64,000 nucleotides of DNA from Hyalangium ruber. Its GTDB lineage: Bacteria > Myxococcota > Myxococcia > Myxococcales > Myxococcaceae. Where the stretch lies: positions 434,001 through 498,000 of the forward strand of contig NZ_JAXIVS010000006.1 in NCBI RefSeq assembly GCF_034259325.1, written 5' to 3'. Within the stretch, counting starts at the first letter, position 1. The number at the start of each line of letters is the position of its first letter. Shown here piece after piece: positions 1 to 64,000 of the stretch. Below the pieces are notes generated by a model. It worked only from the letters and a program-made list of their open reading frames with translations. It made no database searches and was not told the DNA's origin. Made by a program: the position numbers and the translations under genes.

Positions 1-742
1 GTCGCCCTCCCTCGAAGCTGTTGATCCATCCCCCCAGGCCCGAGGCGCGCACCGTCCACCAGCCGTCCTCCGTCTCGTACCCCGTCTCGACCAGCGCGGA
101 GGTGAAGGGCGACAGCTCCTGCTCCAGCTCACCGTCCGGCATGCGCCGCAGCGAGTGGCTCGCCGCGGGGCCGAAGCCCAGCCACAGCCTGCCCGTCACT
201 GAGCGGATGGGGTCCAGCAGCAGCGCCGCCCGCCCGGTCTCCACCGTCAGCCCCGGCCCTTCCCACGTGCGCCGCTCCAGGTGCCCCGCGCGCACCGCGA
301 GCGTGACGTCGAACGGGAAGGGGATGCGAATGGGCTTCGAGGTGGGAATGAGGATGAAGCCCTCCTCCAGGTGACGGCGGAACGTGCCCTCATACAAGGT
401 GGTGGTGAGCCCCCTCCGCGTGGAGTTCGGCGTGGCCTCGGTGACGAGGAGGCGATGGGTGTTGAACCAGAGCATGCCCTTGCTCCGGCTGGTCCGCTCG
501 GTGCGCAGGAGGATGCCCGCGTGCAGCGTGGGGTCCGCCCGCCCATCCCATACCCGCAGCCCCGTGCCCAGCAGCAGGGCATTGCCTGGGTCGAAGCAGG
601 TGGGGAAGGGCCGCCCCTCGTCGTCCATCCCAGAGCAAGGGTCCACCTCGGCCCGCGCGGGGACCTGCGGCGCGGAGGCCGCCGTCCCCCCGGGAGCCGG
701 GGGCAGGGCGAGCAGCAGGGTGGCGAGGCCGAGCGCGAGCAT
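1..742 (-). CDS. Exported protein of unknown function (3' end outside window)
   Basis: I do not recognise the family. Reading leftward from the ATG at 742, the frame is open to the window edge, giving 247 codons of an incomplete gene. The first 22 or so residues (MLALGLATLLLALPPAPGG) look like a signal peptide, so the product is probably periplasmic or outer-membrane associated. The mature part has alternating hydrophobic and polar stretches rich in Gly, Thr and Arg, as in beta-rich proteins, but no motif I can name. An AGGA lies about 10 nt before the ATG. It starts 12 bp after the stop of the gene at 755-2071 on the same strand, so the two are very likely one operon and may act in the same exported assembly. 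Confidence 0.6.
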   Translation of the reverse strand, partial: MLALGLATLLLALPPAPGGTAASAPQVPARAEVDPCSGMDDEGRPFPTCFDPGNALLLGTGLRVWDGRADPTLHAGILLRTERTSRSKGMLWFNTHRLLVTEATPNSTRRGLTTTLYEGTFRRHLEEGFILIPTSKPIRIPFPFDVTLAVRAGHLERRTWEGPGLTVETGRAALLLDPIRSVTGRLWLGFGPAASHSLRRMPDGELEQELSPFTSALVETGYETEDGWWTVRASGLGGWINSFEGGR

Positions 743-754
743 GCCGTCGAGTTC

Positions 755-2071
755 CTAGCGAGCGCTGGCCAGCGGTGCGCTGCGACGTGCCGGCGCCCAC
801 AGCGAGACACGCAGGCCCGCCTGGCCGGACCACTCCCACGTCGGGTCCAGGTTGGGGAAGTCGTTGCGCCAACCGCCCCGCCCATCCACCACCAGGCTCA
901 CCGGCTGGTCGTTGATGGCCAGGAGGATGAGCTCGTAGCCCGCGCGGAACTTCAGGCGCTCGGGGCGCAGCGGACGGCCCTCCACCCGGTCGGCCAGCAG
1001 TACCTTCTCCGCCTCGACGGAGAAGAGCAGGTGGTGGAAGCCATCCGTGTCCAGGGTGATGTCACCCTCCAGCGCGGCGGTGGGCACCAGGGTGGTGATG
1101 CCGTGCGTCCGGTCTCGCTCGATGCCGGGGCCCACGCGCAGCCGCACATAGGAGACCAAGTCGCGCGAGTGCCACAGGTCCAACGTGCCGTGCATGGCGC
1201 CCCAGGTGAGCAGGCTCAGCTCGGCGTCTCCGCGCTCGATGCTCTCCTGGTGCAGCAGTTCGACCCAGGCCCCCAGGTTGAGCCCCAGGTCCCAGCGGCG
1301 CGGCTTGCCGAAGAACGTGGTGACGCGGAAGAGCGGCACCCGGCGCTCGACGTTGAAGTCGTAGCGCAGCAGCGTCACGTCCAGGCTCGGCTCTCCGAGG
1401 TACAGCTCGGTCTCCAGGAAGGTGAACCGGTGCAGCCGGTGGTCCTCCTCTCCGCCGGGGATCTCGGTCTGGATGCCGAAGTCCACCCGGATGCGGTCCC
1501 GGGTGACGTCGTCGCCGCGGAAGAGGGGCGCCCAGGCGCCGCCGAGCCAGATGCGCCGGTGCAGGTCGAAGTTGAACTGCATCACCCGGCCCTGCTCGTC
1601 GCGGTACCAGCCCGGCGGGGCCTCGGCGATGGAGGGGACGAAGCGGTAGCCCTCCCGGGTGCGCGTGGCGGCGCTGGTCTCGTAGCGCTCGCAGAAGGAG
1701 GCGCGCAGCAGGGGCCGGTCCGTCTCCACGCCGTCCGGGTCCAGCTCGGAGTTGGGGGCGATGAGGCACCGCCGCGTCATCGGGTCGCACTGCATCCGGT
1801 ACTCCCCGGAGGGAACCTCCTTGGTGGGAGGCAGCCGGGTACACACCACCGGCTGGTCATAGCGCAGCGAGGGACGTGGCTCCTCCGGAGTCATCGTGAA
1901 ACCCGGTGGGTCGTCCTCCGAGAGGTCGGGAGCCGACGTGGAGGGTAGGTCCGGCGTCTGCCCGGTGGGGCTCTGCTCCTGCTGAGGTGTCTCTGCCTGG
2001 GGTGTGTCCGTCGTGCCCTCGACCTGCGAGAGCAGCAGGGCACAGCCCAGCGCTGCTACCTGGATGAACAT
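755..2071 (-). CDS. Exported, probably outer-membrane protein of unknown function
   Basis: 438 residues starting at the ATG at 2071. A longer frame extends upstream but its residues are low-complexity Arg/Gly/Leu, unlike the body, so I reject it. The N terminus (MFIQVAALGCALLLSQVEG) is a plausible signal peptide, followed by a Gln/Thr/Pro-rich linker and a Cys-containing segment (MQCDPMTRRC, near residue 95). The C-terminal two thirds has many alternating aromatic/hydrophobic strands, such as KFRAGYELILLAI and GQAGLRVSLWAP, which suggests a beta-barrel or beta-sheet surface protein; that is inference. It lies 12 bp upstream of another exported-protein gene and diverges from the glycosyltransferase gene at 2324, with about 250 bp between them in which I see no further feature. 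Confidence 0.65.
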   Translation of the reverse strand: MFIQVAALGCALLLSQVEGTTDTPQAETPQQEQSPTGQTPDLPSTSAPDLSEDDPPGFTMTPEEPRPSLRYDQPVVCTRLPPTKEVPSGEYRMQCDPMTRRCLIAPNSELDPDGVETDRPLLRASFCERYETSAATRTREGYRFVPSIAEAPPGWYRDEQGRVMQFNFDLHRRIWLGGAWAPLFRGDDVTRDRIRVDFGIQTEIPGGEEDHRLHRFTFLETELYLGEPSLDVTLLRYDFNVERRVPLFRVTTFFGKPRRWDLGLNLGAWVELLHQESIERGDAELSLLTWGAMHGTLDLWHSRDLVSYVRLRVGPGIERDRTHGITTLVPTAALEGDITLDTDGFHHLLFSVEAEKVLLADRVEGRPLRPERLKFRAGYELILLAINDQPVSLVVDGRGGWRNDFPNLDPTWEWSGQAGLRVSLWAPARRSAPLASAR

Positions 2072-2323
2072 CACGCCTCCCACGTCTCGGCCCCGGCTCG
2101 GGCGAGGCCAGCCCCGGGGGGACCCTTCAAACGGCGTGCCCTTGCCTGGACAACGGGCTTTCGCGGGGTTGGTGCCCTGGTGCTGTGCAGCCCTCGGCAC
2201 ACTGCACGCCAACCGTGACGCGGTGAGCACACACTCGGCAGAGGTCGACCCGGGACGGGGCGGGGGATATAAGTCCGCGGCCCGTCGTTCGCGGGCTGGA
2301 TCCAGACGGAGGCATTCTTTTCC

Positions 2324-4792
2324 GTGGCGAATGACGGAGAGCAACAGCAGCAGTCGGCGCAGCCGCCGCAGCCGGTAGACCCGCCGCAGCCGGCAGAGCC
2401 GTCCCCGCCTGCGGAGCCTCAGCAGGCCGCGCCACCCGCGCCGGCCGAGGCGCCCCCGTCCGCCGAGGCCCAGCCGCCCGCGGCGCCGCAGCCGCCCGTC
2501 TCGGCCCAGCAGGCCCCCACGCCAAAAGGAGAGTCGTTCGTCGAGACGCTCCTCGGCAAGAACCTCTACGAGGAGGGCTGGGTCAAGCGCTGGATGCAGG
2601 TGCCGGTGACGCTGCGCGTGGTGAGCCTGATGGCGGCGTTCTCCTCGTTCCTGTTCCTGCCCTACCTGGGCGCGGTGGGGCTGTGGGACCCCTGGGAGAC
2701 GCACTACGGCGAAGTGGCGCGGATGATGGTGGAGCGCAACGACTACGTGTTCCCCTGGTGGGAGAACGCGTGGTTCTTCTCCAAGCCGCCGCTGACGATG
2801 TGGCTACAGGCGCTGGGGATGAAGGTGGTGGGCTCGGTGCGCCACGCGGGCGAGCTGGCCCGCTACACCGAGTGGGGCATGCGAGTGCCGTTCGCCCTGC
2901 TGAGCATCGCCGCGGTGACGCTGCTGTCGCTGGCGGTGTCGCGGGTGGTGAGCCGGCGCGCGGGGCTGGCCACGGGCTTCGTGCTGGCCACCATGCCGCT
3001 CTACTTCCTGCTCACCCGGCAGACGGTGACGGACACGCCCTTCGTCACCACCATGGTGTGCGCCATGGCGTGCGCGCTCATCGGCCAGCTGGACGAGACG
3101 ACGCGGCACCGCACGGCCTGGTGGTACGCCTTCTACGTCTTCATGGGCCTGTCCGTGCTGGCCAAGGGCCTTTTGGGCGTCCTGCCGGCCGTCATCCTCG
3201 CGCTCTACGCGGTGCTGGCCGTCATCCCCTGGAGCTGGGAGGCCGGCCGGATCCACCTGCGCTGGCTGCTGCGGCGCAAGTTCCGCCGGGAGGTGCGCGA
3301 GGGCAATGCGCCCATGCCCGTGCTGTGGGGCCAGCTCCTGCGGATGCGGCTGGGCACCGGCTTCCTGGTGTTCCTCGCGGTGGCCGTGCCCTGGTACCTC
3401 ACCCTGAGCCTCTTCGACGGGGTGGATGACGAGGGCAAGGGCTTCTTCTACCGCTTCTTCATCCACGACCACCTGAACCGGCTGACCGCGGGCGTACACA
3501 CCACCACGCCGGGCGGCACCTTCATCTACTTCATCGAGCAGGGCGGCTACGCCATCTTCCCGTGGGTGGCGCTGCTGCCGGGCGCCTTCGCGGTGGTGGC
3601 GCGGCTCAAGCTGCGCTCCGACTCCAAGGCGGACCACCTGGCGCTCATCGCCGTGCTGTGGGTGGCCTTCACCTTCTGGCTGCTGGCCTCCAGCGCCACC
3701 AAGTTCCACCACTACGTGTTCCCCATCCTGCCGGGGCTGGCCGTCCTCATCGCGCTGTTCATCGATCGGCTGTGGCAGGACGGGCCCGCCGAGCACGCGG
3801 TGAGCCTCATCTTCGGGCTGGTGCTCTTCGTCCTGGTCGGCAAGGACCTGGCGGAGACCCCGAAGAACTTCACCGACCTCTTCGTCTACAACTACGACCG
3901 GGCCTACCCGGTGGACCTCATCAACAAGCCCATCACGATGTTCCGCTCCCGCCCGCTGTGGATGGGCGACATGGTGGGGGTGGTGCTGGCGGGGTTGGCG
4001 CTCATCCTTGGCGTGGACGCGCTCGGCGCGAAGGACCGCACCCGGACCTCGAGCCTGGCGGCGGTCATGCTGGTGGCCGCGGCGGCCGTCACCCTGGGCG
4101 TGGTCATCCTCGATGGGCGCGTGTCCGCCCTGGGGCTCACGGGTGTGGGCCTGCTGGCCGTGGCGGGCTGGTCCGCGTGGCTGGCTCTTCGCGCGAAGCC
4201 CGAGGATCGCCTGTGGGACTGGCTGCTGGCGGGCGGCTGGGTGGTGGCGGGCGGCTATCTGGCCTGGCGTGGCTTCACCAAGCCGGTGAGCACCGACGCG
4301 CTGCTAAGGGTGCTGAGCGAGCCGGTGAACGTGCGCAAGGGCCTGGGCTTCGCCTTCACCGTGGCCGGCACGCTGTGCGTGCTCGCGGCGCTCAAGCGCG
4401 CCAAGGGCATGCTCTTTGGCAGCTTCTGGCTGTTCGCGGCCGGCTTCGCGATCTGGTTCGGCTGGAACCACTGGGTGGACCTGTCCCACCACTGGACGCA
4501 GCGTGACCTGTTCTGGCGCTACTGGCGCCAGCACCAGGAGGGCGAGCCCATCGCCGCGTTCATGATGAACTGGCGCGGGGAGACGTTCTACTCGCGCAAC
4601 CAGGTGGAGCAGTTCCGCGGCGGAGACGCCAACACGCGCATGCGCAACTACGCCGCCCAGCCCGGCCGCGAGTGGGCCCTGGTGGAGCACAACCGCCTCA
4701 ACCTGCTGATCAGCGCCGTGGGCTCGGACAAGAAGGTCAACGTCATCGACCGCGACATCAACAACAAGTTCATCCTGGTGACCATCGATTGA
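2324..4792 (+). CDS. Membrane glycosyltransferase, GT39/ArnT-like
   Basis: 822 residues, with a GTG start preceded by GGAGG at 2307-2311. Residues 1-70 are a cytoplasmic low-complexity Gln/Pro/Ala tail. The rest is a polytopic membrane protein. After the first membrane segment comes WDPWETHYGEVARMM, the acidic loop typical of the GT39/PMT/ArnT superfamily, where such Asp/Glu residues take part in transfer from a polyprenyl-phosphate sugar. The later FFSKPPLTMW is also typical. A second set of membrane helices and a soluble C-terminal region make it longer than the usual 500-600 residues. The likely role is adding a sugar to lipid A, a protein or another exported acceptor on the periplasmic face; the acceptor cannot be read from sequence. 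The stop codon overlaps the TTG start of the ABC ATPase at 4789. Confidence 0.85.
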   Translation: MANDGEQQQQSAQPPQPVDPPQPAEPSPPAEPQQAAPPAPAEAPPSAEAQPPAAPQPPVSAQQAPTPKGESFVETLLGKNLYEEGWVKRWMQVPVTLRVVSLMAAFSSFLFLPYLGAVGLWDPWETHYGEVARMMVERNDYVFPWWENAWFFSKPPLTMWLQALGMKVVGSVRHAGELARYTEWGMRVPFALLSIAAVTLLSLAVSRVVSRRAGLATGFVLATMPLYFLLTRQTVTDTPFVTTMVCAMACALIGQLDETTRHRTAWWYAFYVFMGLSVLAKGLLGVLPAVILALYAVLAVIPWSWEAGRIHLRWLLRRKFRREVREGNAPMPVLWGQLLRMRLGTGFLVFLAVAVPWYLTLSLFDGVDDEGKGFFYRFFIHDHLNRLTAGVHTTTPGGTFIYFIEQGGYAIFPWVALLPGAFAVVARLKLRSDSKADHLALIAVLWVAFTFWLLASSATKFHHYVFPILPGLAVLIALFIDRLWQDGPAEHAVSLIFGLVLFVLVGKDLAETPKNFTDLFVYNYDRAYPVDLINKPITMFRSRPLWMGDMVGVVLAGLALILGVDALGAKDRTRTSSLAAVMLVAAAAVTLGVVILDGRVSALGLTGVGLLAVAGWSAWLALRAKPEDRLWDWLLAGGWVVAGGYLAWRGFTKPVSTDALLRVLSEPVNVRKGLGFAFTVAGTLCVLAALKRAKGMLFGSFWLFAAGFAIWFGWNHWVDLSHHWTQRDLFWRYWRQHQEGEPIAAFMMNWRGETFYSRNQVEQFRGGDANTRMRNYAAQPGREWALVEHNRLNLLISAVGSDKKVNVIDRDINNKFILVTID

Positions 4793-5706
4793 GTGGCATT
4801 CGCGTCCAAGGGCTCGCCAAGCGCTTCGGTTCGCGCACGGCGGTGGAGGGCCTCTCGTTCGAGGTCCACCCCGGCGAGGTGTTCGGGCTGCTGGGCCCCA
4901 ATGGCGCCGGGAAGACGACGACGGTGCGGATGCTCACGGGGCTGCTCCAGCCCTCCGAGGGCGAGGCCTCGGTGTGGGGCTTCTCGGTGCGGACCCAGGG
5001 TGAGCAACTGCGGCGCACGGTGGGGCTGCTCACCGAGCAGCCCGGGCTGTATGACCGGCTGACGGCGCGCGAGAACCTGCGCTTCTTCATCAAGCTGCAC
5101 GAGCTGGAGGAGTCCGCGGCGTGGCCGCGCGCCCAGATCTACTTGCGGCGCTTCGGGCTGGAGGGGCGCGAGGACGAGCCCGTGGGCAGCTTCTCCAAGG
5201 GTATGCGCCAGAAGCTGGCCATCGTCCGCACGCTGGTCCACGACCCGAAGGTCATCTTCCTGGACGAGCCCACCTCGGGGCTGGATCCGGAGTCGGCGCG
5301 CACGGTGCGCGACGCGGTGGCGGAGCTGGCCACCGAGGGGCGCACCATCGTGCTGTGCTCGCACAACCTCGCGGAGGTGGAGCGGCTCTGCTCGCGGGTG
5401 GCCGTCATCCAGGGCCGGCTGCTGGCGCTGGCCCCGCTGGGCGAGCTGCGCCACGCGGGGCTGGCCCTGGACATCCGCGTGGAAGGGGAGGCCGAGCGCT
5501 TCCGTCCGGCGCTGGCGCAGCTGCCCTTCGCCCTCAACGTGCTCACCGAAGGAAGCCAGCTCAAGGTGATGCTCACCGAGAGCGCCCAGGCGCCGGATGT
5601 GCTGGCCTGTCTGGTGACGGCGGGGGCGCGGGTCCACAGCGCGGTGCCCGCGCACCGGCCGCTCGAAGAGGTCTACCTGGAACTCATCCGCCAGGGGAGG
5701 GTGTGA
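4789..5706 (+). CDS. ABC transporter ATP-binding protein (ABC-2 exporter type)
   Basis: 305 residues if translation begins at the TTG at 4789, whose bases overlap the TGA of the upstream gene (TTGA). Homology begins at once after this codon (GIRVQGLAKRF), and residues before it belong to another frame of the glycosyltransferase. Walker A is GPNGAGKTT, the signature is SFSKGMRQKLAI, Walker B and D-loop are VIFLDEPTSGLDPE, and the switch His is in VLCSHNLAE. The C-terminal 80 residues are the variable domain seen in Nat/Ccm-like exporters. It powers the permease encoded immediately downstream. Co-transcription with the glycosyltransferase suggests export of an envelope component, but the substrate is unknown. 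Confidence 0.9.
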   Translation: MSGIRVQGLAKRFGSRTAVEGLSFEVHPGEVFGLLGPNGAGKTTTVRMLTGLLQPSEGEASVWGFSVRTQGEQLRRTVGLLTEQPGLYDRLTARENLRFFIKLHELEESAAWPRAQIYLRRFGLEGREDEPVGSFSKGMRQKLAIVRTLVHDPKVIFLDEPTSGLDPESARTVRDAVAELATEGRTIVLCSHNLAEVERLCSRVAVIQGRLLALAPLGELRHAGLALDIRVEGEAERFRPALAQLPFALNVLTEGSQLKVMLTESAQAPDVLACLVTAGARVHSAVPAHRPLEEVYLELIRQGRV

Positions 5707-5708
5707 GC

Positions 5709-6509
5709 ATGTCGTTCCGACCGAAGCGGGCGCTGGCCGTCTTCTGGAAGGACTTCCTGGACCTGCGCAAGAACGTGGGGCTCTTGCTGTCCATGATGGT
5801 GCTGCCCCTGGTGTTCGTGCTGGTGCCCATCGGCGTGGTGTGGGCGTACGCGGTGCGGCCGGACGACCCCAACCTGCGCGTCATCGCCCTCTACTACTCG
5901 AAGGACCTGCCGCTGGGCACCAGCAGCGCGCGCTTCCTCATCGACAAGACGCTCACCGACTGGTTCGGCATGTTCCTGGTCATGCCCGTCTTCGTCCCCA
6001 TCCTCATCTCCTCCCAGAGCGTGGCGGGGGAGAAGGAGCGGCGCACCCTGGAGCCGCTGCTGGCCTCGCCGGTGACGGCCGCGGAGCTGGTGGCCGGCAA
6101 GAGCCTGGCTTCGCTGGTGCCCGCGGTAGGCATCTCCTGGTTCGCCTTCCTCGTCTTCTGCATCGGCGTGGACATCGTCGCCTGGCCGCTGGTGAAGGGG
6201 CCGCTGATGCCCAACACGCTGTGGACGTTCGGCGTCTTCGTGCTGGCGCCGCTGTTCGCCTTCTTCGGCAACGGGGTGGCGGTGCTCATCTCCGCGCGCG
6301 TGTCCGAGGCGCGCACCGCCCAGCAGTTCTCCGCCATCGTGGTGCTGCCGCTGGTGGGGCTCGTGGGAGGCCAGGTGGCCGGCTGGCTCACCGCCGGTTT
6401 TGTCTACTACGCGGTGCAGGGCGCGGTGGTGCTCCTGCTGGATGTCATCCTGCTGGTGGCCAGCATCCGCCTGCTGGATCGCGAGCGGCTCCTCAGCCGG
6501 TGGGGCTGA
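5709..6509 (+). CDS. ABC-2 type transporter permease
   Basis: 266 residues. The ATG at 5709 follows GGGGAGGG at a good distance; a GTG at 5703 in the same frame would be only 2 nt from it, so the ATG is preferred. There are about six hydrophobic segments, the first at residues 22-42. A cytoplasmic E-K-E-R-R-T-L-E-P-L-L-A-S-P motif follows the second segment and is diagnostic of ABC-2/NatB-type permeases, where it forms the coupling helix. It partners the ATPase 2 bp upstream. The end of the frame closes the operon; the next gene is 197 bp away. Confidence 0.9.
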   Translation: MSFRPKRALAVFWKDFLDLRKNVGLLLSMMVLPLVFVLVPIGVVWAYAVRPDDPNLRVIALYYSKDLPLGTSSARFLIDKTLTDWFGMFLVMPVFVPILISSQSVAGEKERRTLEPLLASPVTAAELVAGKSLASLVPAVGISWFAFLVFCIGVDIVAWPLVKGPLMPNTLWTFGVFVLAPLFAFFGNGVAVLISARVSEARTAQQFSAIVVLPLVGLVGGQVAGWLTAGFVYYAVQGAVVLLLDVILLVASIRLLDRERLLSRWG

Positions 6510-6706
6510 TCGCGGCCCGGGCCGGCCACAGGGGACGTGCGCCTGCTCGGTCGGCTAGGCAATTCCCAGTGAAACTGGCATGTTGCGGGCAGAGACAGTC
6601 CCACCGAAGGGCGAGCGTGTAATCGCCCTGGCCGCTATTCGTATGGAATACGCGGCGGCGTGGGTTCTTTGGGTGACGCGGTCCGAACGGAGGCGAAGCG
6701 AATACG

Positions 6707-7762
<1,056 letters not shown>

Positions 7763-7793
7763 CCCGCTGACCCTCTCCACCCGCGAGAGCCCG

Positions 7794-7825
7794 GAGGCCT
7801 TCACCGTGAGTGCGGTGAGGGCCTC
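7794..7825 (+). terminator. Stem-loop terminator after the SPFH gene
   Basis: Arms GAGGCC and GGCCTC enclose an inner stem CACCG/CGGTG with a short loop. The hairpin begins 32 bp after the SPFH stop codon and is followed by TGTCGTTTC. It fits an intrinsic terminator in GC-rich DNA, although the T tract is poor. Confidence 0.7.
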
Positions 7826-7953
7826 TGTCGTTTCGGGTCAGGGGTGACCCCGCGGAAAATGTGGGGAAAAAACACCCGTATACGCAACTGGTGGGACTCA
7901 GGTTTCGAGAATCCGTACGAAAGCTTCAACGCTCTCTCTTCGGAACGGCCCCC

Positions 7954-8652
7954 ATGAACTACCAGATCAAGTCCGGCGACACCCTCTCCCGCATCGCTCA
8001 GCAGTACAAGACCTCGGTGAGCGAGCTGATGAAGGCCAACCCGGAGATCAAGAACGCCGATCTGATCTACTCGGGCAAGTCGCTGAACATCCCGGGCTCG
8101 CGCGACGAGTTCGTGCCGGGCACGAGCGGCAGCAACGGCCCGTCGCTGACTGGCGGGCCCTCGCAGGCCTCGGGCCCCAGCGCTCCCACGGGCGCCACCG
8201 GCGGCGTGAACGGCCCGCGCGGCAACCCCTTCGAGATCGCCCAGCAGCACCTGAACAAGAACGCCGGCTCACTGAAGCTCGAGGGCAGCGGCGTGGGCGC
8301 GGACATGGAGGACTGGGTCCCCAACAACGTCAACTGCGCCAACTTCGTCTCCGCGTGCCTGGAGCAGGCGGGGATGATCACCAACGGCCAGCACCACAAC
8401 TCGGTGATGGGCCTTCAGGCCAACCTGGACCGTGACCCGAACTTCCAGCGCGTGGACCTGAGCCAGGCCAAGCCGGGCGACGTGGTGAGCATGAAGACGC
8501 CGGGCGGTCAGCACGTGGTGATGTTCGCCGGCTGGAAGGACGGCAAGCCCCAGTTCATCGGCTCCAACAACGTGAACTCGGATGGTTCGCAGCGCATCAC
8601 CATCTCGTCGATGAACTACCCCATCATGTCCGTGCACCAGTATCGCGGCTGA
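7954..8652 (+). CDS. LysM protein with a C-terminal CHAP/NlpC-like amidase domain
   Basis: 232 residues from the ATG at 7954. LysM fills residues 1-45 (YQIKSGDTLSRIAQQYKTSV ... LIYSGKSLNIP), which binds peptidoglycan GlcNAc. A Gly/Ser/Pro linker follows (about 46-90). The C-terminal domain has N-C-A-N-F-V-S-A (candidate catalytic Cys), then K-P-G-D-V-V and G-Q-H-V-V-M-F (candidate His), the layout of CHAP/NlpC-type cell-wall amidases; the catalytic assignment is inference. No signal peptide precedes LysM. The frame is open upstream to 7861, but that stretch is AT-richer and non-homologous. Without a signal it may leave by lysis or a specialised secretion route. It could act in peptidoglycan remodelling or predation. 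Confidence 0.8.
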   Translation: MNYQIKSGDTLSRIAQQYKTSVSELMKANPEIKNADLIYSGKSLNIPGSRDEFVPGTSGSNGPSLTGGPSQASGPSAPTGATGGVNGPRGNPFEIAQQHLNKNAGSLKLEGSGVGADMEDWVPNNVNCANFVSACLEQAGMITNGQHHNSVMGLQANLDRDPNFQRVDLSQAKPGDVVSMKTPGGQHVVMFAGWKDGKPQFIGSNNVNSDGSQRITISSMNYPIMSVHQYRG

Positions 8653-8676
8653 TATCACTCCTGTTGCTACACGCCC

Positions 8677-8707
8677 GGGGCTCCTGCTGCGACGCAGCAG
8701 GGGCCCT
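8677..8707 (+). terminator. Intrinsic terminator after the LysM-amidase gene
   Basis: The 8-bp perfect core CCTGCTGC/GCAGCAGG closes on a GAC loop and is extended by six outer pairs, giving a 14-bp stem with two G:T pairs. GTCCGTTTT follows. It lies 25 bp after the stop codon. Confidence 0.8.
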
Positions 8708-8836
8708 GTCCGTTTTGACCCTGCCCAAAATATCACATTTACAATGAAACGTTCCTAAGCTCACGATCTCCGAAGATCCGTGGTCCTTCGTTTGACTCAA
8801 TGAGAACGAACGGCGCGCGACTTCGAGGGAGACACC

Positions 8837-11632
8837 ATGAGTGCCAGGGGCAGGGAAGTGTACCGTCACCTTTCGAGAGCAATCCTCGCCGCGTTGCTGC
8901 TCGCGGGGCTCGTCGCTGGAGGTGAGGCGTCCGCGGCGCCGTATGTGCTCTTCGAGAGTGGGCAGGTCCGCCCGCTGGCGCTCTCTCCGAACGGTCAGCT
9001 CCTCTTCGCCGTCAACACGCCGGACAACCGCTTGGAGATCTTCCAGGTCGGCTCCAGCGGCCTCATCCACCGCTCCTCGGTACCCGTGGGCCTCGAGCCC
9101 GTCGCGGTCTCGGCGCGGAGCAACGACGAGGTCTGGGTCGTCAATCACCTGTCCGACAGCGTGAGCGTCGTGAAGCTCGGGCCGCTGGGCTTTCACGGCA
9201 CCGTGGTGCGGACCCTGCTCGTGGGCGATGAGCCGCGAGACGTCGTCTTCGCCGGGCCGGGCAAGAGCCGCGCCTTCATCACCGCGGCCCACCGCGGGCA
9301 GAACGCCCCCTTTGATCCGCAGCTCACCACGCCGGGCGTGGGCCGGGCCGACGTCTGGGTCTTCGATGCGAACAACCTGGGCAGCTCGCTCGGGGGCAAC
9401 CCGCTCAACATCATCACCCTCTTCAGCGACACCCCGCGCGCGCTGGCGGTGACGCCCGATGGCTCGCGCGTCTACGCGGCCGCGTTCCACTCCGGCAACC
9501 GCAGCACGGTGGTGCATGAGAGCCTCGTGCCCAATGGCGGCGAGGCGGTAGGCGGCGTTCCGGGGCCGAACACCAACTTCGAGGGCGTGCCGGGCACCGA
9601 GGTCAGCGTCATCGTCCGCTTCAACGGCCAGGACTGGGTGGACGTGCTCAACCGCCCGTGGACGGACAAGGTCCGCTTCTCGCTGCCGGACAAGGACGTG
9701 TTCGTCATCGACGCCGTGGCCAACCCGCCGGCGCAGCTCGCGGGCAACTCCGGCTTCTACACCGATGTGGGCACCATCCTGTTCAACATGGCCGTCAACC
9801 CGGTGAACGGGAAGGTGTACGTGAGCAACACCGAGGCCCGGAATGATCTGCGCTTCGAGGGGCCTGGCACCTTCGCCGGCACCACCCTCCGGGGGCACCT
9901 GCACGAGAGCCGCATCACCGTGCTGAGCCCCTCGGGCGTCGCGCCCCGGCACCTCAACAAGCACATCGACTACAACTCCTGTTGCGCGCCGACCCCCAAC
10001 CCCGAGAGCGAGAGGAGCCTGGCGCAGCCGCTCGGCATGGCGGTGAGCTCCAACGGCGCCACCCTGTACGTGGCCGCGTTCGGCTCTTCGAAGGTTGGCA
10101 TCTACTCCACCGCCGCGCTCGAGGCCGACACGTTCGTGCCCAGCACGACGAACCAGATTCCGCTGAGCGGCGGCGGCCCCACCGGCATGGTGTTGGATGA
10201 GGCGCGCGGGCGCATGTATGTGCTGACGCGCTTCGACAACGCCATCTCCGTCGTCAACACCGCCACACGCCAGGAGATTGCCCACCTGCCGATGTACAAC
10301 CCCGAGCCGCCGAGCGTGGTGCAGGGCCGTCCCTTCCTCTACGACGCGCGCACCAGCTCGAGCCACGGCGACTCGTCCTGCGGCAGCTGTCACATCTTCG
10401 GCGACTTCGACAGCATCACGTGGGACCTGGGCAACCCGGATGGCCGCGTGAAGACCAACCCGAGCCCCATCGTGCCGGTGCTCCCCGAGTTCGGTCCGGA
10501 TCCCACCTTCGGCCAGAACACCGACTTCCACCCGCTCAAGGGGCCGCTGTCGACCCAGAGCCTGCGCGGCATGGCGAACCACGGGCCGATGCATTGGCGC
10601 GGAGACCGCAACGGGGGCTACGACGCCTCGAACGCTCAGCCCAACTCCGGCGCGTTCGATGAAGTCGCGGCCTTCAAGCAGTTCAACCCGGCGTTCATGG
10701 ATCTGCTCGGGCGCAGCGCGCAGCTCAGCCCCGCGGAGATGCAGAAGTTCAGCGACTTCATCCTCCAGGTCGTCTACCCGCCCAACCCCATCCGCAACCT
10801 GGACAACTCGCTCACGCCGAACCAGCAGGCGGGCAAGGACTTCTTCGTCAACGTCACCAGCTTCTTCCAGGGCTCGTGCGAGGCCTGCCACCGGCTGGAC
10901 CCCAACGCCAACCCGCAGGAGGGCCTCTTCAAGGGCTTCTTCGGAACCGACGGCCTCTCGTCCTTCGACGCCGAGCCGCTGTTCCCCAAGGTCCCCCACC
11001 TGCGCAACATGTACCAGAAGGTCGGCATGTTCGGCGCCGGCTTCGCCTTCGGCGTTGTCGAGCCTGATCCGTTCATGGGAGACCAGGTGCGCGGCATCGG
11101 CTTCAACAGCGATGGCGCCATCCCCACGCTGTTCCTCTTCAACAGCGGCTTCGACGCGCACCCGATCTTCAACCCCGTGGGCATTCCGAACACGCCCGAG
11201 GGTGACAAGGCGAAGCGGGACATGGAGGAGTTCATGTTCGCCTTCGACACCAACCTGGCGCCCATCGTCGGCCAGCAGGTGACCCTCACGGCCTCCAACC
11301 ACGCGGTGGCGGGCCCGCGCATCAACCTCTTGAGGGCGCGCGCGGAGGCCGGGGAGTGCGAGCTGGTGGCGAAGGGCCGGATCGCGCTCCTGGAGGTGGG
11401 CTTCCTCTACGCGGGAGGAGGGCAGTTCGCGAGGGACCGGCAGGCCCTGCCCAACCTCCACGACATCGCCCTGCGCGCGGCGGTCATCTCGGGGGGCGGT
11501 GTGCTGACGTACACCTGCGCGCCTCCGGGCACGGGCCGCCGCATCGGCATCGACCGCGACCTCGACGGCTTCCTCGATGGTGACGAGCGCGCGGCGGGGA
11601 GCAACCCGGCAGATCCTCTCAGTACCCCCTGA
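8837..11632 (+). CDS. Exported beta-propeller di-haem cytochrome c (MauG/YVTN-like)
   Basis: 931 residues with a signal peptide (about 1-33, ending ASA|AP). Residues 35-500 contain repeated blades such as RPLALSPNGQLLFAVN and EVWVVNHLSDSVSVVK, typical of YVTN/lactonase-like propellers. Two covalent haem sites are visible: C515-G-S-C518-H519 and C681-E-A-C684-H685, in the arrangement of di-haem peroxidase/MauG-like proteins. The C terminus has a DRDLDGFLDGDE calcium-loop-like motif. GGGAG precedes the ATG. The protein should act in the periplasm or on the surface in electron transfer or oxidation of a partner. The sensor kinase begins 5 bp after its stop, which suggests co-transcription. Substrate unknown. 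Confidence 0.88.
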   Translation: MSARGREVYRHLSRAILAALLLAGLVAGGEASAAPYVLFESGQVRPLALSPNGQLLFAVNTPDNRLEIFQVGSSGLIHRSSVPVGLEPVAVSARSNDEVWVVNHLSDSVSVVKLGPLGFHGTVVRTLLVGDEPRDVVFAGPGKSRAFITAAHRGQNAPFDPQLTTPGVGRADVWVFDANNLGSSLGGNPLNIITLFSDTPRALAVTPDGSRVYAAAFHSGNRSTVVHESLVPNGGEAVGGVPGPNTNFEGVPGTEVSVIVRFNGQDWVDVLNRPWTDKVRFSLPDKDVFVIDAVANPPAQLAGNSGFYTDVGTILFNMAVNPVNGKVYVSNTEARNDLRFEGPGTFAGTTLRGHLHESRITVLSPSGVAPRHLNKHIDYNSCCAPTPNPESERSLAQPLGMAVSSNGATLYVAAFGSSKVGIYSTAALEADTFVPSTTNQIPLSGGGPTGMVLDEARGRMYVLTRFDNAISVVNTATRQEIAHLPMYNPEPPSVVQGRPFLYDARTSSSHGDSSCGSCHIFGDFDSITWDLGNPDGRVKTNPSPIVPVLPEFGPDPTFGQNTDFHPLKGPLSTQSLRGMANHGPMHWRGDRNGGYDASNAQPNSGAFDEVAAFKQFNPAFMDLLGRSAQLSPAEMQKFSDFILQVVYPPNPIRNLDNSLTPNQQAGKDFFVNVTSFFQGSCEACHRLDPNANPQEGLFKGFFGTDGLSSFDAEPLFPKVPHLRNMYQKVGMFGAGFAFGVVEPDPFMGDQVRGIGFNSDGAIPTLFLFNSGFDAHPIFNPVGIPNTPEGDKAKRDMEEFMFAFDTNLAPIVGQQVTLTASNHAVAGPRINLLRARAEAGECELVAKGRIALLEVGFLYAGGGQFARDRQALPNLHDIALRAAVISGGGVLTYTCAPPGTGRRIGIDRDLDGFLDGDERAAGSNPADPLSTP

Positions 11633-11637
11633 AGTTG

Positions 11638-13908
11638 ATGGCCATGCAGCCAGCTTCGTCTCCCCGGGCACCCTCTTCCCTGGCGCGGTCCACCCTCATC
11701 AAGATGGGGGTGCGCATCGCGGTGGTCATCGCCCTGACCACCCTCTTCAGCTACCTCCACATCCTCACCTCCTTCCGCTCGGAGGCGCTGCTGCAGATCG
11801 AGCGGAGCGCCGCCGGGCGCAGCCAGCGCGAAGAGGCCATCTTCGTGCTGGCGGAGGACAACCACGCGGTCCTCAAGAAGGAGGTAGAGGAGCACTTCCG
11901 CGCCTGGAGCCAGAGAGACCCCACGGAGCGCTTCGAAGCCTGGTTCGCGCATCTGCCGGATGGGTCGATCCGCAACAACCCTCGGGGCTTCGATGGCACG
12001 AAGATGCCGGGCGTCATCGTCCCCAAGGGGGTGAAGGACGACATCGACTTCCGTCGCCGGCTCGTCGCCTCCTACGAGGTGATCTCCCAGTACGGGCCCG
12101 CCTTCCACGTCCGCTTCATGAACACCGGCGTCATGCTGCCGGAGGGCGCGCTGGTGGGGTACTGGCCCGAGGGAGCCACCTGGTTCCAGGACGTGGAGGC
12201 CACCTTCTCGGTCGCGCCCCTGGAGTACTTCACCATCTCCACGCCCGAGAACAACCCACGGCGGGAGTCCGCCTGGACCGGCATCTACGAGGACACGACC
12301 AGCCAGACCTGGCTGGTCACGGTCGCCACCCCGCTGGACATGGATGGCCGCCATGTGGCGACCGTCTCCCATGACGTGCTGCTGGATGACTTGATGCGCC
12401 GCACCCGGGAGAACACCATCCCCGGGACGTACAACATCCTCTTCCGCGGCGATGGTCAGCTCATCGCCCACCCCGAGCTGCGGGTGAAGAGCGGGGCGGG
12501 CACCTACAACATCGTGGAGGCCGCCACGAATCCGGACGAGGCCGCCGCCCAGGTGGGCACCCCCGCGCAGCGAACCCACCTGCGCGACATCTTCGAGCGG
12601 GTCAAGGCCGCGCCTCTCGACCAGCCCGTGCTGGAGCTCTCCGAGCATGGCGAGTACCTGGCCGTGGCACACCTGGAGGGCCCGGACTGGATCTTCGTCA
12701 CGGTGCTGCCCGAGCAGGTGGTGTCCTCGGCCGCATTCGAGGCGGCGCGCTATGTGCTGGCGTTCGGCGTGGCCTCGCTCCTGTTGGAGCTCGCCATCAT
12801 GTACTGGGTGCTGAGGCAGCAGATCACCCGCCCGCTGCTCTCCTTCACCCAGGCCACGGCGCAGGTGGCGGCCGGCGACTTCAAGGTCGGGCTGGACACC
12901 CGGCGCGGCGACGAGCTGGGGCAGCTGGCGCGCTCCTTCCAGCTGATGGCCGGGGAGGTCCAGCGGCGCGAGGAGGCGCTGCGGCAGGCCAACGAGGGGC
13001 TGGAGCAGCGGGTGGAGGAGCGCACCCAGGAGCTCCAGCAGGTCCACAAGCAGCTCTTGGAGACAGCGCGGCAGGTGGGCCGGGCGGAGATCGCCACCAA
13101 CGTGCTGCACAACGTCGGCAACGTGCTCAACAGCGTTCACACCTCGGCGCAGATCGCCGCGGAGCGGCTGGCCGCGCTGAAGATCGACAGCGTGGAGCGC
13201 GTGGCGAGCCTGTTCGACGAGCACCAGGGCGATCTCGTGACCTTCCTCACGCAGGACGAGCGCGGGCGCAAGTCGCTCTCCTTCCTGAGCCGGCTGGCGA
13301 AGTTCATGCAGGTCGAGCGCCAGGAGATCCAGATACTGCTCGGCGATGTCGGCCGGCACACCGAGCACATCGGCGCCATCGTCAAGCTGCAGCAGCAGTA
13401 CGCCCGGGTGCCTCAGCGGCTCGTCGAGCCCGTGCTGCTGTCGGAGCTGGTGGAGGATGCGCTGCGCATCAACCAGGCAGCGCTCGGCCGTCACTCTGTT
13501 AAGGTGGCGCGCGATTTGGTGAACGTGCCGCCCGTGCTGACTGAGAAGCACAAGGTGCTGATGATCCTGGTCAACCTGATCAGCAATGCCAAGTATGCGA
13601 TGGACTCCGTATCCGAGGACGAGCGGCTGCTGACCGTGGCGCTGACGCCTACCGGTGACGATCGCATCCGCATCGAGGTTCGGGACAACGGCATGGGCAT
13701 CGCGCCGGAGATGCTCACCCGCATCTTCCAATATGGGTTCACCACCCGCCAGGAGGGCCACGGCTTCGGCCTGCACTCCAGCGCCCTGGCGGCCCAGGAG
13801 CTGGGCGGCTCGCTCCTGGCGCACAGCGATGGGCCGGGCAAAGGGGCCACGTTCACCCTGGAGCTGCCCTCCGCCCCCGAGCACCGGAGTGAGCAAGCGA
13901 ATGCGTAA
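11638..13908 (+). CDS. Membrane sensor histidine kinase (dCache-like sensor, HAMP)
   Basis: 756 residues from the ATG at 11638 (another in-frame ATG at 11644). TM1 is at about residues 22-42. A large periplasmic sensor follows, with the RGDGQLIAHPEL signature seen in Cache domains. TM2 is near residues 365-390, then HAMP (ITRPLLSFTQATAQVAAGDF). A coiled coil leads to the phosphoacceptor region L-H491-N-V-G-N-V-L-N-S-V, a variant H-box. The ATPase domain carries the N-box NLISNAKYAMD, G1 RDNGMGI and G2 GHGFGLH. It partners the response regulator whose start overlaps its last codons by 8 bp. The cytochrome encoded upstream may supply or share its signal; that is inference from linkage. Confidence 0.9.
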   Translation: MAMQPASSPRAPSSLARSTLIKMGVRIAVVIALTTLFSYLHILTSFRSEALLQIERSAAGRSQREEAIFVLAEDNHAVLKKEVEEHFRAWSQRDPTERFEAWFAHLPDGSIRNNPRGFDGTKMPGVIVPKGVKDDIDFRRRLVASYEVISQYGPAFHVRFMNTGVMLPEGALVGYWPEGATWFQDVEATFSVAPLEYFTISTPENNPRRESAWTGIYEDTTSQTWLVTVATPLDMDGRHVATVSHDVLLDDLMRRTRENTIPGTYNILFRGDGQLIAHPELRVKSGAGTYNIVEAATNPDEAAAQVGTPAQRTHLRDIFERVKAAPLDQPVLELSEHGEYLAVAHLEGPDWIFVTVLPEQVVSSAAFEAARYVLAFGVASLLLELAIMYWVLRQQITRPLLSFTQATAQVAAGDFKVGLDTRRGDELGQLARSFQLMAGEVQRREEALRQANEGLEQRVEERTQELQQVHKQLLETARQVGRAEIATNVLHNVGNVLNSVHTSAQIAAERLAALKIDSVERVASLFDEHQGDLVTFLTQDERGRKSLSFLSRLAKFMQVERQEIQILLGDVGRHTEHIGAIVKLQQQYARVPQRLVEPVLLSELVEDALRINQAALGRHSVKVARDLVNVPPVLTEKHKVLMILVNLISNAKYAMDSVSEDERLLTVALTPTGDDRIRIEVRDNGMGIAPEMLTRIFQYGFTTRQEGHGFGLHSSALAAQELGGSLLAHSDGPGKGATFTLELPSAPEHRSEQANA

Positions 13909-14398
13909 GCGGCGCATCCTGGTCATCGACGACTCCGAGGCCATCCACCAGGATGTCGCGCGGATCCTCTGCCCCCAGCCGCCCGGGGGGAAGGAGGAGC
14001 TGGAGGAGCTGGAGGAGGAGATCTTCGGTCCCCTGGCGCCCAGCAAGAGCCCCTCTCGACATGTCTTCGAGCTGGACTCGGCCTACCAGGGACAGGAGGG
14101 GCTCGAGAAGGTGCGGCAGGCCCTGGCCGCTGGCCGTCCGTACGCGCTGGTCTTGTTGGACTACCGCATGCCGCCGGGCTGGAACGGCTTCGAGACGCTG
14201 CAGCGCCTGCTGGAGGTGGCTCCCTCGTTGCCCATCGTGCTGTGCTCGGCCTACTCCGACTATTCCTGGGAGGAGATCGTCCGGGAGCTGGGCTGGCCCC
14301 AGCAATTGATCGAGCTGAGGAAGCCCTTCAACCAGAAGGAGCTGTACCAGCTGGTGGTCACCCTCACCGAGCCCCACGGCGTCATCTCCCTGGACTGA
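13901..14398 (+). CDS. Single-domain response regulator with an acidic insertion
   Basis: 165 residues; the ATG at 13901 is preceded by GGAGTGAG and overlaps the kinase stop by 8 bp (an in-frame GTG at 13889 is the alternative). The receiver residues are D10-D11 in VIDDSE, phosphoacceptor D87 in VLLDYRM, S116 in LCSAYS and K141 in RKPF. About 30 extra residues between D11 and D87 contain an acidic run (EELEELEEE at about 32-40) and push the phosphoacceptor far beyond its usual position near 55. No output domain follows, so it should act by protein contact or in a phosphorelay. It is the cognate partner of the upstream kinase by position. Confidence 0.88.
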   Translation: MRKRRILVIDDSEAIHQDVARILCPQPPGGKEELEELEEEIFGPLAPSKSPSRHVFELDSAYQGQEGLEKVRQALAAGRPYALVLLDYRMPPGWNGFETLQRLLEVAPSLPIVLCSAYSDYSWEEIVRELGWPQQLIELRKPFNQKELYQLVVTLTEPHGVISLD

Positions 14399-14430
14399 CC
14401 GCGCCGCGACTTTGAGGTAGAGGGGCCCGC

Positions 14431-15288
14431 ATGGGCAGCACGCACGTATCGAAGGCAGGCACCAAGAGCCAGCGGGTCCGCGTCATGAAGGCGACGAAGG
14501 GGCGGTGGTCCCTGCGCCGGCTGTTCTGGCTCGCGCTGCTGGGGCTGCTGGGCTTCCTCGCCTTCGAGTATCTGAGACTCCCGAGCGCCGAGCCGCTGCT
14601 GAAGCAGAACCCGGAGACCACGGCGCTCATCGAGCAGCGGGCGGAAGAGGCTCGCGCCGAGGGACGCAAGCCGCGGCGCCGGCAGTCCTGGGTCGGGCTG
14701 TCGAGCGTGTCCAAGCACGCCATCGACGCGGTGCTGCTCTCGGAGGACGCGAGCTTCTACCTCCACGAGGGCGTGGACAAGGTGGAGCTGGAGAAGGCCC
14801 TGGAGGAGGCGGTCCGCAAGGGCAAGCTGGGCCGGGGCGCCTCCACCATCACCCAGCAGCTCGCCAAGAACCTGTGGCTGTCGACGGACCGCAGCCTCCT
14901 GCGCAAGGCGAAGGAGCTGGTGCTGGCCCATCGCCTGGAAGAGGCGCTGCCGAAGAACCGCATCCTCGCGCTGTACCTGAACGTGGTGGAGTGGGGAAAC
15001 GGGGTGTACGGCATCGAAGCCGGCGCTCGTGAGCACTTCGGCGTGTCGGCCGTGAGCCTGACGGTGGCGCAGGGCGCCATCCTCGCGGCGATGCTGCCGG
15101 CGCCGAGGAAGCGCTCTCCCTCCTCGGGCTCGAAGGCGCTCAAGCGGCGCGCCCACTGGATCGTCGAGCAGATGCAGGCCGTCAGGCGCATCTCCTCCGA
15201 GCAGGCTCAGGCGGCCCGGGCCGACATCGACCGGATCCTCGGCGCCAAATCGGCGGCCGAGGACGCGGACGACGGGGACGGCGCCTGA
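14431..15288 (+). CDS. mtgA: Monofunctional peptidoglycan glycosyltransferase
   Basis: 285 residues. One N-terminal membrane segment (about 31-48) anchors a GT51 domain in the periplasm. The catalytic Glu is E105 in L-L-S-E-D-A-S-F-Y-L-H-E-G. The second GT51 motif is GRGASTITQQLAKN, and the third LEEALPKNRILALYLN is also present. There is no transpeptidase domain, so it is a monofunctional enzyme that polymerises lipid II into glycan strands. The N-terminal 18 residues before a second Met (14485) are basic and may not all be translated. It converges on the amylase gene, with 15 bp between stop codons. Confidence 0.92.
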   Translation: MGSTHVSKAGTKSQRVRVMKATKGRWSLRRLFWLALLGLLGFLAFEYLRLPSAEPLLKQNPETTALIEQRAEEARAEGRKPRRRQSWVGLSSVSKHAIDAVLLSEDASFYLHEGVDKVELEKALEEAVRKGKLGRGASTITQQLAKNLWLSTDRSLLRKAKELVLAHRLEEALPKNRILALYLNVVEWGNGVYGIEAGAREHFGVSAVSLTVAQGAILAAMLPAPRKRSPSSGSKALKRRAHWIVEQMQAVRRISSEQAQAARADIDRILGAKSAAEDADDGDGA

Positions 15289-15303
15289 GCCTGGGAGGCG
15301 GTG

Positions 15304-16572
15304 CTACTGCGTCCAGACGGCGTAGTTGGTGCCGGAGGTGACCAGCGTCCAACCGGTGCCGGGAGACCAGGAGTTCGGGCCGATCTTCACCGCCAGCTTC
15401 TTGGTGTTGCCGGTGATGATGGCGGCGTACTTGGAGGTGTCGGCCACCTGGATGCTCACCGTCGAGGTGCTGGTGACGCCCGCGTTCTTCCGGGCGGTGA
15501 TGAGCGCCTTGATGGCGTTCTGGTTGGCGGTGCCCCAGTCGAAGTAATGCACCCAGTACACGGTGGGGATGCCCGGGTGGGACAGGATGTAGGCGTAGCC
15601 CTGGAGCACCTTGTCGCTGGGGAAGGGCCAGTGGTTCTGCCCGCCGCTGGGGGTGCTGGGGCCCGTGTCGTGGTTGTCGATGAAGGTGACGGACTTGGCC
15701 GGCCACCAACCGATGGCGCCCTGGGGCTTGCCCTCGCTGTCACGCAGCCGCCAGAACTCGTTGTACTGCACCGCCTGCTGGAGGATGCCCTTGGTGGTGA
15801 AGTCGAAGGCGCCCGAGCGCCCCGCGGTGGCGTCGATCCAGTTCATGATGAGCTGGCGGTGCGGGTTCACGTCATTGAGGTTGAGGTCCGTCCACAGCTC
15901 GCCCACCGAGAAGTAAGGAGCGGTGGCGCCCACGTAGGTGCCCACGTACGAGCCGCCAAAGCCCTTCACGTAGTCCCAGCGCCAGCCGTCGTAGCCCAGG
16001 GTGTTCTTCTTGTAATTGAGCCAGGTGGTGAGGCTCGTCCGCACGTAGGCCTTGGTGTGGTCGATGTCGCGCCCGGCGTTGAAGCCGCTGCCGGTGTCCG
16101 CCGCGCCCGTGGCGTCCGTCCACTCGTCACCCTGGCACACCGAGTCGGCGCCCCAGGTGGGGTTGGTGAAGTCGGCCCAGTTGCTGGTGCCCACGCGGTG
16201 GTTGACCACCACGTCCGCGATGGCCTTCACCCCGTTGGAGTGCAGCGCGGCGATGGCCGACTTCAGGTCCGCCTCGCTGCCGTAGGCGCTGTTGAACACG
16301 TTGAGCTGCCGGGGCAGGTAGCCCTCCACGGCGGCGGAGTCGCTGGCCGGAGGCAGCCACACCATGGTGAAGCCGGCGTTCTTGATGTTCGTCGCGTTGT
16401 TGCGGATGACGCCCCACCAGGGCTTCGTCTCCTGGGAGCGCCAGTGGAAGCCCTGCAGCATGACGTCGCTGCTGTTGCCGTCGAGGACGCCCGCGCTGGA
16501 CAGCGGGGCGATGAGGACGAGCGCCAGCAGGCCCGTCAGGATGCGCAGGTGCTTCGAGAGTTGCTTCCCCAT
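15304..16572 (-). CDS. Secreted alpha-amylase, GH13
   Basis: 422 residues with a Sec signal peptide (about 1-27, ending SSA|GV). The (beta/alpha)8 barrel shows region I ADVVVNH, region II GWRWD with nucleophile D200, region III VGELW with acid/base E225, and region IV FIDNHD with D302. A short C-terminal beta domain of about 80 residues closes the protein. The layout resembles the plant/bacterial GH13_6-type amylases, which hydrolyse starch or glycogen; the subfamily is inferred from length and motifs. It would work outside the cytoplasm. It starts 27 bp downstream of the DUF2914-like gene on the same strand. Confidence 0.92.
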   Translation of the reverse strand: MGKQLSKHLRILTGLLALVLIAPLSSAGVLDGNSSDVMLQGFHWRSQETKPWWGVIRNNATNIKNAGFTMVWLPPASDSAAVEGYLPRQLNVFNSAYGSEADLKSAIAALHSNGVKAIADVVVNHRVGTSNWADFTNPTWGADSVCQGDEWTDATGAADTGSGFNAGRDIDHTKAYVRTSLTTWLNYKKNTLGYDGWRWDYVKGFGGSYVGTYVGATAPYFSVGELWTDLNLNDVNPHRQLIMNWIDATAGRSGAFDFTTKGILQQAVQYNEFWRLRDSEGKPQGAIGWWPAKSVTFIDNHDTGPSTPSGGQNHWPFPSDKVLQGYAYILSHPGIPTVYWVHYFDWGTANQNAIKALITARKNAGVTSTSTVSIQVADTSKYAAIITGNTKKLAVKIGPNSWSPGTGWTLVTSGTNYAVWTQ

Positions 16573-16599
16573 GGTGTGTCTCCTGAGTCCTGGGGGCGC

Positions 16600-16992
16600 T
16601 TACGAGCCGGAGACTTCCACCTGGAAGTTGGAGGAGCCGAGTTCGGTGCCGTCCGGACCCAGGACCTTCACCGTCCAGGCGCCGCTGTCGCCCGCGCGCA
16701 TCGTCTTGTAGCCATGGGTGCGGTAGGGCGTGCGGGGGACCTTCAGCTCGACCTTGGAGGCCTCCTTGCCGTCCTTCAAGAAGACCATCGTCACCTTGTC
16801 GTTCTCCACGCCGGAGATGCGGGTTGCGGCGTAGATGCGGGTGTCCGGGGCCACCTTGAAGGTGTCGGAGGTGCCGACGACCTCGTACTTCTCGACACCG
16901 GTGCCGAGCTTCAGCTCGGCCTTGGCCTGAGCGAAGGCGGTGGTGGCCAGCAGCATCATCGGCAGCAGGAACTTCCAGGCAGTCTTGGGCAT
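16600..16992 (-). CDS. Small exported protein resembling DUF2914
   Basis: 130 residues from the ATG at 16992, with GAGGAGA a good distance upstream; in-frame codons further upstream lack the signal peptide and are rejected. The signal peptide is about residues 1-22 (MPKTAWKFLLPMMLLATTAFA). The mature domain shows D-T-R-I-Y-A-A-T, then a positively charged strand pair and G-A-W-T-V-K-V-L-G-P-D-G-T-E-L, which matches the pattern of DUF2914 domains (small beta-sandwiches of unknown function). It sits between a TPR membrane protein and an amylase, all read leftward with short gaps, so co-expression is likely. Confidence 0.75.
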   Translation of the reverse strand: MPKTAWKFLLPMMLLATTAFAQAKAELKLGTGVEKYEVVGTSDTFKVAPDTRIYAATRISGVENDKVTMVFLKDGKEASKVELKVPRTPYRTHGYKTMRAGDSGAWTVKVLGPDGTELGSSNFQVEVSGS

Positions 16993-17039
16993 GCGTGTCT
17001 CCTCGGTGGGGGAGCCGCGCACGCTACCACCCCTGCCTG

Positions 17040-19277
17040 TCACCGCAGCCAGGGGCGGGGCAGGGCCTCCTGAGCAGGTTCTGCTGCTGTTCGCTGGGTG
17101 ATGGGTGGAGGGCCGCGATGGGACTCGGTGGTGGGGGTGGGCTGCTGCCTCATCCGGCGCATCGAGGTGCCGCACAGCATGATCGGGAAGGGCGTACGCC
17201 CAGTGATGTAGCGGTCGAGGGATTGGAGCGCGAAGCCTCCCAGTACGTCCGTCGATCGGGCGTGTTGGGTCTCGCGCTCCTTCTCAGCGGGCTCGACCCG
17301 GCCTCGGATGAGGTAGGCGGCCGCGAGCATCTCCGGCGGGAGCGTCTTCAAGCGCTCCGTCACCTCTCCGCGCAGGGCGTAGGCCTCCAGCGGCGCGCGG
17401 GCCAGCAACAGCGCCAGTTGTGAGCCGAAGACGCGGTCCGCTTCCTTTGGCTCTCCCTGCCATGCGAGCTCCAGGGCGAGCAGCGCCGCGGCGCCTGGGT
17501 CGAGCTGACCCAGCACCGCGTCGTTCGCCTTGGAGACCAGCCTCGCGGCCTGTTTCAGGTTCTCACGGGTGGCCTGGGTGAGCTCGAGCAGCGTGCGGGT
17601 GTTGGCGTCCGAGATGGCCTTGATCTCCGGGTCTCCCAGGCCCCGCTCGTGGGTGAGGAGGGTGAAGAGGCTCAAGTCCTCCGGGGAGGAGCGCTTGGGG
17701 GGCAGCAGCTTGCGCGAGATGTAGGGGGTGTGCTCCGGGCCGACCACGCGTGACAGGCGACCTGCCAGCAGCGCCAGCTCCCAGCTTCGGTGCTCGGGGG
17801 CCTGCGCGAACTGGACGACTGCCTGGGTGGCCTGCTCGATCTCCCGGAGGGAGAGCAGCACGCGCACGCGCAGATCCAGGTCCTCCACCGAGGATTCGGC
17901 GCTCTCATCCCGCGCCTGGTCGAGCAGTGTCAGCGCATGCTGGGGAAAGCCCTCGGCGAGGCGGACGCGGGCGAGGGCGCGAAGAGCCTGGGCGGACAGC
18001 GGAGTGCGGGACAGCACGGCGCCGTAGGCGTTCTCGCGGTCCGCGGGCTCCTGGGCGCGGATGGACAGGAGGGCTACATCCATGGAGTCCGGGTGCTTGC
18101 GCAGCAGGGCGGCGGCGTTCTCGCGTGCCTGCTGCCCCTTGCCCGCGGCGAGGAGCACTTCCTGGGCGAGCTGGTGCGCGGCGAATTCATCCGGGTACGT
18201 CTCGACGAGCCGCTGGACGAAGGTCACGGCCTGCTCCGGTGCGGTCCGCCACAGGTTGCGCGCGGCCTCCTCCCGGGCCTTCGAGGCGGTGGGGTCCACC
18301 AGGCTGATGCGCGCGGCGAGCTCCCCGGCCTTCTTCCACCGCCCCGCCTGGAGGTGGTCTCGGAGCTGGCGCTCCCAGCCTCCGGGGCGTGGCTCCAGCG
18401 TCTGATGGGCGTCGAGGCTTCCCGTGGAGCCCTCCGGCGCATCGGCGAGCGCCAGGGAGCTCCCCGCCGCGTTGAGCACCGCCAGCGAGCTGGCGCCCAG
18501 CACGTTGTAGATGGAGCGGGGGGCGGCCTCCAGGGAGTACACCTCGAAGGGCTTGGACTGGCCCGGCCAGGAAGCGGAGACGGACAGGGGACCCCAGAGA
18601 CGGAACACCTGCTTCTTCACCAGCACGTCGGGCTCGAGCTGCTGGCGCTCTCCGTCCAGGACCACCTCCACGGGCCGAGAGAAGCCGTTGACCAGCAGCA
18701 CCTCGCGCTGGCCCAGGGAGAAGACGCCCAGGCCGAGCCCCGCGAACGTCAGGGCCACGGCCCCGGTGGCCACGGCCCACCGCACGGCTCCGAGTGCCGA
18801 AGCGCGGGGCACACGGCCCAGCACCTGCGGTGTCCCTTCGCGGTTCCGTTGGGCGAGGTGCTGGCTCAGCGGCCAGAGTGGCACCCCGAGGAGGCGAACG
18901 ACGCGGGTGGCGATGAACGGGGCCTTCGGCTCCCCGGAGGGAGGCGCGCCCAGGAGCGAGACGCCCGTCCCCAGCACGGAGCCGAGCCATGGGGCGGGCT
19001 CGGCCACGGCGAAGAGGGCGCGGTTGGCGAGCAGGGCCTGGAGGGTGTCACGTGCCTCACCCCGAGGCTCCCGGCCCAGGCGGGCAGTGAGCACGGCGCG
19101 CACGGCCAATGTGTCTCCCCGGGAGAGCGCGGAGGAGAGGGGCTCGTCCGGCAGCAGCGTGGCGAGCGCCGGAGCCCGCTCCATGAGCCCGCTGGGGTCC
19201 ATGCTGGCGGCCAGCACGGAGGGGAAGGCCTGCTCCTGAGGCCCGCCTGGGTCCAATGGCCGGGATTGCTCCATCAT
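17040..19277 (-). CDS. Membrane-anchored TPR-rich protein, function unknown
   Basis: About 745 residues if started at the ATG at 19277; a GTG at 19292 and an ATG at 19274 are in frame, and no start has a clear ribosome site. A cytoplasmic N-terminal region (1-180) precedes one membrane helix (roughly 180-203, LGAVRWAVATGAVALTFAGLGLGVF in part). The outer part begins with a beta-like domain and continues as helical repeats with TPR spacing, for example LRALARVRLAEGFPQHALTL and the segments around it. I do not recognise the family. The repeats suggest a protein-binding scaffold in the periplasm. It ends 47 bp before the DUF2914-like gene. Confidence 0.7.
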   Translation of the reverse strand: MMEQSRPLDPGGPQEQAFPSVLAASMDPSGLMERAPALATLLPDEPLSSALSRGDTLAVRAVLTARLGREPRGEARDTLQALLANRALFAVAEPAPWLGSVLGTGVSLLGAPPSGEPKAPFIATRVVRLLGVPLWPLSQHLAQRNREGTPQVLGRVPRASALGAVRWAVATGAVALTFAGLGLGVFSLGQREVLLVNGFSRPVEVVLDGERQQLEPDVLVKKQVFRLWGPLSVSASWPGQSKPFEVYSLEAAPRSIYNVLGASSLAVLNAAGSSLALADAPEGSTGSLDAHQTLEPRPGGWERQLRDHLQAGRWKKAGELAARISLVDPTASKAREEAARNLWRTAPEQAVTFVQRLVETYPDEFAAHQLAQEVLLAAGKGQQARENAAALLRKHPDSMDVALLSIRAQEPADRENAYGAVLSRTPLSAQALRALARVRLAEGFPQHALTLLDQARDESAESSVEDLDLRVRVLLSLREIEQATQAVVQFAQAPEHRSWELALLAGRLSRVVGPEHTPYISRKLLPPKRSSPEDLSLFTLLTHERGLGDPEIKAISDANTRTLLELTQATRENLKQAARLVSKANDAVLGQLDPGAAALLALELAWQGEPKEADRVFGSQLALLLARAPLEAYALRGEVTERLKTLPPEMLAAAYLIRGRVEPAEKERETQHARSTDVLGGFALQSLDRYITGRTPFPIMLCGTSMRRMRQQPTPTTESHRGPPPITQRTAAEPAQEALPRPWLR

Positions 19278-19385
19278 CCCATTATTGAACACGCAGTCGG
19301 GGGGATCAGCACAAGCCCCCGGGGCGTCGCTCGGGGCAGGAGGGCGAGCAAGGCGGGAGGGGCCGCCCCGGGCGGGCTCTGGCTG

Positions 19386-19409
19386 AACCTGTCTGACATC
19401 AGACAGGTT
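19386..19409. repeat. 24-bp perfect inverted repeat, possible operator
   Basis: Arms AACCTGTCTGA and TCAGACAGGTT are fully complementary around a 2-base centre. It lies in the 190-bp gap downstream of the metallopeptidase gene and about 110 bp upstream of the TPR protein start. No T tract follows on either strand, which favours a repressor site or dispersed palindrome over a terminator. Confidence 0.5.
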
Positions 19410-19468
19410 TGTTCGGACCGCCGTCGGGAGGCCCTCGAATCGGAGCGGAGCCCTGGGCCCGAAAGGGG

Positions 19469-21187
19469 TCAGGTCCCCGCGTCGGGAGTGCTGCTGGGAG
19501 CCGGCGCCTCAGGGGGAGGGGCGGGAGCGGGAGCCGGAGCGGGAGGAGCGGGTGGCTCCTCCGTCGTCTGCGCGTCCAGGGTGATGGGGACCTGGAGCGT
19601 GGTGCCCAGGCGCAGCAGGAGCACGTCCGGAGCGATGCCCCGCTCTCCGATGGCCTCCGCGACCTCTCGGGCGGACAGGGCGTTGCCCTGCGCCCACAGC
19701 CCCTTGAGGAAGGCGCCCGCCTCCGGGCTGCGCCACCACGCCGGGCCGAAGCGGGCCTTGAGCTGGCCCTGGAGTTGGCCGGCGAGGAACCACCCCCGGA
19801 AGTTGTCCGCGGACTGGAAGAAGTCCTCCTGGTCCACCAGGTAGCGCGCCGTGTCCTCGGGCGTCATCGGCATGGCGTCGGTGCGCTCCATGATGGCGCG
19901 GTAGAGCTCCTTCGCGTCGGTGCCCTCGCGGTGTACCCCGAGCTGGTACAGCAGCCGCCCGGCGGCGCGTCGAATGAGGAACAGCTTGTGGGCGCTGGAG
20001 GCCGCCAGGTACTGCGCGCGCTGGTCCCCGCGCACCCCCGCGTGCTCCTCCAGCCACACCGGGTCCTCCAGCAGGTCCTCGAAGAGCGCCGAGTACGCCT
20101 CGCCCACGGTGGGGTTGCCCAGCCGGGCCAGCTCGAAGCGCTGCTCGCGGGTGAAGCCGTAGTGCAGCGCGTGCCCGTACTCGTGCAGCACACGCGCCTG
20201 ATGCAGCACCCCCGAGGCGGGCTTCACCGACAGCCGCACGTCCTTGGGCACCTCGATGGCCAGGGTGAGCGGGCGCGGGTTCTTGCGCGGCAGATCCCTC
20301 GCATCGATATAGATGTTGGGCATCTCCGTCAGGTCGATGCCCAGGCCCTGCACCGAGGCGTGCGCGCGCAGGAGCGACTCCTCCTTGGGGAAGGCGTCCT
20401 CCACCTCGCGCGAGCGGAACAGCCGGGGGATGTCGGCGCGGGTGAGCGAGGCGAAGGGCAGGGCCAGCTCGCGCTGCGCCAGACGCTCCATGACGACGCG
20501 GTAGGGCTCCTGGGTGGCCTGGAGGATCTCCTCGGCCAGGAGGCTCAGCCGGCTCAGGTCCGTCTGGCGCAGCTCGCTGCTGAAGGCCTCGTAGGAGGCA
20601 TAGCCCAGCTCCTTCACTAGCTCCTCGGTGCGCTCCTCGCGGCGGCGCAGCGACTGGCTGAGCCGTTCGATGGCGGGCACGGCGGCGGCGTAGAGGGCGC
20701 GCCGCTTCACCGCGCTCTTCTCGTTGGCCAGCAGGCGCTCCAAATCCCGGTAGCGCACCTCGCGCCCGTCCACGCTGAAGGTGAGTGAGGCCTCCAGGTT
20801 GGCGATGGCGTCGTTGTACTCGGCGAGCTGCTGGGCCAGGTACTCGCCGGCGAAGTGGGACTGGAGCGCGGTGAGGGCGCGCAGCTCGCGCGCGTCCTGG
20901 GTGAGCTGGCGCAGCCGGTCCATCTTCCGGATGTTCTCCACGGAGAAGAGCGACTCGGTGCCCGTGTAGGTGGCGGCGATGTTCACCGGCTTGCCTTCCG
21001 TCCAGTGCTCCCAGATGAGGCGGTTCTGCGTCTCGAGCAGGGCCTGGGCCTGCTCGGCGAGCCCCTTCACCTCGTTGACGAGGCGCTGCTGCTCGGTGGG
21101 CGCGGCCGCCGGCAGGGGGGGAGGCGCCTTGGGACAGGCGCTGATGCAAAAGGCAACAGCGAGGAAGAGAAGGACCCTTGGGTGCAT
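19469..21187 (-). CDS. Lipoprotein zinc metallopeptidase (M3/M32-like)
   Basis: 572 residues. A lipobox ends the signal (CISAC, Cys at about residue 18), so the enzyme is probably lipid-anchored. A long helical body precedes H-E-Y-G-H-A-L-H-Y-G, the HExxH zinc motif, and a Glu-containing helix 25-30 residues on (G-E-A-Y-S-A-L-F-E-D-L) offers the third ligand. This gluzincin layout fits oligopeptidases of the M3/M32/M2 group; I cannot place it further. The C terminus is a Pro/Ala-rich tail of about 35 residues. Likely role: trimming of peptides outside the cytoplasm. It diverges from epmA with only 30 bp between starts, so the promoters must overlap the coding ends. Confidence 0.78.
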   Translation of the reverse strand: MHPRVLLFLAVAFCISACPKAPPPLPAAAPTEQQRLVNEVKGLAEQAQALLETQNRLIWEHWTEGKPVNIAATYTGTESLFSVENIRKMDRLRQLTQDARELRALTALQSHFAGEYLAQQLAEYNDAIANLEASLTFSVDGREVRYRDLERLLANEKSAVKRRALYAAAVPAIERLSQSLRRREERTEELVKELGYASYEAFSSELRQTDLSRLSLLAEEILQATQEPYRVVMERLAQRELALPFASLTRADIPRLFRSREVEDAFPKEESLLRAHASVQGLGIDLTEMPNIYIDARDLPRKNPRPLTLAIEVPKDVRLSVKPASGVLHQARVLHEYGHALHYGFTREQRFELARLGNPTVGEAYSALFEDLLEDPVWLEEHAGVRGDQRAQYLAASSAHKLFLIRRAAGRLLYQLGVHREGTDAKELYRAIMERTDAMPMTPEDTARYLVDQEDFFQSADNFRGWFLAGQLQGQLKARFGPAWWRSPEAGAFLKGLWAQGNALSAREVAEAIGERGIAPDVLLLRLGTTLQVPITLDAQTTEEPPAPPAPAPAPAPPPEAPAPSSTPDAGT

Positions 21188-21217
21188 GTGGGGGGCAATG
21201 TAACTTCCTGTGAGCCC

Positions 21218-22222
21218 ATGCCCAATCAAGTCCGTTGGCGGGCGGCCACGGGCCGCCAGGCCCTCTACAGTGCGCTCCGGGGATTCTTCGCCGGCCAGGG
21301 ATACCTGGAGGTGGAGACCCCCCTGCTGGTGCCCACCCCCGGCATGGAGCCGCACATCACCGCCTTCGAGGCGCCCTTCGTGCCGGAGACGGACGTGGGG
21401 CAGGCCCGCCCGCTCTACCTGCACACCAGCCCCGAGTACGCCATGAAGCGCCTGCTGGCCGAGGGCGCGGGGCCGCTGTTCCAAATCTGCAAGGTCTTCC
21501 GCAACGGGGAGGTGTCGCCCACGCACAACCCCGAGTTCACGATGCTGGAGTTCTACCGGCCGAACGCGGACTACCACGCCATCATGGAGGACTTGGAGCA
21601 GGCGCTGGCGGAGGCGGGGCGCAAGGCGACGGCTGGCGAGCCCGGAGCGGACCCGGCCTTCTTCACCCGGCTGCCCTACGAACGGCTCACGGTGCGGGAC
21701 GCGGTGCTGCGGGCCACGGGGGTGGACCTGCGCGTCTGCGCGGATGGCCCGTCCCTCAAGCGCGCCGCCGAGGCGATCGGGGTGCGCACCGGAGACGCGA
21801 CGAGCTTCGACGACGTCTTCTTCCACCTGTTCCTGCAGCGGGTGGAGCGGGGGTTGGGGCACGAGCGGCCCACCTTCCTCATCGAGTACCCGGCCTCCAT
21901 GGCGGCGCTGTCGCGGCTGAAGCCGGGGGAGCCGGCGGTGGCCGAGCGCGTGGAGCTGTACGCCAAGGGGCTGGAGCTGGCCAACGGCTTCTCGGAGCTG
22001 ACGGACCCGGTGGAGCAGCGCACCCGTCTCTTAGAGGAGCAGACCCTGCGGCGCCAGCTGGGCCGGACCGTGTACCCGCTGGATGAGCGCTTCCTCGAGG
22101 CGGTGGGCCGCATGCCTCCCTCGGCGGGCATCGCCGTGGGGCTCGACCGGATCCTCATGCTCCTGATGGGGGCTGAGAGCATCACCGACGTCCTCCTCTT
22201 TCCTGCCCACGAGTTCGTGTGA
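21218..22222 (+). CDS. epmA: Elongation factor P--lysine ligase (EpmA/GenX)
   Basis: 334 residues starting at the ATG at 21218. It is a class II lysyl-tRNA-synthetase-like catalytic domain without an anticodon-binding domain. Motif 2 is FRNGEVSPTHNPEFTMLEFY, and motif 3 is GIAVGLDRILMLLMG. The family attaches (R)-beta-lysine to a conserved Lys of EF-P, which relieves stalling at polyproline. That matters here because several neighbours have long proline runs. The aminomutase EpmB is not in this window. The TGA overlaps the GTG start of plsC by 4 bp, so the two are translationally coupled. Confidence 0.9.
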   Translation: MPNQVRWRAATGRQALYSALRGFFAGQGYLEVETPLLVPTPGMEPHITAFEAPFVPETDVGQARPLYLHTSPEYAMKRLLAEGAGPLFQICKVFRNGEVSPTHNPEFTMLEFYRPNADYHAIMEDLEQALAEAGRKATAGEPGADPAFFTRLPYERLTVRDAVLRATGVDLRVCADGPSLKRAAEAIGVRTGDATSFDDVFFHLFLQRVERGLGHERPTFLIEYPASMAALSRLKPGEPAVAERVELYAKGLELANGFSELTDPVEQRTRLLEEQTLRRQLGRTVYPLDERFLEAVGRMPPSAGIAVGLDRILMLLMGAESITDVLLFPAHEFV

Positions 22223-22953
22223 TTCCCAACTTCCTCAAGACCGCGTGGGCGGACACCGCCGCGCTGAGCCTGACGGCCTTCACCTCGCCGATGACGTCGC
22301 TGTTGTCGCTGCGCAGCCCGCGCGACGCGGACGGGCTGCTGTACCACTGGGGCCGGGGGATGATGCGGGCCGCGGGGGCGACCCACACCTCGAAGGGCCT
22401 GGAGCACCTGCCCGAGGGCAACGTCGTCTTCGTGTGCAACCACCAGTCGAACTACGACGTCATCCTCTTCTTCGCGCACGTGCGGAAGCACACGCGCTGG
22501 GTGGCCAAGCGCGAGCTGTTCAAGGTGCCCGTGTTCGGCACGACGATGCGGCTTGCGGGCAACATCCCCGTGGACCGGGACGGGAGCGAGTCGGACAAGA
22601 GCCGGCTGTCGGAGGCGGTGGTGGCGGTGCGCGAGCGGGTGAGCGTCATGTTCTTCCCCGAGGGCACGCGCAACTCGGACGGGAAGCTCAAGCCGTTCAA
22701 GAAGGGCGCGGCGGTGTTCGGCATCCAGGCCGGTGTGCCCATCGTGCCCATGGCGGTATCGGGCACGCGGAACATCCTGCCCAAGGGGAGCCTGGCCATT
22801 CGTTATGGGCAGAAGGCGGCCCTGGTGGTAGGCGAGCCCATCCACACGCAGGGCCTCACGCTGGATGACCGCGAGGCGCTGACCCACCAATTGGAGCAGA
22901 CCGTGGCCCGGCTCTACGCCGAGGCGTGCGAGCTCTCGGGAGACAAGCCATGA
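22219..22953 (+). CDS. plsC: 1-acyl-sn-glycerol-3-phosphate acyltransferase
   Basis: 244 residues, GTG start overlapping the epmA stop (GTGA). The catalytic motif is N-H-Q-S-N-Y-D (HX4D), and the substrate motif is F-F-P-E-G-T-R. A further conserved segment is GVPIVPMAVSG. The enzyme acylates lysophosphatidate to phosphatidate at the membrane, an early step of phospholipid synthesis. The hydrophobic N terminus may be a membrane anchor. The ATG of ppa overlaps its stop codon by 4 bp. Confidence 0.92.
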   Translation: MIPNFLKTAWADTAALSLTAFTSPMTSLLSLRSPRDADGLLYHWGRGMMRAAGATHTSKGLEHLPEGNVVFVCNHQSNYDVILFFAHVRKHTRWVAKRELFKVPVFGTTMRLAGNIPVDRDGSESDKSRLSEAVVAVRERVSVMFFPEGTRNSDGKLKPFKKGAAVFGIQAGVPIVPMAVSGTRNILPKGSLAIRYGQKAALVVGEPIHTQGLTLDDREALTHQLEQTVARLYAEACELSGDKP

Positions 22954-23630
22954 AGAAGAAGGCCCCGCAGCATTCGTTCCAGGCCCACCCGTGGCACGGC
23001 GTGGATCCCGGCGAGGACGCGCCGGCCACCGTCACCGCGTTCATCGAGTTGGTGCCCACGGACGCGGTGAAGTACGAGCTGGACAAGGAGACGGGCATCC
23101 TGCGGCTGGACCGGCCCCAGCAGTTCTCCAGCCAGTGCCCCACGCCGTATGGCTTCATCCCGCGCACGTTCTGCGGCACGCAGGTGGCGAAGCGCGCCGC
23201 CGAGCGCACGGGCCTCAAGGACATCCAGGGCGACGGGGACCCGATGGACATCTGTGTGCTGACCGAGAAGGTCATCACCAGCGGCAACCTGCTGGTGCGC
23301 GCGGTGCCGATTGGCGGCTTCCGGATGGTGGATGGCAACGAGGCGGACGACAAGATCCTCGCGGTGCTGGAGTCGGACCTGGCCTACGGGGAGATCGTCC
23401 ACATGGCGCAGGCGCCGCGCGCGATGGTGGACCGGCTCAAGCACTACTTCCTCACGTACAAGCAGATTCCGGGTGAGGGGAAGCGCAAGGTGGAGATCGC
23501 CGAGGTGTATGACCGGCCCGAGGCGCTCGAGGTCATCCGCCGCAGCATGAAGGACTACCAGGGCCTCTATGGGAGCGCGACGCCCCGGGCGAGCAAGCCC
23601 CGGCGCAAGCGTTCACTGAACCGAAAGTAG
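22950..23630 (+). CDS. ppa: Inorganic pyrophosphatase (family I)
   Basis: 226 residues, ATGA overlap with plsC. The metal-binding signature is D-G-D-P-M-D, with V-K-Y-E-L-D and Y-G-F-I-P-R-T before it. It hydrolyses pyrophosphate to phosphate and so drives biosynthetic reactions, including the PPi-releasing steps of tRNA-type adenylation by EpmA and of lipid synthesis. The C-terminal 15 residues are basic (K-P-R-R-K-R-S). Its last 18 bp overlap the end of the convergent TonB-like gene. Confidence 0.93.
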   Translation: MKKKAPQHSFQAHPWHGVDPGEDAPATVTAFIELVPTDAVKYELDKETGILRLDRPQQFSSQCPTPYGFIPRTFCGTQVAKRAAERTGLKDIQGDGDPMDICVLTEKVITSGNLLVRAVPIGGFRMVDGNEADDKILAVLESDLAYGEIVHMAQAPRAMVDRLKHYFLTYKQIPGEGKRKVEIAEVYDRPEALEVIRRSMKDYQGLYGSATPRASKPRRKRSLNRK

Positions 23631-24761
23631 CCGCACGCGCTTGTAGATGCGGCGGTCCAGCGGCAGCCGCATGTCGACGAACTTCAGGGCTTCGTCGAAC
23701 TCGAAGCTGAGGGTGGGCACGGGCGGGGTGATGGAGATGATCAGCTCGAACTGCCAGAGGCTGGTGAGCGTCTGGCGGCCGGCGAGGGCCTCGGCGGGCG
23801 GGGGCGGGAGCTGCTCGGCGGCGGCGCGCACGTCCTTGAGGGCCTCGCGGTCCACCTGGGCGTTGTTGCTGGGGGAGACGAGCGTCACCTCCAGGAGCTT
23901 GCCCTGTGCGTCCTGCACCACGCGGATGGTGGCGCGGCGGGTGGCGCGGAACTCCTCGCGCATCTGCCGCTTCATGGCCCGGCGGGCCTCGAGGTTGGGG
24001 TCTCCTCCGGGCGGGCCTCGGTCGTTCTGCACGGGAGCGTCCGCGTTGATGGGCGAGCCCGAGGAGCCATAGGCGGCGGCACGCTCGCGCCAGATTCCAT
24101 TCCAGGCCTTGCTGTTCTCCTGGGCCTGCTCCAGGAAGCCCTTCATGCCCTGGGAGGAGACGGCGCGCTCGGCGTCCCAGGAGTTCAGCAGGCTCTTGCC
24201 GAGCTGACTGAAGTAGGGGTGTACCAGGCCGCGCTCCACCTTGCCCTTGCCGAGGCTCTCCAGGGCCAGGTTGCTGACGATGCGCTCCGCGGACTGGGAG
24301 GGAAGTCCCTTGGGGCCTCCCGAATCCTCGGGCGCCACGGCCACCTCTCCGCCCGGCGTGAGCGAGAGCGGAGGCGCGAGGTTCGGCGAAGGGGTGAGGC
24401 GGAGGCCCGGGGCGCGGGGTGTATCCGCCGCGAGAGGCATGTCCGTTCGGGGAACGTCGGTGGCGGGAGCGGGAGGCGTGGGGGCCTGGGCCGTTGCCTC
24501 GGGAGGAGGGGCCGGCTTGGGCGTGGGTCGCGGCGCTCGGGGTGGCAGCGGGGTGGGGGGCGGAGCAGGAGGCTCAGGGGGCTTCGCGGCGGGAGGTGGG
24601 ACCTCTACCTCCACATATTCGAGGGTCACCGGCGTGGGCGGAGGCGGGCGCTGCTCGGCGGAGTCACGGGCTCGGGCCGCCAATACCAGCCACACGAGTG
24701 CATGCACGCCCAGGCTGAGGGCGAGCGCGAGCAGCAGGCGGCGGGGAGGGGCCGGAGACAT
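23613..24761 (-). CDS. TonB-like energy-transducer-type protein
   Basis: 382 residues from the ATG at 24761, which GGAGG precedes by 5 nt; an ATG at 24773 is in frame. One N-terminal membrane helix (about 10-28, LLLALALSLGVHALVWLVL) is followed by a long Pro-rich stretch (about 40-110, with PPPPTP and PKPAPPP). A helical linker follows, and a C-terminal domain with TRRATIRVVQDAQGKLLEVTLVSPSN that matches the TonB C-terminal fold. The layout is that of TonB, which carries proton-motive energy from ExbB/ExbD to outer-membrane receptors. No exbBD or receptor gene is near, so it may serve another envelope machine. It diverges from pncB. Confidence 0.8.
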   Translation of the reverse strand: MSPAPPRRLLLALALSLGVHALVWLVLAARARDSAEQRPPPPTPVTLEYVEVEVPPPAAKPPEPPAPPPTPLPPRAPRPTPKPAPPPEATAQAPTPPAPATDVPRTDMPLAADTPRAPGLRLTPSPNLAPPLSLTPGGEVAVAPEDSGGPKGLPSQSAERIVSNLALESLGKGKVERGLVHPYFSQLGKSLLNSWDAERAVSSQGMKGFLEQAQENSKAWNGIWRERAAAYGSSGSPINADAPVQNDRGPPGGDPNLEARRAMKRQMREEFRATRRATIRVVQDAQGKLLEVTLVSPSNNAQVDREALKDVRAAAEQLPPPPAEALAGRQTLTSLWQFELIISITPPVPTLSFEFDEALKFVDMRLPLDRRIYKRVRLLSVQ

Positions 24762-24863
24762 GGAGGCCTCCATTTAATCGCGGATGGGCTCCCGGCGCTC
24801 ATCAGGCCATCGGCCTCATGCCGGACGCCTGATAGTCTCCGCAGCCTGGAGGCAGATACCTTA

Positions 24864-26309
24864 ATGGCGATCTCGCTGCTCGCGACGGATGGCTACAAGT
24901 TCAGCATGGCAGAGGCGGGCTGGCCCCTGCGCCGGGAGACCTTCTACTACACGCACCGCAAGGGCGGCCTGCAGGTGATGCCGCTGGACCTCGCGGCCTT
25001 CATTCGCGGCCTGCTGCCCGACCCCAAGCCAGAGGACTACGAGTTCCTCGGCCGCCATGATTACGAGATGGGCGTCGGCTTCAAGGCGGCCATGCTCCGC
25101 AAGGATCGCCTCGTCATCCACGCCGTTCCCCGAGGTGCGCTCTTCTATCAGCGGGAGCCGGTGTTCACGGTGACGGGGACCTCGGCCATGGTGTCCTGGC
25201 TGGAGCCGCTGCTGCTCCAGCTCAACTTCCGCATCCAGGTGGCCACCCAGGCGCTGGCGGACCGTGAGGAGCTGGCGCGCGCCCTGGCCGTCGTCACCTG
25301 CGAGGAGCAGAAGCGCATTGCCCTGGAGACGTTGGACTCCGTGGGCGTCAAGGCGGTGCCCATTCGGGTGGACTCAGAGGGCTACTCCCAGCGGGTCCGC
25401 GCGCAGGTGCGCGAGCTGGTGGAGATCGTCGAGGACCCGAGCCGCATCTTCGAGGTGGGCCTGCGCGCCGCCACCTGCCTGGAGCAGCACGAGCTGGCCC
25501 TGCGCGCCTGCAAGGACGCGGGGGTCGAGCGTACCAGCAACGTGGAGGGGGCTCGCAAGCTGGGGATGATCCCGGTGGGGACGATGGGGCACGAGCACAT
25601 CCAGCGCTATGGCTCGGACGAGGCGGCCTTCCGCGCGATGCGGGAGCGCCGGCCGCAGCGTTCCAGCTACCTGCTGGACACCTACGACACGCTCACCTCG
25701 GGCCTGCCCACGGCCTACCGGCTCATCCGCGAGGAGCCGGGCGCGAAGGACTCGATTCGCTTCGACTCGGGGAACAAGAAGCTGCAGTACCTCTATGCGG
25801 TGACGATGGCGCGCGACATCGGCATCCACCCGGTGAACATCCTCGAGGACGGGCTGGACGCGCAGGCCACCCGGGAGTTCGAGGAGCTGCGGCGCCAGGT
25901 GGGCTGGCAGCCCTCGGCGCAGTTCTATGGCTACGGTGGGCACATCGTCGCGCGCACCATGGAGTGCCCGCTGACGCGGGACCGGGTGGCGGCGGTGTAC
26001 AAGCTGTCGCTCACGGGTCACACGCCCACGATGAAGTTCGGCAACGAGCTGGCCGAGGGTAAGCAGAGCGTTCCGGGCTCGCCCGTGCTCTTCCGGCGTC
26101 GCCATGGCAATGGGCCCATCGGGCTCATCGGACAGGAGGGAGAGGCGCCGCCCGACGGGTACTTCCAGCTGACGGATAGCGCCGCGGAGGCGCCCTCGTT
26201 CGTGGCCACGCACCACACGGACGCCAAGGATGTGCGCGTGGCCTATACGCCAGCGACCCAGTCCCTGGTCGACGAGCTGCGCCGAAAGCACTTCCCTGCG
26301 GCGCGGTGA
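24864..26309 (+). CDS. pncB: Nicotinate phosphoribosyltransferase
   Basis: 481 residues, ATG 24864 with GGAGG 11 nt upstream. The frame is open far upstream but that part is a shadow of the TonB-like gene. Recognisable segments are LLATDGYKFSMAEAGWP near the start, GTMGHEHIQRYG (phosphate-binding area), and IRFDSGNKKLQYLYAV. The enzyme joins nicotinate and PRPP to nicotinate mononucleotide in the Preiss-Handler route to NAD. A nicotinamidase-like hydrolase lies 1 kb away, which would supply nicotinate. It converges with the AlkB homologue, with one base between the stop codons. Confidence 0.92.
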   Translation: MAISLLATDGYKFSMAEAGWPLRRETFYYTHRKGGLQVMPLDLAAFIRGLLPDPKPEDYEFLGRHDYEMGVGFKAAMLRKDRLVIHAVPRGALFYQREPVFTVTGTSAMVSWLEPLLLQLNFRIQVATQALADREELARALAVVTCEEQKRIALETLDSVGVKAVPIRVDSEGYSQRVRAQVRELVEIVEDPSRIFEVGLRAATCLEQHELALRACKDAGVERTSNVEGARKLGMIPVGTMGHEHIQRYGSDEAAFRAMRERRPQRSSYLLDTYDTLTSGLPTAYRLIREEPGAKDSIRFDSGNKKLQYLYAVTMARDIGIHPVNILEDGLDAQATREFEELRRQVGWQPSAQFYGYGGHIVARTMECPLTRDRVAAVYKLSLTGHTPTMKFGNELAEGKQSVPGSPVLFRRRHGNGPIGLIGQEGEAPPDGYFQLTDSAAEAPSFVATHHTDAKDVRVAYTPATQSLVDELRRKHFPAAR

Positions 26310-26310
26310 G

Positions 26311-27186
26311 TCACGGAGCTGGCTTCTCTCGCTCCAGCTCCGCGCGGAAGAAGGCGCTGCCCTGGGCCAGTGTCCGCATGTAGGGGCGCACGTCCTCGCG
26401 CGCCTCGGCTGACAACTGTGCGAAGGGCGTTACGTGCTGGTCCGGCACGTAGCGAAAGGTGAGGTTCACCCGCCGCGTCTGAAAGTCGGGCAGCTCGGGC
26501 GGCATCTTGTGTCCCGCCCGGGTGTCCACCCGCTGCACCCGGTGGAAGGTCTGCTCCTTCCACCGCGCCCCACCGAAGAGCTGCAAGGAGCCGTCATCCA
26601 GCCACTGCTCGAGCACGATCTCGTCCCGCTCGCCCGGGCGGGTGGAGGTGACGAACTGGATCAGAGCCCGCTCACCCAGTGACAGTGAGGCCACCGGCCC
26701 CGGCTCGAAGTCCTTGTGCTCGCCCACGCGCGCCGTGTCCACCCAGCGCCCATCCTCCAGGCGGTTGCCGTAGAAGTTCACCAAGCAGGTGTTGAGGTGC
26801 CAGCCGGTGGGCATGTCCGGGCCCCGGAACATCCGGCGCGCCAGCTCTTCCACCTTCTTCACCTGGCGCTCGAGCACCGGCGGAAACGGCTCCGCCCGCA
26901 CGCATCGGTCCTTCACCCCCTTGGGAGGGCGGTAGTAGTCGAGGCACGCGAACTGCCAGTTGCCCAGCCAGTACACCGGGCGCAGCAGCCGGCGCTGCTC
27001 TTGTCCCGGAGGAGGAGGGAAGTGCTTCGAATAGCGCTCCTCCCACAGCGGCTTCAGCGTCGAGAGCCACTGGAGGATCTCCGAGCGGTCGGCCGCCGAG
27101 AGGAAGCTGGCGTTGTAGTGGTGGCCCGGCGTGCGCTGGCGGGCCTTGGAGGCCAGCATGCCGCCGCGACGAGGAGGAGGAGCCAT
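26311..27186 (-). CDS. AlkB-like 2-oxoglutarate/Fe(II) dioxygenase
   Basis: 291 residues. The iron ligands are visible as H157-K-D159 in V-G-E-H-K-D-F-E and H215 in T-F-H-R-V. The 2-oxoglutarate pocket is R239-V-N241-L-T-F-R245, the R-x-N-x-T-x-R signature of AlkB proteins. L-V-N-F-Y-G-N-R precedes the ligands, matching the AlkB N-x-Y strand. Members demethylate alkylated nucleic acids or modified proteins; which substrate applies here is not evident. The first 27 residues are basic and poorly conserved-looking, and the true start could be 27159. Confidence 0.85.
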   Translation of the reverse strand: MAPPPRRGGMLASKARQRTPGHHYNASFLSAADRSEILQWLSTLKPLWEERYSKHFPPPPGQEQRRLLRPVYWLGNWQFACLDYYRPPKGVKDRCVRAEPFPPVLERQVKKVEELARRMFRGPDMPTGWHLNTCLVNFYGNRLEDGRWVDTARVGEHKDFEPGPVASLSLGERALIQFVTSTRPGERDEIVLEQWLDDGSLQLFGGARWKEQTFHRVQRVDTRAGHKMPPELPDFQTRRVNLTFRYVPDQHVTPFAQLSAEAREDVRPYMRTLAQGSAFFRAELEREKPAP

Positions 27187-27295
27187 GGCCTCGTGCGACT
27201 ACCACAGCGCGCCCTGCCGCTACAGGCCACCTTTTCACCCCCGGACGCTTGGGGGGAGATTCCCCCGCCCGCCTGGCCGCTTATGATGCGGTCGC

Positions 27296-28267
27296 ATGCC
27301 ACTGCCGACTCCCCGTTTCCATGAGGATGCCCGCATCGGGCAGCTCTACCTGGAGCGCGCCGCCGAGGTCTCCGAGGAGGCCTGCCGCTACGCCGCCGAG
27401 CACCGCATCCGCCCCGCGCGCGAGGACCGGGTGCGCATCGCCGCTTTCGGCATCGACGTGCAGGTGGCCTTCTGCACCCCTGGCGCCAGCCTCTTCGTCC
27501 CCGGCGCCGTCGAGGACACCCAACGCACCCTGCGCTGGCTCTACGCGAACCTCGAGCGCGTCACCGAGCTCGTCTTCTCGCTCGACACCCACCGCGCCTT
27601 CCAGATCTTCCACCCCGCGTGGTGGCAGGACGTCGGGGGACGCCCGCCGCCGCCGCTCACCCCCATCACCGCCGAGGACATTCGCGCCGGCCGCTGGAGG
27701 CCCACCCGCCACCCGGAAGAGAGCCTCGCCTACTGCGAGCGCCTGGAGTCCAACGGCAAGTACATCCTCACCGTGTGGCCGTTCCATGCGCTGCTCGGAG
27801 GCCTGAGCCACCCGCTCGTCCCCGCCATGTACGAGGCGAGCCTCTTCCACGCGCTCGCGCGGGATACGCCCACCTGGTTCGAGCTCAAGGGCGAGCACCC
27901 GCTCACGGAGAACTACTCGGTGCTCTCCCCCGAGGTGACGGAGGTGCGCGGCCAGAAGGTCGGTGAATTCAACGCGCGCCTCTTCGAGCACCTCATGTCT
28001 TTCGACCGCGTGTACGTCTTCGGCCAGGCCAAGTCCCACTGCGTGCTCTCCACGCTGATGGACCTGCGCCAGCACATCGAGCGGACGGACCCCTCGAAGA
28101 TGGGCCGCGTCTGCATCCTCGAGGACGCGATGAGCTCCGTGCCCGCGCCGCCGTTGGAGCCGCTGCCGCCCTCGCTCGACTTCCCGCGCGTGGCGGACGA
28201 GGCCCTGCGCGAGTTCCAGAAGGCGGGCATGCGCGTGGTGCGCACCACGGATCCGCTCGAGCCGTGA
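27296..28267 (+). CDS. Nicotinamidase/isochorismatase-like cysteine hydrolase
   Basis: 323 residues, about 100 more than typical PncA. The fold signature starts with A-F-G-I-D54-V-Q-V-A-F-C. The metal-like site is L-D97-T-H99 plus H106 in Q-I-F-H-P, as in PncA. The candidate Lys is K198 in E-L-K-G-E, with E-N-Y-S after it, and the candidate nucleophile is C249 in A-K-S-H-C-V-L-S-T-L. These fit the nicotinamidase triad Asp/Lys/Cys. The likely reaction is nicotinamide to nicotinate, feeding pncB at 24864, although other amidohydrolase substrates are possible. It diverges from the AlkB gene and converges on glycerate kinase. Confidence 0.82.
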   Translation: MPLPTPRFHEDARIGQLYLERAAEVSEEACRYAAEHRIRPAREDRVRIAAFGIDVQVAFCTPGASLFVPGAVEDTQRTLRWLYANLERVTELVFSLDTHRAFQIFHPAWWQDVGGRPPPPLTPITAEDIRAGRWRPTRHPEESLAYCERLESNGKYILTVWPFHALLGGLSHPLVPAMYEASLFHALARDTPTWFELKGEHPLTENYSVLSPEVTEVRGQKVGEFNARLFEHLMSFDRVYVFGQAKSHCVLSTLMDLRQHIERTDPSKMGRVCILEDAMSSVPAPPLEPLPPSLDFPRVADEALREFQKAGMRVVRTTDPLEP

Positions 28268-28285
28268 GCCTCGGGCCCGGGCGCC

Positions 28286-29458
28286 CTACATGGTGCCCGA
28301 GCCGACCAGCTGCCCGTCCCGGCGTGTGTGCTCCCGGCTGTCTGGAGGCGCCATGCTCCGGGCCTCGGTGGCCCAGCGCACCGCCGCCTCCCGCAGCGCC
28401 TGCGTGGCGGCGACCTTGTCGAGCGCGGGCGTACCCACGTCGATGACCTGGTGGAACAGCGAGGTCTCCACCCCCTCCTCGCGAACCACCGAGCCCGCGA
28501 AGAGCACCACGATTCGCCCCAGCTCGCGGCTGGTGCGCGCCAGCGCGGCCGGCCCCTTGCCCAGCGCCGTCTGCCGATCGAACCGCCCCTCGCCCGTGAG
28601 CACCACGTCCGCCACCGCCACGCGCCGTGGGAGCTGGAGCGCCTGGGACACCAGCGAATACCCCGACATGATGCTGGCCCCCGCCAGCACCGCGAGCCCG
28701 AACCCCAGGCCCCCCGCCGCGCCCGAACCGGGCACCCGGATGAACTCCGGCCCCAGGCCCCGCGCGAAGTACCCCAGCGCCTCCTCCAACTCCTCTACCG
28801 CCGCCGGATCGGCGCCCTTCTGAGGACCGAAGAGCCGCGAGGCCCCATTGGGCCCCAGCAGCGGCGCCGTCACGTCCGTGGCCGCCAGCAGCTCCACCTG
28901 GGTGAGCCGAGGGTGCCGTCCACTGGCATCCACCCGCGCCAGGCGTCGCAGCGCCAGGCCACCGGGGGGCAACTCCTGGCCCTCGGAGTCGAGGAAGCGG
29001 TAGCCCAGCGCCGAGAGCGCTCCGGTGCCCCCATCGTTCGTCGCGCTGCCGCCCAGTCCGACGATGAGCTTGGTGCAGCCCGCCTCCAGCGCCGCTCGGA
29101 TCAGCTCGCCCGTGCCGTAGGAGGAGGCCCGCCGCACGTCCCGCGCGTCCGGCTTCTGCAGCGACAGCCCCGAGGCCGCCGCCATCTCGATGATCGCCGT
29201 CTGCCCGGAGTCCAGCACGGCATAGGCCGCCTCGACGGGCTCACCCAGCGGCCCCTGCACGGTGAGCACTCGCCGCTCACCCGGAGCTCCCGCCAGCATC
29301 GCCTCCACCGTGCCGGGCCCTCCATCCGCCAGCGGCGCTACATCCAGGTGGACCTCGGGGGCTGCCTCTTTCAACCCGGCTCGTAGGGCCTCAGCGGCTT
29401 CGGAGGCGGTGAGGGTGCCTTTGAACTCCTGGGGAGCGATCAGCCAGCGGAGGTTCAC
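28286..29458 (-). CDS. Glycerate kinase (GlxK/GarK family)
   Basis: 390 residues, GTG start overlapping the stop of the upstream lipoprotein gene (GTGA). It opens with R-W-L-I-A-P-Q-E-F-K-G-T-L and P-L-A-D-G-G-P-G-T-V, the nucleotide/glycerate-binding segments of the family; further on are LIVGLGGSATNDGGTGALSA and VLTGEGRFDRQT. It phosphorylates D-glycerate to 2- or 3-phosphoglycerate in the cytoplasm, linking glyoxylate or serine breakdown to glycolysis. The C-terminal 20 residues are extra and charged. It is the last gene of a leftward set of three with overlapping codons. Confidence 0.9.
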   Translation of the reverse strand: MNLRWLIAPQEFKGTLTASEAAEALRAGLKEAAPEVHLDVAPLADGGPGTVEAMLAGAPGERRVLTVQGPLGEPVEAAYAVLDSGQTAIIEMAAASGLSLQKPDARDVRRASSYGTGELIRAALEAGCTKLIVGLGGSATNDGGTGALSALGYRFLDSEGQELPPGGLALRRLARVDASGRHPRLTQVELLAATDVTAPLLGPNGASRLFGPQKGADPAAVEELEEALGYFARGLGPEFIRVPGSGAAGGLGFGLAVLAGASIMSGYSLVSQALQLPRRVAVADVVLTGEGRFDRQTALGKGPAALARTSRELGRIVVLFAGSVVREEGVETSLFHQVIDVGTPALDKVAATQALREAAVRWATEARSMAPPDSREHTRRDGQLVGSGTM

Positions 29459-29802
29459 GGTTCGTTCTTCGCTTCCTGAGTTGGAGGTTCGATGGTGACG
29501 TTGCCGCCCGGCAGCGAGAGGGCGACGCACTTGCTCTGGAGTCCTTCTTCCACGCACTGCTCGTGGGCTTTGCACTGCCCACGGCAGGGCAGGGTGACGC
29601 AGTAACCGGTGTTCGGATCGCAGTGAGTCCCCGGCGGGCAGGCCGCGTAGCAGCCGCCCTGGGCGCGCGAGACGCCCGAGGACGCCACCGCGATCGTCGA
29701 GTTGATGAGGGCCTCGGCCACCTCTCCCGAGCCGCCACCCCTGCAGCCAGCCCCGAGCGCCAGCAGCACCACGAGCAGCCCGCGTTTCCAGTGGAGCTTC
29801 AT
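29455..29802 (-). CDS. Small Cys-rich lipoprotein
   Basis: 115 residues, ATG 29802 preceded by GGAGGAA. The signal ends in a lipobox (L-G-A-G-C, Cys at about residue 20). The mature part has a cluster of Cys residues (C-Y-A-A-C, H-C, Y-C, L-P-C, Q-C, Q-C, K-C), as in the short disulfide-rich modules common in myxobacterial surface lipoproteins. Function unknown. Its start overlaps the stop of the cysteine-cluster protein (ATGA) and its stop overlaps the start of glycerate kinase. Confidence 0.75.
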   Translation of the reverse strand: MKLHWKRGLLVVLLALGAGCRGGGSGEVAEALINSTIAVASSGVSRAQGGCYAACPPGTHCDPNTGYCVTLPCRGQCKAHEQCVEEGLQSKCVALSLPGGNVTIEPPTQEAKNEP

Positions 29803-30284
29803 CGTCGTTCCTCCAGGGACAGGGCCTCCGCGTGCCATTCCAGCAGAGGGCGTGGACTCTTGAGGTGGGGCCGCACGCGCTGGGAGACCGCCTCCAGCCG
29901 CCGCAGGAGCGTGTCCACGGCCTCCGCGGGCTGGCGAGCAGGGCCTCGGATGCGCTCGCAGAAGAAGGTGCGGCAGCCGAAGGGCCGGTCCGCGTAGACG
30001 GTACACCGCTTGCCTGCCCCATCCAGGTACGGGCAGGCGCCATCGTCGCGGGGAGGGGGGAGGCCGTGGCGGCTCGCGAGCAGCTGCCACTCCGGGTGCC
30101 ACAGCCAGGGCTGGCGCTGGGTCCGCGCCAGCTGGCAACACTCACCGCTGGCGGGGCAGGAGAAGGGGGCGTAGGCCGTGTCGGCTCGCTGGTAGATGAC
30201 CCTCAGCTCCCGCAGCGCCCGCGCCTCCGCGATCTCGCTGGCCTGTGGGGCCTCGTCCTCGTCGTCCCAGTCCCGCTCTTGCAT
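29799..30284 (-). CDS. YkgJ-family cysteine cluster protein
   Basis: 161 residues from the ATG at 30284, which AAGG precedes by 6 nt; a GTG at 30302 is in frame. The Cys pattern is F-S-C-P-A-S-G-E-C-C near residue 55, then C-P-Y-L near 85, C-T-V-Y and G-C-R-T-F-F-C, which is the YkgJ/UPF0153 zinc- or iron-chelating pattern. The family is cytoplasmic and of uncertain function. It overlaps the small lipoprotein gene by 4 bp, and glycerate kinase follows. Confidence 0.85.
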   Translation of the reverse strand: MQERDWDDEDEAPQASEIAEARALRELRVIYQRADTAYAPFSCPASGECCQLARTQRQPWLWHPEWQLLASRHGLPPPRDDGACPYLDGAGKRCTVYADRPFGCRTFFCERIRGPARQPAEAVDTLLRRLEAVSQRVRPHLKSPRPLLEWHAEALSLEERR

Positions 30285-30332
30285 CCAGGGCCTTTTTCTC
30301 ACAACGAGGGGGCCGCGGTCGAACCACCTCTC

Positions 30333-31616
30333 TCAGAGAACTCGCAGGACGAAGCACTTCAGGTAGCGCGTTTCCCGCAAATTCAAGAGTACCGGGTGAT
30401 CCTTGCCTGCTCCCCGGCGCTCGATGATCTGCACGCGTCGGCGCGCATCCGCGGCAGCCGAGGCCAGCATGTCCTCGAAGGCCTGCTCGTTCACGTGGTA
30501 GGTGCAGCTGGCGGAGATGAGGTAGCCCCCGGGCCGCAGCAGCTGCATGGCGCGCAGGTTGATCTCCTTGTACCCGCGCACGGCGGCCTCCACCGCGTCC
30601 TTGTTCTTCGCGAAGGAGGGCGGGTCCAGGACGATGGTGTCGAAGCGCCGCCCCTCGTCCACCGCGTCTCTCAGGAAGTCGAAGGCGTTGGCCACCACCA
30701 CGTCCAGGTTGGTGAGGCGGTTGGCGGCGGCGTTGTCGCGAAGCTGGGCGGCGGCCGCGTCCGAAATCTCCACGGCGGTGACGCGCTGGGCGCGCGTGGC
30801 CAGCTGGAGCGCGAAGCCTCCTACATAGGAGAAGCAGTCCAGCGCCTCGCCATGGGCGTACTGCGCCGCCATGACGTGATTCTCCCGCTGGTCGAGGAAG
30901 GCGCCCGTCTTCTGTCCCTCGAGCAGGTCGGCCTTCATGCGCACCAGCCCCTCGTCGAAGGAGATGGGGCCGGGGAGCTGGCCGCGCAGCAGGCCCTTCT
31001 CCGACGGCAGGCCCTCCAGGGCGCGCACGCCCACGTCCGAGCGGTTGACGATGCCCTTGGGCTTGAACAGCTCGGTGAGCAGGTCCGCGATGAGCTCCTT
31101 GCGCGACTCCATGGCCGGCACGAGGAACTGCGCGCTCAGGTAGTCACCGTAGCGGTCCACCACGAGCCCGGGGAGCTGGTCCGCCTCGCCGTGGACGAGC
31201 CGGTAGGTGTGCTCTCCGGGCAGCGCCTTGCGCCGCAGCGCGTCGGCCGCCGCGAGCCGCTGGCGGAAGAAGTCCGCGTCCACCGGCACATCCTCGTAGC
31301 TGAGCCAGCGCAGGGAGATCTTCGACTGCCGGGAGTAGAAGGCCTTGCCGAGGAACCAGCCCCGGCTGTCGGTGACGCGCACCACCTCGCCTCCGGCCAG
31401 GCCCGGGTCTCCGTTGAGGTCGGCGCGGTAGATCCACGGGTGGCCGCCCTGCCAGCGCTCCACGCCGCGGCGCAGCAGGGAGACCTGGGGCAGGCCGTCG
31501 GGCCCGAGCTCGGGCGCGGTGCGGTCGGGGGCCGGGGTCTCCGGGCGGTGTGGTCGGCCTCGGCCGGGCTGTGGGCGCGAGGGCCTTCCCTTCTTGTGTC
31601 CGGGCGTGGTGGGCAT
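30333..31616 (-). CDS. rlmI: SAM-dependent rRNA cytosine methyltransferase, RlmI-like
   Basis: 427 residues. A basic, Pro/Arg-rich N-terminal tail (1-40) precedes a PUA-like domain (about 45-110, with HPWIYRADL). The methyltransferase domain has D-C-F-S-Y-V-G-G-F-A (motif I) and F-D-T-I-V-L-D-P-P-S-F-A, the catalytic D-P-P motif. The architecture matches RlmI, which makes m5C1962 in 23S rRNA; the exact target is inferred. The tail is longer than in E. coli. It diverges from the gene at 31648 across only 31 bp. Confidence 0.85.
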   Translation of the reverse strand: MPTTPGHKKGRPSRPQPGRGRPHRPETPAPDRTAPELGPDGLPQVSLLRRGVERWQGGHPWIYRADLNGDPGLAGGEVVRVTDSRGWFLGKAFYSRQSKISLRWLSYEDVPVDADFFRQRLAAADALRRKALPGEHTYRLVHGEADQLPGLVVDRYGDYLSAQFLVPAMESRKELIADLLTELFKPKGIVNRSDVGVRALEGLPSEKGLLRGQLPGPISFDEGLVRMKADLLEGQKTGAFLDQRENHVMAAQYAHGEALDCFSYVGGFALQLATRAQRVTAVEISDAAAAQLRDNAAANRLTNLDVVVANAFDFLRDAVDEGRRFDTIVLDPPSFAKNKDAVEAAVRGYKEINLRAMQLLRPGGYLISASCTYHVNEQAFEDMLASAAADARRRVQIIERRGAGKDHPVLLNLRETRYLKCFVLRVL

Positions 31617-31647
31617 GGTCGTGGCGCGGCGTATACTGCCAACCCGC

Positions 31648-32163
31648 GTGAGATACGAGCTGCTCCTTCAGACAATGGTTCCCGGGACGCCTTATGACAG
31701 CTCCCGGGTGGATGCCCTGCTCGTGGAGCGGGGGGCGACCGCGCGGCCGGATGGCATGCGCGTCTGGCGCCTCAAGAACGGGGACGTGGAGGTGGGCGAG
31801 CTGCGCGAGAACGGCCAGGTCGTCGCCACCGAGGTGCGGGTGCCGCTCTCGGACCGGACGGAGCTGATGCGCGAGGCGGTGGAGGAGGCCGCCACGCTGG
31901 CCCAGGCCGCCGAGGTCCGCCTGGTGGATCCGCAGCTCGGGCGCCCGCTGACCGCCAACGACAGCGGCTCGGTGGCGGAGCAGTACCTGCGCACCGCGCG
32001 CTACGCGGGCGAGATGATGGGCCTGTCCGAGGCGGTGTCCGCCAGCTACGCCGCCCAGCCCGAGGGGTTCCCGACGGGCGGCAAGGTGCTGCTGGGCATC
32101 GTCGGCTTCCTCATCGTCCTGTACCTGGTGGTGAACGGGCTCATCAGCCAGTTGGGCGGCTGA
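31648..32163 (+). CDS. Tail-anchored membrane protein, unknown
   Basis: 171 residues, GTG start (VRYELLLQTMVPGTPYD). The longer frame to 31519 lies inside the opposite-strand RlmI gene and is rejected. A soluble N-terminal region of about 145 residues has mixed alpha/beta character. A single C-terminal membrane segment (GKVLLGIVGFLIVLYLVVNG, about 146-165) would anchor it. I do not recognise the family. fxsA begins 59 bp downstream on the same strand, which suggests a shared transcript and a membrane role. A TATACT lies at about 31632 in the short divergent gap. Confidence 0.65.
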   Translation: MRYELLLQTMVPGTPYDSSRVDALLVERGATARPDGMRVWRLKNGDVEVGELRENGQVVATEVRVPLSDRTELMREAVEEAATLAQAAEVRLVDPQLGRPLTANDSGSVAEQYLRTARYAGEMMGLSEAVSASYAAQPEGFPTGGKVLLGIVGFLIVLYLVVNGLISQLGG

Positions 32164-32222
32164 GACGCACGGAGTCCTCCAGAAGCGAGGAAAAGGCCGG
32201 GGCGGGGTGTTAGGGAGGAGTC

Positions 32223-32735
32223 GTGGCCAGGTACCTCTTTCTCGCATTCACGGTGGTGCCGTTCGTGGAGTTGTATCTCCTCATCGGGATCGGCCGGCAG
32301 GTAGGCGTGCTTCCAACCTTGGGGATGGTGGTCGCGAGCGGTCTGCTCGGCGCCTGGCTCGCCAAGCGAGAGGGCCGGCGCGTCCTGCGAAGCTGGCAGG
32401 GGGCGGTGGCCCAGGGGCGCCTCCCCGAGGAGGGCATCCTGCACGGCGCCCTCGTCCTCGTGGGCGGCGTGCTGCTCATTACTCCGGGCGTCCTCACCGA
32501 CGCGGTGGGGTTCCTGCTGCTCCTTCCTCCGGCCCGGCGGTTCATCGCCGCCCGGCTGCGGCGCGCGCTCGATCGCCGGATGCAGGCGGGCACGCTCCGG
32601 GTCGGCTCCTTTGGCTGGGGAGGCTTCCCGGGCATGGGCTCCTCGGGGGAGCCGTTCTCCCGCGCTTCACCGCCCTCTCGCCGCTCGCAGGGAGAGGTGG
32701 ATGCGGAGTTCACGGACGAGGGGCCCGGGCGCTGA
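32223..32735 (+). CDS. fxsA: FxsA family membrane protein
   Basis: 170 residues, GTG start after GGGAGGAG. The pattern V-P-F-V-E-L-Y-L-L-I-G-I-G then G-L-L-G-A-W-L-A-K-R-E-G, and later G-A-L-V-L-V-G-G-V-L-L-I-T-P-G-V-L-T-D, is the FxsA signature with three membrane helices. In E. coli FxsA affects exclusion of phage T7 by F plasmid; its normal role is unclear. The C-terminal 45 residues are polar and variable. It converges on the FecR-type gene with 4 bp between. Confidence 0.88.
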   Translation: MARYLFLAFTVVPFVELYLLIGIGRQVGVLPTLGMVVASGLLGAWLAKREGRRVLRSWQGAVAQGRLPEEGILHGALVLVGGVLLITPGVLTDAVGFLLLLPPARRFIAARLRRALDRRMQAGTLRVGSFGWGGFPGMGSSGEPFSRASPPSRRSQGEVDAEFTDEGPGR

Positions 32736-32739
32736 AGGC

Positions 32740-34290
32740 TTACGGCAGCAGCGCGGCCTTGGCCTCGCGGACGTAGCGGCCCTTGGGGAACTCGCGCAGG
32801 TAGCGGCGGTACTCGGTCGCCGCCTCATCCTTGGCCAGCCGCTCCTCGAAGCACCGCGCCCGCAGGTAGCGCGCCTGCTCACGGAACTCGCGAACCGGGC
32901 TCTGCACGGCGATCTCCGCGAGCCCCACCAGGAAGCTCTCGCACGCCGTGGCGTTGAGCTGCTCCCGCGCGTGCCACAGGAAGCGCGCGTCCGTTGTCCC
33001 CGGCTGCGCGACCCCTGGCTCCGGTGGAGTCCAGCGCGTGTCCGGCGCTGACGGGGCCACCACTGTCTCTGTTGGCTCCGGACTCGAGGGCACGGGGTAG
33101 GGCGCGAACTCGGAGCCAGAGGACTCCGGCGCTGAGGGGGCCATGGCCACGGGGGCGGGTTTCTCCTCCGGGGGCGCGCTCGCGGAAGGTTCGGGTTCGG
33201 GAGAAGCGGGGGACACGGCGGCGGCCGGCTCCGGCGCTCGTGCCGGGGAAGGCTCGGCGGGAGCAGGCCGTGGGGCGGGCGTGGGCATGGGTTCCGCCAG
33301 CGGAAGCCCCAGCTCCTGGAAGACCTGACGGTCCTTCGCGGAGAGCGCACGGGCCTTCGGGGTGGGCTTGCCGGAAGTCACCGCCACGCGCTCACCCGCG
33401 TTCACGAGTCGCGGGAGCTGACCGGCGGTCTCGATCTGCACCCTGCCTTCGAGCACGGCCACCACCGCGCCGCGCGCCGTGCGCTCGACGGAGAAGACGG
33501 TACCCACCACGGAGGCGCGTACGCCCGCCGCCTCCACGGTGAAGCCCTTGCGCGCCACATGGGAGGCCCGCACGGTCAACCGTCCCCGCTTGACCGTGAG
33601 GTGGACGTCCTCCGCCACGGTGCGCGCCAGGGTCACCTCCGAGTTGGGAGACAGCCGCACCCGGCTCGCGTCGGGAAGCTGCAACTGGGCGTTGGACTTC
33701 GCCCGCGTTCGCACGGAGGTGCCCGCCTGGAGCTGAGTGCCCGGCTGGAGCAGGCGCTCAGGCGTCTTCGGCTCGCGGATCCACGCTCCCGTGGCGCTCT
33801 CGACCCGGGTCGCGATGAGCGGCGCGGCGGTGGGGGCGGGCGCCTCTGGCGGCACGGGACTCGGGGGCACGGGGGCGGGGGCAGGAGGCTCCTGACGCGC
33901 CACCTGAGGCGGGGGCGTCTCCTCGCGCACCACGGCGACCTTCGGAGGGCTCGGCTGGGGCGGAGGCGCCGCCGGACGCAGCACCACGAAGGCCAGCACG
34001 GCTGCCAGGGCGCCCGTGGCGGCTAGCGCCCACGGCCAACGGGGCCGCTGCTCGAGCCGGGCGAGCCGCTGGGCCGCGGCGCTCTGGAGGCGCTCATTCA
34101 CCTCCGCCCAGCGCACCTCGGGCGACTCCTCCCGCGCCGTGCTCAGCAGGGACTGGGCCCGGCGCAGCTCGGTGAGCTTTTGGGCGCACACCTCGCAGCC
34201 AGCCACGTGCTCCGCCACGCGGGCATTGGCCTCGACCTCCAGCTCGCCCGCGGCGAACGCCCACAGCGCCTCGGTCTCATGGCGTGCCAT
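32740..34290 (-). CDS. Anti-sigma factor with zinc finger, FecR domain and repeats
   Basis: 516 residues, ATG 34290 with GGAGG upstream. The zinc finger is H28-x3-C32-x2-C35, the ZAS module that binds ECF sigma factors. A membrane helix is near residues 83-102. The periplasmic part has a Pro-rich linker, a FecR domain (about 210-310, with SVRTRAKSNAQLQLPD and VVGTVFSVE), a second Pro/Ala/Glu-rich spacer (about 345-430) and a C-terminal tetratricopeptide-like segment (FREQARYLRARCFEERLAKD). It probably holds the sigma factor encoded immediately upstream, whose gene overlaps by 14 bp, and releases it on an envelope signal. Confidence 0.85.
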   Translation of the reverse strand: MARHETEALWAFAAGELEVEANARVAEHVAGCEVCAQKLTELRRAQSLLSTAREESPEVRWAEVNERLQSAAAQRLARLEQRPRWPWALAATGALAAVLAFVVLRPAAPPPQPSPPKVAVVREETPPPQVARQEPPAPAPVPPSPVPPEAPAPTAAPLIATRVESATGAWIREPKTPERLLQPGTQLQAGTSVRTRAKSNAQLQLPDASRVRLSPNSEVTLARTVAEDVHLTVKRGRLTVRASHVARKGFTVEAAGVRASVVGTVFSVERTARGAVVAVLEGRVQIETAGQLPRLVNAGERVAVTSGKPTPKARALSAKDRQVFQELGLPLAEPMPTPAPRPAPAEPSPARAPEPAAAVSPASPEPEPSASAPPEEKPAPVAMAPSAPESSGSEFAPYPVPSSPEPTETVVAPSAPDTRWTPPEPGVAQPGTTDARFLWHAREQLNATACESFLVGLAEIAVQSPVREFREQARYLRARCFEERLAKDEAATEYRRYLREFPKGRYVREAKAALLP

Positions 34291-34984
34291 GGGGACCTCC
34301 GGCGCGGGGCGTGTCGAGCAGTCGCTGCATGGCCTCGGTGAATTCCAGCCGGGCATGGTGCAGCCGGCTGCGGACAGTATTGGCCGAGCTTCCCACAGCT
34401 TCGGCGATCTCGTCCGGCGTCATCCCGCACAGCTCGTAATAGACGAAGACGATGCGCTTCTTGGGTTTGAGCCGCTCCAGGGCCTGCTCTACCAGGCGCG
34501 CCGCCTGTCGCCGCTCGGCCTCCCGCTCGGGGTCCTCATTCGAGGCAAAGGCTTCGGGCGGAGTCGCCACCGGGTCCTCGGGCCGGCGCCGCTTCCAGCG
34601 CAGGTGGGACAGCGCCACGTTGGCGCACACCCGATAGAGGAAGGTGCGGAAGCGTGCCTCGCCCCGGAACCCCTTCACCGCCGACAGCAGCCGCAGGTAC
34701 GTCTCCTGAAGGAGGTCCTCCACATCGGTGCGGTTACCCACCAGGTGGTGCAAGGTGCGCGCGGCGTCCTCGCGGGTGAGCTGGTACAGCCGGTCGAAGG
34801 CGGTGACATCTCCCTGCTGGAGGCGGTGGACCAGGGCTGTCAGCTGACTCTCATCCAGGGAGGGCGCGGGCGCGGGCGTCAGGCCCAGGCGCGCTCCGAG
34901 CGCGGAGGGGGCCTGCGGGGATCGTGCGCCACGGAAGAACAACGGGGAGCCCCCCTCGATGATTTGGACAGTCCAGGCCAGCAC
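34277..34984 (-). CDS. ECF RNA polymerase sigma factor
   Basis: 235 residues, GTG start with GGAGG 4 nt upstream. Region 2 is DVTAFDRLYQLTREDAARTL ... DVEDLLQETYLRLL, and region 4 is LKPKKRIVFVYYELCGMTPD ... TVRSRLHHARLEF. The N-terminal 45 residues are an unusual extension. It is the partner of the FecR-type anti-sigma protein (14-bp overlap). The region upstream holds an AT-rich palindrome at 35025-35045 between this gene and the divergent lipoprotein gene, which may control both. Confidence 0.9.
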   Translation of the reverse strand: MLAWTVQIIEGGSPLFFRGARSPQAPSALGARLGLTPAPAPSLDESQLTALVHRLQQGDVTAFDRLYQLTREDAARTLHHLVGNRTDVEDLLQETYLRLLSAVKGFRGEARFRTFLYRVCANVALSHLRWKRRRPEDPVATPPEAFASNEDPEREAERRQAARLVEQALERLKPKKRIVFVYYELCGMTPDEIAEAVGSSANTVRSRLHHARLEFTEAMQRLLDTPRAGGPHGTP

Positions 34985-35024
34985 ATTACCTCCATGCCCC
35001 TGGGTCTCCGCAGCAGCGCCCGGC

Positions 35025-35045
35025 GATCAAAAATATTTTTTGATC
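35025..35045. promoter_or_regulatory. AT-rich palindrome in a divergent promoter region
   Basis: Arms GATCAAAAA and TTTTTGATC flank a 3-base centre (TAT), giving a 21-bp element that stands out in GC-rich DNA. It lies 41 bp from the sigma factor start and 74 bp from the lipoprotein start. It could be an operator or an UP-like promoter element for either gene. A terminator is unlikely because no gene ends here. Confidence 0.55.
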
Positions 35046-35118
35046 ACTTCTGGTGACTCCGGAGACCAAGCCGCCAGACCGAGGTTGGTTGGCCGGACCA
35101 CTTCCTTCGGAGTCCCCC

Positions 35119-35934
35119 ATGCCGAACACCCCCGCCCGCCTGTCCTGGCTGGTGTCTCTTTTCGCACTCGGAATGATGTCCGGGTGTGTCATCCACGAGT
35201 ACGACGACGAGCTCTCGGAGCACGGAGACTGGTGCGAAGACACGTTCCACTTCTGCGACGACACCTCCGACTGTCACTCCAACCAGTACTGCCGCTACGG
35301 CACGTGCCGCGACGTTCCGTCGGATGCGCAACGCTGTAGCTCCAGCACGCAGTGCGGTTACGGGCAGACCTGTATCGACGGGGTGTGCTGCAGCTCCTGC
35401 GATCGAGACTCGGACTGCGGTAACGGGGGCTCCTGCGCGGATGACAACTACTGCGATCCGAAGCCGCAGCCCCGGCCGGATGGCGGTAGCCCCAGGCCGG
35501 ACGGTGGCTCGCCGCCGTGGCCGCCTCCCACGGACGGTGGCTCCTGCCAGCCGCCCCCGCCGCCTCCTCCCCCGGATGCGGGCGCGGGTTGCCGCCAGAA
35601 CAGCGACTGCGGCTATGGCAACTACTGCATCAACGCCGTCTGCCACCGCTCGTGCGCCTCGAACACGCAGTGCGGCCCCAACGAGACGTGCCAGGGGGGC
35701 CTGTGCAAGCCGGGCTCGCCCAACCAGTGCGTGAACAATTCCCAGTGCCCCTCTGGGAACGACTGTGTGGACGGGCAGTGCCGCGCGCAGTGCGGCTACG
35801 GCTCTCAGTGCCCGACGGGCCACGTGTGCCGCATCGGCTACTGCCTGCCGGACACGGGCTCGGGCAAGGCTTGCACGGCCAACTGTGACTGCGTCGCGGG
35901 GGAGCGCTGCCTGAACGGGTACTGCTCGCTCTAA
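35119..35934 (+). CDS. Cys-rich lipoprotein with disulfide repeats
   Basis: 271 residues from the ATG at 35119, with CGGAG upstream. The lipobox is M-M-S-G-C (Cys at about residue 23). The mature protein has repeated modules of the form C-x(n)-D-C-x-x-x-x-x-C-x-x-G-x-C, for example Q-C-G-Y-G-Q-T-C-I-D-G-V-C, on both sides of a Pro/Asp/Gly-rich spacer (about 135-180). Such modules are disulfide-bonded and common in myxobacterial surface lipoproteins. The divergent ECF sigma factor may control it. Function unknown. Confidence 0.75.
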   Translation: MPNTPARLSWLVSLFALGMMSGCVIHEYDDELSEHGDWCEDTFHFCDDTSDCHSNQYCRYGTCRDVPSDAQRCSSSTQCGYGQTCIDGVCCSSCDRDSDCGNGGSCADDNYCDPKPQPRPDGGSPRPDGGSPPWPPPTDGGSCQPPPPPPPPDAGAGCRQNSDCGYGNYCINAVCHRSCASNTQCGPNETCQGGLCKPGSPNQCVNNSQCPSGNDCVDGQCRAQCGYGSQCPTGHVCRIGYCLPDTGSGKACTANCDCVAGERCLNGYCSL

Positions 35935-35952
35935 CCCCTCGGAGCCGGGGGA

Positions 35953-35983
35953 GGAGGCCCGTCGCGCTGTGCGGCGGGCCTCC
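35953..35983. terminator. Bidirectional terminator between convergent genes
   Basis: GGAGGCCCGTCGC pairs with GCGGCGGGCCTCC (13 pairs, one G:T) around a 5-base loop. It sits between the stops at 35934 (+) and 35990 (-). Confidence 0.75.
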
Positions 35984-35989
35984 AGGCCA

Positions 35990-36940
35990 TTACGGCGTCG
36001 GCCGACGCTCCAGCCGGGCCACGAAGAAGAAGTCGCGGTGGTTGAAGTTGTAGGTGGCCTCGATCACGAAGCCGAGTCGGCCCAGCACCTGCTCGACGAG
36101 CTGCGGGGAGAGCCACTCGAACTTCGGGCACATCTTGCCCTGGAGCGGGAAGCACACGGGCACGTCGCCCACCAGCTTGTTGAAGCCTCCATCGCTGGTG
36201 GCGTCGGCCACGGACATGATCAGCTTGCCGCCGATGCGCAGCGTCCGCGCGGCCGACAGCCAGTACGCGACGAGGTACTGCAGGTCGACGTGGACCATCG
36301 CGTCCATGGAGTACAGGCAGTCCAGCTCACCGGCCCACCCGAGCTGCTCGGCGGTCCGGTCGATGATGTCTGGGCGGTCTTCGATGACGAACGGGCGGAG
36401 CCGACCATCCGCGACGAGCGGCGCGCAGCGCTTCTCCAGGACCTTGAGGTAGGAGCGGGACACGTCGAAGGCGGCCACGGTCGCGTTCTTCCAGGCCTCG
36501 AGCACCATCAGGGAGTACTTGCCCGAGCCCGGGCCGATCTCCGCGAAGCGGGTGCTCTCCGGGGGGACGTGCTGCTTGAACATCTTGTCGAACGACTGGC
36601 GCCAGTACTGCTCGTCACCCCACTCGTCGCCCGGCCAGGTGAAGACGGTGTTGCCCGAGGCGTCGCGCTGCACGAGCTCGGGGAACTCCCGGTCGACGTA
36701 GAAGTCCCAGTACTCCCCATAGCGCTCCTGCTTGCCGTGCTGGCCCAGGGGCGCGGTCAGGGGCTCGACGGCCGGGGGCGGGGGGGACGGCGGAGCCACG
36801 GGCTCGGCGGGGCCCATGCGATTGCGCTCCTCGTTGGCGAGGGACTCGGCGCGTTCGATGAGGTGCTGCACGGTGGGGACGCGCACCGCACGGCGCGCCA
36901 CATCCTTGGCTACTTCGACAATCGTTTCACGCAGTGCCAT
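35990..36940 (-). CDS. SAM-dependent methyltransferase, substrate unknown
   Basis: 316 residues. A cytoplasmic N-terminal part with a short Pro-rich linker (about 48-60) precedes a Rossmann-type domain: F-A-E-I-G-P-G-S-G-K-Y-S is motif I, and V-A-A-F-D-V-S the acidic strand 2. Later L-Y-S-M-D-A-M-V-H-V-D and G-G-K-L-I-M-S-V-A-D match a class I methyltransferase core. The ending H-R-D-F-F-F-V-A-R-L is typical of strand 7. Substrate cannot be told; neighbours give no pathway clue. It ends facing the Cys-rich lipoprotein gene with a terminator between. Confidence 0.8.
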   Translation of the reverse strand: MALRETIVEVAKDVARRAVRVPTVQHLIERAESLANEERNRMGPAEPVAPPSPPPPAVEPLTAPLGQHGKQERYGEYWDFYVDREFPELVQRDASGNTVFTWPGDEWGDEQYWRQSFDKMFKQHVPPESTRFAEIGPGSGKYSLMVLEAWKNATVAAFDVSRSYLKVLEKRCAPLVADGRLRPFVIEDRPDIIDRTAEQLGWAGELDCLYSMDAMVHVDLQYLVAYWLSAARTLRIGGKLIMSVADATSDGGFNKLVGDVPVCFPLQGKMCPKFEWLSPQLVEQVLGRLGFVIEATYNFNHRDFFFVARLERRPTP

Positions 36941-37114
36941 TACGGATTCCAGGACAGGTGGCCACCCGGCGTGGCCAGAGAGGGCCGCGAAGATAGACCA
37001 GGGCTCCGAGGAGCGTCCACGCGATGGCGGAGACGCACCGCGGCATTACTGAGAGGGATTTTTCCAGTCACACAGTGGCCGCGTCGTCGACGCGCGCAGC
37101 ACCCTCCAAGCGTC

Positions 37115-38053
37115 TTATCTGGGGGCTCGGACCATGCGCCAGCAGCGGTGGATCTCCTTGCGCTGGAAGTCCTCGGGGATGGAGGCGGGGGTCAGCTCTT
37201 CCACGGCCAGGTCCCGCGCGGCGGACGGGTTGAGCGTGAAGCCCTGGAAGTTGTTCGAGAAGTAGAGGACGCCCCCGGGAGCGAGCACGGCACGGATGGC
37301 GGCCAGCAGGCGAGGGTGGTCTCGCTGGACGTTGAAGCTGCCGCTCATGCGCTTGGAGGTGGAGAAGGACGGAGGGTCGCAGACGATGAGCTCGTAGCGG
37401 TCCGGCTCGTCCGCCTGGGCCTCCAGCCAGGGCAGCACGTCGGCGCGGACGAGGCTGTGGCGCGCGTCCGCCAGCCCATTGAGGGCGAGGTTCTCCTCGG
37501 CCCAATCGAGGTACGTGTTGGACAGGTCCACGGTCACCGTGCGCGCCGCGCCGCCCGCGGCGGCGTAGACAGTGAAGGCGCCCGTGTACGCGAAGAGGTT
37601 GAGGAAGCGCTTGCCCTGGGCCTCCTCGCGGACGCGCGCGCGGGTGAGTCGGTGGTCCATGAAGAGGCCGGTGTCGAGGTAGTCCCCGAGGTTCACCCAG
37701 AACTTCAGGCCCTGCTCCTCCACCACGAGGCGCTCGCTGTCGTGCCCCACGCGCTCGTACTGTTTGCGGCCCCAGGGCTGGGGCGTGTGCGTCTTGACGT
37801 AGATGTGCTCGGGGGAAACCTCCAGCACCTCCGCCACCGAGGCGAGCACCTCCTCGCGCTGGCCCTCCACGGTGCCGCTCTGCAGGGCCCGGCGGCGGGG
37901 GTATTCCACGAGGTGGACCCGCTCGCCATAGATGTCCACGGCATAGGGGTACTCGGGGATGTCCCGGTCATAGATGCGAAAGCAGGTGAGGCCACGCGCG
38001 CGCGCCCACTTGCGAAAGTGCCGGGCGTTCTTGCGCAGCCGATTCTCGAACAT
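37115..38053 (-). CDS. SAM-dependent methyltransferase like the RlmK/RlmL C-terminal domain
   Basis: 312 residues if started at the ATG at 38053 (MFENRLRKN). An ATG at 38098 is in frame but overlaps the divergent udgX start, and the first residues of the family match from FENRLRKN on. The sequence continues with KWARARGLTCFRIYDRDIPE, the N-terminal signature of the RlmK part. Motif I is F-L-N-L-F-A-Y-T-G-A-F, and the catalytic-type motif is I-V-C-D-P-P-S-F-S. E. coli RlmKL makes m7G2069 in 23S rRNA by its RlmK half; this protein lacks the RlmL half. Function as an RNA methyltransferase is likely and the site is inferred. Confidence 0.82.
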   Translation of the reverse strand: MFENRLRKNARHFRKWARARGLTCFRIYDRDIPEYPYAVDIYGERVHLVEYPRRRALQSGTVEGQREEVLASVAEVLEVSPEHIYVKTHTPQPWGRKQYERVGHDSERLVVEEQGLKFWVNLGDYLDTGLFMDHRLTRARVREEAQGKRFLNLFAYTGAFTVYAAAGGAARTVTVDLSNTYLDWAEENLALNGLADARHSLVRADVLPWLEAQADEPDRYELIVCDPPSFSTSKRMSGSFNVQRDHPRLLAAIRAVLAPGGVLYFSNNFQGFTLNPSAARDLAVEELTPASIPEDFQRKEIHRCWRMVRAPR

Positions 38054-38096
38054 ACCTGCTGGATTCTCAGGGGGGTGCTTACCCTGTGGAGTAGCC

Positions 38097-38783
38097 ATGC
38101 CCAAACGTCCCTCTGCCCAGGAAACCGCTGCCCCCCTCATTCCCCAATCCCCCACGTTGGACAAGCTTCGTGAAGCGGCCGCGGGCTGCCGGGCGTGCCC
38201 ACTGTGGAAGACCGGAACCCAGACCGTCTTCGGCGAGCGGGAGGGGCGCCCCCAAGCGGGTCCCCGCGTCATGTTCGTCGGGGAGCAGCCGGGCGACCAG
38301 GAGGACAAGGCCGGCAAGCCCTTCGTGGGCCCGTCCGGACGGCTGCTCAATGAGGCGCTGGAGACGGTCGGCATCGACCGGCGGCAGGTCTACGTCACCA
38401 ACACGGTGAAGCACTTCAAGTGGGAGGCGCACGGCAAGCGGCGCCTGCACGCCAAGCCGAGCTACGGAGAGATTCGCGCCTGCAAGCCGTGGCTGGAGGC
38501 GGAGATCCGCGTCTTCCGACCGGACGTCATCGTCTGCCTGGGCGCCACGGCGGCGCAGGCGCTGCTGGGCAAGGACTTCCGGGTGACGCGCCAGCGCGGG
38601 CAGCCCCTGCCGTCCGAGTACGCACGCGTGGTGGTAGCCACCGTTCACCCGTCGTCCATCCTCCGGGCGCCCAGTGCCGAGGATCGACGCCAGCAACTCG
38701 CGGCGTTCATCCAAGACCTGAATGGGGTGGCCCGGGTGCTCCGCGACCTGGACGCAAGGGAGGGGGTATCCGCGCACCCCTGA
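38097..38783 (+). CDS. udgX: UdgX-type uracil-DNA glycosylase
   Basis: 228 residues, ATG 38097 with GTGGAG upstream. The core has G62-E-Q-P-G-D-Q-E-D-K-A-G (motif A) and a C-terminal V-H-P-S-S-I-L-R motif. Residues 114-118 are K-R-R-L-H, the R-loop insertion that marks UdgX, where the His forms a covalent bond with the DNA after uracil removal; H118 is the candidate. C31-x-x-C34 with C129 and a later Cys fit the 4Fe-4S cluster. In mycobacteria UdgX stays bound to uracil DNA. The sigma/CHAT operon starts at once downstream; its promoter motif begins at the base after this stop codon. Confidence 0.88.
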   Translation: MPKRPSAQETAAPLIPQSPTLDKLREAAAGCRACPLWKTGTQTVFGEREGRPQAGPRVMFVGEQPGDQEDKAGKPFVGPSGRLLNEALETVGIDRRQVYVTNTVKHFKWEAHGKRRLHAKPSYGEIRACKPWLEAEIRVFRPDVIVCLGATAAQALLGKDFRVTRQRGQPLPSEYARVVVATVHPSSILRAPSAEDRRQQLAAFIQDLNGVARVLRDLDAREGVSAHP

Positions 38784-38809
38784 GGTAATAAATCCGGCGC
38801 TCGGCGTCT
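38784..38809 (+). promoter_or_regulatory. Candidate ECF promoter, copy 1 (before the sigma gene)
   Basis: GGTAATAA, 12 bases, then GCGTCT. The same spacing and near-identical ends occur at 42638 and 43259. Taken as -35 GGTAA and -10 CGTCT, the spacing is about 16 bases, as in ECF promoters. It suggests autoregulation of the sigma gene at 38936, with a leader of about 120 nt. Confidence 0.65.
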
Positions 38810-38935
38810 GGGATTGGCACGAGAGCGCTCATGCCAAGCCTGGGGTCGTCGTTGTCCTCCTTTCTGTTTGAAAAGTCCCTCCCGCTCGAGGTGGCCCATA
38901 TAAGAGGGTGGAAACCGAAGGTACCTCCACACCCC

Positions 38936-39475
38936 ATGAGCAACGATAAGAGCGGACACGGGGCGGGGGAGTTCGCCACGAAGCGCAGGAAGTGGCTCCT
39001 CCTCCAGGCGCGCAATGTGTGCCGCAACGAGAGTGACGCGGAGGACCTCGTGCAGGAGTCCCTCCTGCGCTTCATCCAGGTCTTCGGGAAGATGAATGCG
39101 CTCCCCGAGGACCGGATCTGTGAGTCGTGGCTGGTCACCACCCTCAACAATCTCTTCTTCGACCAGTGTCGGAGGAGGAAGGTGCAAGCCAACGGTGCGA
39201 AGGACCCCACCTTGAGCGACGAGGCGCTGGTGGTGCAGGAACCCGCCGCGCAGCCGGTGTACGACGCGGTCACCGACGAGCAGTTCGCCAAGGCTCTCCA
39301 GGCGCTGAGCCCGAAGATTCGAGCCACCTTCGAGCTGCATGCGGCCGGAAAGAAGTACCAAGACATCTCGCGTTCTTTGGACATCCCCATCGGAACCGTC
39401 GCCAAGCGGCTGCATGACGCCCGCGCGAAGCTGCGGGAGCTCCTTGGGCGCAGCACCACCCCGGGAGTGCACTGA
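38936..39475 (+). CDS. ECF RNA polymerase sigma factor of the CHAT module
   Basis: 179 residues from the ATG at 38936. The frame is open back to 38831, but that stretch has rare codons and much lower GC at third positions, so it is likely leader. Region 2 is RNESDAEDLVQESLLRFIQV and region 4 is ALQALSPKIRATFELHAAGK with IPIGTVAKRLHDARAKLREL. Between them is a variable linker (about 95-120). Its last base is the first base of the next ATG (TGATG), so it is translated with the anti-sigma/CHAT protein. The promoter-like motif at 38784 recurs twice downstream, which points to autoregulation and a small regulon. Confidence 0.9.
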   Translation: MSNDKSGHGAGEFATKRRKWLLLQARNVCRNESDAEDLVQESLLRFIQVFGKMNALPEDRICESWLVTTLNNLFFDQCRRRKVQANGAKDPTLSDEALVVQEPAAQPVYDAVTDEQFAKALQALSPKIRATFELHAAGKKYQDISRSLDIPIGTVAKRLHDARAKLRELLGRSTTPGVH

Positions 39476-42447
39476 TGACCCGTCCCTGCGACCAGGTCGA
39501 GCTCTTCGTAGACGGTGAGCTTCCCCTCGAAGAGGCCGATGCCTTCCGGTTCCACCTCCCGGATTGCCCCCGGTGTCAGCGTGAGATGTCCAACCTCATG
39601 CAGCTTCGGTTGTTGGGGAATCGCTATGTCGAGCGGGAGGGCACGCGTGAAGTCGACGCGGTTCCGCGCCCTCCGGTCCGTGCGCGATGGATGCGCCCGC
39701 TGCTGATGGCGTCGGCTTCCCTCGCCGCCGCGCTGGTGGTGCTCGTCGCGGTGCGCCAGGGTTCCAAACCCTCCTTCGAGAGCGACGTCTGGCTGCTGGA
39801 GCGCCCCCGGCTGTTGGAGGCGCGCGTCAGCTACCGCGATGCCGACCGCTACCGGTCCATGGAATCGAGGAGCATGGGGAGCAAGGGAGCCTCGGCGAGA
39901 CTTCCCCATGGGGACCTGGGCATCCTCGAAGAGAGGGACCCGCGGGGGTTGGTGGCGGCCTACCTGGTTCGCGGCGAGCCAGGGCTGGTGGAGCTGGCGC
40001 TCCAGGAGCTCGATAAGCTGGACGAGGCTCCGGAACCGCGAGACTCGTCGGACCTGGCCAGCGATCGCGCGGTGGCGATGTGGCTCAAGGGCAACCACGA
40101 GGAGGCGCTGAGGCTGCTGGATGCCGCGCTGGAGAAGAACCCGCGCCACGCCCAGGCGCTGTGGAACCGGGGACTGGTGCTGCGCGACCTGCACCTGCCG
40201 TTGCTGGCGGCTCAGGCCTTCTCCGAGGTGGCCGCGTTGAATGAGGAGGGCTGGTCCGGAGAGGCGGCGAAGAATGCCCAGGACCTCCGGGAGGAGCAGA
40301 CGAAGCGGTACACGCGGTGGAATGAGGGAGTCGAGGCCGGCAAGGCCCTCGTGAACGAGGCACCGGACAGCCTCCCAACGGGCTTCGGCCAGAGCCCGGA
40401 TACGCGTCGCTTCTTCTATGATGCCGTCCGGTCCGCCCCCAACCGGGAGCGGGTGCTCGCGCTGCTTCCTCTCGCGCAGGTACTCGATGAGCGGGCGGGG
40501 GGCAGCGTGCTCGAAGGTTACGTGCGCCGGGTCGCGGAGGCGGACTTCTCGCGGCGCGGCCCGCTCGCTCAGGACTACGCGGCCCTGGTTCAAGGGCATC
40601 TCAAGGGGGAGGCCAGGGAGCGCTTCCTCTCGAAGCTCCTGGAATCGAAGGAGGACGACATCCTTCTGGGGGCGTTCTTCGACCAGGGGACCGCCGCCCA
40701 CCACCTGAAGCGCCACGAGGCCATCGTCGCCGCCAACCCGGATCCCTGGTTCCATCTGCTCCTGGCGCATGCGCGCGCGAAGCTTGATCGGGCTCAAGGG
40801 CGCTGGACGAACGCGACCCAGGTGCTCCTCGACGCGCGCGACCGGTGTCCGAAGCCTGGGCTCGAGTACCCCTGCATCTACACCAAGCTCGACCTGTCCA
40901 GCCTCTACATCCGGCTGAACCAGTTCGAGATCGCGCGCACGCACGTCGAGGACGGCTTGAAGGAAGCCCGCGGGAGCAACGCGTGGAAGATGGAGTCGAG
41001 CCTGCTGTGGAACCTGGCGCAGATCGCCCGCGTCCGAGGCGAGGACTCCCTGGCACGCGCCTACCTCAAGGAATTCCTCGAGAGGGAACTCCTCAAGGGC
41101 GCTCAGAAGGACGCCGACACGTTGCGCCGCGTCCACCAGGAACTGGCGGCCATCGCGATACGGCAACTTCGGGTAGATGAGGCCCGGCGGGAAATCGACG
41201 CGGCGATCGACGCGGCAAGCGCCGTGGGCGAGACGCTGTCGCTGCCAGGGAGCTTCGACCTGGCGGATATCTCGCGGCGCAAGCCCGCTGCCAATGACGA
41301 GCAGCACCTGACGAAGGCGGTGGAGAAGCTGCAGAAGGGGCTGAGCCCGGGCGAGCGCCTGGTCGCCAAGCACGTGCTGGGGCGGTTCTACATCGAGCGA
41401 GATGTGGAGAAGGGAAGCTCCCTTCTGAGGGACCTCATCCAGGAAGCGGAGGCGCCGCAACTCAGGGAGGACGGGGCAGCGCGGCGAGCAAGAGCCTATA
41501 GCTTCACCTCCCTGCTTCATGAGGCGGGCAAGCGCAATGCCTTCGAGGAAGCGCTGAAGCTGTTCGCGCAGGAATGGGGCGGGGAACTGCCCCGCCAGTG
41601 CCTGCTGGCGGTCACCGCCGATTCTGGGCGCCTGCTGCTCGTCGCGCGAGGCGTCGACGGTGCATTGGAAGGCCGCCATCAGGAACTGGGTAAGCCATTG
41701 CCCGTGCGCCTCGATAAGACGGTGCCCGAGGAGCTCAAGGGCCTCCTGCGCGCGTGCCCCCAGGTGCAGGTGCTCGCCCGCCCCCCCATTCATGGTCGGG
41801 CGGGGCTGCTCCCGCCGGAGATGGCCTGGAGCTACCTGACGCGCACCCCCGCGCCACGTCCGCAGCGGACCGGTCCGGCGATCCACCTCGTCGTCTCCAA
41901 CGTGGAACTGCCACGCGACGTCCCCTTCAAGCGGCTCAACCCCTGGAGACCCACCTTCGGCCCGAATGAGCAGCGCCGTGAACTCTCGGGCGCGGAGGCG
42001 ACGCCGTCTCGAGTGCTCGAGGCCATGCGGGATGCCACGGAGATCGACCTGGTGGCCCACGGCACCATCAATGAGTCCACCAACGCCTCTTACCTGCTGC
42101 TGGCGTCAGAGCCGGACGGTCCGGAACTGGGCGTGGCCGAGGTGCGCGCCGCTTCGCTCCAGGGGAGTCCTTTCGTGGTGCTGGCGGCCTGCCACGCCGC
42201 GCACACCGCCAGCTCGTTCGACTCCCCCTTCAGTCTCCCGGCCGCCTTCATCGAGGCAGGTGCGCGAGGGGTGCTCGCCTCGACGGTGGAGATCCCCGAT
42301 CAGGAGGCGGAGAAGTTCTTCAACGCGGTTCGCGAGCGCATGCGCTCAGGCACCTCTCCCGTTCAGGCCCTCCGAGAGGAGCGTCTGAAGTGGTTGAGTG
42401 CGGGGCAGGGCACGCAGTGGCTCGATAGCGTTTTGTTGTTCGAATAA
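39475..42447 (+). CDS. Anti-sigma zinc finger - membrane helix - repeat - CHAT protease fusion
   Basis: 990 residues. A zf-HC2/ZAS module fills 1-45, with C5 and H27-x3-C31-x2-C34, the usual ligands of cytoplasmic anti-sigma domains. A membrane helix spans about 75-93. Then come helical TPR-like repeats (about 190-650; for example GNHEEALRLLDAALEKNPRH). The C-terminal 290 residues are a CHAT domain, with a catalytic-type His862 in L-V-A-H-G and Cys906 in L-A-A-C-H-A, 44 residues apart as in caspase-like peptidases. So sensor repeats and protease face the periplasm and the sigma-binding end the cytoplasm, if topology follows the single helix. It overlaps the sigma gene by one base. I infer that it holds the sigma factor; substrate and trigger are unknown. 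Confidence 0.88.
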   Translation: MTRPCDQVELFVDGELPLEEADAFRFHLPDCPRCQREMSNLMQLRLLGNRYVEREGTREVDAVPRPPVRARWMRPLLMASASLAAALVVLVAVRQGSKPSFESDVWLLERPRLLEARVSYRDADRYRSMESRSMGSKGASARLPHGDLGILEERDPRGLVAAYLVRGEPGLVELALQELDKLDEAPEPRDSSDLASDRAVAMWLKGNHEEALRLLDAALEKNPRHAQALWNRGLVLRDLHLPLLAAQAFSEVAALNEEGWSGEAAKNAQDLREEQTKRYTRWNEGVEAGKALVNEAPDSLPTGFGQSPDTRRFFYDAVRSAPNRERVLALLPLAQVLDERAGGSVLEGYVRRVAEADFSRRGPLAQDYAALVQGHLKGEARERFLSKLLESKEDDILLGAFFDQGTAAHHLKRHEAIVAANPDPWFHLLLAHARAKLDRAQGRWTNATQVLLDARDRCPKPGLEYPCIYTKLDLSSLYIRLNQFEIARTHVEDGLKEARGSNAWKMESSLLWNLAQIARVRGEDSLARAYLKEFLERELLKGAQKDADTLRRVHQELAAIAIRQLRVDEARREIDAAIDAASAVGETLSLPGSFDLADISRRKPAANDEQHLTKAVEKLQKGLSPGERLVAKHVLGRFYIERDVEKGSSLLRDLIQEAEAPQLREDGAARRARAYSFTSLLHEAGKRNAFEEALKLFAQEWGGELPRQCLLAVTADSGRLLLVARGVDGALEGRHQELGKPLPVRLDKTVPEELKGLLRACPQVQVLARPPIHGRAGLLPPEMAWSYLTRTPAPRPQRTGPAIHLVVSNVELPRDVPFKRLNPWRPTFGPNEQRRELSGAEATPSRVLEAMRDATEIDLVAHGTINESTNASYLLLASEPDGPELGVAEVRAASLQGSPFVVLAACHAAHTASSFDSPFSLPAAFIEAGARGVLASTVEIPDQEAEKFFNAVRERMRSGTSPVQALREERLKWLSAGQGTQWLDSVLLFE

Positions 42448-42637
42448 GCCACACGTCCGAGAGGACGCGGAGAGACGCACGTGCGCCAGGTCGGTGCGCG
42501 TGCGTTTCCTTTTGCGGGTCCAACCTCTCCCGAGGGATTCAGTCATGGTCCTGAATGTCTCGAAGTGATGACATTTCTGCATTTACCCAACTTCCTTGGT
42601 TGGATGGCGGCAGAGGAAAAAAAAGACCTGGTAGGGA

Positions 42638-42663
42638 GGTAAGAAACCAACTCGGCCGCGTCT
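42638..42663 (+). promoter_or_regulatory. Candidate ECF promoter, copy 2
   Basis: GGTAAGAA, 12 bases, then GCGTCT followed by a T-run. It matches copies at 38784 and 43259 in sequence and spacing and lies 53 bp upstream of the GTG at 42717, giving a leader of about 45 nt. Confidence 0.7.
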
Positions 42664-42716
42664 TTTTTTTCGGGGAAGCGAAAAGGGCTTCCACCTCGAG
42701 AGACAAGGACTACGCC

Positions 42717-43232
42717 GTGAACAAGGCTCAGCAGACCCGCTCACTCAAGTCGTCCGGCATCAGCTCCATGAACAGCATGGGGGACGTGACTCCCCATGAC
42801 CACGGGGAGACGGAACCGCCTCCGGAGCCCAAGCGGGGGAAGATCGTCCTCCGGACGGACGTGGTGAGCATCTTCGTGGAGGTCGACATCAACGACTCCA
42901 CGGGGGCGGCCAGTTGGCCCGAGGACAGCGGTGCCCCGCGGGAGCTGATGATCGTGCCGCTGCCCGACGGCGAGGAGTTCCTGGCCTTCGGGCTGGTGCA
43001 TGAGGCGACGATCAGCCGGGTGTCGTTCGTGGCCTGGGGCCTGGGGCGCGATCAGCTCGAGCTCCTCATGGACCAGTTGTCCGGCGATGCGGACTCCGTG
43101 ACGTTCTACGCCCAGCCGCCGCAGCAGAGCCTTCAGACGTACATCTCCACCTACTTCCCCAGCGGCACCCTGCATGCCTCCTCGCTGCAGTGGCGGGTGA
43201 AGGGGCTCATCCGCTCGGCCTTCCTCAGTTGA
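42717..43232 (+). CDS. Protein of unknown function, candidate output of the sigma/CHAT module
   Basis: 171 residues from the GTG at 42717, which AAGGA precedes by 7 nt; the longer frame to 42555 spans the promoter-like motif and is rejected. The N-terminal 40 residues are polar and Ser/Met/His/Glu/Pro-rich and probably disordered. The rest (about 42-171) alternates short strands and helices, for example K-I-V-L-R-T-D-V-V-S-I-F-V-E-V, with no signal peptide or membrane helix. I do not recognise the family. Its position, 269 bp after the CHAT gene with the sigma-type promoter motif in between, suggests that the sigma factor drives it. It could be an effector or a CHAT substrate, but nothing in the sequence proves either. 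Confidence 0.65.
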   Translation: MNKAQQTRSLKSSGISSMNSMGDVTPHDHGETEPPPEPKRGKIVLRTDVVSIFVEVDINDSTGAASWPEDSGAPRELMIVPLPDGEEFLAFGLVHEATISRVSFVAWGLGRDQLELLMDQLSGDADSVTFYAQPPQQSLQTYISTYFPSGTLHASSLQWRVKGLIRSAFLS

Positions 43233-43258
43233 GCGCGACGTGGAAACGGGAGCGGCCA

Positions 43259-43284
43259 GGTAAGAATTTTTCCGCTCCACGTCT
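43259..43284 (+). promoter_or_regulatory. Candidate ECF promoter, copy 3
   Basis: GGTAAGAA, 12 bases, then ACGTCT. It lies 26 bp after the stop of the unknown gene and 231 bp upstream of the transsulfuration gene start at 43516. The long leader makes the controlled gene uncertain; a small RNA or a leader is possible. Confidence 0.55.
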
Positions 43285-43515
43285 CTTTTCTGCAACCGCC
43301 GACGCACTGTCAGCGGGAGGGGTTCTCCGGGGTTTCTGGCGCGGTGAGCCATGGGATGGGAAGTGCCTCGGGCGGCCATCGACGGATGCCTGGTTGAGAG
43401 GGGGATGTGTTTCTCCCAGGCGCGTACAGGGGGGGATGGCCGTCCGAGGCTTGTTGTTCATGCCGCACCCTGGGGCTTTCCCAGGAGCAGGAGGACTGTG
43501 GTAGTCCCCTGGGCC

Positions 43516-44661
<1,146 letters not shown>

Positions 44662-44688
44662 TCCGCACCCCAGGGCGCTGAAAACACC

Positions 44689-44721
44689 GAGGGCCTCCCG
44701 CTTTCCAGCGTGGAGGCCCTC
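44689..44721. terminator. Bidirectional terminator between the two transsulfuration genes
   Basis: GAGGGCCTCC pairs with GGAGGCCCTC (10 perfect pairs), with an outer CAC/GTG extension. It lies between the stops at 44661 (+) and 44747 (-). Confidence 0.85.
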
Positions 44722-44746
44722 CGTGCTTCTACGGCTCAGGCGGCGC

Positions 44747-46111
44747 TCAGGCCGTGGTGCGGTGCATGTAGTCGATGAGATCGATCTTGGTGACGATGCC
44801 GACGATCTTCTCGCCGTCCTTCACCACCGCCACGTTGTCCTGCGCGAAGATCTCCCGCAGGCGGTTGAGGCTCGTCTCCGGCGCCACCATGCCCTGCAGC
44901 GGCGCCACGATGGCGTCGATGCTGTCGCTGAAGCCGATCTTCTTGGCGACCAGCGCGTTGAGCAGGTCCAGCTCATGCACCATGCCCACCGGGCGGCCTT
45001 CGTCGCTGAGCACCGGCATCTGGCTGATGCCGTGCTTGCGCATCTGCTCCACCACCAGGTCCACCTTCTGGCCCTTCTTCGCGGTGAGCACCTCGCGCTT
45101 CTTGTCCCCGAGCAGCTCGCGCACCGTGCCGCCCTTCTCCTCCAGGAAGCCGTTGTCGCGCATCCACTCGTCCGAGTGGAACTTGCTGATGTAGACCATG
45201 CCCGAGTCCGTCAGCACCGTGACGATGGTCTTGCCCTTGCCGATCTCCTTGGCCAGCTGCACCGCCACGTGTACCGCCGCGCCCGAGGAGCCACCCGCGA
45301 AGATGCCCTCCTCGCGCGCCAGCCGCCGCGCCGCCACGAAGCTCTGCCGGTCATCCACCTGGCGGATGTCGTCCACCACCTTGAAGTCCATGGCGCCGCA
45401 CAGCATGTCCTCGCCGATGCCCTCGACCTTGTAGACGTGCGGCGTGGTGAGCTTGCCCGTCTTGAAGTAGCCCTCGTACACCGAGCCCACCGGGTCCACG
45501 CCCACCGTCTTCAGGCCGGGGATCTTCTCCTTGAGGAACTTGCCCGCCCCGCTCATCGTCCCGCCCGTGCCCAGGCCCGTCACGAAGTAGTCGAACTTGC
45601 CCTCCGTCTGCTCGTAGATCTCCGGACCGGTGATCTTGTAGTGAGCCTCGATGTTGTCCGGGTTGTGGTACTGGTTGAGCATGAACGCGCCTGGCGTCTC
45701 GCGGAACAGGCGCTTGGCCGTCTCGTAGTAGCTGCGCGGGTCCTCGGCCGGCACGTTCGTCGGCGTCACGACGACTTGAGCGCCCAGGGCCTTGAGGCGG
45801 TTGATCTTCTCCAGCGACATCTTGTCCGGCATGGTGAAGATGCACTTGTAGCCCTTCACCGCCGCCGCCAGCGCCACGCCCATGCCCGTGTTGCCGGAGG
45901 TGTTCTCCACGATGGTGCCGCCGGGCTTGAGCTTCCCCTCCCGCTCGGCCTTCTCGATGATGTAGAGCGCCATGCGGTCCTTGATGGACGCGCCCGGGTT
46001 CATGAACTCGCACTTGACCAGCACCGTCGCGTCGTTCGGTCCGACGAGCTTGTTGAGCTTGACCAGCGGCGTGTGGCCAATGGCCGTAAGGATGTTCTCG
46101 TGGATGTCCAT
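44747..46111 (-). CDS. cbs: Cystathionine beta-synthase with tandem CBS domains
   Basis: 454 residues, ATG 46111. The PLP domain (1-320) has P-G-A-S-I-K-D-R with the Schiff-base Lys, the T-S-G-N-T-G phosphate/substrate loop, and G-T-G-G-T-M-S-G. Two CBS domains follow (about 335-454), with G-I-S-Q-M-P-V-L-S-D-E-G-R-P-V-G-M-V and V-V-K-D-G-E-K-I-V-G-I-V. It condenses serine and homocysteine to cystathionine; the CBS pair usually binds an adenosyl ligand such as SAM for control. No haem-binding N-terminal extension is present. Its partner is the convergent gamma-lyase-type gene. Confidence 0.92.
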   Translation of the reverse strand: MDIHENILTAIGHTPLVKLNKLVGPNDATVLVKCEFMNPGASIKDRMALYIIEKAEREGKLKPGGTIVENTSGNTGMGVALAAAVKGYKCIFTMPDKMSLEKINRLKALGAQVVVTPTNVPAEDPRSYYETAKRLFRETPGAFMLNQYHNPDNIEAHYKITGPEIYEQTEGKFDYFVTGLGTGGTMSGAGKFLKEKIPGLKTVGVDPVGSVYEGYFKTGKLTTPHVYKVEGIGEDMLCGAMDFKVVDDIRQVDDRQSFVAARRLAREEGIFAGGSSGAAVHVAVQLAKEIGKGKTIVTVLTDSGMVYISKFHSDEWMRDNGFLEEKGGTVRELLGDKKREVLTAKKGQKVDLVVEQMRKHGISQMPVLSDEGRPVGMVHELDLLNALVAKKIGFSDSIDAIVAPLQGMVAPETSLNRLREIFAQDNVAVVKDGEKIVGIVTKIDLIDYMHRTTA

Positions 46112-46389
46112 CGTGGCTTCCGTGAAGAGGTGTTCTGCGGCCGGTCCTTATATGCCGCCGCTCCAGCCGGGTCGATAACGCCCCGCGCTTCGTCGCGCTC
46201 CGAGGGGCACTCCCCCGAAGGGCGGCCTTCCAGGAGCCATGAGCCGCGCTGTGGTGCCGCAGGACGTCAACGCGTCGCGTAGGCGACAACCCACACGCCC
46301 GCCCGCCTGGTCTCTCTTGTCTCCTTTGACCCACCCCCCGGGGGCCCCCATACTGGCCAGGTCTCAATCCCTTGGAGAACCCTTCCGAT

Positions 46390-47430
46390 ATGGAACTCGA
46401 GGCCGCCCTGCGCGACCAGGTGGGCAAGGCCATTGGCCGGCCCGTTCCCAACGCCCCCATCAAGAAGCTGAAGGGGGATGCCAGCAACCGCTCCTACTAC
46501 CGCGTCGGCGCCCCCCCGGAGAGCTGGGTGGTGATGGTGATGCCGCTGGATGCGACGAAGAAGAGCGAGGAGGCCACCAAGGGTGAGCCTCCCAAGGAGC
46601 TGCCCTTCATCAACGTCCACCGCTACCTGGAGAAGCTGGGTGTGCGGGTGCCGCGCATCATCCGCTACGACGAGCCGGCGGGGATGATGGTGCTGGAGGA
46701 CCTGACGGACCTCACCTTCGAGGCGGCGCTGGAGGGCGGCAAGCGGCAGGAGGAGCTCTACACGCGGGCGGTGGAGCTGCTGGCGCGCCTGCGCGTCGAG
46801 GCCGAGCGCCGGCCGGATCCGGAGTGCCTGGCCTTCACCCGCGCCTTCGACGAGGACCTGTACGACTGGGAGCTGCACCACTTCCGCGAGTGGGGCCTCG
46901 AGGCGTGGAGCGGCAAGAAGCCCACCGATGCCGAGCGCGCCGAGCTGGATCGCACCTTCCGGGAGATCTCCCACACGCTGGCGGCCGCTCCGCGTGGCTT
47001 CACCCACCGCGACTACCAGAGCCGCAACATCATGGTGAAGGACGGCGAGCTGGTGGTCATCGACTTCCAGGACGCGCTCCAGGGCCCGCGGCAGTACGAC
47101 CTGGTGGCGCTGCTGCGCGACAGCTACGTGGAGCTGGACCGCGACTTCGTCGACACGATGCTGGACCGCTACATCGACGCCTTCGAGAAGGCGGGCGGCG
47201 GGCGCATCGAGCGCGCGGCCTTCAAGGAGTTCTTCGACCTGCTCACCATCCAGCGCAAGCTCAAGGATGCGGGGCGCTTCGAGTTCATCAACCGCGTGAA
47301 GGGCAACCCTGGCTTCCTGGTCTCCATCCCTGCCTCGCTGCGCTACGTGAAGGCCGCCTTCGCGCGGCGCCCCGAGCTGCGCAAGCTGCAGGAGCTGATC
47401 AGCAAGTACGTCCCCGAGCTCTCCGCCTGA
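46390..47430 (+). CDS. amgK: Sugar kinase of the aminoglycoside phosphotransferase fold, AmgK-like
   Basis: 346 residues from the ATG at 46390, with GGAGA upstream (a TTG at 46372 is in frame). The ATP site begins with KKLKGDASNRSYYRV, and M-V-L-E-D-L-T-D-L is the hinge. The catalytic loop is T-H-R-D-Y-Q-S-R-N (HxDxxxxN), and the metal Asp is in V-I-D-F-Q-D-A. AmgK phosphorylates N-acetylmuramate/GlcNAc at the anomeric carbon so that MurU can make UDP-MurNAc. The MurU-like gene starts 13 bp downstream, which is the main reason for this call. Confidence 0.85.
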   Translation: MELEAALRDQVGKAIGRPVPNAPIKKLKGDASNRSYYRVGAPPESWVVMVMPLDATKKSEEATKGEPPKELPFINVHRYLEKLGVRVPRIIRYDEPAGMMVLEDLTDLTFEAALEGGKRQEELYTRAVELLARLRVEAERRPDPECLAFTRAFDEDLYDWELHHFREWGLEAWSGKKPTDAERAELDRTFREISHTLAAAPRGFTHRDYQSRNIMVKDGELVVIDFQDALQGPRQYDLVALLRDSYVELDRDFVDTMLDRYIDAFEKAGGGRIERAAFKEFFDLLTIQRKLKDAGRFEFINRVKGNPGFLVSIPASLRYVKAAFARRPELRKLQELISKYVPELSA

Positions 47431-47443
47431 GGCCCGTGCTGCG

Positions 47444-48472
47444 ATGAAGGCGATGATCCTCTGCGCGGGGTTGGGCACGCGCCTCCGCCCGCTCACCGAG
47501 CGCTGGCCCAAGCCGGCGCTGCCGTTCCTGGGCCAGCCGCTGCTGCGCTACCACCTGGCCGTGCTGAAGGCGGCGGGTGTCACGGCGGTGGGCATCAATA
47601 CCCACCACCTGCCGGAGGTGATGGCGTCCACCGCCCGCGCCGAGTGCGAGCGCGTGGGGCTGCCGCTTCACGTGGTGCATGAGCCTGTCATTCAGGGCAC
47701 GGGCGGAGGCATCCGCGGGCTGAGGGACTTCCTGTCCGGAGATGACTTCCTCGTCTTCAACGGCGACATCCTCTTCCCGGTGGACCTGCGCCCGGTGGTG
47801 GCGGCGCACCGGAGCTCGGGCGCTGCGGCCACGATGGTGCTGATGCCCATGCCGCCGGACGAGAAGTACGCGGCGGTGGAGATGGACTCCGGGCGGCAGG
47901 TGCGGCGGATCGCCGGGCGAGGCCCTGGCGCCGCGGCGCTGAGCCCCTGGCACTTCACGGGCGTACACGTCATGTCCCCGCGCGTCTTCGACTTCATGAC
48001 GCCTGAGGGGCCCGAGGACATCAACCGCGACGTCTACGTGCGGATGATGGAGGCGGGCCTGGCGGTGCGGGGCGAGGTGGTGCAGGCGTACTGGTCGGAT
48101 CTCGGCACGCCCTCGCGCTATCTGGCCACGGTGCGGGACGTGCTCTTCGGCCAGGCCCCGGTGGACGGGCTCGGCGAGGCCTCTCCCTTTGCCGCGGCGC
48201 GGCGCGGGGAGGGGAACTGGTGGGCCCATCCCCAGGCGCACCTGGGCGCCGCGAAGGTGGCGGGGCCCGCGTACTTCGGCGCGGGCTGTGTGCTCGCCGA
48301 CGGGGCGCGGATTGGCTCCGCGGTCGCGGTGGGCGCGGGGGCTCGCGTCGGAGATGGCGCGCGGCTCAACCGGGTCGCCGTCTTCGAGGAGACCGAGATC
48401 GCGCCGGGCGAGGAGCTGGTGGAGGTGCTCGCCTGGGGCACGCACCGGGTGCCCGCGCCGATGGGTTCCTGA
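47444..48472 (+). CDS. murU: Sugar-1-phosphate nucleotidyltransferase, MurU-like, with C-terminal left-handed helix
   Basis: 342 residues, ATG 47444. The N terminus M-K-A-M-I-L-C-A-G-L-G-T-R-L-R-P-L-T with W-P-K-P-A-L-P is the nucleotidyltransferase signature, and F-N-G-D-I-L-F holds the catalytic metal Asp. Residues 260-330 are hexapeptide repeats (A-Y-F-G-A-G, V-L-A-D-G-A, R-I-G-S-A-V, and so on) that form a left-handed beta helix. Known MurU proteins are near 220-230 residues, so the extra 100 are unusual and the enzyme could also be a mannose-1-P guanylyltransferase relative. With AmgK it would recycle MurNAc to UDP-MurNAc, bypassing de novo synthesis. Confidence 0.82.
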   Translation: MKAMILCAGLGTRLRPLTERWPKPALPFLGQPLLRYHLAVLKAAGVTAVGINTHHLPEVMASTARAECERVGLPLHVVHEPVIQGTGGGIRGLRDFLSGDDFLVFNGDILFPVDLRPVVAAHRSSGAAATMVLMPMPPDEKYAAVEMDSGRQVRRIAGRGPGAAALSPWHFTGVHVMSPRVFDFMTPEGPEDINRDVYVRMMEAGLAVRGEVVQAYWSDLGTPSRYLATVRDVLFGQAPVDGLGEASPFAAARRGEGNWWAHPQAHLGAAKVAGPAYFGAGCVLADGARIGSAVAVGAGARVGDGARLNRVAVFEETEIAPGEELVEVLAWGTHRVPAPMGS

Positions 48473-48478
48473 GCTGAA

Positions 48479-48497
48479 GCTTCACAAGCAGTGAAGC
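48479..48497 (+). terminator. Weak hairpin after murU
   Basis: GCTTCAC and GTGAAGC pair perfectly around AAGCA, 7 bp after the murU stop. No T tract follows, so termination is uncertain. Confidence 0.4.
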
Positions 48498-48723
48498 CCT
48501 CGACCCGCGGCGTGTGCCGCGGCGCGGAAATCCCTCTCATTCCAAAGCACTGCTGCGGGTTAACCAAATGGTTGCGGTCCCTACGACCGCAACCTCGCGT
48601 GGGCCTGCATTTTTTTGAGCCAGCCGAGGCGTCGAGACTCAACAGTGTTTGGGCGCTGTCACTTTCAAATGATCACCCCATGCTCGGATCAGTGCCCTCA
48701 ACCAATTCAAGAGGGAAGACCAC

Positions 48724-49770
48724 ATGTCGATGAAGAAGCAGCTGACCTTGGGTGCCGCGCTGGCCATGGCCTTGACCACGCCCGCGCTGGCAGCGCCCAA
48801 GCTTCAGCTCACGATCCAGGGGGATGTCGAGGTCGCGGGCAAGGAGGAGGCGGAGGCGGGCGACAAGGCGTTCGCGGCGGGTGACTTCCGCTCCGCCCTG
48901 GCGGCCTACGGCGAGGGTTTCGCCGACACCAAGGATCCGGATTTCCTCTACGCCCTGGGCCAGACGCAGAAGGCTCTGGGGAACAAGGCCGAGGCCAAGA
49001 GCCTCTTCGAGTCCTACCTGGCCGGCGCCGGCGAGCTGAAGTACCGCGGCGAGGCGGCCACCGAGGCGGGAGTAAAGGCGACCAAGGGCCTCGTCGGCGG
49101 TGTCGTGAACACGGTGGGCGGGGCGGCAAACGCCGTTGTCGGCGTGGTGGGAGGCCTGGCCTCCACCGTGTACACCGCGGTGAAGGTGAACGTGGCCGAC
49201 AAGCTGGAGGCCGGCGCGCAGGAGGTGGCCAAGAAGGGCGACGAGGCCTACGCGGCGGGCAAGTATGCCGAGGCCCGTGCCTTCTATGATCAGGCCTACG
49301 AGAAGTCCCAGCAGGGCCTGGCCCTGTTCGCCGAGGGCATGGCCAACGCCCAGGCGGGCAAGGGGGCCGAGGCCCGGGCGGCGCTCGCGGGCTTCCTCGC
49401 CAGCGCTCCCAAGGGTGAGCAGGCCGATCAGGCCCGGCAGATGCTGCTGGCGATGGGCGGCTCTCCCCAGATGATGGCCAAGGGCGTGTCGATCGCCTCG
49501 AAGATGGCCAAGGAGGCCAAGACCGAGGCCACCAACGCCGACAAGGCCTTCAAGGCCGGGCGCTTCATGGAGGCAGCGAAGTTCTACGGCGAGGCCTACG
49601 CCAAGAAGAACGATGCCGTCGCCCTCTACGGCAAGGGCATGGCGCAGTACGCCGAGGGTGACGTGAAGGAGGCCGCCGAGAGCTTCAAGAGCTACCTGGC
49701 CTCTGGCGGGAAGCTGGAGTTCAAGACCCAGGCCGAGGCGGCCCTCGCGGCCTCCTGGGGCGCTGAGTAG
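48724..49770 (+). CDS. Exported TPR-type protein with internal repeats
   Basis: 348 residues, ATG 48724 with GAGGGAAG upstream. Signal peptide about 1-24 (ending A-L-A-A-P). Three repeats of about 60-80 residues share the pattern G-D-x-A-F/Y-x-A-G-x-(F/Y)-x-x-A-x-x-x-Y/F-x-x-A-Y, for example F-A-A-G-D-F-R-S-A-L-A-A-Y and F-K-A-G-R-F-M-E-A-A-K-F-Y, spaced as TPR pairs. A Gly/Val/Ala-rich segment (GLVGGVVNTVGGAANAVVGV, about 120-139) may touch the membrane. Periplasmic scaffold is likely; function unknown. A bidirectional terminator follows. Confidence 0.75.
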   Translation: MSMKKQLTLGAALAMALTTPALAAPKLQLTIQGDVEVAGKEEAEAGDKAFAAGDFRSALAAYGEGFADTKDPDFLYALGQTQKALGNKAEAKSLFESYLAGAGELKYRGEAATEAGVKATKGLVGGVVNTVGGAANAVVGVVGGLASTVYTAVKVNVADKLEAGAQEVAKKGDEAYAAGKYAEARAFYDQAYEKSQQGLALFAEGMANAQAGKGAEARAALAGFLASAPKGEQADQARQMLLAMGGSPQMMAKGVSIASKMAKEAKTEATNADKAFKAGRFMEAAKFYGEAYAKKNDAVALYGKGMAQYAEGDVKEAAESFKSYLASGGKLEFKTQAEAALAASWGAE

Positions 49771-49789
49771 TCCTCCACCGCGGTGACAA

Positions 49790-49823
49790 AAAGGCCCGGC
49801 CTCCTTTGGGAGACCGGGCCTTT
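49790..49823. terminator. Bidirectional terminator with T tract
   Basis: AAAGGCCCGG pairs with CCGGGCCTTT and an inner CTCC/GGAG stem closes on CTTT/GGG. TCTCTTTT follows on the plus strand and AAAAA precedes. It separates stops at 49770 (+) and 49844 (-). Confidence 0.85.
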
Positions 49824-49843
49824 CTCTTTTCCGGCTGCGTCCG

Positions 49844-50239
49844 TTAGTTGGTGCGGCAGTTGCCCGTGGACGTGTCGCACCGGCGTCCGGCCGTGCAGTC
49901 CACGTCGTTGGTACACTTGGGCGCGCAGATCTTCTCCTCGTCGGTGCAGATGACGTCCTCGTCGTCGCCGCACAGCTCGGTGCTCTGGCACTCGCAGAAC
50001 TTCCGCTCGGAGCCGCTGGCGGTGCTCACGCCACTGCATGACTTGGCGCTCGAGGGGCAGTCCGTGGCCGACTCGCAGCTCTTGACGCACACCTTGGCGA
50101 GCGGGTGGCAGAGGGAGTCGTCGGAACAGGCTTCGTCGGTGGTACAGCTGGTGAGCTCATCCGACTGCAGGACAGAGCAGCCGGCCAGGGTGAACCCGCT
50201 GACGAGGGCCCCCAGGCAGAGCAGTTTCTTCAGGCTCAT
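49844..50239 (-). CDS. Cys-rich lipoprotein
   Basis: 131 residues. Lipobox T-L-A-G-C (Cys at about residue 21). The mature part has about 15 Cys residues in C-T-T-D-E-A-C, C-H-P-L-A-K-V-C-V-K-S-C and C-A-P-K-C-T-N-D-V-D-C modules, like the disulfide repeats of myxobacterial lipoproteins. It is the last gene of a four-gene leftward operon (51807-49844); the gap to the gene upstream is 24 bp. Function unknown. Confidence 0.75.
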   Translation of the reverse strand: MSLKKLLCLGALVSGFTLAGCSVLQSDELTSCTTDEACSDDSLCHPLAKVCVKSCESATDCPSSAKSCSGVSTASGSERKFCECQSTELCGDDEDVICTDEEKICAPKCTNDVDCTAGRRCDTSTGNCRTN

Positions 50240-50263
50240 GGGTATTCCTTCCTTGGGTATCGG

Positions 50264-50758
50264 CTACTGGGAGTCGGGGCAGCCCAGGTAGTAGTCGCGC
50301 ATCGGCTCGCAGAAGTCGGCGGTGAAGGCCCCGTTCACCTGGCCCTGCGGGAGCACCAGGTCGAACGTGCCACCGAACTCCTTCTCTTCTTCGGACTGGT
50401 CGACCTCGAGCCGGCCGCCAGAGGCAGTGCCCTCCAGGATGCGAACGCCCTGGAAGTCGACCCAGCGCGCGGAGAGGTCGCCGCCGATGCTCCGCGTGCC
50501 CTGCGCGAAGCTGGGCGTGCGGAACACCAGCGTGGTGCCCACATGCGGTTGCGGCAGGCATGCCAGCCCGTCGAACTGGGTACATGCATCGCCCCGGTCA
50601 CTGATGAGGGCGACGGTGAACTCGTTCCCCTCGATCGGCACGCGAGCGAAGAGGATGGACTTGGGTTCGAGCTCGTGACCGCCGTAGGTCAGCGTCTCGG
50701 TGTCGTGGCCTCCACAGGCCGCGAGTCCCAGTGGCGCGAGCAGGAGAAAGCGCTTCAT
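50264..50758 (-). CDS. Lipoprotein of unknown function
   Basis: 164 residues from the ATG at 50758, overlapping the upstream stop by 4 bp. Lipobox L-A-A-C (Cys at about 15). The mature part is beta-rich by pattern, with T-L-V-F-R-T-P-S-F and F-D-L-V-L-P-Q-G-Q-V-N-G-A-F, and has four Cys that could form two disulfides. Not a recognised family. It is the third gene of the 51807-49844 operon. Confidence 0.7.
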   Translation of the reverse strand: MKRFLLLAPLGLAACGGHDTETLTYGGHELEPKSILFARVPIEGNEFTVALISDRGDACTQFDGLACLPQPHVGTTLVFRTPSFAQGTRSIGGDLSARWVDFQGVRILEGTASGGRLEVDQSEEEKEFGGTFDLVLPQGQVNGAFTADFCEPMRDYYLGCPDSQ

Positions 50759-51027
50759 CGGCTGGTCCCCGCGCACTGGCCGTCAGCCGTGTTGCAGGAC
50801 GCTTCGGCGCCACCTTCGGGGGCGGGACCGATCTCCGTCGCGGGCGTGCCGTCCGGGTTTTCGATGTACGTGCCCTCGTCGACACACAGTCCCTGGCGGA
50901 CATCGCACTTCATGTCCTCGAGACAGTGCTCATTCGTCTCGCAACGGATGAGGGGAGGGGCACAGCTCACGGAGAAGAGCGCGGCGAACAACACCGCGCC
51001 ACAGCCAAGAGAGAGGCGAAGTGACAT
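50755..51027 (-). CDS. Small Cys-rich lipoprotein
   Basis: 90 residues. Lipobox S-V-S-C (Cys at about 22). The mature part contains C-E-T-N-E-H-C-L-E-D-M-K-C, a disulfide module like those of the neighbours. Second gene of the operon; it begins 18 bp after the stop of the coiled-coil protein gene and overlaps the next gene by 4 bp. Function unknown. Confidence 0.7.
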   Translation of the reverse strand: MSLRLSLGCGAVLFAALFSVSCAPPLIRCETNEHCLEDMKCDVRQGLCVDEGTYIENPDGTPATEIGPAPEGGAEASCNTADGQCAGTSR

Positions 51028-51045
51028 GGCGATTCAGAGCCTTTG

Positions 51046-51807
51046 CTAGAAGCGGACGGAGAGGGAGAGCGAAGCGTCTCCCTGGGAACCGACGAAGAAG
51101 CCGGCCTGGAGCGGCGGAGGCTCGGGCGGCATGACGAGGATCTCGGTGGCGACCAGCTCCGGCGGCACCAGCAGGGCGTTGGTCACCTCGGCGGCCTTGC
51201 GCTCCTCGGGAGTGCCTGCCTGGGCGAGGCGCTTGTCCGCCTCCTTCTGGAGCGCGGCCATCCGGGCCTTGGCTGTGAGGTACTGACGCACGGCGCTCTG
51301 GGTCCGGTAGGCGGCGTAACCGCCCATGGCGCCCGACAGGCCATAGAAGCCCTTGGACACGAGGCCTCCGTAGTACGCCCTCCGGTAGATGCTCTTCGTC
51401 TTGTCCGGCGTGGGGTGCTTGGCGGGGTCGCGCAGGTCGCGCTCGGGCCCCGCGGAGACGAGCCCCGTCGCGTAGCCCAACCCTCCGAGGAGGGCCGAGT
51501 AGACGAAGTAGCGGATGGGCAGGTTGAGCTCGGGCTCGGGCCCCGCGGGCTTCTTCTGCGTCTCCTCCAGCGCTTTCTGCGCCTCCTCCTGCTGCTTCCG
51601 CGCGGCCTCGAGCTGCTTCTCGACTTCTTGCTTCGCTTGCTCGGCTCGAGCCCGCTGCTCGGCCGCGTCACGCTCGGCTTCTTCCTGCTGCTGCTGGGCC
51701 GACTTCGGGGGTGCTTCCGCGTTGTTTCTCTTTGTCTCGGCCGCTTTCACTTGCGGTGCGGCCAGACACAAAAGGACTGTGAGCCCCAAGGCTTGTTGCC
51801 GTTGCAC
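51046..51807 (-). CDS. Exported coiled-coil protein, operon leader, unknown
   Basis: 253 residues, GTG 51807 with GGAGGGAATC upstream. Signal peptide about 1-22 (ending Q-V-K-A|A). Residues 30-90 are a Gln/Glu/Ala/Arg-rich coiled coil. A hydrophobic stretch (Y-F-V-Y-S-A-L-L-G-G-L-G-Y-A) and a Gly/Ala-rich one (G-F-Y-G-L-S-G-A-M-G-G-Y-A-A-Y) follow. The final residues, L-S-L-S-V-R-F with terminal Phe, resemble an outer-membrane strand end. It is first of the operon with three lipoproteins, suggesting an envelope complex. Confidence 0.7.
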   Translation of the reverse strand: MQRQQALGLTVLLCLAAPQVKAAETKRNNAEAPPKSAQQQQEEAERDAAEQRARAEQAKQEVEKQLEAARKQQEEAQKALEETQKKPAGPEPELNLPIRYFVYSALLGGLGYATGLVSAGPERDLRDPAKHPTPDKTKSIYRRAYYGGLVSKGFYGLSGAMGGYAAYRTQSAVRQYLTAKARMAALQKEADKRLAQAGTPEERKAAEVTNALLVPPELVATEILVMPPEPPPLQAGFFVGSQGDASLSLSVRF

Positions 51808-51925
51808 GATTCCCTCCCTCCCCGCCGCGGTTTTTCCGCGAGGGACAAATTGCCGATCGAGGTTGTCGCGACCGGGATTTGTTGGATCTTGGAAGCTTGA
51901 GAATCGGGAGGAGGGTGCTGACGCG

Positions 51926-52357
51926 TCAGGTCACGGTGAGTCGCGCGAGCGCTTCGCGCAGGCGCTCGGGCATCGCCACCGCCTTGCGCGACTGGCGGTC
52001 GACGAAGACATGCACGAAGTGCCCATGGGCGGCGGGCTGCTGCTCGCCTTCCTTGAAGATGGCGATGCCGTACGTCACCGAGCGGTTGCCGAGCTTGTCC
52101 ACGCGCAGGGCGGCTTGAAGGCGGTCGGGGTAGGCCAGGGGGGCGCGATAGGCGCACTTGGACTCCACGACCAGTCCGATGACGGGGCTGTTGTGGATGT
52201 CCAGGCCGCCCTCGTGGATCAGGTAGTGGTTCGCGACCGTGTCGAAGTAGCTGTAGTAGGTGACGTTGTTGATGTGGCCGTAGACGTCGTTGTCCATCCA
52301 GCGGGTGGTGATGGGCAGGAAGTAGCGGTAGCGGTCTGGGGGCTCGGCATCGGACAC
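51926..52357 (-). CDS. Acyl-CoA thioesterase (hot-dog fold)
   Basis: 143 residues from the GTG at 52357 with GAGG about 10 nt upstream; longer frames run into the next gene. The 4HBT signature is [17 protein letters not shown], with the catalytic-type Asp. Members hydrolyse acyl-CoA thioesters in the cytoplasm; chain length is unknown. It begins 20 bp after the alcohol dehydrogenase stop, so the two form an operon. Confidence 0.88.
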
Positions 52358-52377
52358 GGCGGTTGCCTCGGCTTCGG

Positions 52378-53685
<1,308 letters not shown>

Positions 53686-53785
53686 CGCTTCCCTCCTGAC
53701 CGTTCCCGCCGGACTGTATCGGAGTGGGCTGGCCGAGAGACGAGAAGAGGGGCCATCGAGCCATGGTAGCGTGCAGGCACGGCGG

Positions 53786-55021
53786 ATGATGCGCGACGGT
53801 GACAGGCCCTGGCGTCCTCTCCTGGAGGGCGCGATGGCGGAGCAGGCACGGCAGGCGGTCGTGGAGATCGCCACCGCCCTCGCGTCATCTCCTGCTCCAG
53901 AGCCCCGGGAGGATGATCCCACGCTGGCCTCGGGCGCCGCGGGGCAGGCGGTGTTGTTCGCCGCGCTGGCGGCTGTGCTGCCCGAGCTCGGCCACGCTGA
54001 ACGCGCGGTGGCGCTTCTGGATCGTGCTTTCGATGGCATTGGCGCTGGGGGATTCGGCCCGGAGTTGTACGCGGGCTATACGGGCGTGGGCTGGGCAGCC
54101 GAGTTCCTCCGGGGCCGGCTGCTTGCCTCGGACGAGGACCACGGTGCCGATGTGGATGAGGCCTTGGACGAGGTGCTCTCCGCGTCTCCTCCGCCAGGCG
54201 CGCATGATCTGGTTCGAGGGTTGGTGGGGCTCGGCGTGTACGCCCGAGAGCGGCTCCCTGCGCCGGCTGCCAGGCGGACCCTGGAGCGCATCGTTCGCCA
54301 CCTGGGGGCCATGGCCAGGCACGAAGGTCCGGGCTGCTGCTGGCCCGCTGAGGATGCTCGGGTCGCGGACGTGGGAGTCGCGCATGGCACGGCGGGAGTG
54401 GTGGCCTTCCTCGCAGCGTGTTGGCGAGAGGGCGTGAGCGAGGCGCGTCCGCTCATGGACGGGGCCGTGAGCTGGTTGTTGGCCCATCGGCTTCCTCTGG
54501 ATGGGGAGACGCGCTTCCCGGCCTTCGTGGCTCTGCGGGCCGACGGTCCGCCTCCGAAGCCCACCCGCTCTGCCTGGTGCTATGGCGATCCTGGGGTGGC
54601 GCTTGCGCTGCTCTCGGCGGCCCGTGCCACGGGCGATGTCTCGTGGGAGAGGGAAGCATTGGAGGCGGCTCGCGCGGCAGCTCGGCGTCCCATGGGCCAC
54701 ACCCAGGTTGTCGATGCCGGGCTGTGTCACGGCGCGGCGGGGCTGGGACACCTCTTTCATCGCCTCTATCAGGCCACGGGAGAGGACACCTTCGCTCACG
54801 CGGCGCGAGGCTGGTTCACGCGCACGCTCGCGATGCGTAAACCAGGAGAGGGTATCGCTGGGTACCTCGCGTTCGCGCCTACCCATGGCTCCTGGCACGC
54901 CGATCCAGGGCTGTTGACGGGGGCGGCGGGTGTTGCGCTCGCGCTCTTGTCCGCCGCCTGGCCGATTCCTTCCTCTTGGGATCGAATGCTGCTCGCCGAT
55001 CTGCCCCTCGTTGCTTCGTGA
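53786..55021 (+). CDS. lanC: Lanthionine synthetase C-like cyclase
   Basis: 411 residues; ATG 53786 is preferred, with in-frame GTG 53771 and ATG 53789. The LanC barrel repeats are visible: G-V-A-H-G-T-A-G, then W-C265-Y-G-D-P-G, then L-C314-H315-G-A-A-G, which supply the zinc ligands Cys/Cys/His. It activates Cys thiols of a dehydrated precursor to form (methyl)lanthionine rings. lanB starts 7 bp after its stop, and the precursor gene lies beyond lanB. No kinase or lyase domain is attached, which fits class I. Confidence 0.9.
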
Positions 55022-55028
55022 CGCGCCC

Positions 55029-58000
55029 ATGCCCCGCACGCCCACTGTGCTCCTCGAAGCGCCGCTCACGCCCTCGGGCTTTTTCGTCCTCCGCACGCCA
55101 CTGCTCCCATTCGATGAGCTGCTCTCCTTGGGGCAGGAACTCGTTGCCCCGCTCGTACCGCTCGATGATGGCCCCGCGCTGGAAGCCGCGCTGGCCAGGG
55201 ATCGGGCCCTGCTTCGTGAGCGCCTGCGTCGACTCGTGGCGCGTCCGGAGGTTCGTGAGGCGCTCTTCCTGGCCTCTCCCAGCCTCGATGAGAGTCTGGC
55301 GCTATGGCTGCGGGAGCCCGAGGGGGAGCGGGGGCAGAAGGTAGAGCGCGCGCTCGTCCGCTACGTGGCGCGCATGGCCGGGCGCCCCACGCCCTTTGGC
55401 CTCTTCGCGGGTTGCTCCCTGGGTCGCACCGGAGACACCACCGTGTTGCGCACCGGTCCCCGGGAGCACTACCGCCGTCATGGTCGCCTGGATATGGACT
55501 TCCTCCTCGCGCTCACCGACGCGCTGGGAAAGGCACCGGAGCTTCGCGGCGAGCTTCGCTACCGGTGCAATGACAGTCTGTACCGGGCCGCTGGCCGCGT
55601 GCGCTGGACGTCCGCTCGGATCGAGAAGAACGTTCGCGGCTACCACCTCGTTACCGCCGAGCCCACGGCCTACCTCGAAGCCACGATCGAGCAGGCGCGG
55701 CACGGCGTGCGTTTGTCGGAGCTCGCCGCGCACCTGGTCTCGGCCGATCCAGAGATCTCCCTGGAAGATGCGGAGAGCTACCTGACCGAGTTGGTGGACG
55801 CGCAGCTCCTGGTCCCCGAGTTGGCGCCGCGAGTGACGGGCGATGAACCGCTGGAGGGACTCATCGCGAGTCTCCGTGAGCATCCGGGAGCCCTGAGCAC
55901 GCTGACAACGGAGCGCTTGGGGCGTGCGGCCACTTCCTTGCGCGAATTGGATCGCGTGGGACTTGGCGCCCGAGGCGAGCAGTACCGCGCCATTGCCGCC
56001 GAGTTGGAGGGACTCTCGGCCCCTGTCGAGCTGCCTCGCTTGTTCCAGGTGGACCTCTACAAACCCGCGCCGGAGGCCCAGCTGGGCCCGGACGTCCTCG
56101 CCGAGCTGCGGCGTGCCATCGAGCTGGTGCGCCGAATGACACGCTCCGACGATGCGCTGCGCTCCTTCGTGGAGGACTTCGTCACCCGCTACGGCGACGA
56201 GGAGGTGCCGCTGCTGGAGGCGCTGGACGAGGAGTGTGGCATCGGCTTCCAGGCCTCGAAGGCGCCCTCGGCCGCGGGCGAGCCCTTGCTGGAGGGGCTC
56301 CCGTTTCCCGAACAGCCACGATCCGCGGGGACGTTCGGCGCCCGGGAGACGGCGCTGCTCCGAAAGCTGCATGAGGCGCTCACCACGGGTGCCCTCTGTG
56401 TGGAGCTCTCACCGGAGGACCTCGAGAAGCTGACGGTCTCCCAGCCGCCCGTGCTGCCGGACGCGTTCGCTGCCATGGCCGTTCTCTCCGCCGCCTCGCC
56501 GGAGGAACTGTCCGCAGGCCGTTTTCAGCTCTTCCTCAGCTCCGTGAGCGGTCCATCGGGAGCGCTGCTGATGGGCCGCTTCTGTCACGGGGAGCCCGCG
56601 CTGGCCGCCGCGGTGGCCGAGCATCTGCGCTCCGAGGAGGCCCTGCGGCCGGACGCTGTTCATGCCGAGATCGTCCATTTGCCCCAGGGCCGCATCGGCA
56701 ACGTGCTCCTGCGCCCCGTGCTGCGCGGCCATGAGATTCCGTTCCTCGGCCGCTCAGGGGCTCCCTCCGAGCGCCAGCTTCCGCTGGAGGACCTCTCGGT
56801 CCGCGTGGAGGACGAGCGCGTCGTGCTGCGCTCGCGGCGACTGGGGCGCGAGGTCATTCCCCGATTGACCACCGCGCACAACTTCACCGGCCCGATGAAC
56901 CTGGGCGTGTACCGCTTCTTGTGCGCGCTGCAGAGCCAAGGCACCGCGCCCGCGCTCCAGTTCGACTGGGGGCCGCTGAGCCGCGCGCCCTTCCTGCCCC
57001 GGCTCACCTTCGGGCGAGTGGTGCTCTCCCGCGCGCGTTGGCGGGTGGAGCAGGAGCCACTCCAGGCGCTCGGGCGGACCTCGGGAGCAGAGCGCTATTC
57101 CGCCGTGCAGCGCCTTCGGGCCGAATTGCACCTGCCTCGCCGCATCCACCTCGCGGAGGGAGACAACGAGCTGCCGGTGGACCTGGACAACGCGCTCGAC
57201 GTGGAGAGCCTCGTCCAGCTGGTGAAGGACCTCCCGGGCGCTGTGCTGCTCGAGCCTTTCGCTGGACCGGAGGGGCTGTGTGCCACCGGTCCAGAGGGCC
57301 GCTTCACCCACGAGCTCATCGTTCCTTTCGTGCGCGGCGATCGCGTCCCGAAGCCCGCGCGGGTGGCGGTGCCTCTGCCCGCGCTTTTCCCTCGGCGGTT
57401 CCCTCCCGGGACGGAGTGGCTCCAGGTCCGGCTCTACACCGGGACGGCGGGCGCGGATGCGGTGCTGCGAGAGGTGGTCGCGCCGGTGGTGCGGCAGGTG
57501 GTGAGCTCGGGCGCGGCGGACAATTGGTTCTTCATCCGCTACGTGGATCCGGATTGGCACTTGCGCCTGCGGTTCCATGGCCGTCCGGAGGTGTTGCTCG
57601 GAGAGGTGTTCCCGGCCCTGTGGCGTGCCGCCGCACCATTCCTGGAGGACCGCCGTCTGTGGAACGTGCAGTTGGGCACCTATGAGCGCGAGGTGCAGCG
57701 CTACGGTGGGCCCGAGGCCATCGCGCTCGCCGAGCGTCTCTTTTGCGCGGACAGCGAGGCCGTGCTGGGCATCCTCCAGAGCCTGGAGGAACTGGGAGGA
57801 GCCGGCGCGCGGTGGCGACTGGCTGCCTGTGGCATCGATACCTTGCTGGGCGATCTGGGCCTGGAGTTGGAAGCCCGGCATGCGCTGCTGCGCCGCCTGC
57901 GCGCGGACTTCGGGAAACGCTTCAAGGTGGATGCTGCCTTCGAGCGGAGGCTGGGCGAGCGCTTCCGTCGGGAGCGGCCCACGCTGGAATCCCTGCTCGA

Positions 58001-58271
58001 GGCCGAGCCTGGGGCTCGGGAGCCGTTGTCACCCGCGCTGGAGCTTCTGCGCCGCCGTTCGGAGCGCGTGGCGCCCGTGGTCGCCGAGCTCCGGGCGCTG
58101 GAGCGTTCCGGGCGGTTGTCGTGCTCCATCGAGGAGCAGGCGGCCAGCTACGTGCATATGCACACCAACCGCCTGTTCCGTGATGCGGCGCTCGCGCAGG
58201 AGTTGGTGCTGTACGACTTCCTGGAGCGCTACTACGCGTCGAAGCTGGCGCGGGCACGCCGGCGGAGCTAG
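55029..58271 (+). CDS. lanB: Class I lanthipeptide dehydratase, full length
   Basis: 1080 residues. The N-terminal glutamylation domain (about 30-700) includes the basic G-R-P-T-P-F-G-L-F-A-G and later T-A-H-N-F-T-G-P-M-N segments. The C-terminal elimination domain (about 780-1070, SpaB_C/thiopeptide type) has N-W-F-F-I-R-Y-V-D-P-D-W-H-L-R-L-R-F. LanB uses glutamyl-tRNA(Glu) to dehydrate Ser and Thr of the precursor. Both domains are on one chain, unlike split systems. Translation is likely coupled to lanC (7-bp gap). Its stop TAG shares CTAG with the stop of the opposite-strand precursor gene. Confidence 0.93.
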   Translation: MPRTPTVLLEAPLTPSGFFVLRTPLLPFDELLSLGQELVAPLVPLDDGPALEAALARDRALLRERLRRLVARPEVREALFLASPSLDESLALWLREPEGERGQKVERALVRYVARMAGRPTPFGLFAGCSLGRTGDTTVLRTGPREHYRRHGRLDMDFLLALTDALGKAPELRGELRYRCNDSLYRAAGRVRWTSARIEKNVRGYHLVTAEPTAYLEATIEQARHGVRLSELAAHLVSADPEISLEDAESYLTELVDAQLLVPELAPRVTGDEPLEGLIASLREHPGALSTLTTERLGRAATSLRELDRVGLGARGEQYRAIAAELEGLSAPVELPRLFQVDLYKPAPEAQLGPDVLAELRRAIELVRRMTRSDDALRSFVEDFVTRYGDEEVPLLEALDEECGIGFQASKAPSAAGEPLLEGLPFPEQPRSAGTFGARETALLRKLHEALTTGALCVELSPEDLEKLTVSQPPVLPDAFAAMAVLSAASPEELSAGRFQLFLSSVSGPSGALLMGRFCHGEPALAAAVAEHLRSEEALRPDAVHAEIVHLPQGRIGNVLLRPVLRGHEIPFLGRSGAPSERQLPLEDLSVRVEDERVVLRSRRLGREVIPRLTTAHNFTGPMNLGVYRFLCALQSQGTAPALQFDWGPLSRAPFLPRLTFGRVVLSRARWRVEQEPLQALGRTSGAERYSAVQRLRAELHLPRRIHLAEGDNELPVDLDNALDVESLVQLVKDLPGAVLLEPFAGPEGLCATGPEGRFTHELIVPFVRGDRVPKPARVAVPLPALFPRRFPPGTEWLQVRLYTGTAGADAVLREVVAPVVRQVVSSGAADNWFFIRYVDPDWHLRLRFHGRPEVLLGEVFPALWRAAAPFLEDRRLWNVQLGTYEREVQRYGGPEAIALAERLFCADSEAVLGILQSLEELGGAGARWRLAACGIDTLLGDLGLELEARHALLRRLRADFGKRFKVDAAFERRLGERFRRERPTLESLLEAEPGAREPLSPALELLRRRSERVAPVVAELRALERSGRLSCSIEEQAASYVHMHTNRLFRDAALAQELVLYDFLERYYASKLARARRRS

Positions 58272-58438
58272 CCGAGGTAGTCGGTATCGTCGGGGTTGGC
58301 GATGCACTCCTGGGTCCGCGGACACGTGCAGGTGATGGCCGTGGTGCCTCGCTTCAGCTCATGGCCGCCCTGCGACGACGTCAGGCTGCGGATCGTCTCG
58401 GACTTGAGCGAGAGCTTCTTCCCGGTCTTCTTCTCCAT
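58268..58438 (-). CDS. lanA: Class I lanthipeptide precursor peptide
   Basis: 56 residues, ATG 58438 with the strong site GGGAGGAG 6 nt upstream. The leader reads KKLSLKSETIRSLT at residues 7-20, the K-L-x-L-x-x-E-T-I-x-x-L pattern of class I precursors in Bacteroidota and myxobacteria. Residues 24-25 are Gly-Gly, a possible cleavage point. The core region (26-56) has three Cys (37, 39, 45) and Thr at 32, 33, 36, 38, 42 and 52, so up to three methyllanthionine rings could form by LanB and LanC encoded next door. The end is acidic (N-P-D-D-T-D-Y-L-G). The gene reads opposite to lanB and the two stops interlock at CTAG. Confidence 0.88.
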   Translation of the reverse strand: MEKKTGKKLSLKSETIRSLTSSQGGHELKRGTTAITCTCPRTQECIANPDDTDYLG

Positions 58439-58502
58439 GGTGTTCTCCTCCCTCGGTTGTGCCCCGCCTCGACACGCTGCGGGCAGGACGCACGAAGGCT
58501 AG

Positions 58503-58527
58503 CCTTGAGTCTCGGGTAGACTCAAGG
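58503..58527. repeat. Perfect 10-bp hairpin between the PP2C and lanA genes
   Basis: CCTTGAGTCT and AGACTCAAGG pair around CGGGT. It lies 33 bp after the PP2C stop and 65 bp upstream of the lanA ATG on the minus strand. It may terminate PP2C transcription or regulate lanA; the strand after the stem lacks a clean T tract. Confidence 0.55.
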
Positions 58528-58559
58528 AAATCAGGATTTGCCTGAAATGTGGGGGCTGC

Positions 58560-59324
58560 TCAGTGGTTGTGGTAGCGGGCCAGCACGCAGGTGACGTTGT
58601 CGTTGCCGCCCGCAGCGTTCGCCAGGTCGATGAGCTGGGAGCACGCCTTCTCCAGCTCCGTGGTGCGCGAGAGCACCTCCTGGATCTGCGGATCCGTCAC
58701 CATGCCCGACAGGCCGTCCGAGCACAGCAGGAAGATGTCGCCTTCCTTGGGCTCCAGCCGCGCCACGTCCACCACCACCGATTCCTTCATCCCCAACGCG
58801 CGGACAATCACGTTCTTGTGGGGGAAGTTCTCGATCTCCTCCGGCGAGAGCTTCTTGGCCTTGAGGTAGTCGTTGAGCAGCGAGTGGTCCTCGGTCACCT
58901 GCTTGAGCGTGCCCTCGCGGAAGAAGTACACGCGGCTGTCGCCCACGTGCCCCACGTACGCCGTGGAGTTGGCGAAGTGCACCGTGACGATGGTGGTGCC
59001 CATGCCCTTGTACTTCGAGTCGCTGCTGGCCTTCTCGAAGATGCGCGAGTTGGCGAGCTTGATGCCGGTGGCCAGCCGGTTCTCATCGTAGTTGCGCGTC
59101 TTGTCCATCTTGAACGGCCACGTCGCGTCCGCGTCCCGCGACGTCATCTTGAAGAACTCGCCCAATTCCTCCACGGCGATCTTCGAGGCGATCTCTCCAG
59201 AGGAGTGTCCGCCCATGCCGTCGGCGACACAGCAGAGGTTCTCCTCCGGCAACAGGAGGTAGTTGTCCTCGTTGTGGTTGCGCTTCATCCCGACGTGGGT
59301 AAGGCCTGCTACCTCGATGCGCAT
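58560..59324 (-). CDS. PP2C-type serine/threonine protein phosphatase
   Basis: 254 residues from the ATG at 59324; the longer frame to 59417 has no supporting features. Motifs: H-V-G-M-K-R-N-H-N-E-D-N-Y, A-D-G-M-G-G-H-S-S-G-E, V-G-H-V-G-D-S-R-V-Y, C-S-D-G-L-S-G-M-V and G-G-N-D-N-V-T, giving the full Mg/Mn-binding set. It is cytoplasmic and soluble. Such phosphatases oppose the many Hanks-type kinases of myxobacteria; no kinase gene is adjacent. The DUF192 gene lies upstream, separated by a terminator. Confidence 0.93.
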   Translation of the reverse strand: MRIEVAGLTHVGMKRNHNEDNYLLLPEENLCCVADGMGGHSSGEIASKIAVEELGEFFKMTSRDADATWPFKMDKTRNYDENRLATGIKLANSRIFEKASSDSKYKGMGTTIVTVHFANSTAYVGHVGDSRVYFFREGTLKQVTEDHSLLNDYLKAKKLSPEEIENFPHKNVIVRALGMKESVVVDVARLEPKEGDIFLLCSDGLSGMVTDPQIQEVLSRTTELEKACSQLIDLANAAGGNDNVTCVLARYHNH

Positions 59325-59387
59325 GCGCGGGAACTCGTGTGGACGCGTAAAAGGGGACGCGTGGAGACCGTCTTGCACGTTAACAAA

Positions 59388-59403
59388 GCCCCCCTGCGGG
59401 GGC
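59388..59403 (-). terminator. Minus-strand intrinsic terminator after the DUF192 gene
   Basis: GCCCCC/GGGGGC stem with a 4-base loop; on the minus strand TTTGTT follows. It is 41 bp after the DUF192 stop at 59445. Confidence 0.7.
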
Positions 59404-59444
59404 AAAACCCATCGCATAGGGCACCCGCCCAGGAGCCATGGGGG

Positions 59445-59813
59445 CTACCCCCCCGGCTGGGTCGCCGGCTCGAAGACGAGCCGATCGCCCTCCTGCGTCT
59501 GGCTGGCCTCCAGCGTCCCCGCCGGTAGCTCCAGCACCGAGTGGGCCTTGAAGTAGACCGAGCTCATCCTCCAGGCGGGCATCGCCGGGATCTGCTTGAC
59601 GATGCGGCCTTCCGGGTCCAGGAAGACGACGTCGATGGGGATCCGCATGAAGAAGGTATGGATGGAGTTGCAGGGCACGATGTGCATGCCCTCGCCGAAC
59701 ACCAGCGAGCGCCGCCCCATCAGCCCCTTGAAGCGGGACACGAAGGAAGCGGCTCGCTCGGCGCGGTCGGCCAGCAGCCGGCCTCGGGTCTCGTTGTTCA
59801 CCTTCCAGCGCAT
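59445..59813 (-). CDS. DUF192 family protein
   Basis: 122 residues. The DUF192 pattern is visible: R-F-K-G-L-M-G-R-R-S-L, then I-H-T-F-F-M-R-I-P-I-D-V-V-F-L-D and V-L-E-L-P-A-G-T. The family is a small beta-barrel of unknown role, often exported. Here no signal peptide is present, so the protein is probably cytoplasmic. It diverges from trmL with 17 bp between starts. Confidence 0.85.
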   Translation of the reverse strand: MRWKVNNETRGRLLADRAERAASFVSRFKGLMGRRSLVFGEGMHIVPCNSIHTFFMRIPIDVVFLDPEGRIVKQIPAMPAWRMSSVYFKAHSVLELPAGTLEASQTQEGDRLVFEPATQPGG

Positions 59814-59830
59814 GCAGGACGTTCTACCCC

Positions 59831-60334
59831 ATGCTTGAGCCCCTGGCGCGTCCCCTGCACCTCGTCCTGGTGTCGCCGCAGATTCCTCCCAATACCGGCA
59901 ACGTCGCCCGCCTGTGCGCGGTGACGGGCAGCCGGCTCATCCTCGTGGAGCCGCTGGGCTTCTCCATCGCGGACCGGGACTTGAAGCGCGCCGGCCTGGA
60001 CTACTGGGACAAGGTCTTCCTCAAGCTGTATCCCACCTATGCGGCCTACCTGGAGGACTACCCGGAGGCCCGGCGGTGGCTGTTCTCCGCCCGCGCTTCT
60101 ACATCCCTGTATGCCGCCCGCTTCGAGGCGGGGGACCACCTGGTGTTCGGCTCGGAGGTGACGGGGCTCTTGCCCGAGGTGATGGAAGGGGGCTCCGGGC
60201 AGCCGGTGACCATCCCCATGCTGGCCGAGCGGAGGAGCCTCAACCTGTCCACCTCGGTGGGGATTGCCACCTATGAGGCACTGCGGCAGGTGCAGCTGGG
60301 GGAAGCGGCCAGGCAGCCCCCCTCGGCAAGTTGA
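59831..60334 (+). CDS. trmL: tRNA (cytidine/uridine-34-2'-O)-methyltransferase
   Basis: 167 residues. SPOUT family: motif 1 P-P-N-T-G-N-V-A-R-L-C at about 19-29, motif 2 L-V-F-G-S-E-V-T-G-L-L, and motif 3 S-L-N-L-S-T-S-V-G-I-A. The trefoil knot binds SAM. TrmL methylates the 2'-OH of the wobble base in tRNA(Leu) isoacceptors. Length is normal (E. coli 157). It ends 33 bp before the large repeat protein gene. Confidence 0.9.
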   Translation: MLEPLARPLHLVLVSPQIPPNTGNVARLCAVTGSRLILVEPLGFSIADRDLKRAGLDYWDKVFLKLYPTYAAYLEDYPEARRWLFSARASTSLYAARFEAGDHLVFGSEVTGLLPEVMEGGSGQPVTIPMLAERRSLNLSTSVGIATYEALRQVQLGEAARQPPSAS

Positions 60335-60367
60335 GGGCAGAGGCAGGGGGGGTAGACTCCGGGCGTC

Positions 60368-63300
60368 ATGTCGCCCTCGCTTGTCGCTGAAGCGCTGTAC
60401 TCCGCCCACAAGGCTCGCGCCACCGGTCAGCTCACGCTCCACTCGGGTGGGCGTGAGTCGAGGCTGTTCCTCCAGGAGGGCAACCTGGTCGGCACGCAGC
60501 TCGGGTTTGGGTTCCAGAGCCCGGCGCAGGCGCTGCTGCAGAGCGGGCGGATGGGGGCCGAGGCGCTGGATGCGCTCTGGGCGCGGGGTGGGGCGGGTGC
60601 GCCGGATGAGGATCTGCTGGAGGCGCTGGGGATGGGGGAGGAGGGGGTGGCCGAGTTGCAGGTGCTGGCCCATGTGCGGCGGCTGAGTCAGCTGGCCGAG
60701 CGCTCCGCGTTCGAGCCAGGGGCGGTGGAGGAGATGTTCCGGCCGATTGCCGGGGCTCGGGTGGTTCGCGCCGCCTTGGAGCCGGGCAGGGCGGAGGGGG
60801 CTCCCGCGCGGGTGTATCGCTGTGCCGATGTGGCGGCGTGCGAGCCGTGGCTCTCGGGGGAAGGGGAGCGCGCTTTTCTGGAGACGCTGGGGAAGTTCTT
60901 GCAGCCGGAGGCGCTGACGGTCGCGCAGGAGGCGCTGCTGCGGGTGCTCGAGCGCGAGGGGCTCGTGGAGTCCTTGCGCGTCGAGGAGTGGGAGGCTCGG
61001 GAGCGGGCTCGCATTGCCGAGGAGGCGCGCCGGGCTGAAGAGGCTCGGTTGGCTGAAGAGGCTCGGTTGGCCGAGGAGGCTCGGCGGGCCGAAGAGGCGC
61101 GACTGGCCGAGGAGGCGCGACTGGCCGAAGAGGCGCGACTGGCCGAGGAGGCACGGCTGGCCGAGGAGGCTCGACTAGCCGAAGAGGCGCGGCTGGCTGA
61201 GGAGGCGCGCCGGGCGGAAGAAGCTCGACTGGCCGAGGAAGCACGTCGGGCGGAAGAGGCTCGGTTGGCCGAGGAAGCACGCCGGGCCGAAGAAGCGCGA
61301 CTGGCCGAAGAGGCGCGACTGGCCGAAGAGGCACGCCGGGCTGAAGAGGCACGTTTGGCCGAGGAGGCGCGGCTGGCCGAAGAGGCGCGCCGAGCGGAAG
61401 AGGCTCGGCTGGCCGAAGAGGCGCGCCGAGCGGAAGAGGCGCGACTGGCCGAAGAGGCTCGGCTGGCGGAAGAGGCTCGGCTGGCCGAAGAGGCGCGCCG
61501 AGCGGAAGAGGCGCGACTAGCCGAAGAGGCTCGACTGGCTGAAGAGGCTCGACTGGCTGAAGAGGCTCGACTCGCTGAAGAGGCTCGGCTGGCGGAAGAG
61601 GCTCGACTCGCTGAAGAGGCTCGACTGGCTGAAGAGGCTCGGCTAGCCGAAGAGGCTCGACTCGCTGAAGAGGCTCGACTCGCTGAAGAGGCTCGACTCG
61701 CTGAAGAGGCTCGACTCGCTGAAGAGGCTCGACTCGCTGAAGAGGCTCGACTCGCTGAAGAAGCGCGTCGGGTCGAGGAAGCCCGGCTGGCTGAGGAGGC
61801 ACGTCGGGCCGAAGAAGCTCGGTTGGCCGAAGAGGCGCGTCGGGTCGAGGAAGCCCGGCTGGCTGAGGAGGCACGTCGGGCCGAAGAAGCTCGGTTGGCC
61901 GAAGAGGCGCGTCGAGCCGAAGAGGCTCGGTTGGCTGAAGAAGCCCGGCTGGCTGAGGAGGCTCGCCAAGTCGAGGAGGCACGTCGGGCGGAAGAGGCTC
62001 GCCTCGCTGAAGAGGCACGACTGGCCGAAGAGGCTCGCAGGGCTGAAGAAGCCCGACAGGTTGAGGAGGCACGTCGAGCCGAAGAGGCTCGAATTGCCGA
62101 AGAGGCGCGTCGAGCTGAGGAGGCGCGACTGGCCGAGGAGTTCCGGCTAGCCGAAGAGGCTCGCATTGAAGAGGAGCGGCGCCGAGCTGAGGAGGCGCGC
62201 CTCGCAGAGGAGCAGCGGCTGGCCGAAGAGGCTCGGCTGGCTGAGGAGGCTCGGCTAGCCGAAGAGGCCCGTCAGGCCCGCTTGGTTGAGGAAGCGCGCC
62301 GAGCCGAAGAAGCCCGTCAGGCAGAGGAGGCGCGGCTAGCCGAAGAGGCGCGGCTGGCTGAAGAGGCACGCCGAGCTGAGGAAGCCCGTATTGAGGAGGA
62401 GCGGCGCCAAGCGGAGGCAGCCCGTCTCGAGGAAGAGCGGCGCCTTGCGGAAGAGGCACGGCTGGCGGAGGAAGCGCGCCGTGAGGAGGAAGCTCGGCTA
62501 GCGGAAGAGGTACGGCTGGCCGAAGAGGCGCGGCTGGCGGAGGAGGCACGCCGAGCCGAAGAGGCCCGACTCGAGGAAGAAGCTCGGTTGGCCGAAGAGG
62601 CGCGCCGGGCGGAAGAAGCGCGACTGGCGGAAGAAGCGCGACTGGCGGAAGAGGCACGTTTGGCCGAGGAGGCTCGGCTGGCCGAGGAAGCTCGGCTGGC
62701 CGAAGAGGCGCGCCGGGCGGAAGAAGCGCGACTGGCGGAAGAGGCACGCCGGGCCGAAGAGGCACGTTTGGCCGAGGAGGCTCGGCTGGCCGAGGAGGCG
62801 CGCCGAGCGGAAGAAGCGCGACTGGCTGAAGAGGCGCGTCGAGCTGAGGAGGCTCGGCTGGCCGAAGAGGCGCGACTGGCTGAAGAGGCGCGTCGAGCTG
62901 AGGAGGCTCGGCTGGCCGAAGAAGCACGCGTGGCGGAGGAACTGCGGCTGGCGGAGGAGGCTCGGCGGGCGGAAGAGGCTCGACTTGCGGAGGAAGCGCG
63001 TCAGGCCGAAGAGGCTCGCCAGGAAGCGGCTCGGCTCGCAGAGGAAGCTCGACTGGCTGAAGAGGCTCGACTGGCCGAAGAAGCCCGTCGGGCGGAAGCG
63101 CTGCGTCAGGCCGCCGAAGCTGCGCGTCAGGCCGAGGAGGCCCGCCAGGCCGAGGAGGAGCGTCTGGCAGCCGAAGCGCGAGCGGCGGAGGAAGCTCGCC
63201 TCGAAGAGGAGCAGCGTCGGGCCAAGGAGGCTCGGCTGGCGGAGAAGGCGCGTCGAGCCGCGGAACTTGCCCGTCAGGCCGAGGTGGCCCGTCAAGCGGA

Positions 63301-64000
63301 AGAGGCCCGCCAAGAAGAAGAGCGACGGCAGGCGGAGGAGGCTCGGCGGGCCGAGGAAGCGCGACGCGAGCAAGAGCGTCGGGCCGAAGAGGAGCAGCAA
63401 CTGGAGCAGGCACGCCGGGCCGAAGCTGCCCGGCTGGCGGAAGAACTGCGCATGGCGGCCGAGGCCGAGCGGCTCGCGGCGGAGGCACAGCAGGCGGAGG
63501 ACTCCCACCGCCAGAGTGAGGAGGCACGGCAGGCGGAGGAACTGCTCCTGGCGGCCAAGGTGCGTCAGGCCGCCGAGGCTTCCCGGAGGGCTGCGGAGGC
63601 GCTGCGAGCGGAGGAAGCCCAAGCATCCGAAGCGCCTGTGGACGAAGAAGTCCACATCGAGGAGAAGCGTCGCAAGTCCAAGGAAGCCCGGTTGGCGGAG
63701 AAGGCACGCCGTGCCGCGGAGGAAGCCTCCCAGGGACAGGAGACACGGCCGTCCGAGGACGCCCCCGTCGCGCCCGTGGCGCCACAAGCCGGGGAGGAGC
63801 GCCAGGCCGCCGAAGCCGCACTCCAGGCCGAAGAGGTCCAGGGGACCGAAGAATCCCTTCAGGCCGAGGCGGCGCGTCAGGCCGAAGAGGCCCGGCTGGC
63901 CGAGGAGTTGCGTCTGGCCGCCGAGGCGCGCCAGGCAGCGGAGGCTTCCCATCAAGAAGGAGAGGCGCGTCAGGCTGACGAGGCGCTGAAGGCCGAGGAA
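60368..64000 (+). CDS. DUF4388-like N-terminal domain plus very long charged hexapeptide helix (3' end outside window)
   Basis: ATG 60368, open for 1211 codons to the window edge without a stop. Residues 1-100 (A-T-G-Q-L-T-L-H-S-G-G, then R-L-F-L-Q-E-G-N-L-V-G) resemble DUF4388/PATAN domains of myxobacterial signalling proteins. About 100 linker residues follow. Residues 217-600 are 64 consecutive A-E-E-A-R-(L/R) hexads in register, and the pattern continues with substitutions and short breaks to the edge. A repeat of six, not seven, distributes Leu around the helix, which favours a single alpha-helix over a coiled coil. No signal peptide is seen. It may be a spacer or cytoskeletal-type rod; function unknown. 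The minus-strand frames of 1129, 492 and 485 residues here are shadows. Confidence 0.8.
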   Translation, partial: MSPSLVAEALYSAHKARATGQLTLHSGGRESRLFLQEGNLVGTQLGFGFQSPAQALLQSGRMGAEALDALWARGGAGAPDEDLLEALGMGEEGVAELQVLAHVRRLSQLAERSAFEPGAVEEMFRPIAGARVVRAALEPGRAEGAPARVYRCADVAACEPWLSGEGERAFLETLGKFLQPEALTVAQEALLRVLEREGLVESLRVEEWEARERARIAEEARRAEEARLAEEARLAEEARRAEEARLAEEARLAEEARLAEEARLAEEARLAEEARLAEEARRAEEARLAEEARRAEEARLAEEARRAEEARLAEEARLAEEARRAEEARLAEEARLAEEARRAEEARLAEEARRAEEARLAEEARLAEEARLAEEARRAEEARLAEEARLAEEARLAEEARLAEEARLAEEARLAEEARLAEEARLAEEARLAEEARLAEEARLAEEARLAEEARLAEEARLAEEARRVEEARLAEEARRAEEARLAEEARRVEEARLAEEARRAEEARLAEEARRAEEARLAEEARLAEEARQVEEARRAEEARLAEEARLAEEARRAEEARQVEEARRAEEARIAEEARRAEEARLAEEFRLAEEARIEEERRRAEEARLAEEQRLAEEARLAEEARLAEEARQARLVEEARRAEEARQAEEARLAEEARLAEEARRAEEARIEEERRQAEAARLEEERRLAEEARLAEEARREEEARLAEEVRLAEEARLAEEARRAEEARLEEEARLAEEARRAEEARLAEEARLAEEARLAEEARLAEEARLAEEARRAEEARLAEEARRAEEARLAEEARLAEEARRAEEARLAEEARRAEEARLAEEARLAEEARRAEEARLAEEARVAEELRLAEEARRAEEARLAEEARQAEEARQEAARLAEEARLAEEARLAEEARRAEALRQAAEAARQAEEARQAEEERLAAEARAAEEARLEEEQRRAKEARLAEKARRAAELARQAEVARQAEEARQEEERRQAEEARRAEEARREQERRAEEEQQLEQARRAEAARLAEELRMAAEAERLAAEAQQAEDSHRQSEEARQAEELLLAAKVRQAAEASRRAAEALRAEEAQASEAPVDEEVHIEEKRRKSKEARLAEKARRAAEEASQGQETRPSEDAPVAPVAPQAGEERQAAEAALQAEEVQGTEESLQAEAARQAEEARLAEELRLAAEARQAAEASHQEGEARQADEALKAEE
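61016..62167 (+). repeat. 18-bp in-frame tandem array (64 units), with degenerate continuation
   Basis: From 61016 the unit GCC-GAA-GAG-GCN-CGN-CTN/CGN repeats without net frame or length change to 62167 (1152 bp = 64 x 18). After 62168 the unit continues with insertions and changes toward about 63,200. Synonymous changes between units (GAG/GAA, CTG/TTG/CTC) show selection for the peptide or frequent unit turnover. Near-identical runs, for example around 61660-61750, suggest recent duplication. Confidence 0.85.

Follow-up and report, generated by a model that had tools for sequence, protein, structure and literature searches.

The 990-residue anti-sigma chain that we analysed in Hyalangium ruber is a further member of the kind represented by Myxococcus xanthus DdvA, and not the first of its kind. 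We consider it probable that it works as a DdvS/DdvA-type switch, in which a signal-gated cut of the periplasmic linker by its own CHAT domain would lead to sigma release. In a sequence search against solved structures, residues 3–990 align with residues 4–991 of a “CHAT domain-containing protein” (8rot and 8rw5, E 4e-175), and residues 3–61 align with “Antisigma factor DdvA” (8rlz). Across 968 aligned columns, the chain and DdvA are 38.5% identical. The fold agrees as well, as an AlphaFold2 model of the chain (36 aligned relatives, pLDDT 85.5, pTM 0.80) had as its first Foldseek match the cryo-EM structure of DdvA (8rot_A, E 6.5e-49, TM 0.77). An earlier note on this DNA had known of no described example of such a protein; however, the chain is homologous over its whole length to DdvA, which has been studied together with its sigma factor DdvS.

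The window, meaning the whole stretch of DNA analysed, comprises 64,000 nucleotides and sits in a 10.77 Mb myxobacterial genome. The features discussed here are as follows.

38782..38808, forward strand: putative ECF-type promoter element of the sigma gene (-35 GAGGTAATAA, -10 CGTC), from a motif match
38936..39475, forward strand: ECF sigma factor gene, 179 aa from ATG 38936, from Pfam and sigma-family profile matches
39475..42447, forward strand: DdvA-type transmembrane anti-sigma factor, 990 aa, from DdvA homology and fold
39475..39639, forward strand: zinc-binding anti-sigma domain (ZAS), residues 1–55 with C5, H27, C31 and C34, from zf-HC2 and conserved ligands
39697..39753, forward strand: membrane helix, residues 75–93, from hydropathy and from DdvA, which was solved as a transmembrane protein
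39754..39825, forward strand: juxtamembrane linker, residues 94–117 with R112 and R117, the suggested region of a putative cleavage
39907..41577, forward strand: TPR superhelix, residues 145–701, from Pfam TPR and helical repeats in the model
41590..42444, forward strand: CHAT domain, residues 706–990, from Pfam CHAT and the invariant dyad
42058..42060 and 42190..42192, forward strand: codons of H862 and C906, the CHAT dyad
42636..42662, forward strand: second putative ECF-type element, GAGGTAAGAA-N13-CGTC, before the partner gene, from a motif match
42717..43232, forward strand: partner gene, 171 aa, GTG start uncertain, unnamed family
43257..43283, forward strand: weaker third element, CAGGTAAGAA-N13-CGTC with one mismatch, just after the partner gene

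The first protein of the pair matches Pfam sigma70 r2 (4e-8) and r4_2 (1.5e-10). Its ATG at 38936 is a possible start, and a further in-frame ATG lies upstream at 38831. The TGA of the sigma gene ends at 39475 on the A of the anti-sigma ATG, a one-base overlap. The second protein carries ZAS, one membrane helix (placed by hydropathy and DdvA homology), TPR and CHAT in that order in a single polypeptide. Pfam zf-HC2 matches residues 8–35 (1.7e-6), and C5, H27, C31 and C34 form the ZAS pattern H-x3-C-x2-C with an upstream Cys or His ligand, in a region modelled as three helices (4–12, 18–30 and 32–55). Pfam TPR_2 matches at 8e-7, and the Pfam CHAT match spans residues 834–976 (4e-19), covering just profile positions 122–269 of 289. 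The earlier note had described this same pair, an ECF sigma factor adjoining a zinc-finger/membrane helix/TPR/CHAT chain, and coordinates and Pfam domains agree with it; the four zinc ligands, H862 and C906 all lie where it had placed them, and the one-base overlap it reported is borne out. Its placement of CHAT across the membrane from the zinc finger is likewise supported, with the topology carried over from DdvA.

We examined conservation in a set of 39 fused, 30 CHAT-only and 22 ZAS-only chains, the window chain and DdvA among them. H862 and C906 were invariant in all 69 CHAT-bearing chains, most of them ~40% identical to the window chain, and only 22 of the 291 columns in region 700–990 were invariant. 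H27, C31 and C34 did not vary in any of the 61 ZAS-bearing chains, in which position 5 was either C or H. In additional fused chains, the dyad and zinc ligands agreed wherever the residue was present. The invariant dyad argues for a working CHAT site, although conservation of sequence does not prove activity. Directly after the membrane helix, residues 90–113 are predicted to be disordered in the AlphaFold2 model. Here R112 is Arg in 61/61 anti-sigma chains, and the CHAT-only chains divide evenly at this position, 15 with Arg and 15 with Ala or Ser, the latter making up the split-locus clade. Within residues 95–275, it is the sole position that contrasts the anti-sigma chains with the split-locus CHAT-only chains, and R112 is thus a candidate cut site. 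We treat it as a lead and not as evidence of a cut, because the split-locus clade has an Arg one position later and the contrast reflects a single evolutionary event.

A survey for such fusions, which the earlier note had suggested, yielded further fused chains and showed the family to be present in 67 of the 195 genomes that were sampled from the phylum. All 67 belong to one order, and no member was found outside that order in this sample. Other builds also occur, namely TM-TPR-CHAT proteins without the zinc finger and short ZAS-TM-TPR proteins without CHAT beside a sigma gene. In 14 fetched split loci, including that of M. xanthus AM003 (L023), a TPR-CHAT gene lies upstream of sigma and ZAS-TM-TPR genes, and the gap, where it was read, holds a cupin_8/JmjC gene on the opposite strand. 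H. ruber itself has a tight two-gene version, with TPR-CHAT adjoining a CHAT-less anti-sigma gene (contig C7, L017), a sigma and ZAS-TM-TPR pair without CHAT (contig C2, L019) and an orphan TPR-CHAT (contig C29, L018). Two more loci, L057 and L058, also pair sigma with ZAS-TM-TPR without CHAT. On a tree of the CHAT-bearing chains, the architecture label required four changes, two of them forced by well-supported branches, a count that is indicative given a quick tree with long branches. A protease that works in trans would permit such two-chain arrangements.

The gene at 42717–43232 is a dedicated partner of the anti-sigma gene. Its product had no match in Pfam, NCBIfam or PDB sequences, yet a profile of its domain found 27 loci in 24 of 145 genomes of the class, every one directly 3′ of an anti-sigma/TPR-CHAT gene, ddvA included. 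In most relatives from the window clade, the domain is present twice in tandem. Other clades have a lipoprotein gene right behind TPR-CHAT, and part of that lipoprotein resembles the partner domain (hhalign probability 64%, E 6.7e-5, 68 columns), a similarity that is suggestive of relatedness. The AlphaFold2 model of the partner, built from three alignment rows, had a pLDDT of 55, with only a beta-beta-beta-alpha-beta core reaching 70–79. No signal peptide or lipobox was visible in the window-clade partner protein.

The promoter-like element that the earlier note had seen near 42638 corresponds to 42636–42662 and is the same bipartite element as that at 38782–38808 before the sigma gene. The pattern GAGGTAAKAA-N11-14-CGTC had exactly these two matches in the window (mean in shuffles, 0.00), and the two were the sole exact matches in the whole genome, in which the reversed pattern had 1. 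With one mismatch allowed, the window and 25 partner loci (427 kb) contained 28 sites, and 24 of the 28 stood where a sigma, partner or CHAT-effector gene starts (0 sites for the reversed pattern, as control); this count is partly circular for the window, L071/L090, L076/L095, L094 and L099, because the motif was read off them, and free of circularity for the remaining loci. In L098 and L126, the element precedes sigma, partner and CHAT-effector genes alike. A looser pattern run on 12 relative genomes gave numbers equal to its controls and was left out of the counts. The spacing and the CGTC -10 fit a putative ECF promoter. The weaker element at 43257 occupies the place at which the effector genes of relatives start, and it is possibly an orphaned promoter.

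These effector genes are a regular feature of the other partner loci. All 26 continue with a C25-like caspase-fold gene, and 23/26 have a CHAT effector somewhere in the flanks that were fetched. The four C25-like genes run against Pfam all matched Peptidase_C25, with no PDB sequence match; SHG and ACF motifs could be read from the alignment, SHG being missing in L092. The CHAT effectors tested were CHAT-SAVED or CHAT-nSTAND1, and a type III CBASS set (CHAT-SAVED, CD-NTase, HORMA and TRIP13) occurs together at five loci (L094, L096, L097, L099 and L124), beside window-clade relatives and under the same promoter element in L094 and L099. By contrast, the window's anti-sigma copy has none of these beside it, neither C25-like gene nor CHAT effector nor CBASS gene; we regard control of an adjacent defence island as a trait of the DdvA locus and not of the protein family. 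Among the 27 partner loci, the window locus alone is without both the C25-like gene and the CHAT effector, and the C25-like protein had no match anywhere in the H. ruber genome. Between 27.3 and 42.4 kb, the window and a relative (G082) are collinear; downstream, the window runs into a cystathionine gamma-lyase gene, the G082 counterpart of which is on another contig. The simplest reading is that the effectors were lost at a rearrangement breakpoint.

DdvA inactivation sets DdvS free (PMC4374960), and DdvS governs an antiphage CBASS/CRISPR island (PMC12288465). The window chain has in common with DdvA (8rot, 8rw5, 8rlz) the full-length domain order, the zinc ligands, the dyad and the fold, and the locus of DdvA itself (L119, 100% over 927 residues) likewise has the sigma gene directly before and this small partner gene immediately behind. 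However, the two chains belong to different subclades, and ddvA lies amid C25-like, CHAT-SAVED and CD-NTase genes, whereas the window copy does not; L119 holds DdvS, the partner gene, a C25-like gene, CHAT-SAVED and two SMODS cyclases. The title of 8rw5 states a dimer. The 2024 DdvA paper reportedly describes dimers in which incomplete CHAT sites face one another, and it is said to propose cleavage in trans ahead of RseP. We know of no demonstration of cleavage for DdvA.

After DdvA, the next Foldseek matches were Csx29 of Craspase and then human separase; against viral proteins, the model returned nothing beyond generic TPR matches. In type III-E CRISPR, the TPR-CHAT protein Csx29 cuts the sigma-factor inhibitor Csx30 (PMC10028731). 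The Csx29/Csx30/CASP-sigma system thus shares with the proposed window switch a TPR-CHAT protease directed at the inhibitor of an ECF-type sigma factor, but Craspase is soluble and RNA-activated, keeps protease and inhibitor on separate chains, has neither zinc finger nor membrane helix and shows low identity to the window chain (11–13%). Sigma genes of the ECF54 group lie near CHAT proteins proposed to regulate the sigma factor (PMC8999054); in that group, CHAT sits on a protein of its own and the sigma factor has no known anti-sigma partner, whereas the window CHAT is within the anti-sigma chain. In the RseA/DegS/RseP system, a membrane anti-sigma factor is released stepwise after a periplasmic cut, as would be the case for the window chain. 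In the RseA system, the site-1 protease is a separate serine protease; the window candidate is of cysteine type and lies within the anti-sigma chain.

Taken together, we propose that the cytoplasmic zinc finger of the chain would bind and inhibit the neighbouring sigma factor, keeping it inactive. The chain would span the inner membrane once and form a dimer, both as in DdvA, with TPR-CHAT in the periplasm. A periplasmic signal, presumably received by the TPR superhelix, would let H862/C906 cut the juxtamembrane linker, most likely that of the dimer partner in trans and perhaps near R112. Intramembrane and cytoplasmic proteases would then complete anti-sigma breakdown, and the freed sigma factor would use the 38782 element to transcribe its own operon and the 42636 element to transcribe the partner gene. 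In relatives, CHAT effectors and CBASS genes would come under the same module as well; since the effector genes are gone from the window locus, its output is likely self-amplification and the partner protein. The switch as a whole is supported by the end-to-end homology and fold shared with DdvA, the invariant zinc ligands, the 8rw5 dimer and the DdvA/DdvS precedent, and the sigma output by the placement of promoter elements at sigma, partner and CHAT-effector genes. A built-in cut gains support from the invariant dyad, the disordered linker and the Arg in every anti-sigma chain, and action in trans from the natural two-chain TPR-CHAT/anti-sigma neighbours. Csx29, which cuts Csx30 and follows DdvA among the structural matches, offers a precedent for the cleavage chemistry.

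Several observations stand against built-in cleavage, including the partial Pfam CHAT match, the reportedly incomplete site of DdvA and the unusual nature that a periplasmic caspase-type cysteine protease would have; the Arg found in half of the CHAT-only chains speaks against R112 as the cut site. TPR-CHAT could instead serve for sensing or as a scaffold, with no useful proteolysis of its own; the anti-sigma factor would then be cut by a separate site-1 protease, or its zinc finger would come off upon a conformational change. The partial profile match and the DdvA site, which its authors are said to term incomplete, would suit this, as would L019, L057 and L058, which indicate that a switch is possible without CHAT on the same chain. 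Still, His and Cys in 69/69 chains, mostly at ~40% identity, would be needless for a mere scaffold, and in the 14 split loci and on contig C7 a TPR-CHAT gene adjoins a CHAT-less anti-sigma gene. We judge a scaffold role rather unlikely.

The earlier note had also suggested that the same chain acts as executioner, with CHAT killing the cell by cutting other proteins. CHAT proteases do execute elsewhere and the dyad is conserved, but relatives have separate neighbouring C25-like, CHAT-SAVED or CHAT-nSTAND1 genes under the same promoter element as their likely executioners, and CHAT would be outside the cytoplasm if the DdvA topology holds; we rejected this as the main reading and regard it as highly improbable. 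It is also highly improbable that the partner protein is the main substrate or ligand of TPR-CHAT, with its cleavage or binding gating the switch. Its domain does occur only directly after anti-sigma/TPR-CHAT genes, and other clades have a lipoprotein with a similar stretch in that place. However, lacking a visible signal peptide or lipobox it would be in another compartment, and in relatives its gene precedes that of the soluble C25-like protein, a likelier partner.

Building on the DdvA-type switch, we tentatively extend the proposal to the family, as a conjecture that may well prove wrong. TPR-CHAT would be a periplasmic caspase-type site-1 protease able to act in trans, and the fused (DdvA, window) and two-chain forms (L023, Corallococcus and H. 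ruber C7) would be interchangeable builds of one switch. The output of the DdvA/window clade, set by the shared promoter element, would be a caspase-fold and CBASS execution module with the unnamed partner protein.

The first-of-kind claim for the window protein thus falls away, and one studied case, DdvA, becomes a family. As far as we checked, with the primary DdvA papers outside that check, we found no description of the split versions, the partner gene or the promoter wiring. The family offers several handles, namely the invariant dyad, the predicted linker cut, the two-chain versions, the obligate partner and a promoter element predicting effectors. DdvA-type loci thereby make testable the question of when bacteria deploy CBASS and caspase-like executioners.

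A C25-like gene (gingipain family, caspase fold) was present in all 26 partner loci other than the window, for example:

L088:11517-13019: C25-like gene
L119:9770-11194: C25-like gene of the locus holding DdvA
remaining partner loci: counterparts of this gene

The sole SAVED-domain gene of H. ruber (G000:C10:312395-312976, L127) lies on a contig other than the window's and gave no CHAT match.

At nine loci (L018, L021, L025, L028, L029, L032, L052, L053, and L062), the gene 3′ of the TPR-CHAT gene encodes a lipoprotein of about 200-240 residues, part of which resembles the partner domain. A two-chain version, in which a TM-TPR-CHAT gene near the sigma gene is accompanied by a short, CHAT-less ZAS-TM-TPR gene, was found at L022, L023, L035, L039, L041, L046, L047, L049, L051, L054, L055, L061, L064, and L066, as well as in H. 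ruber itself (contig C7, L017:6387-10975). The L054 record (BNCN01000015.1) is titled Comamonas sp. KCTC 72670 and holds a Myxococcus-like split locus; this assembly is probably mislabelled or contaminated. Two complete sigma/anti-sigma-CHAT pairs stand in tandem at L026, L038, L040, and L063. About 4 kb upstream of the window's DdvA-type locus sit two further genes, also carried by the relative L090:

32740-34984, minus strand: second ECF sigma gene, then an anti-sigma-like gene with a zinc-finger-like N-terminus and a FecR-like part

PADLOC returned no match for the C25-like gene of the partner loci, which could possibly be an undescribed defence effector.
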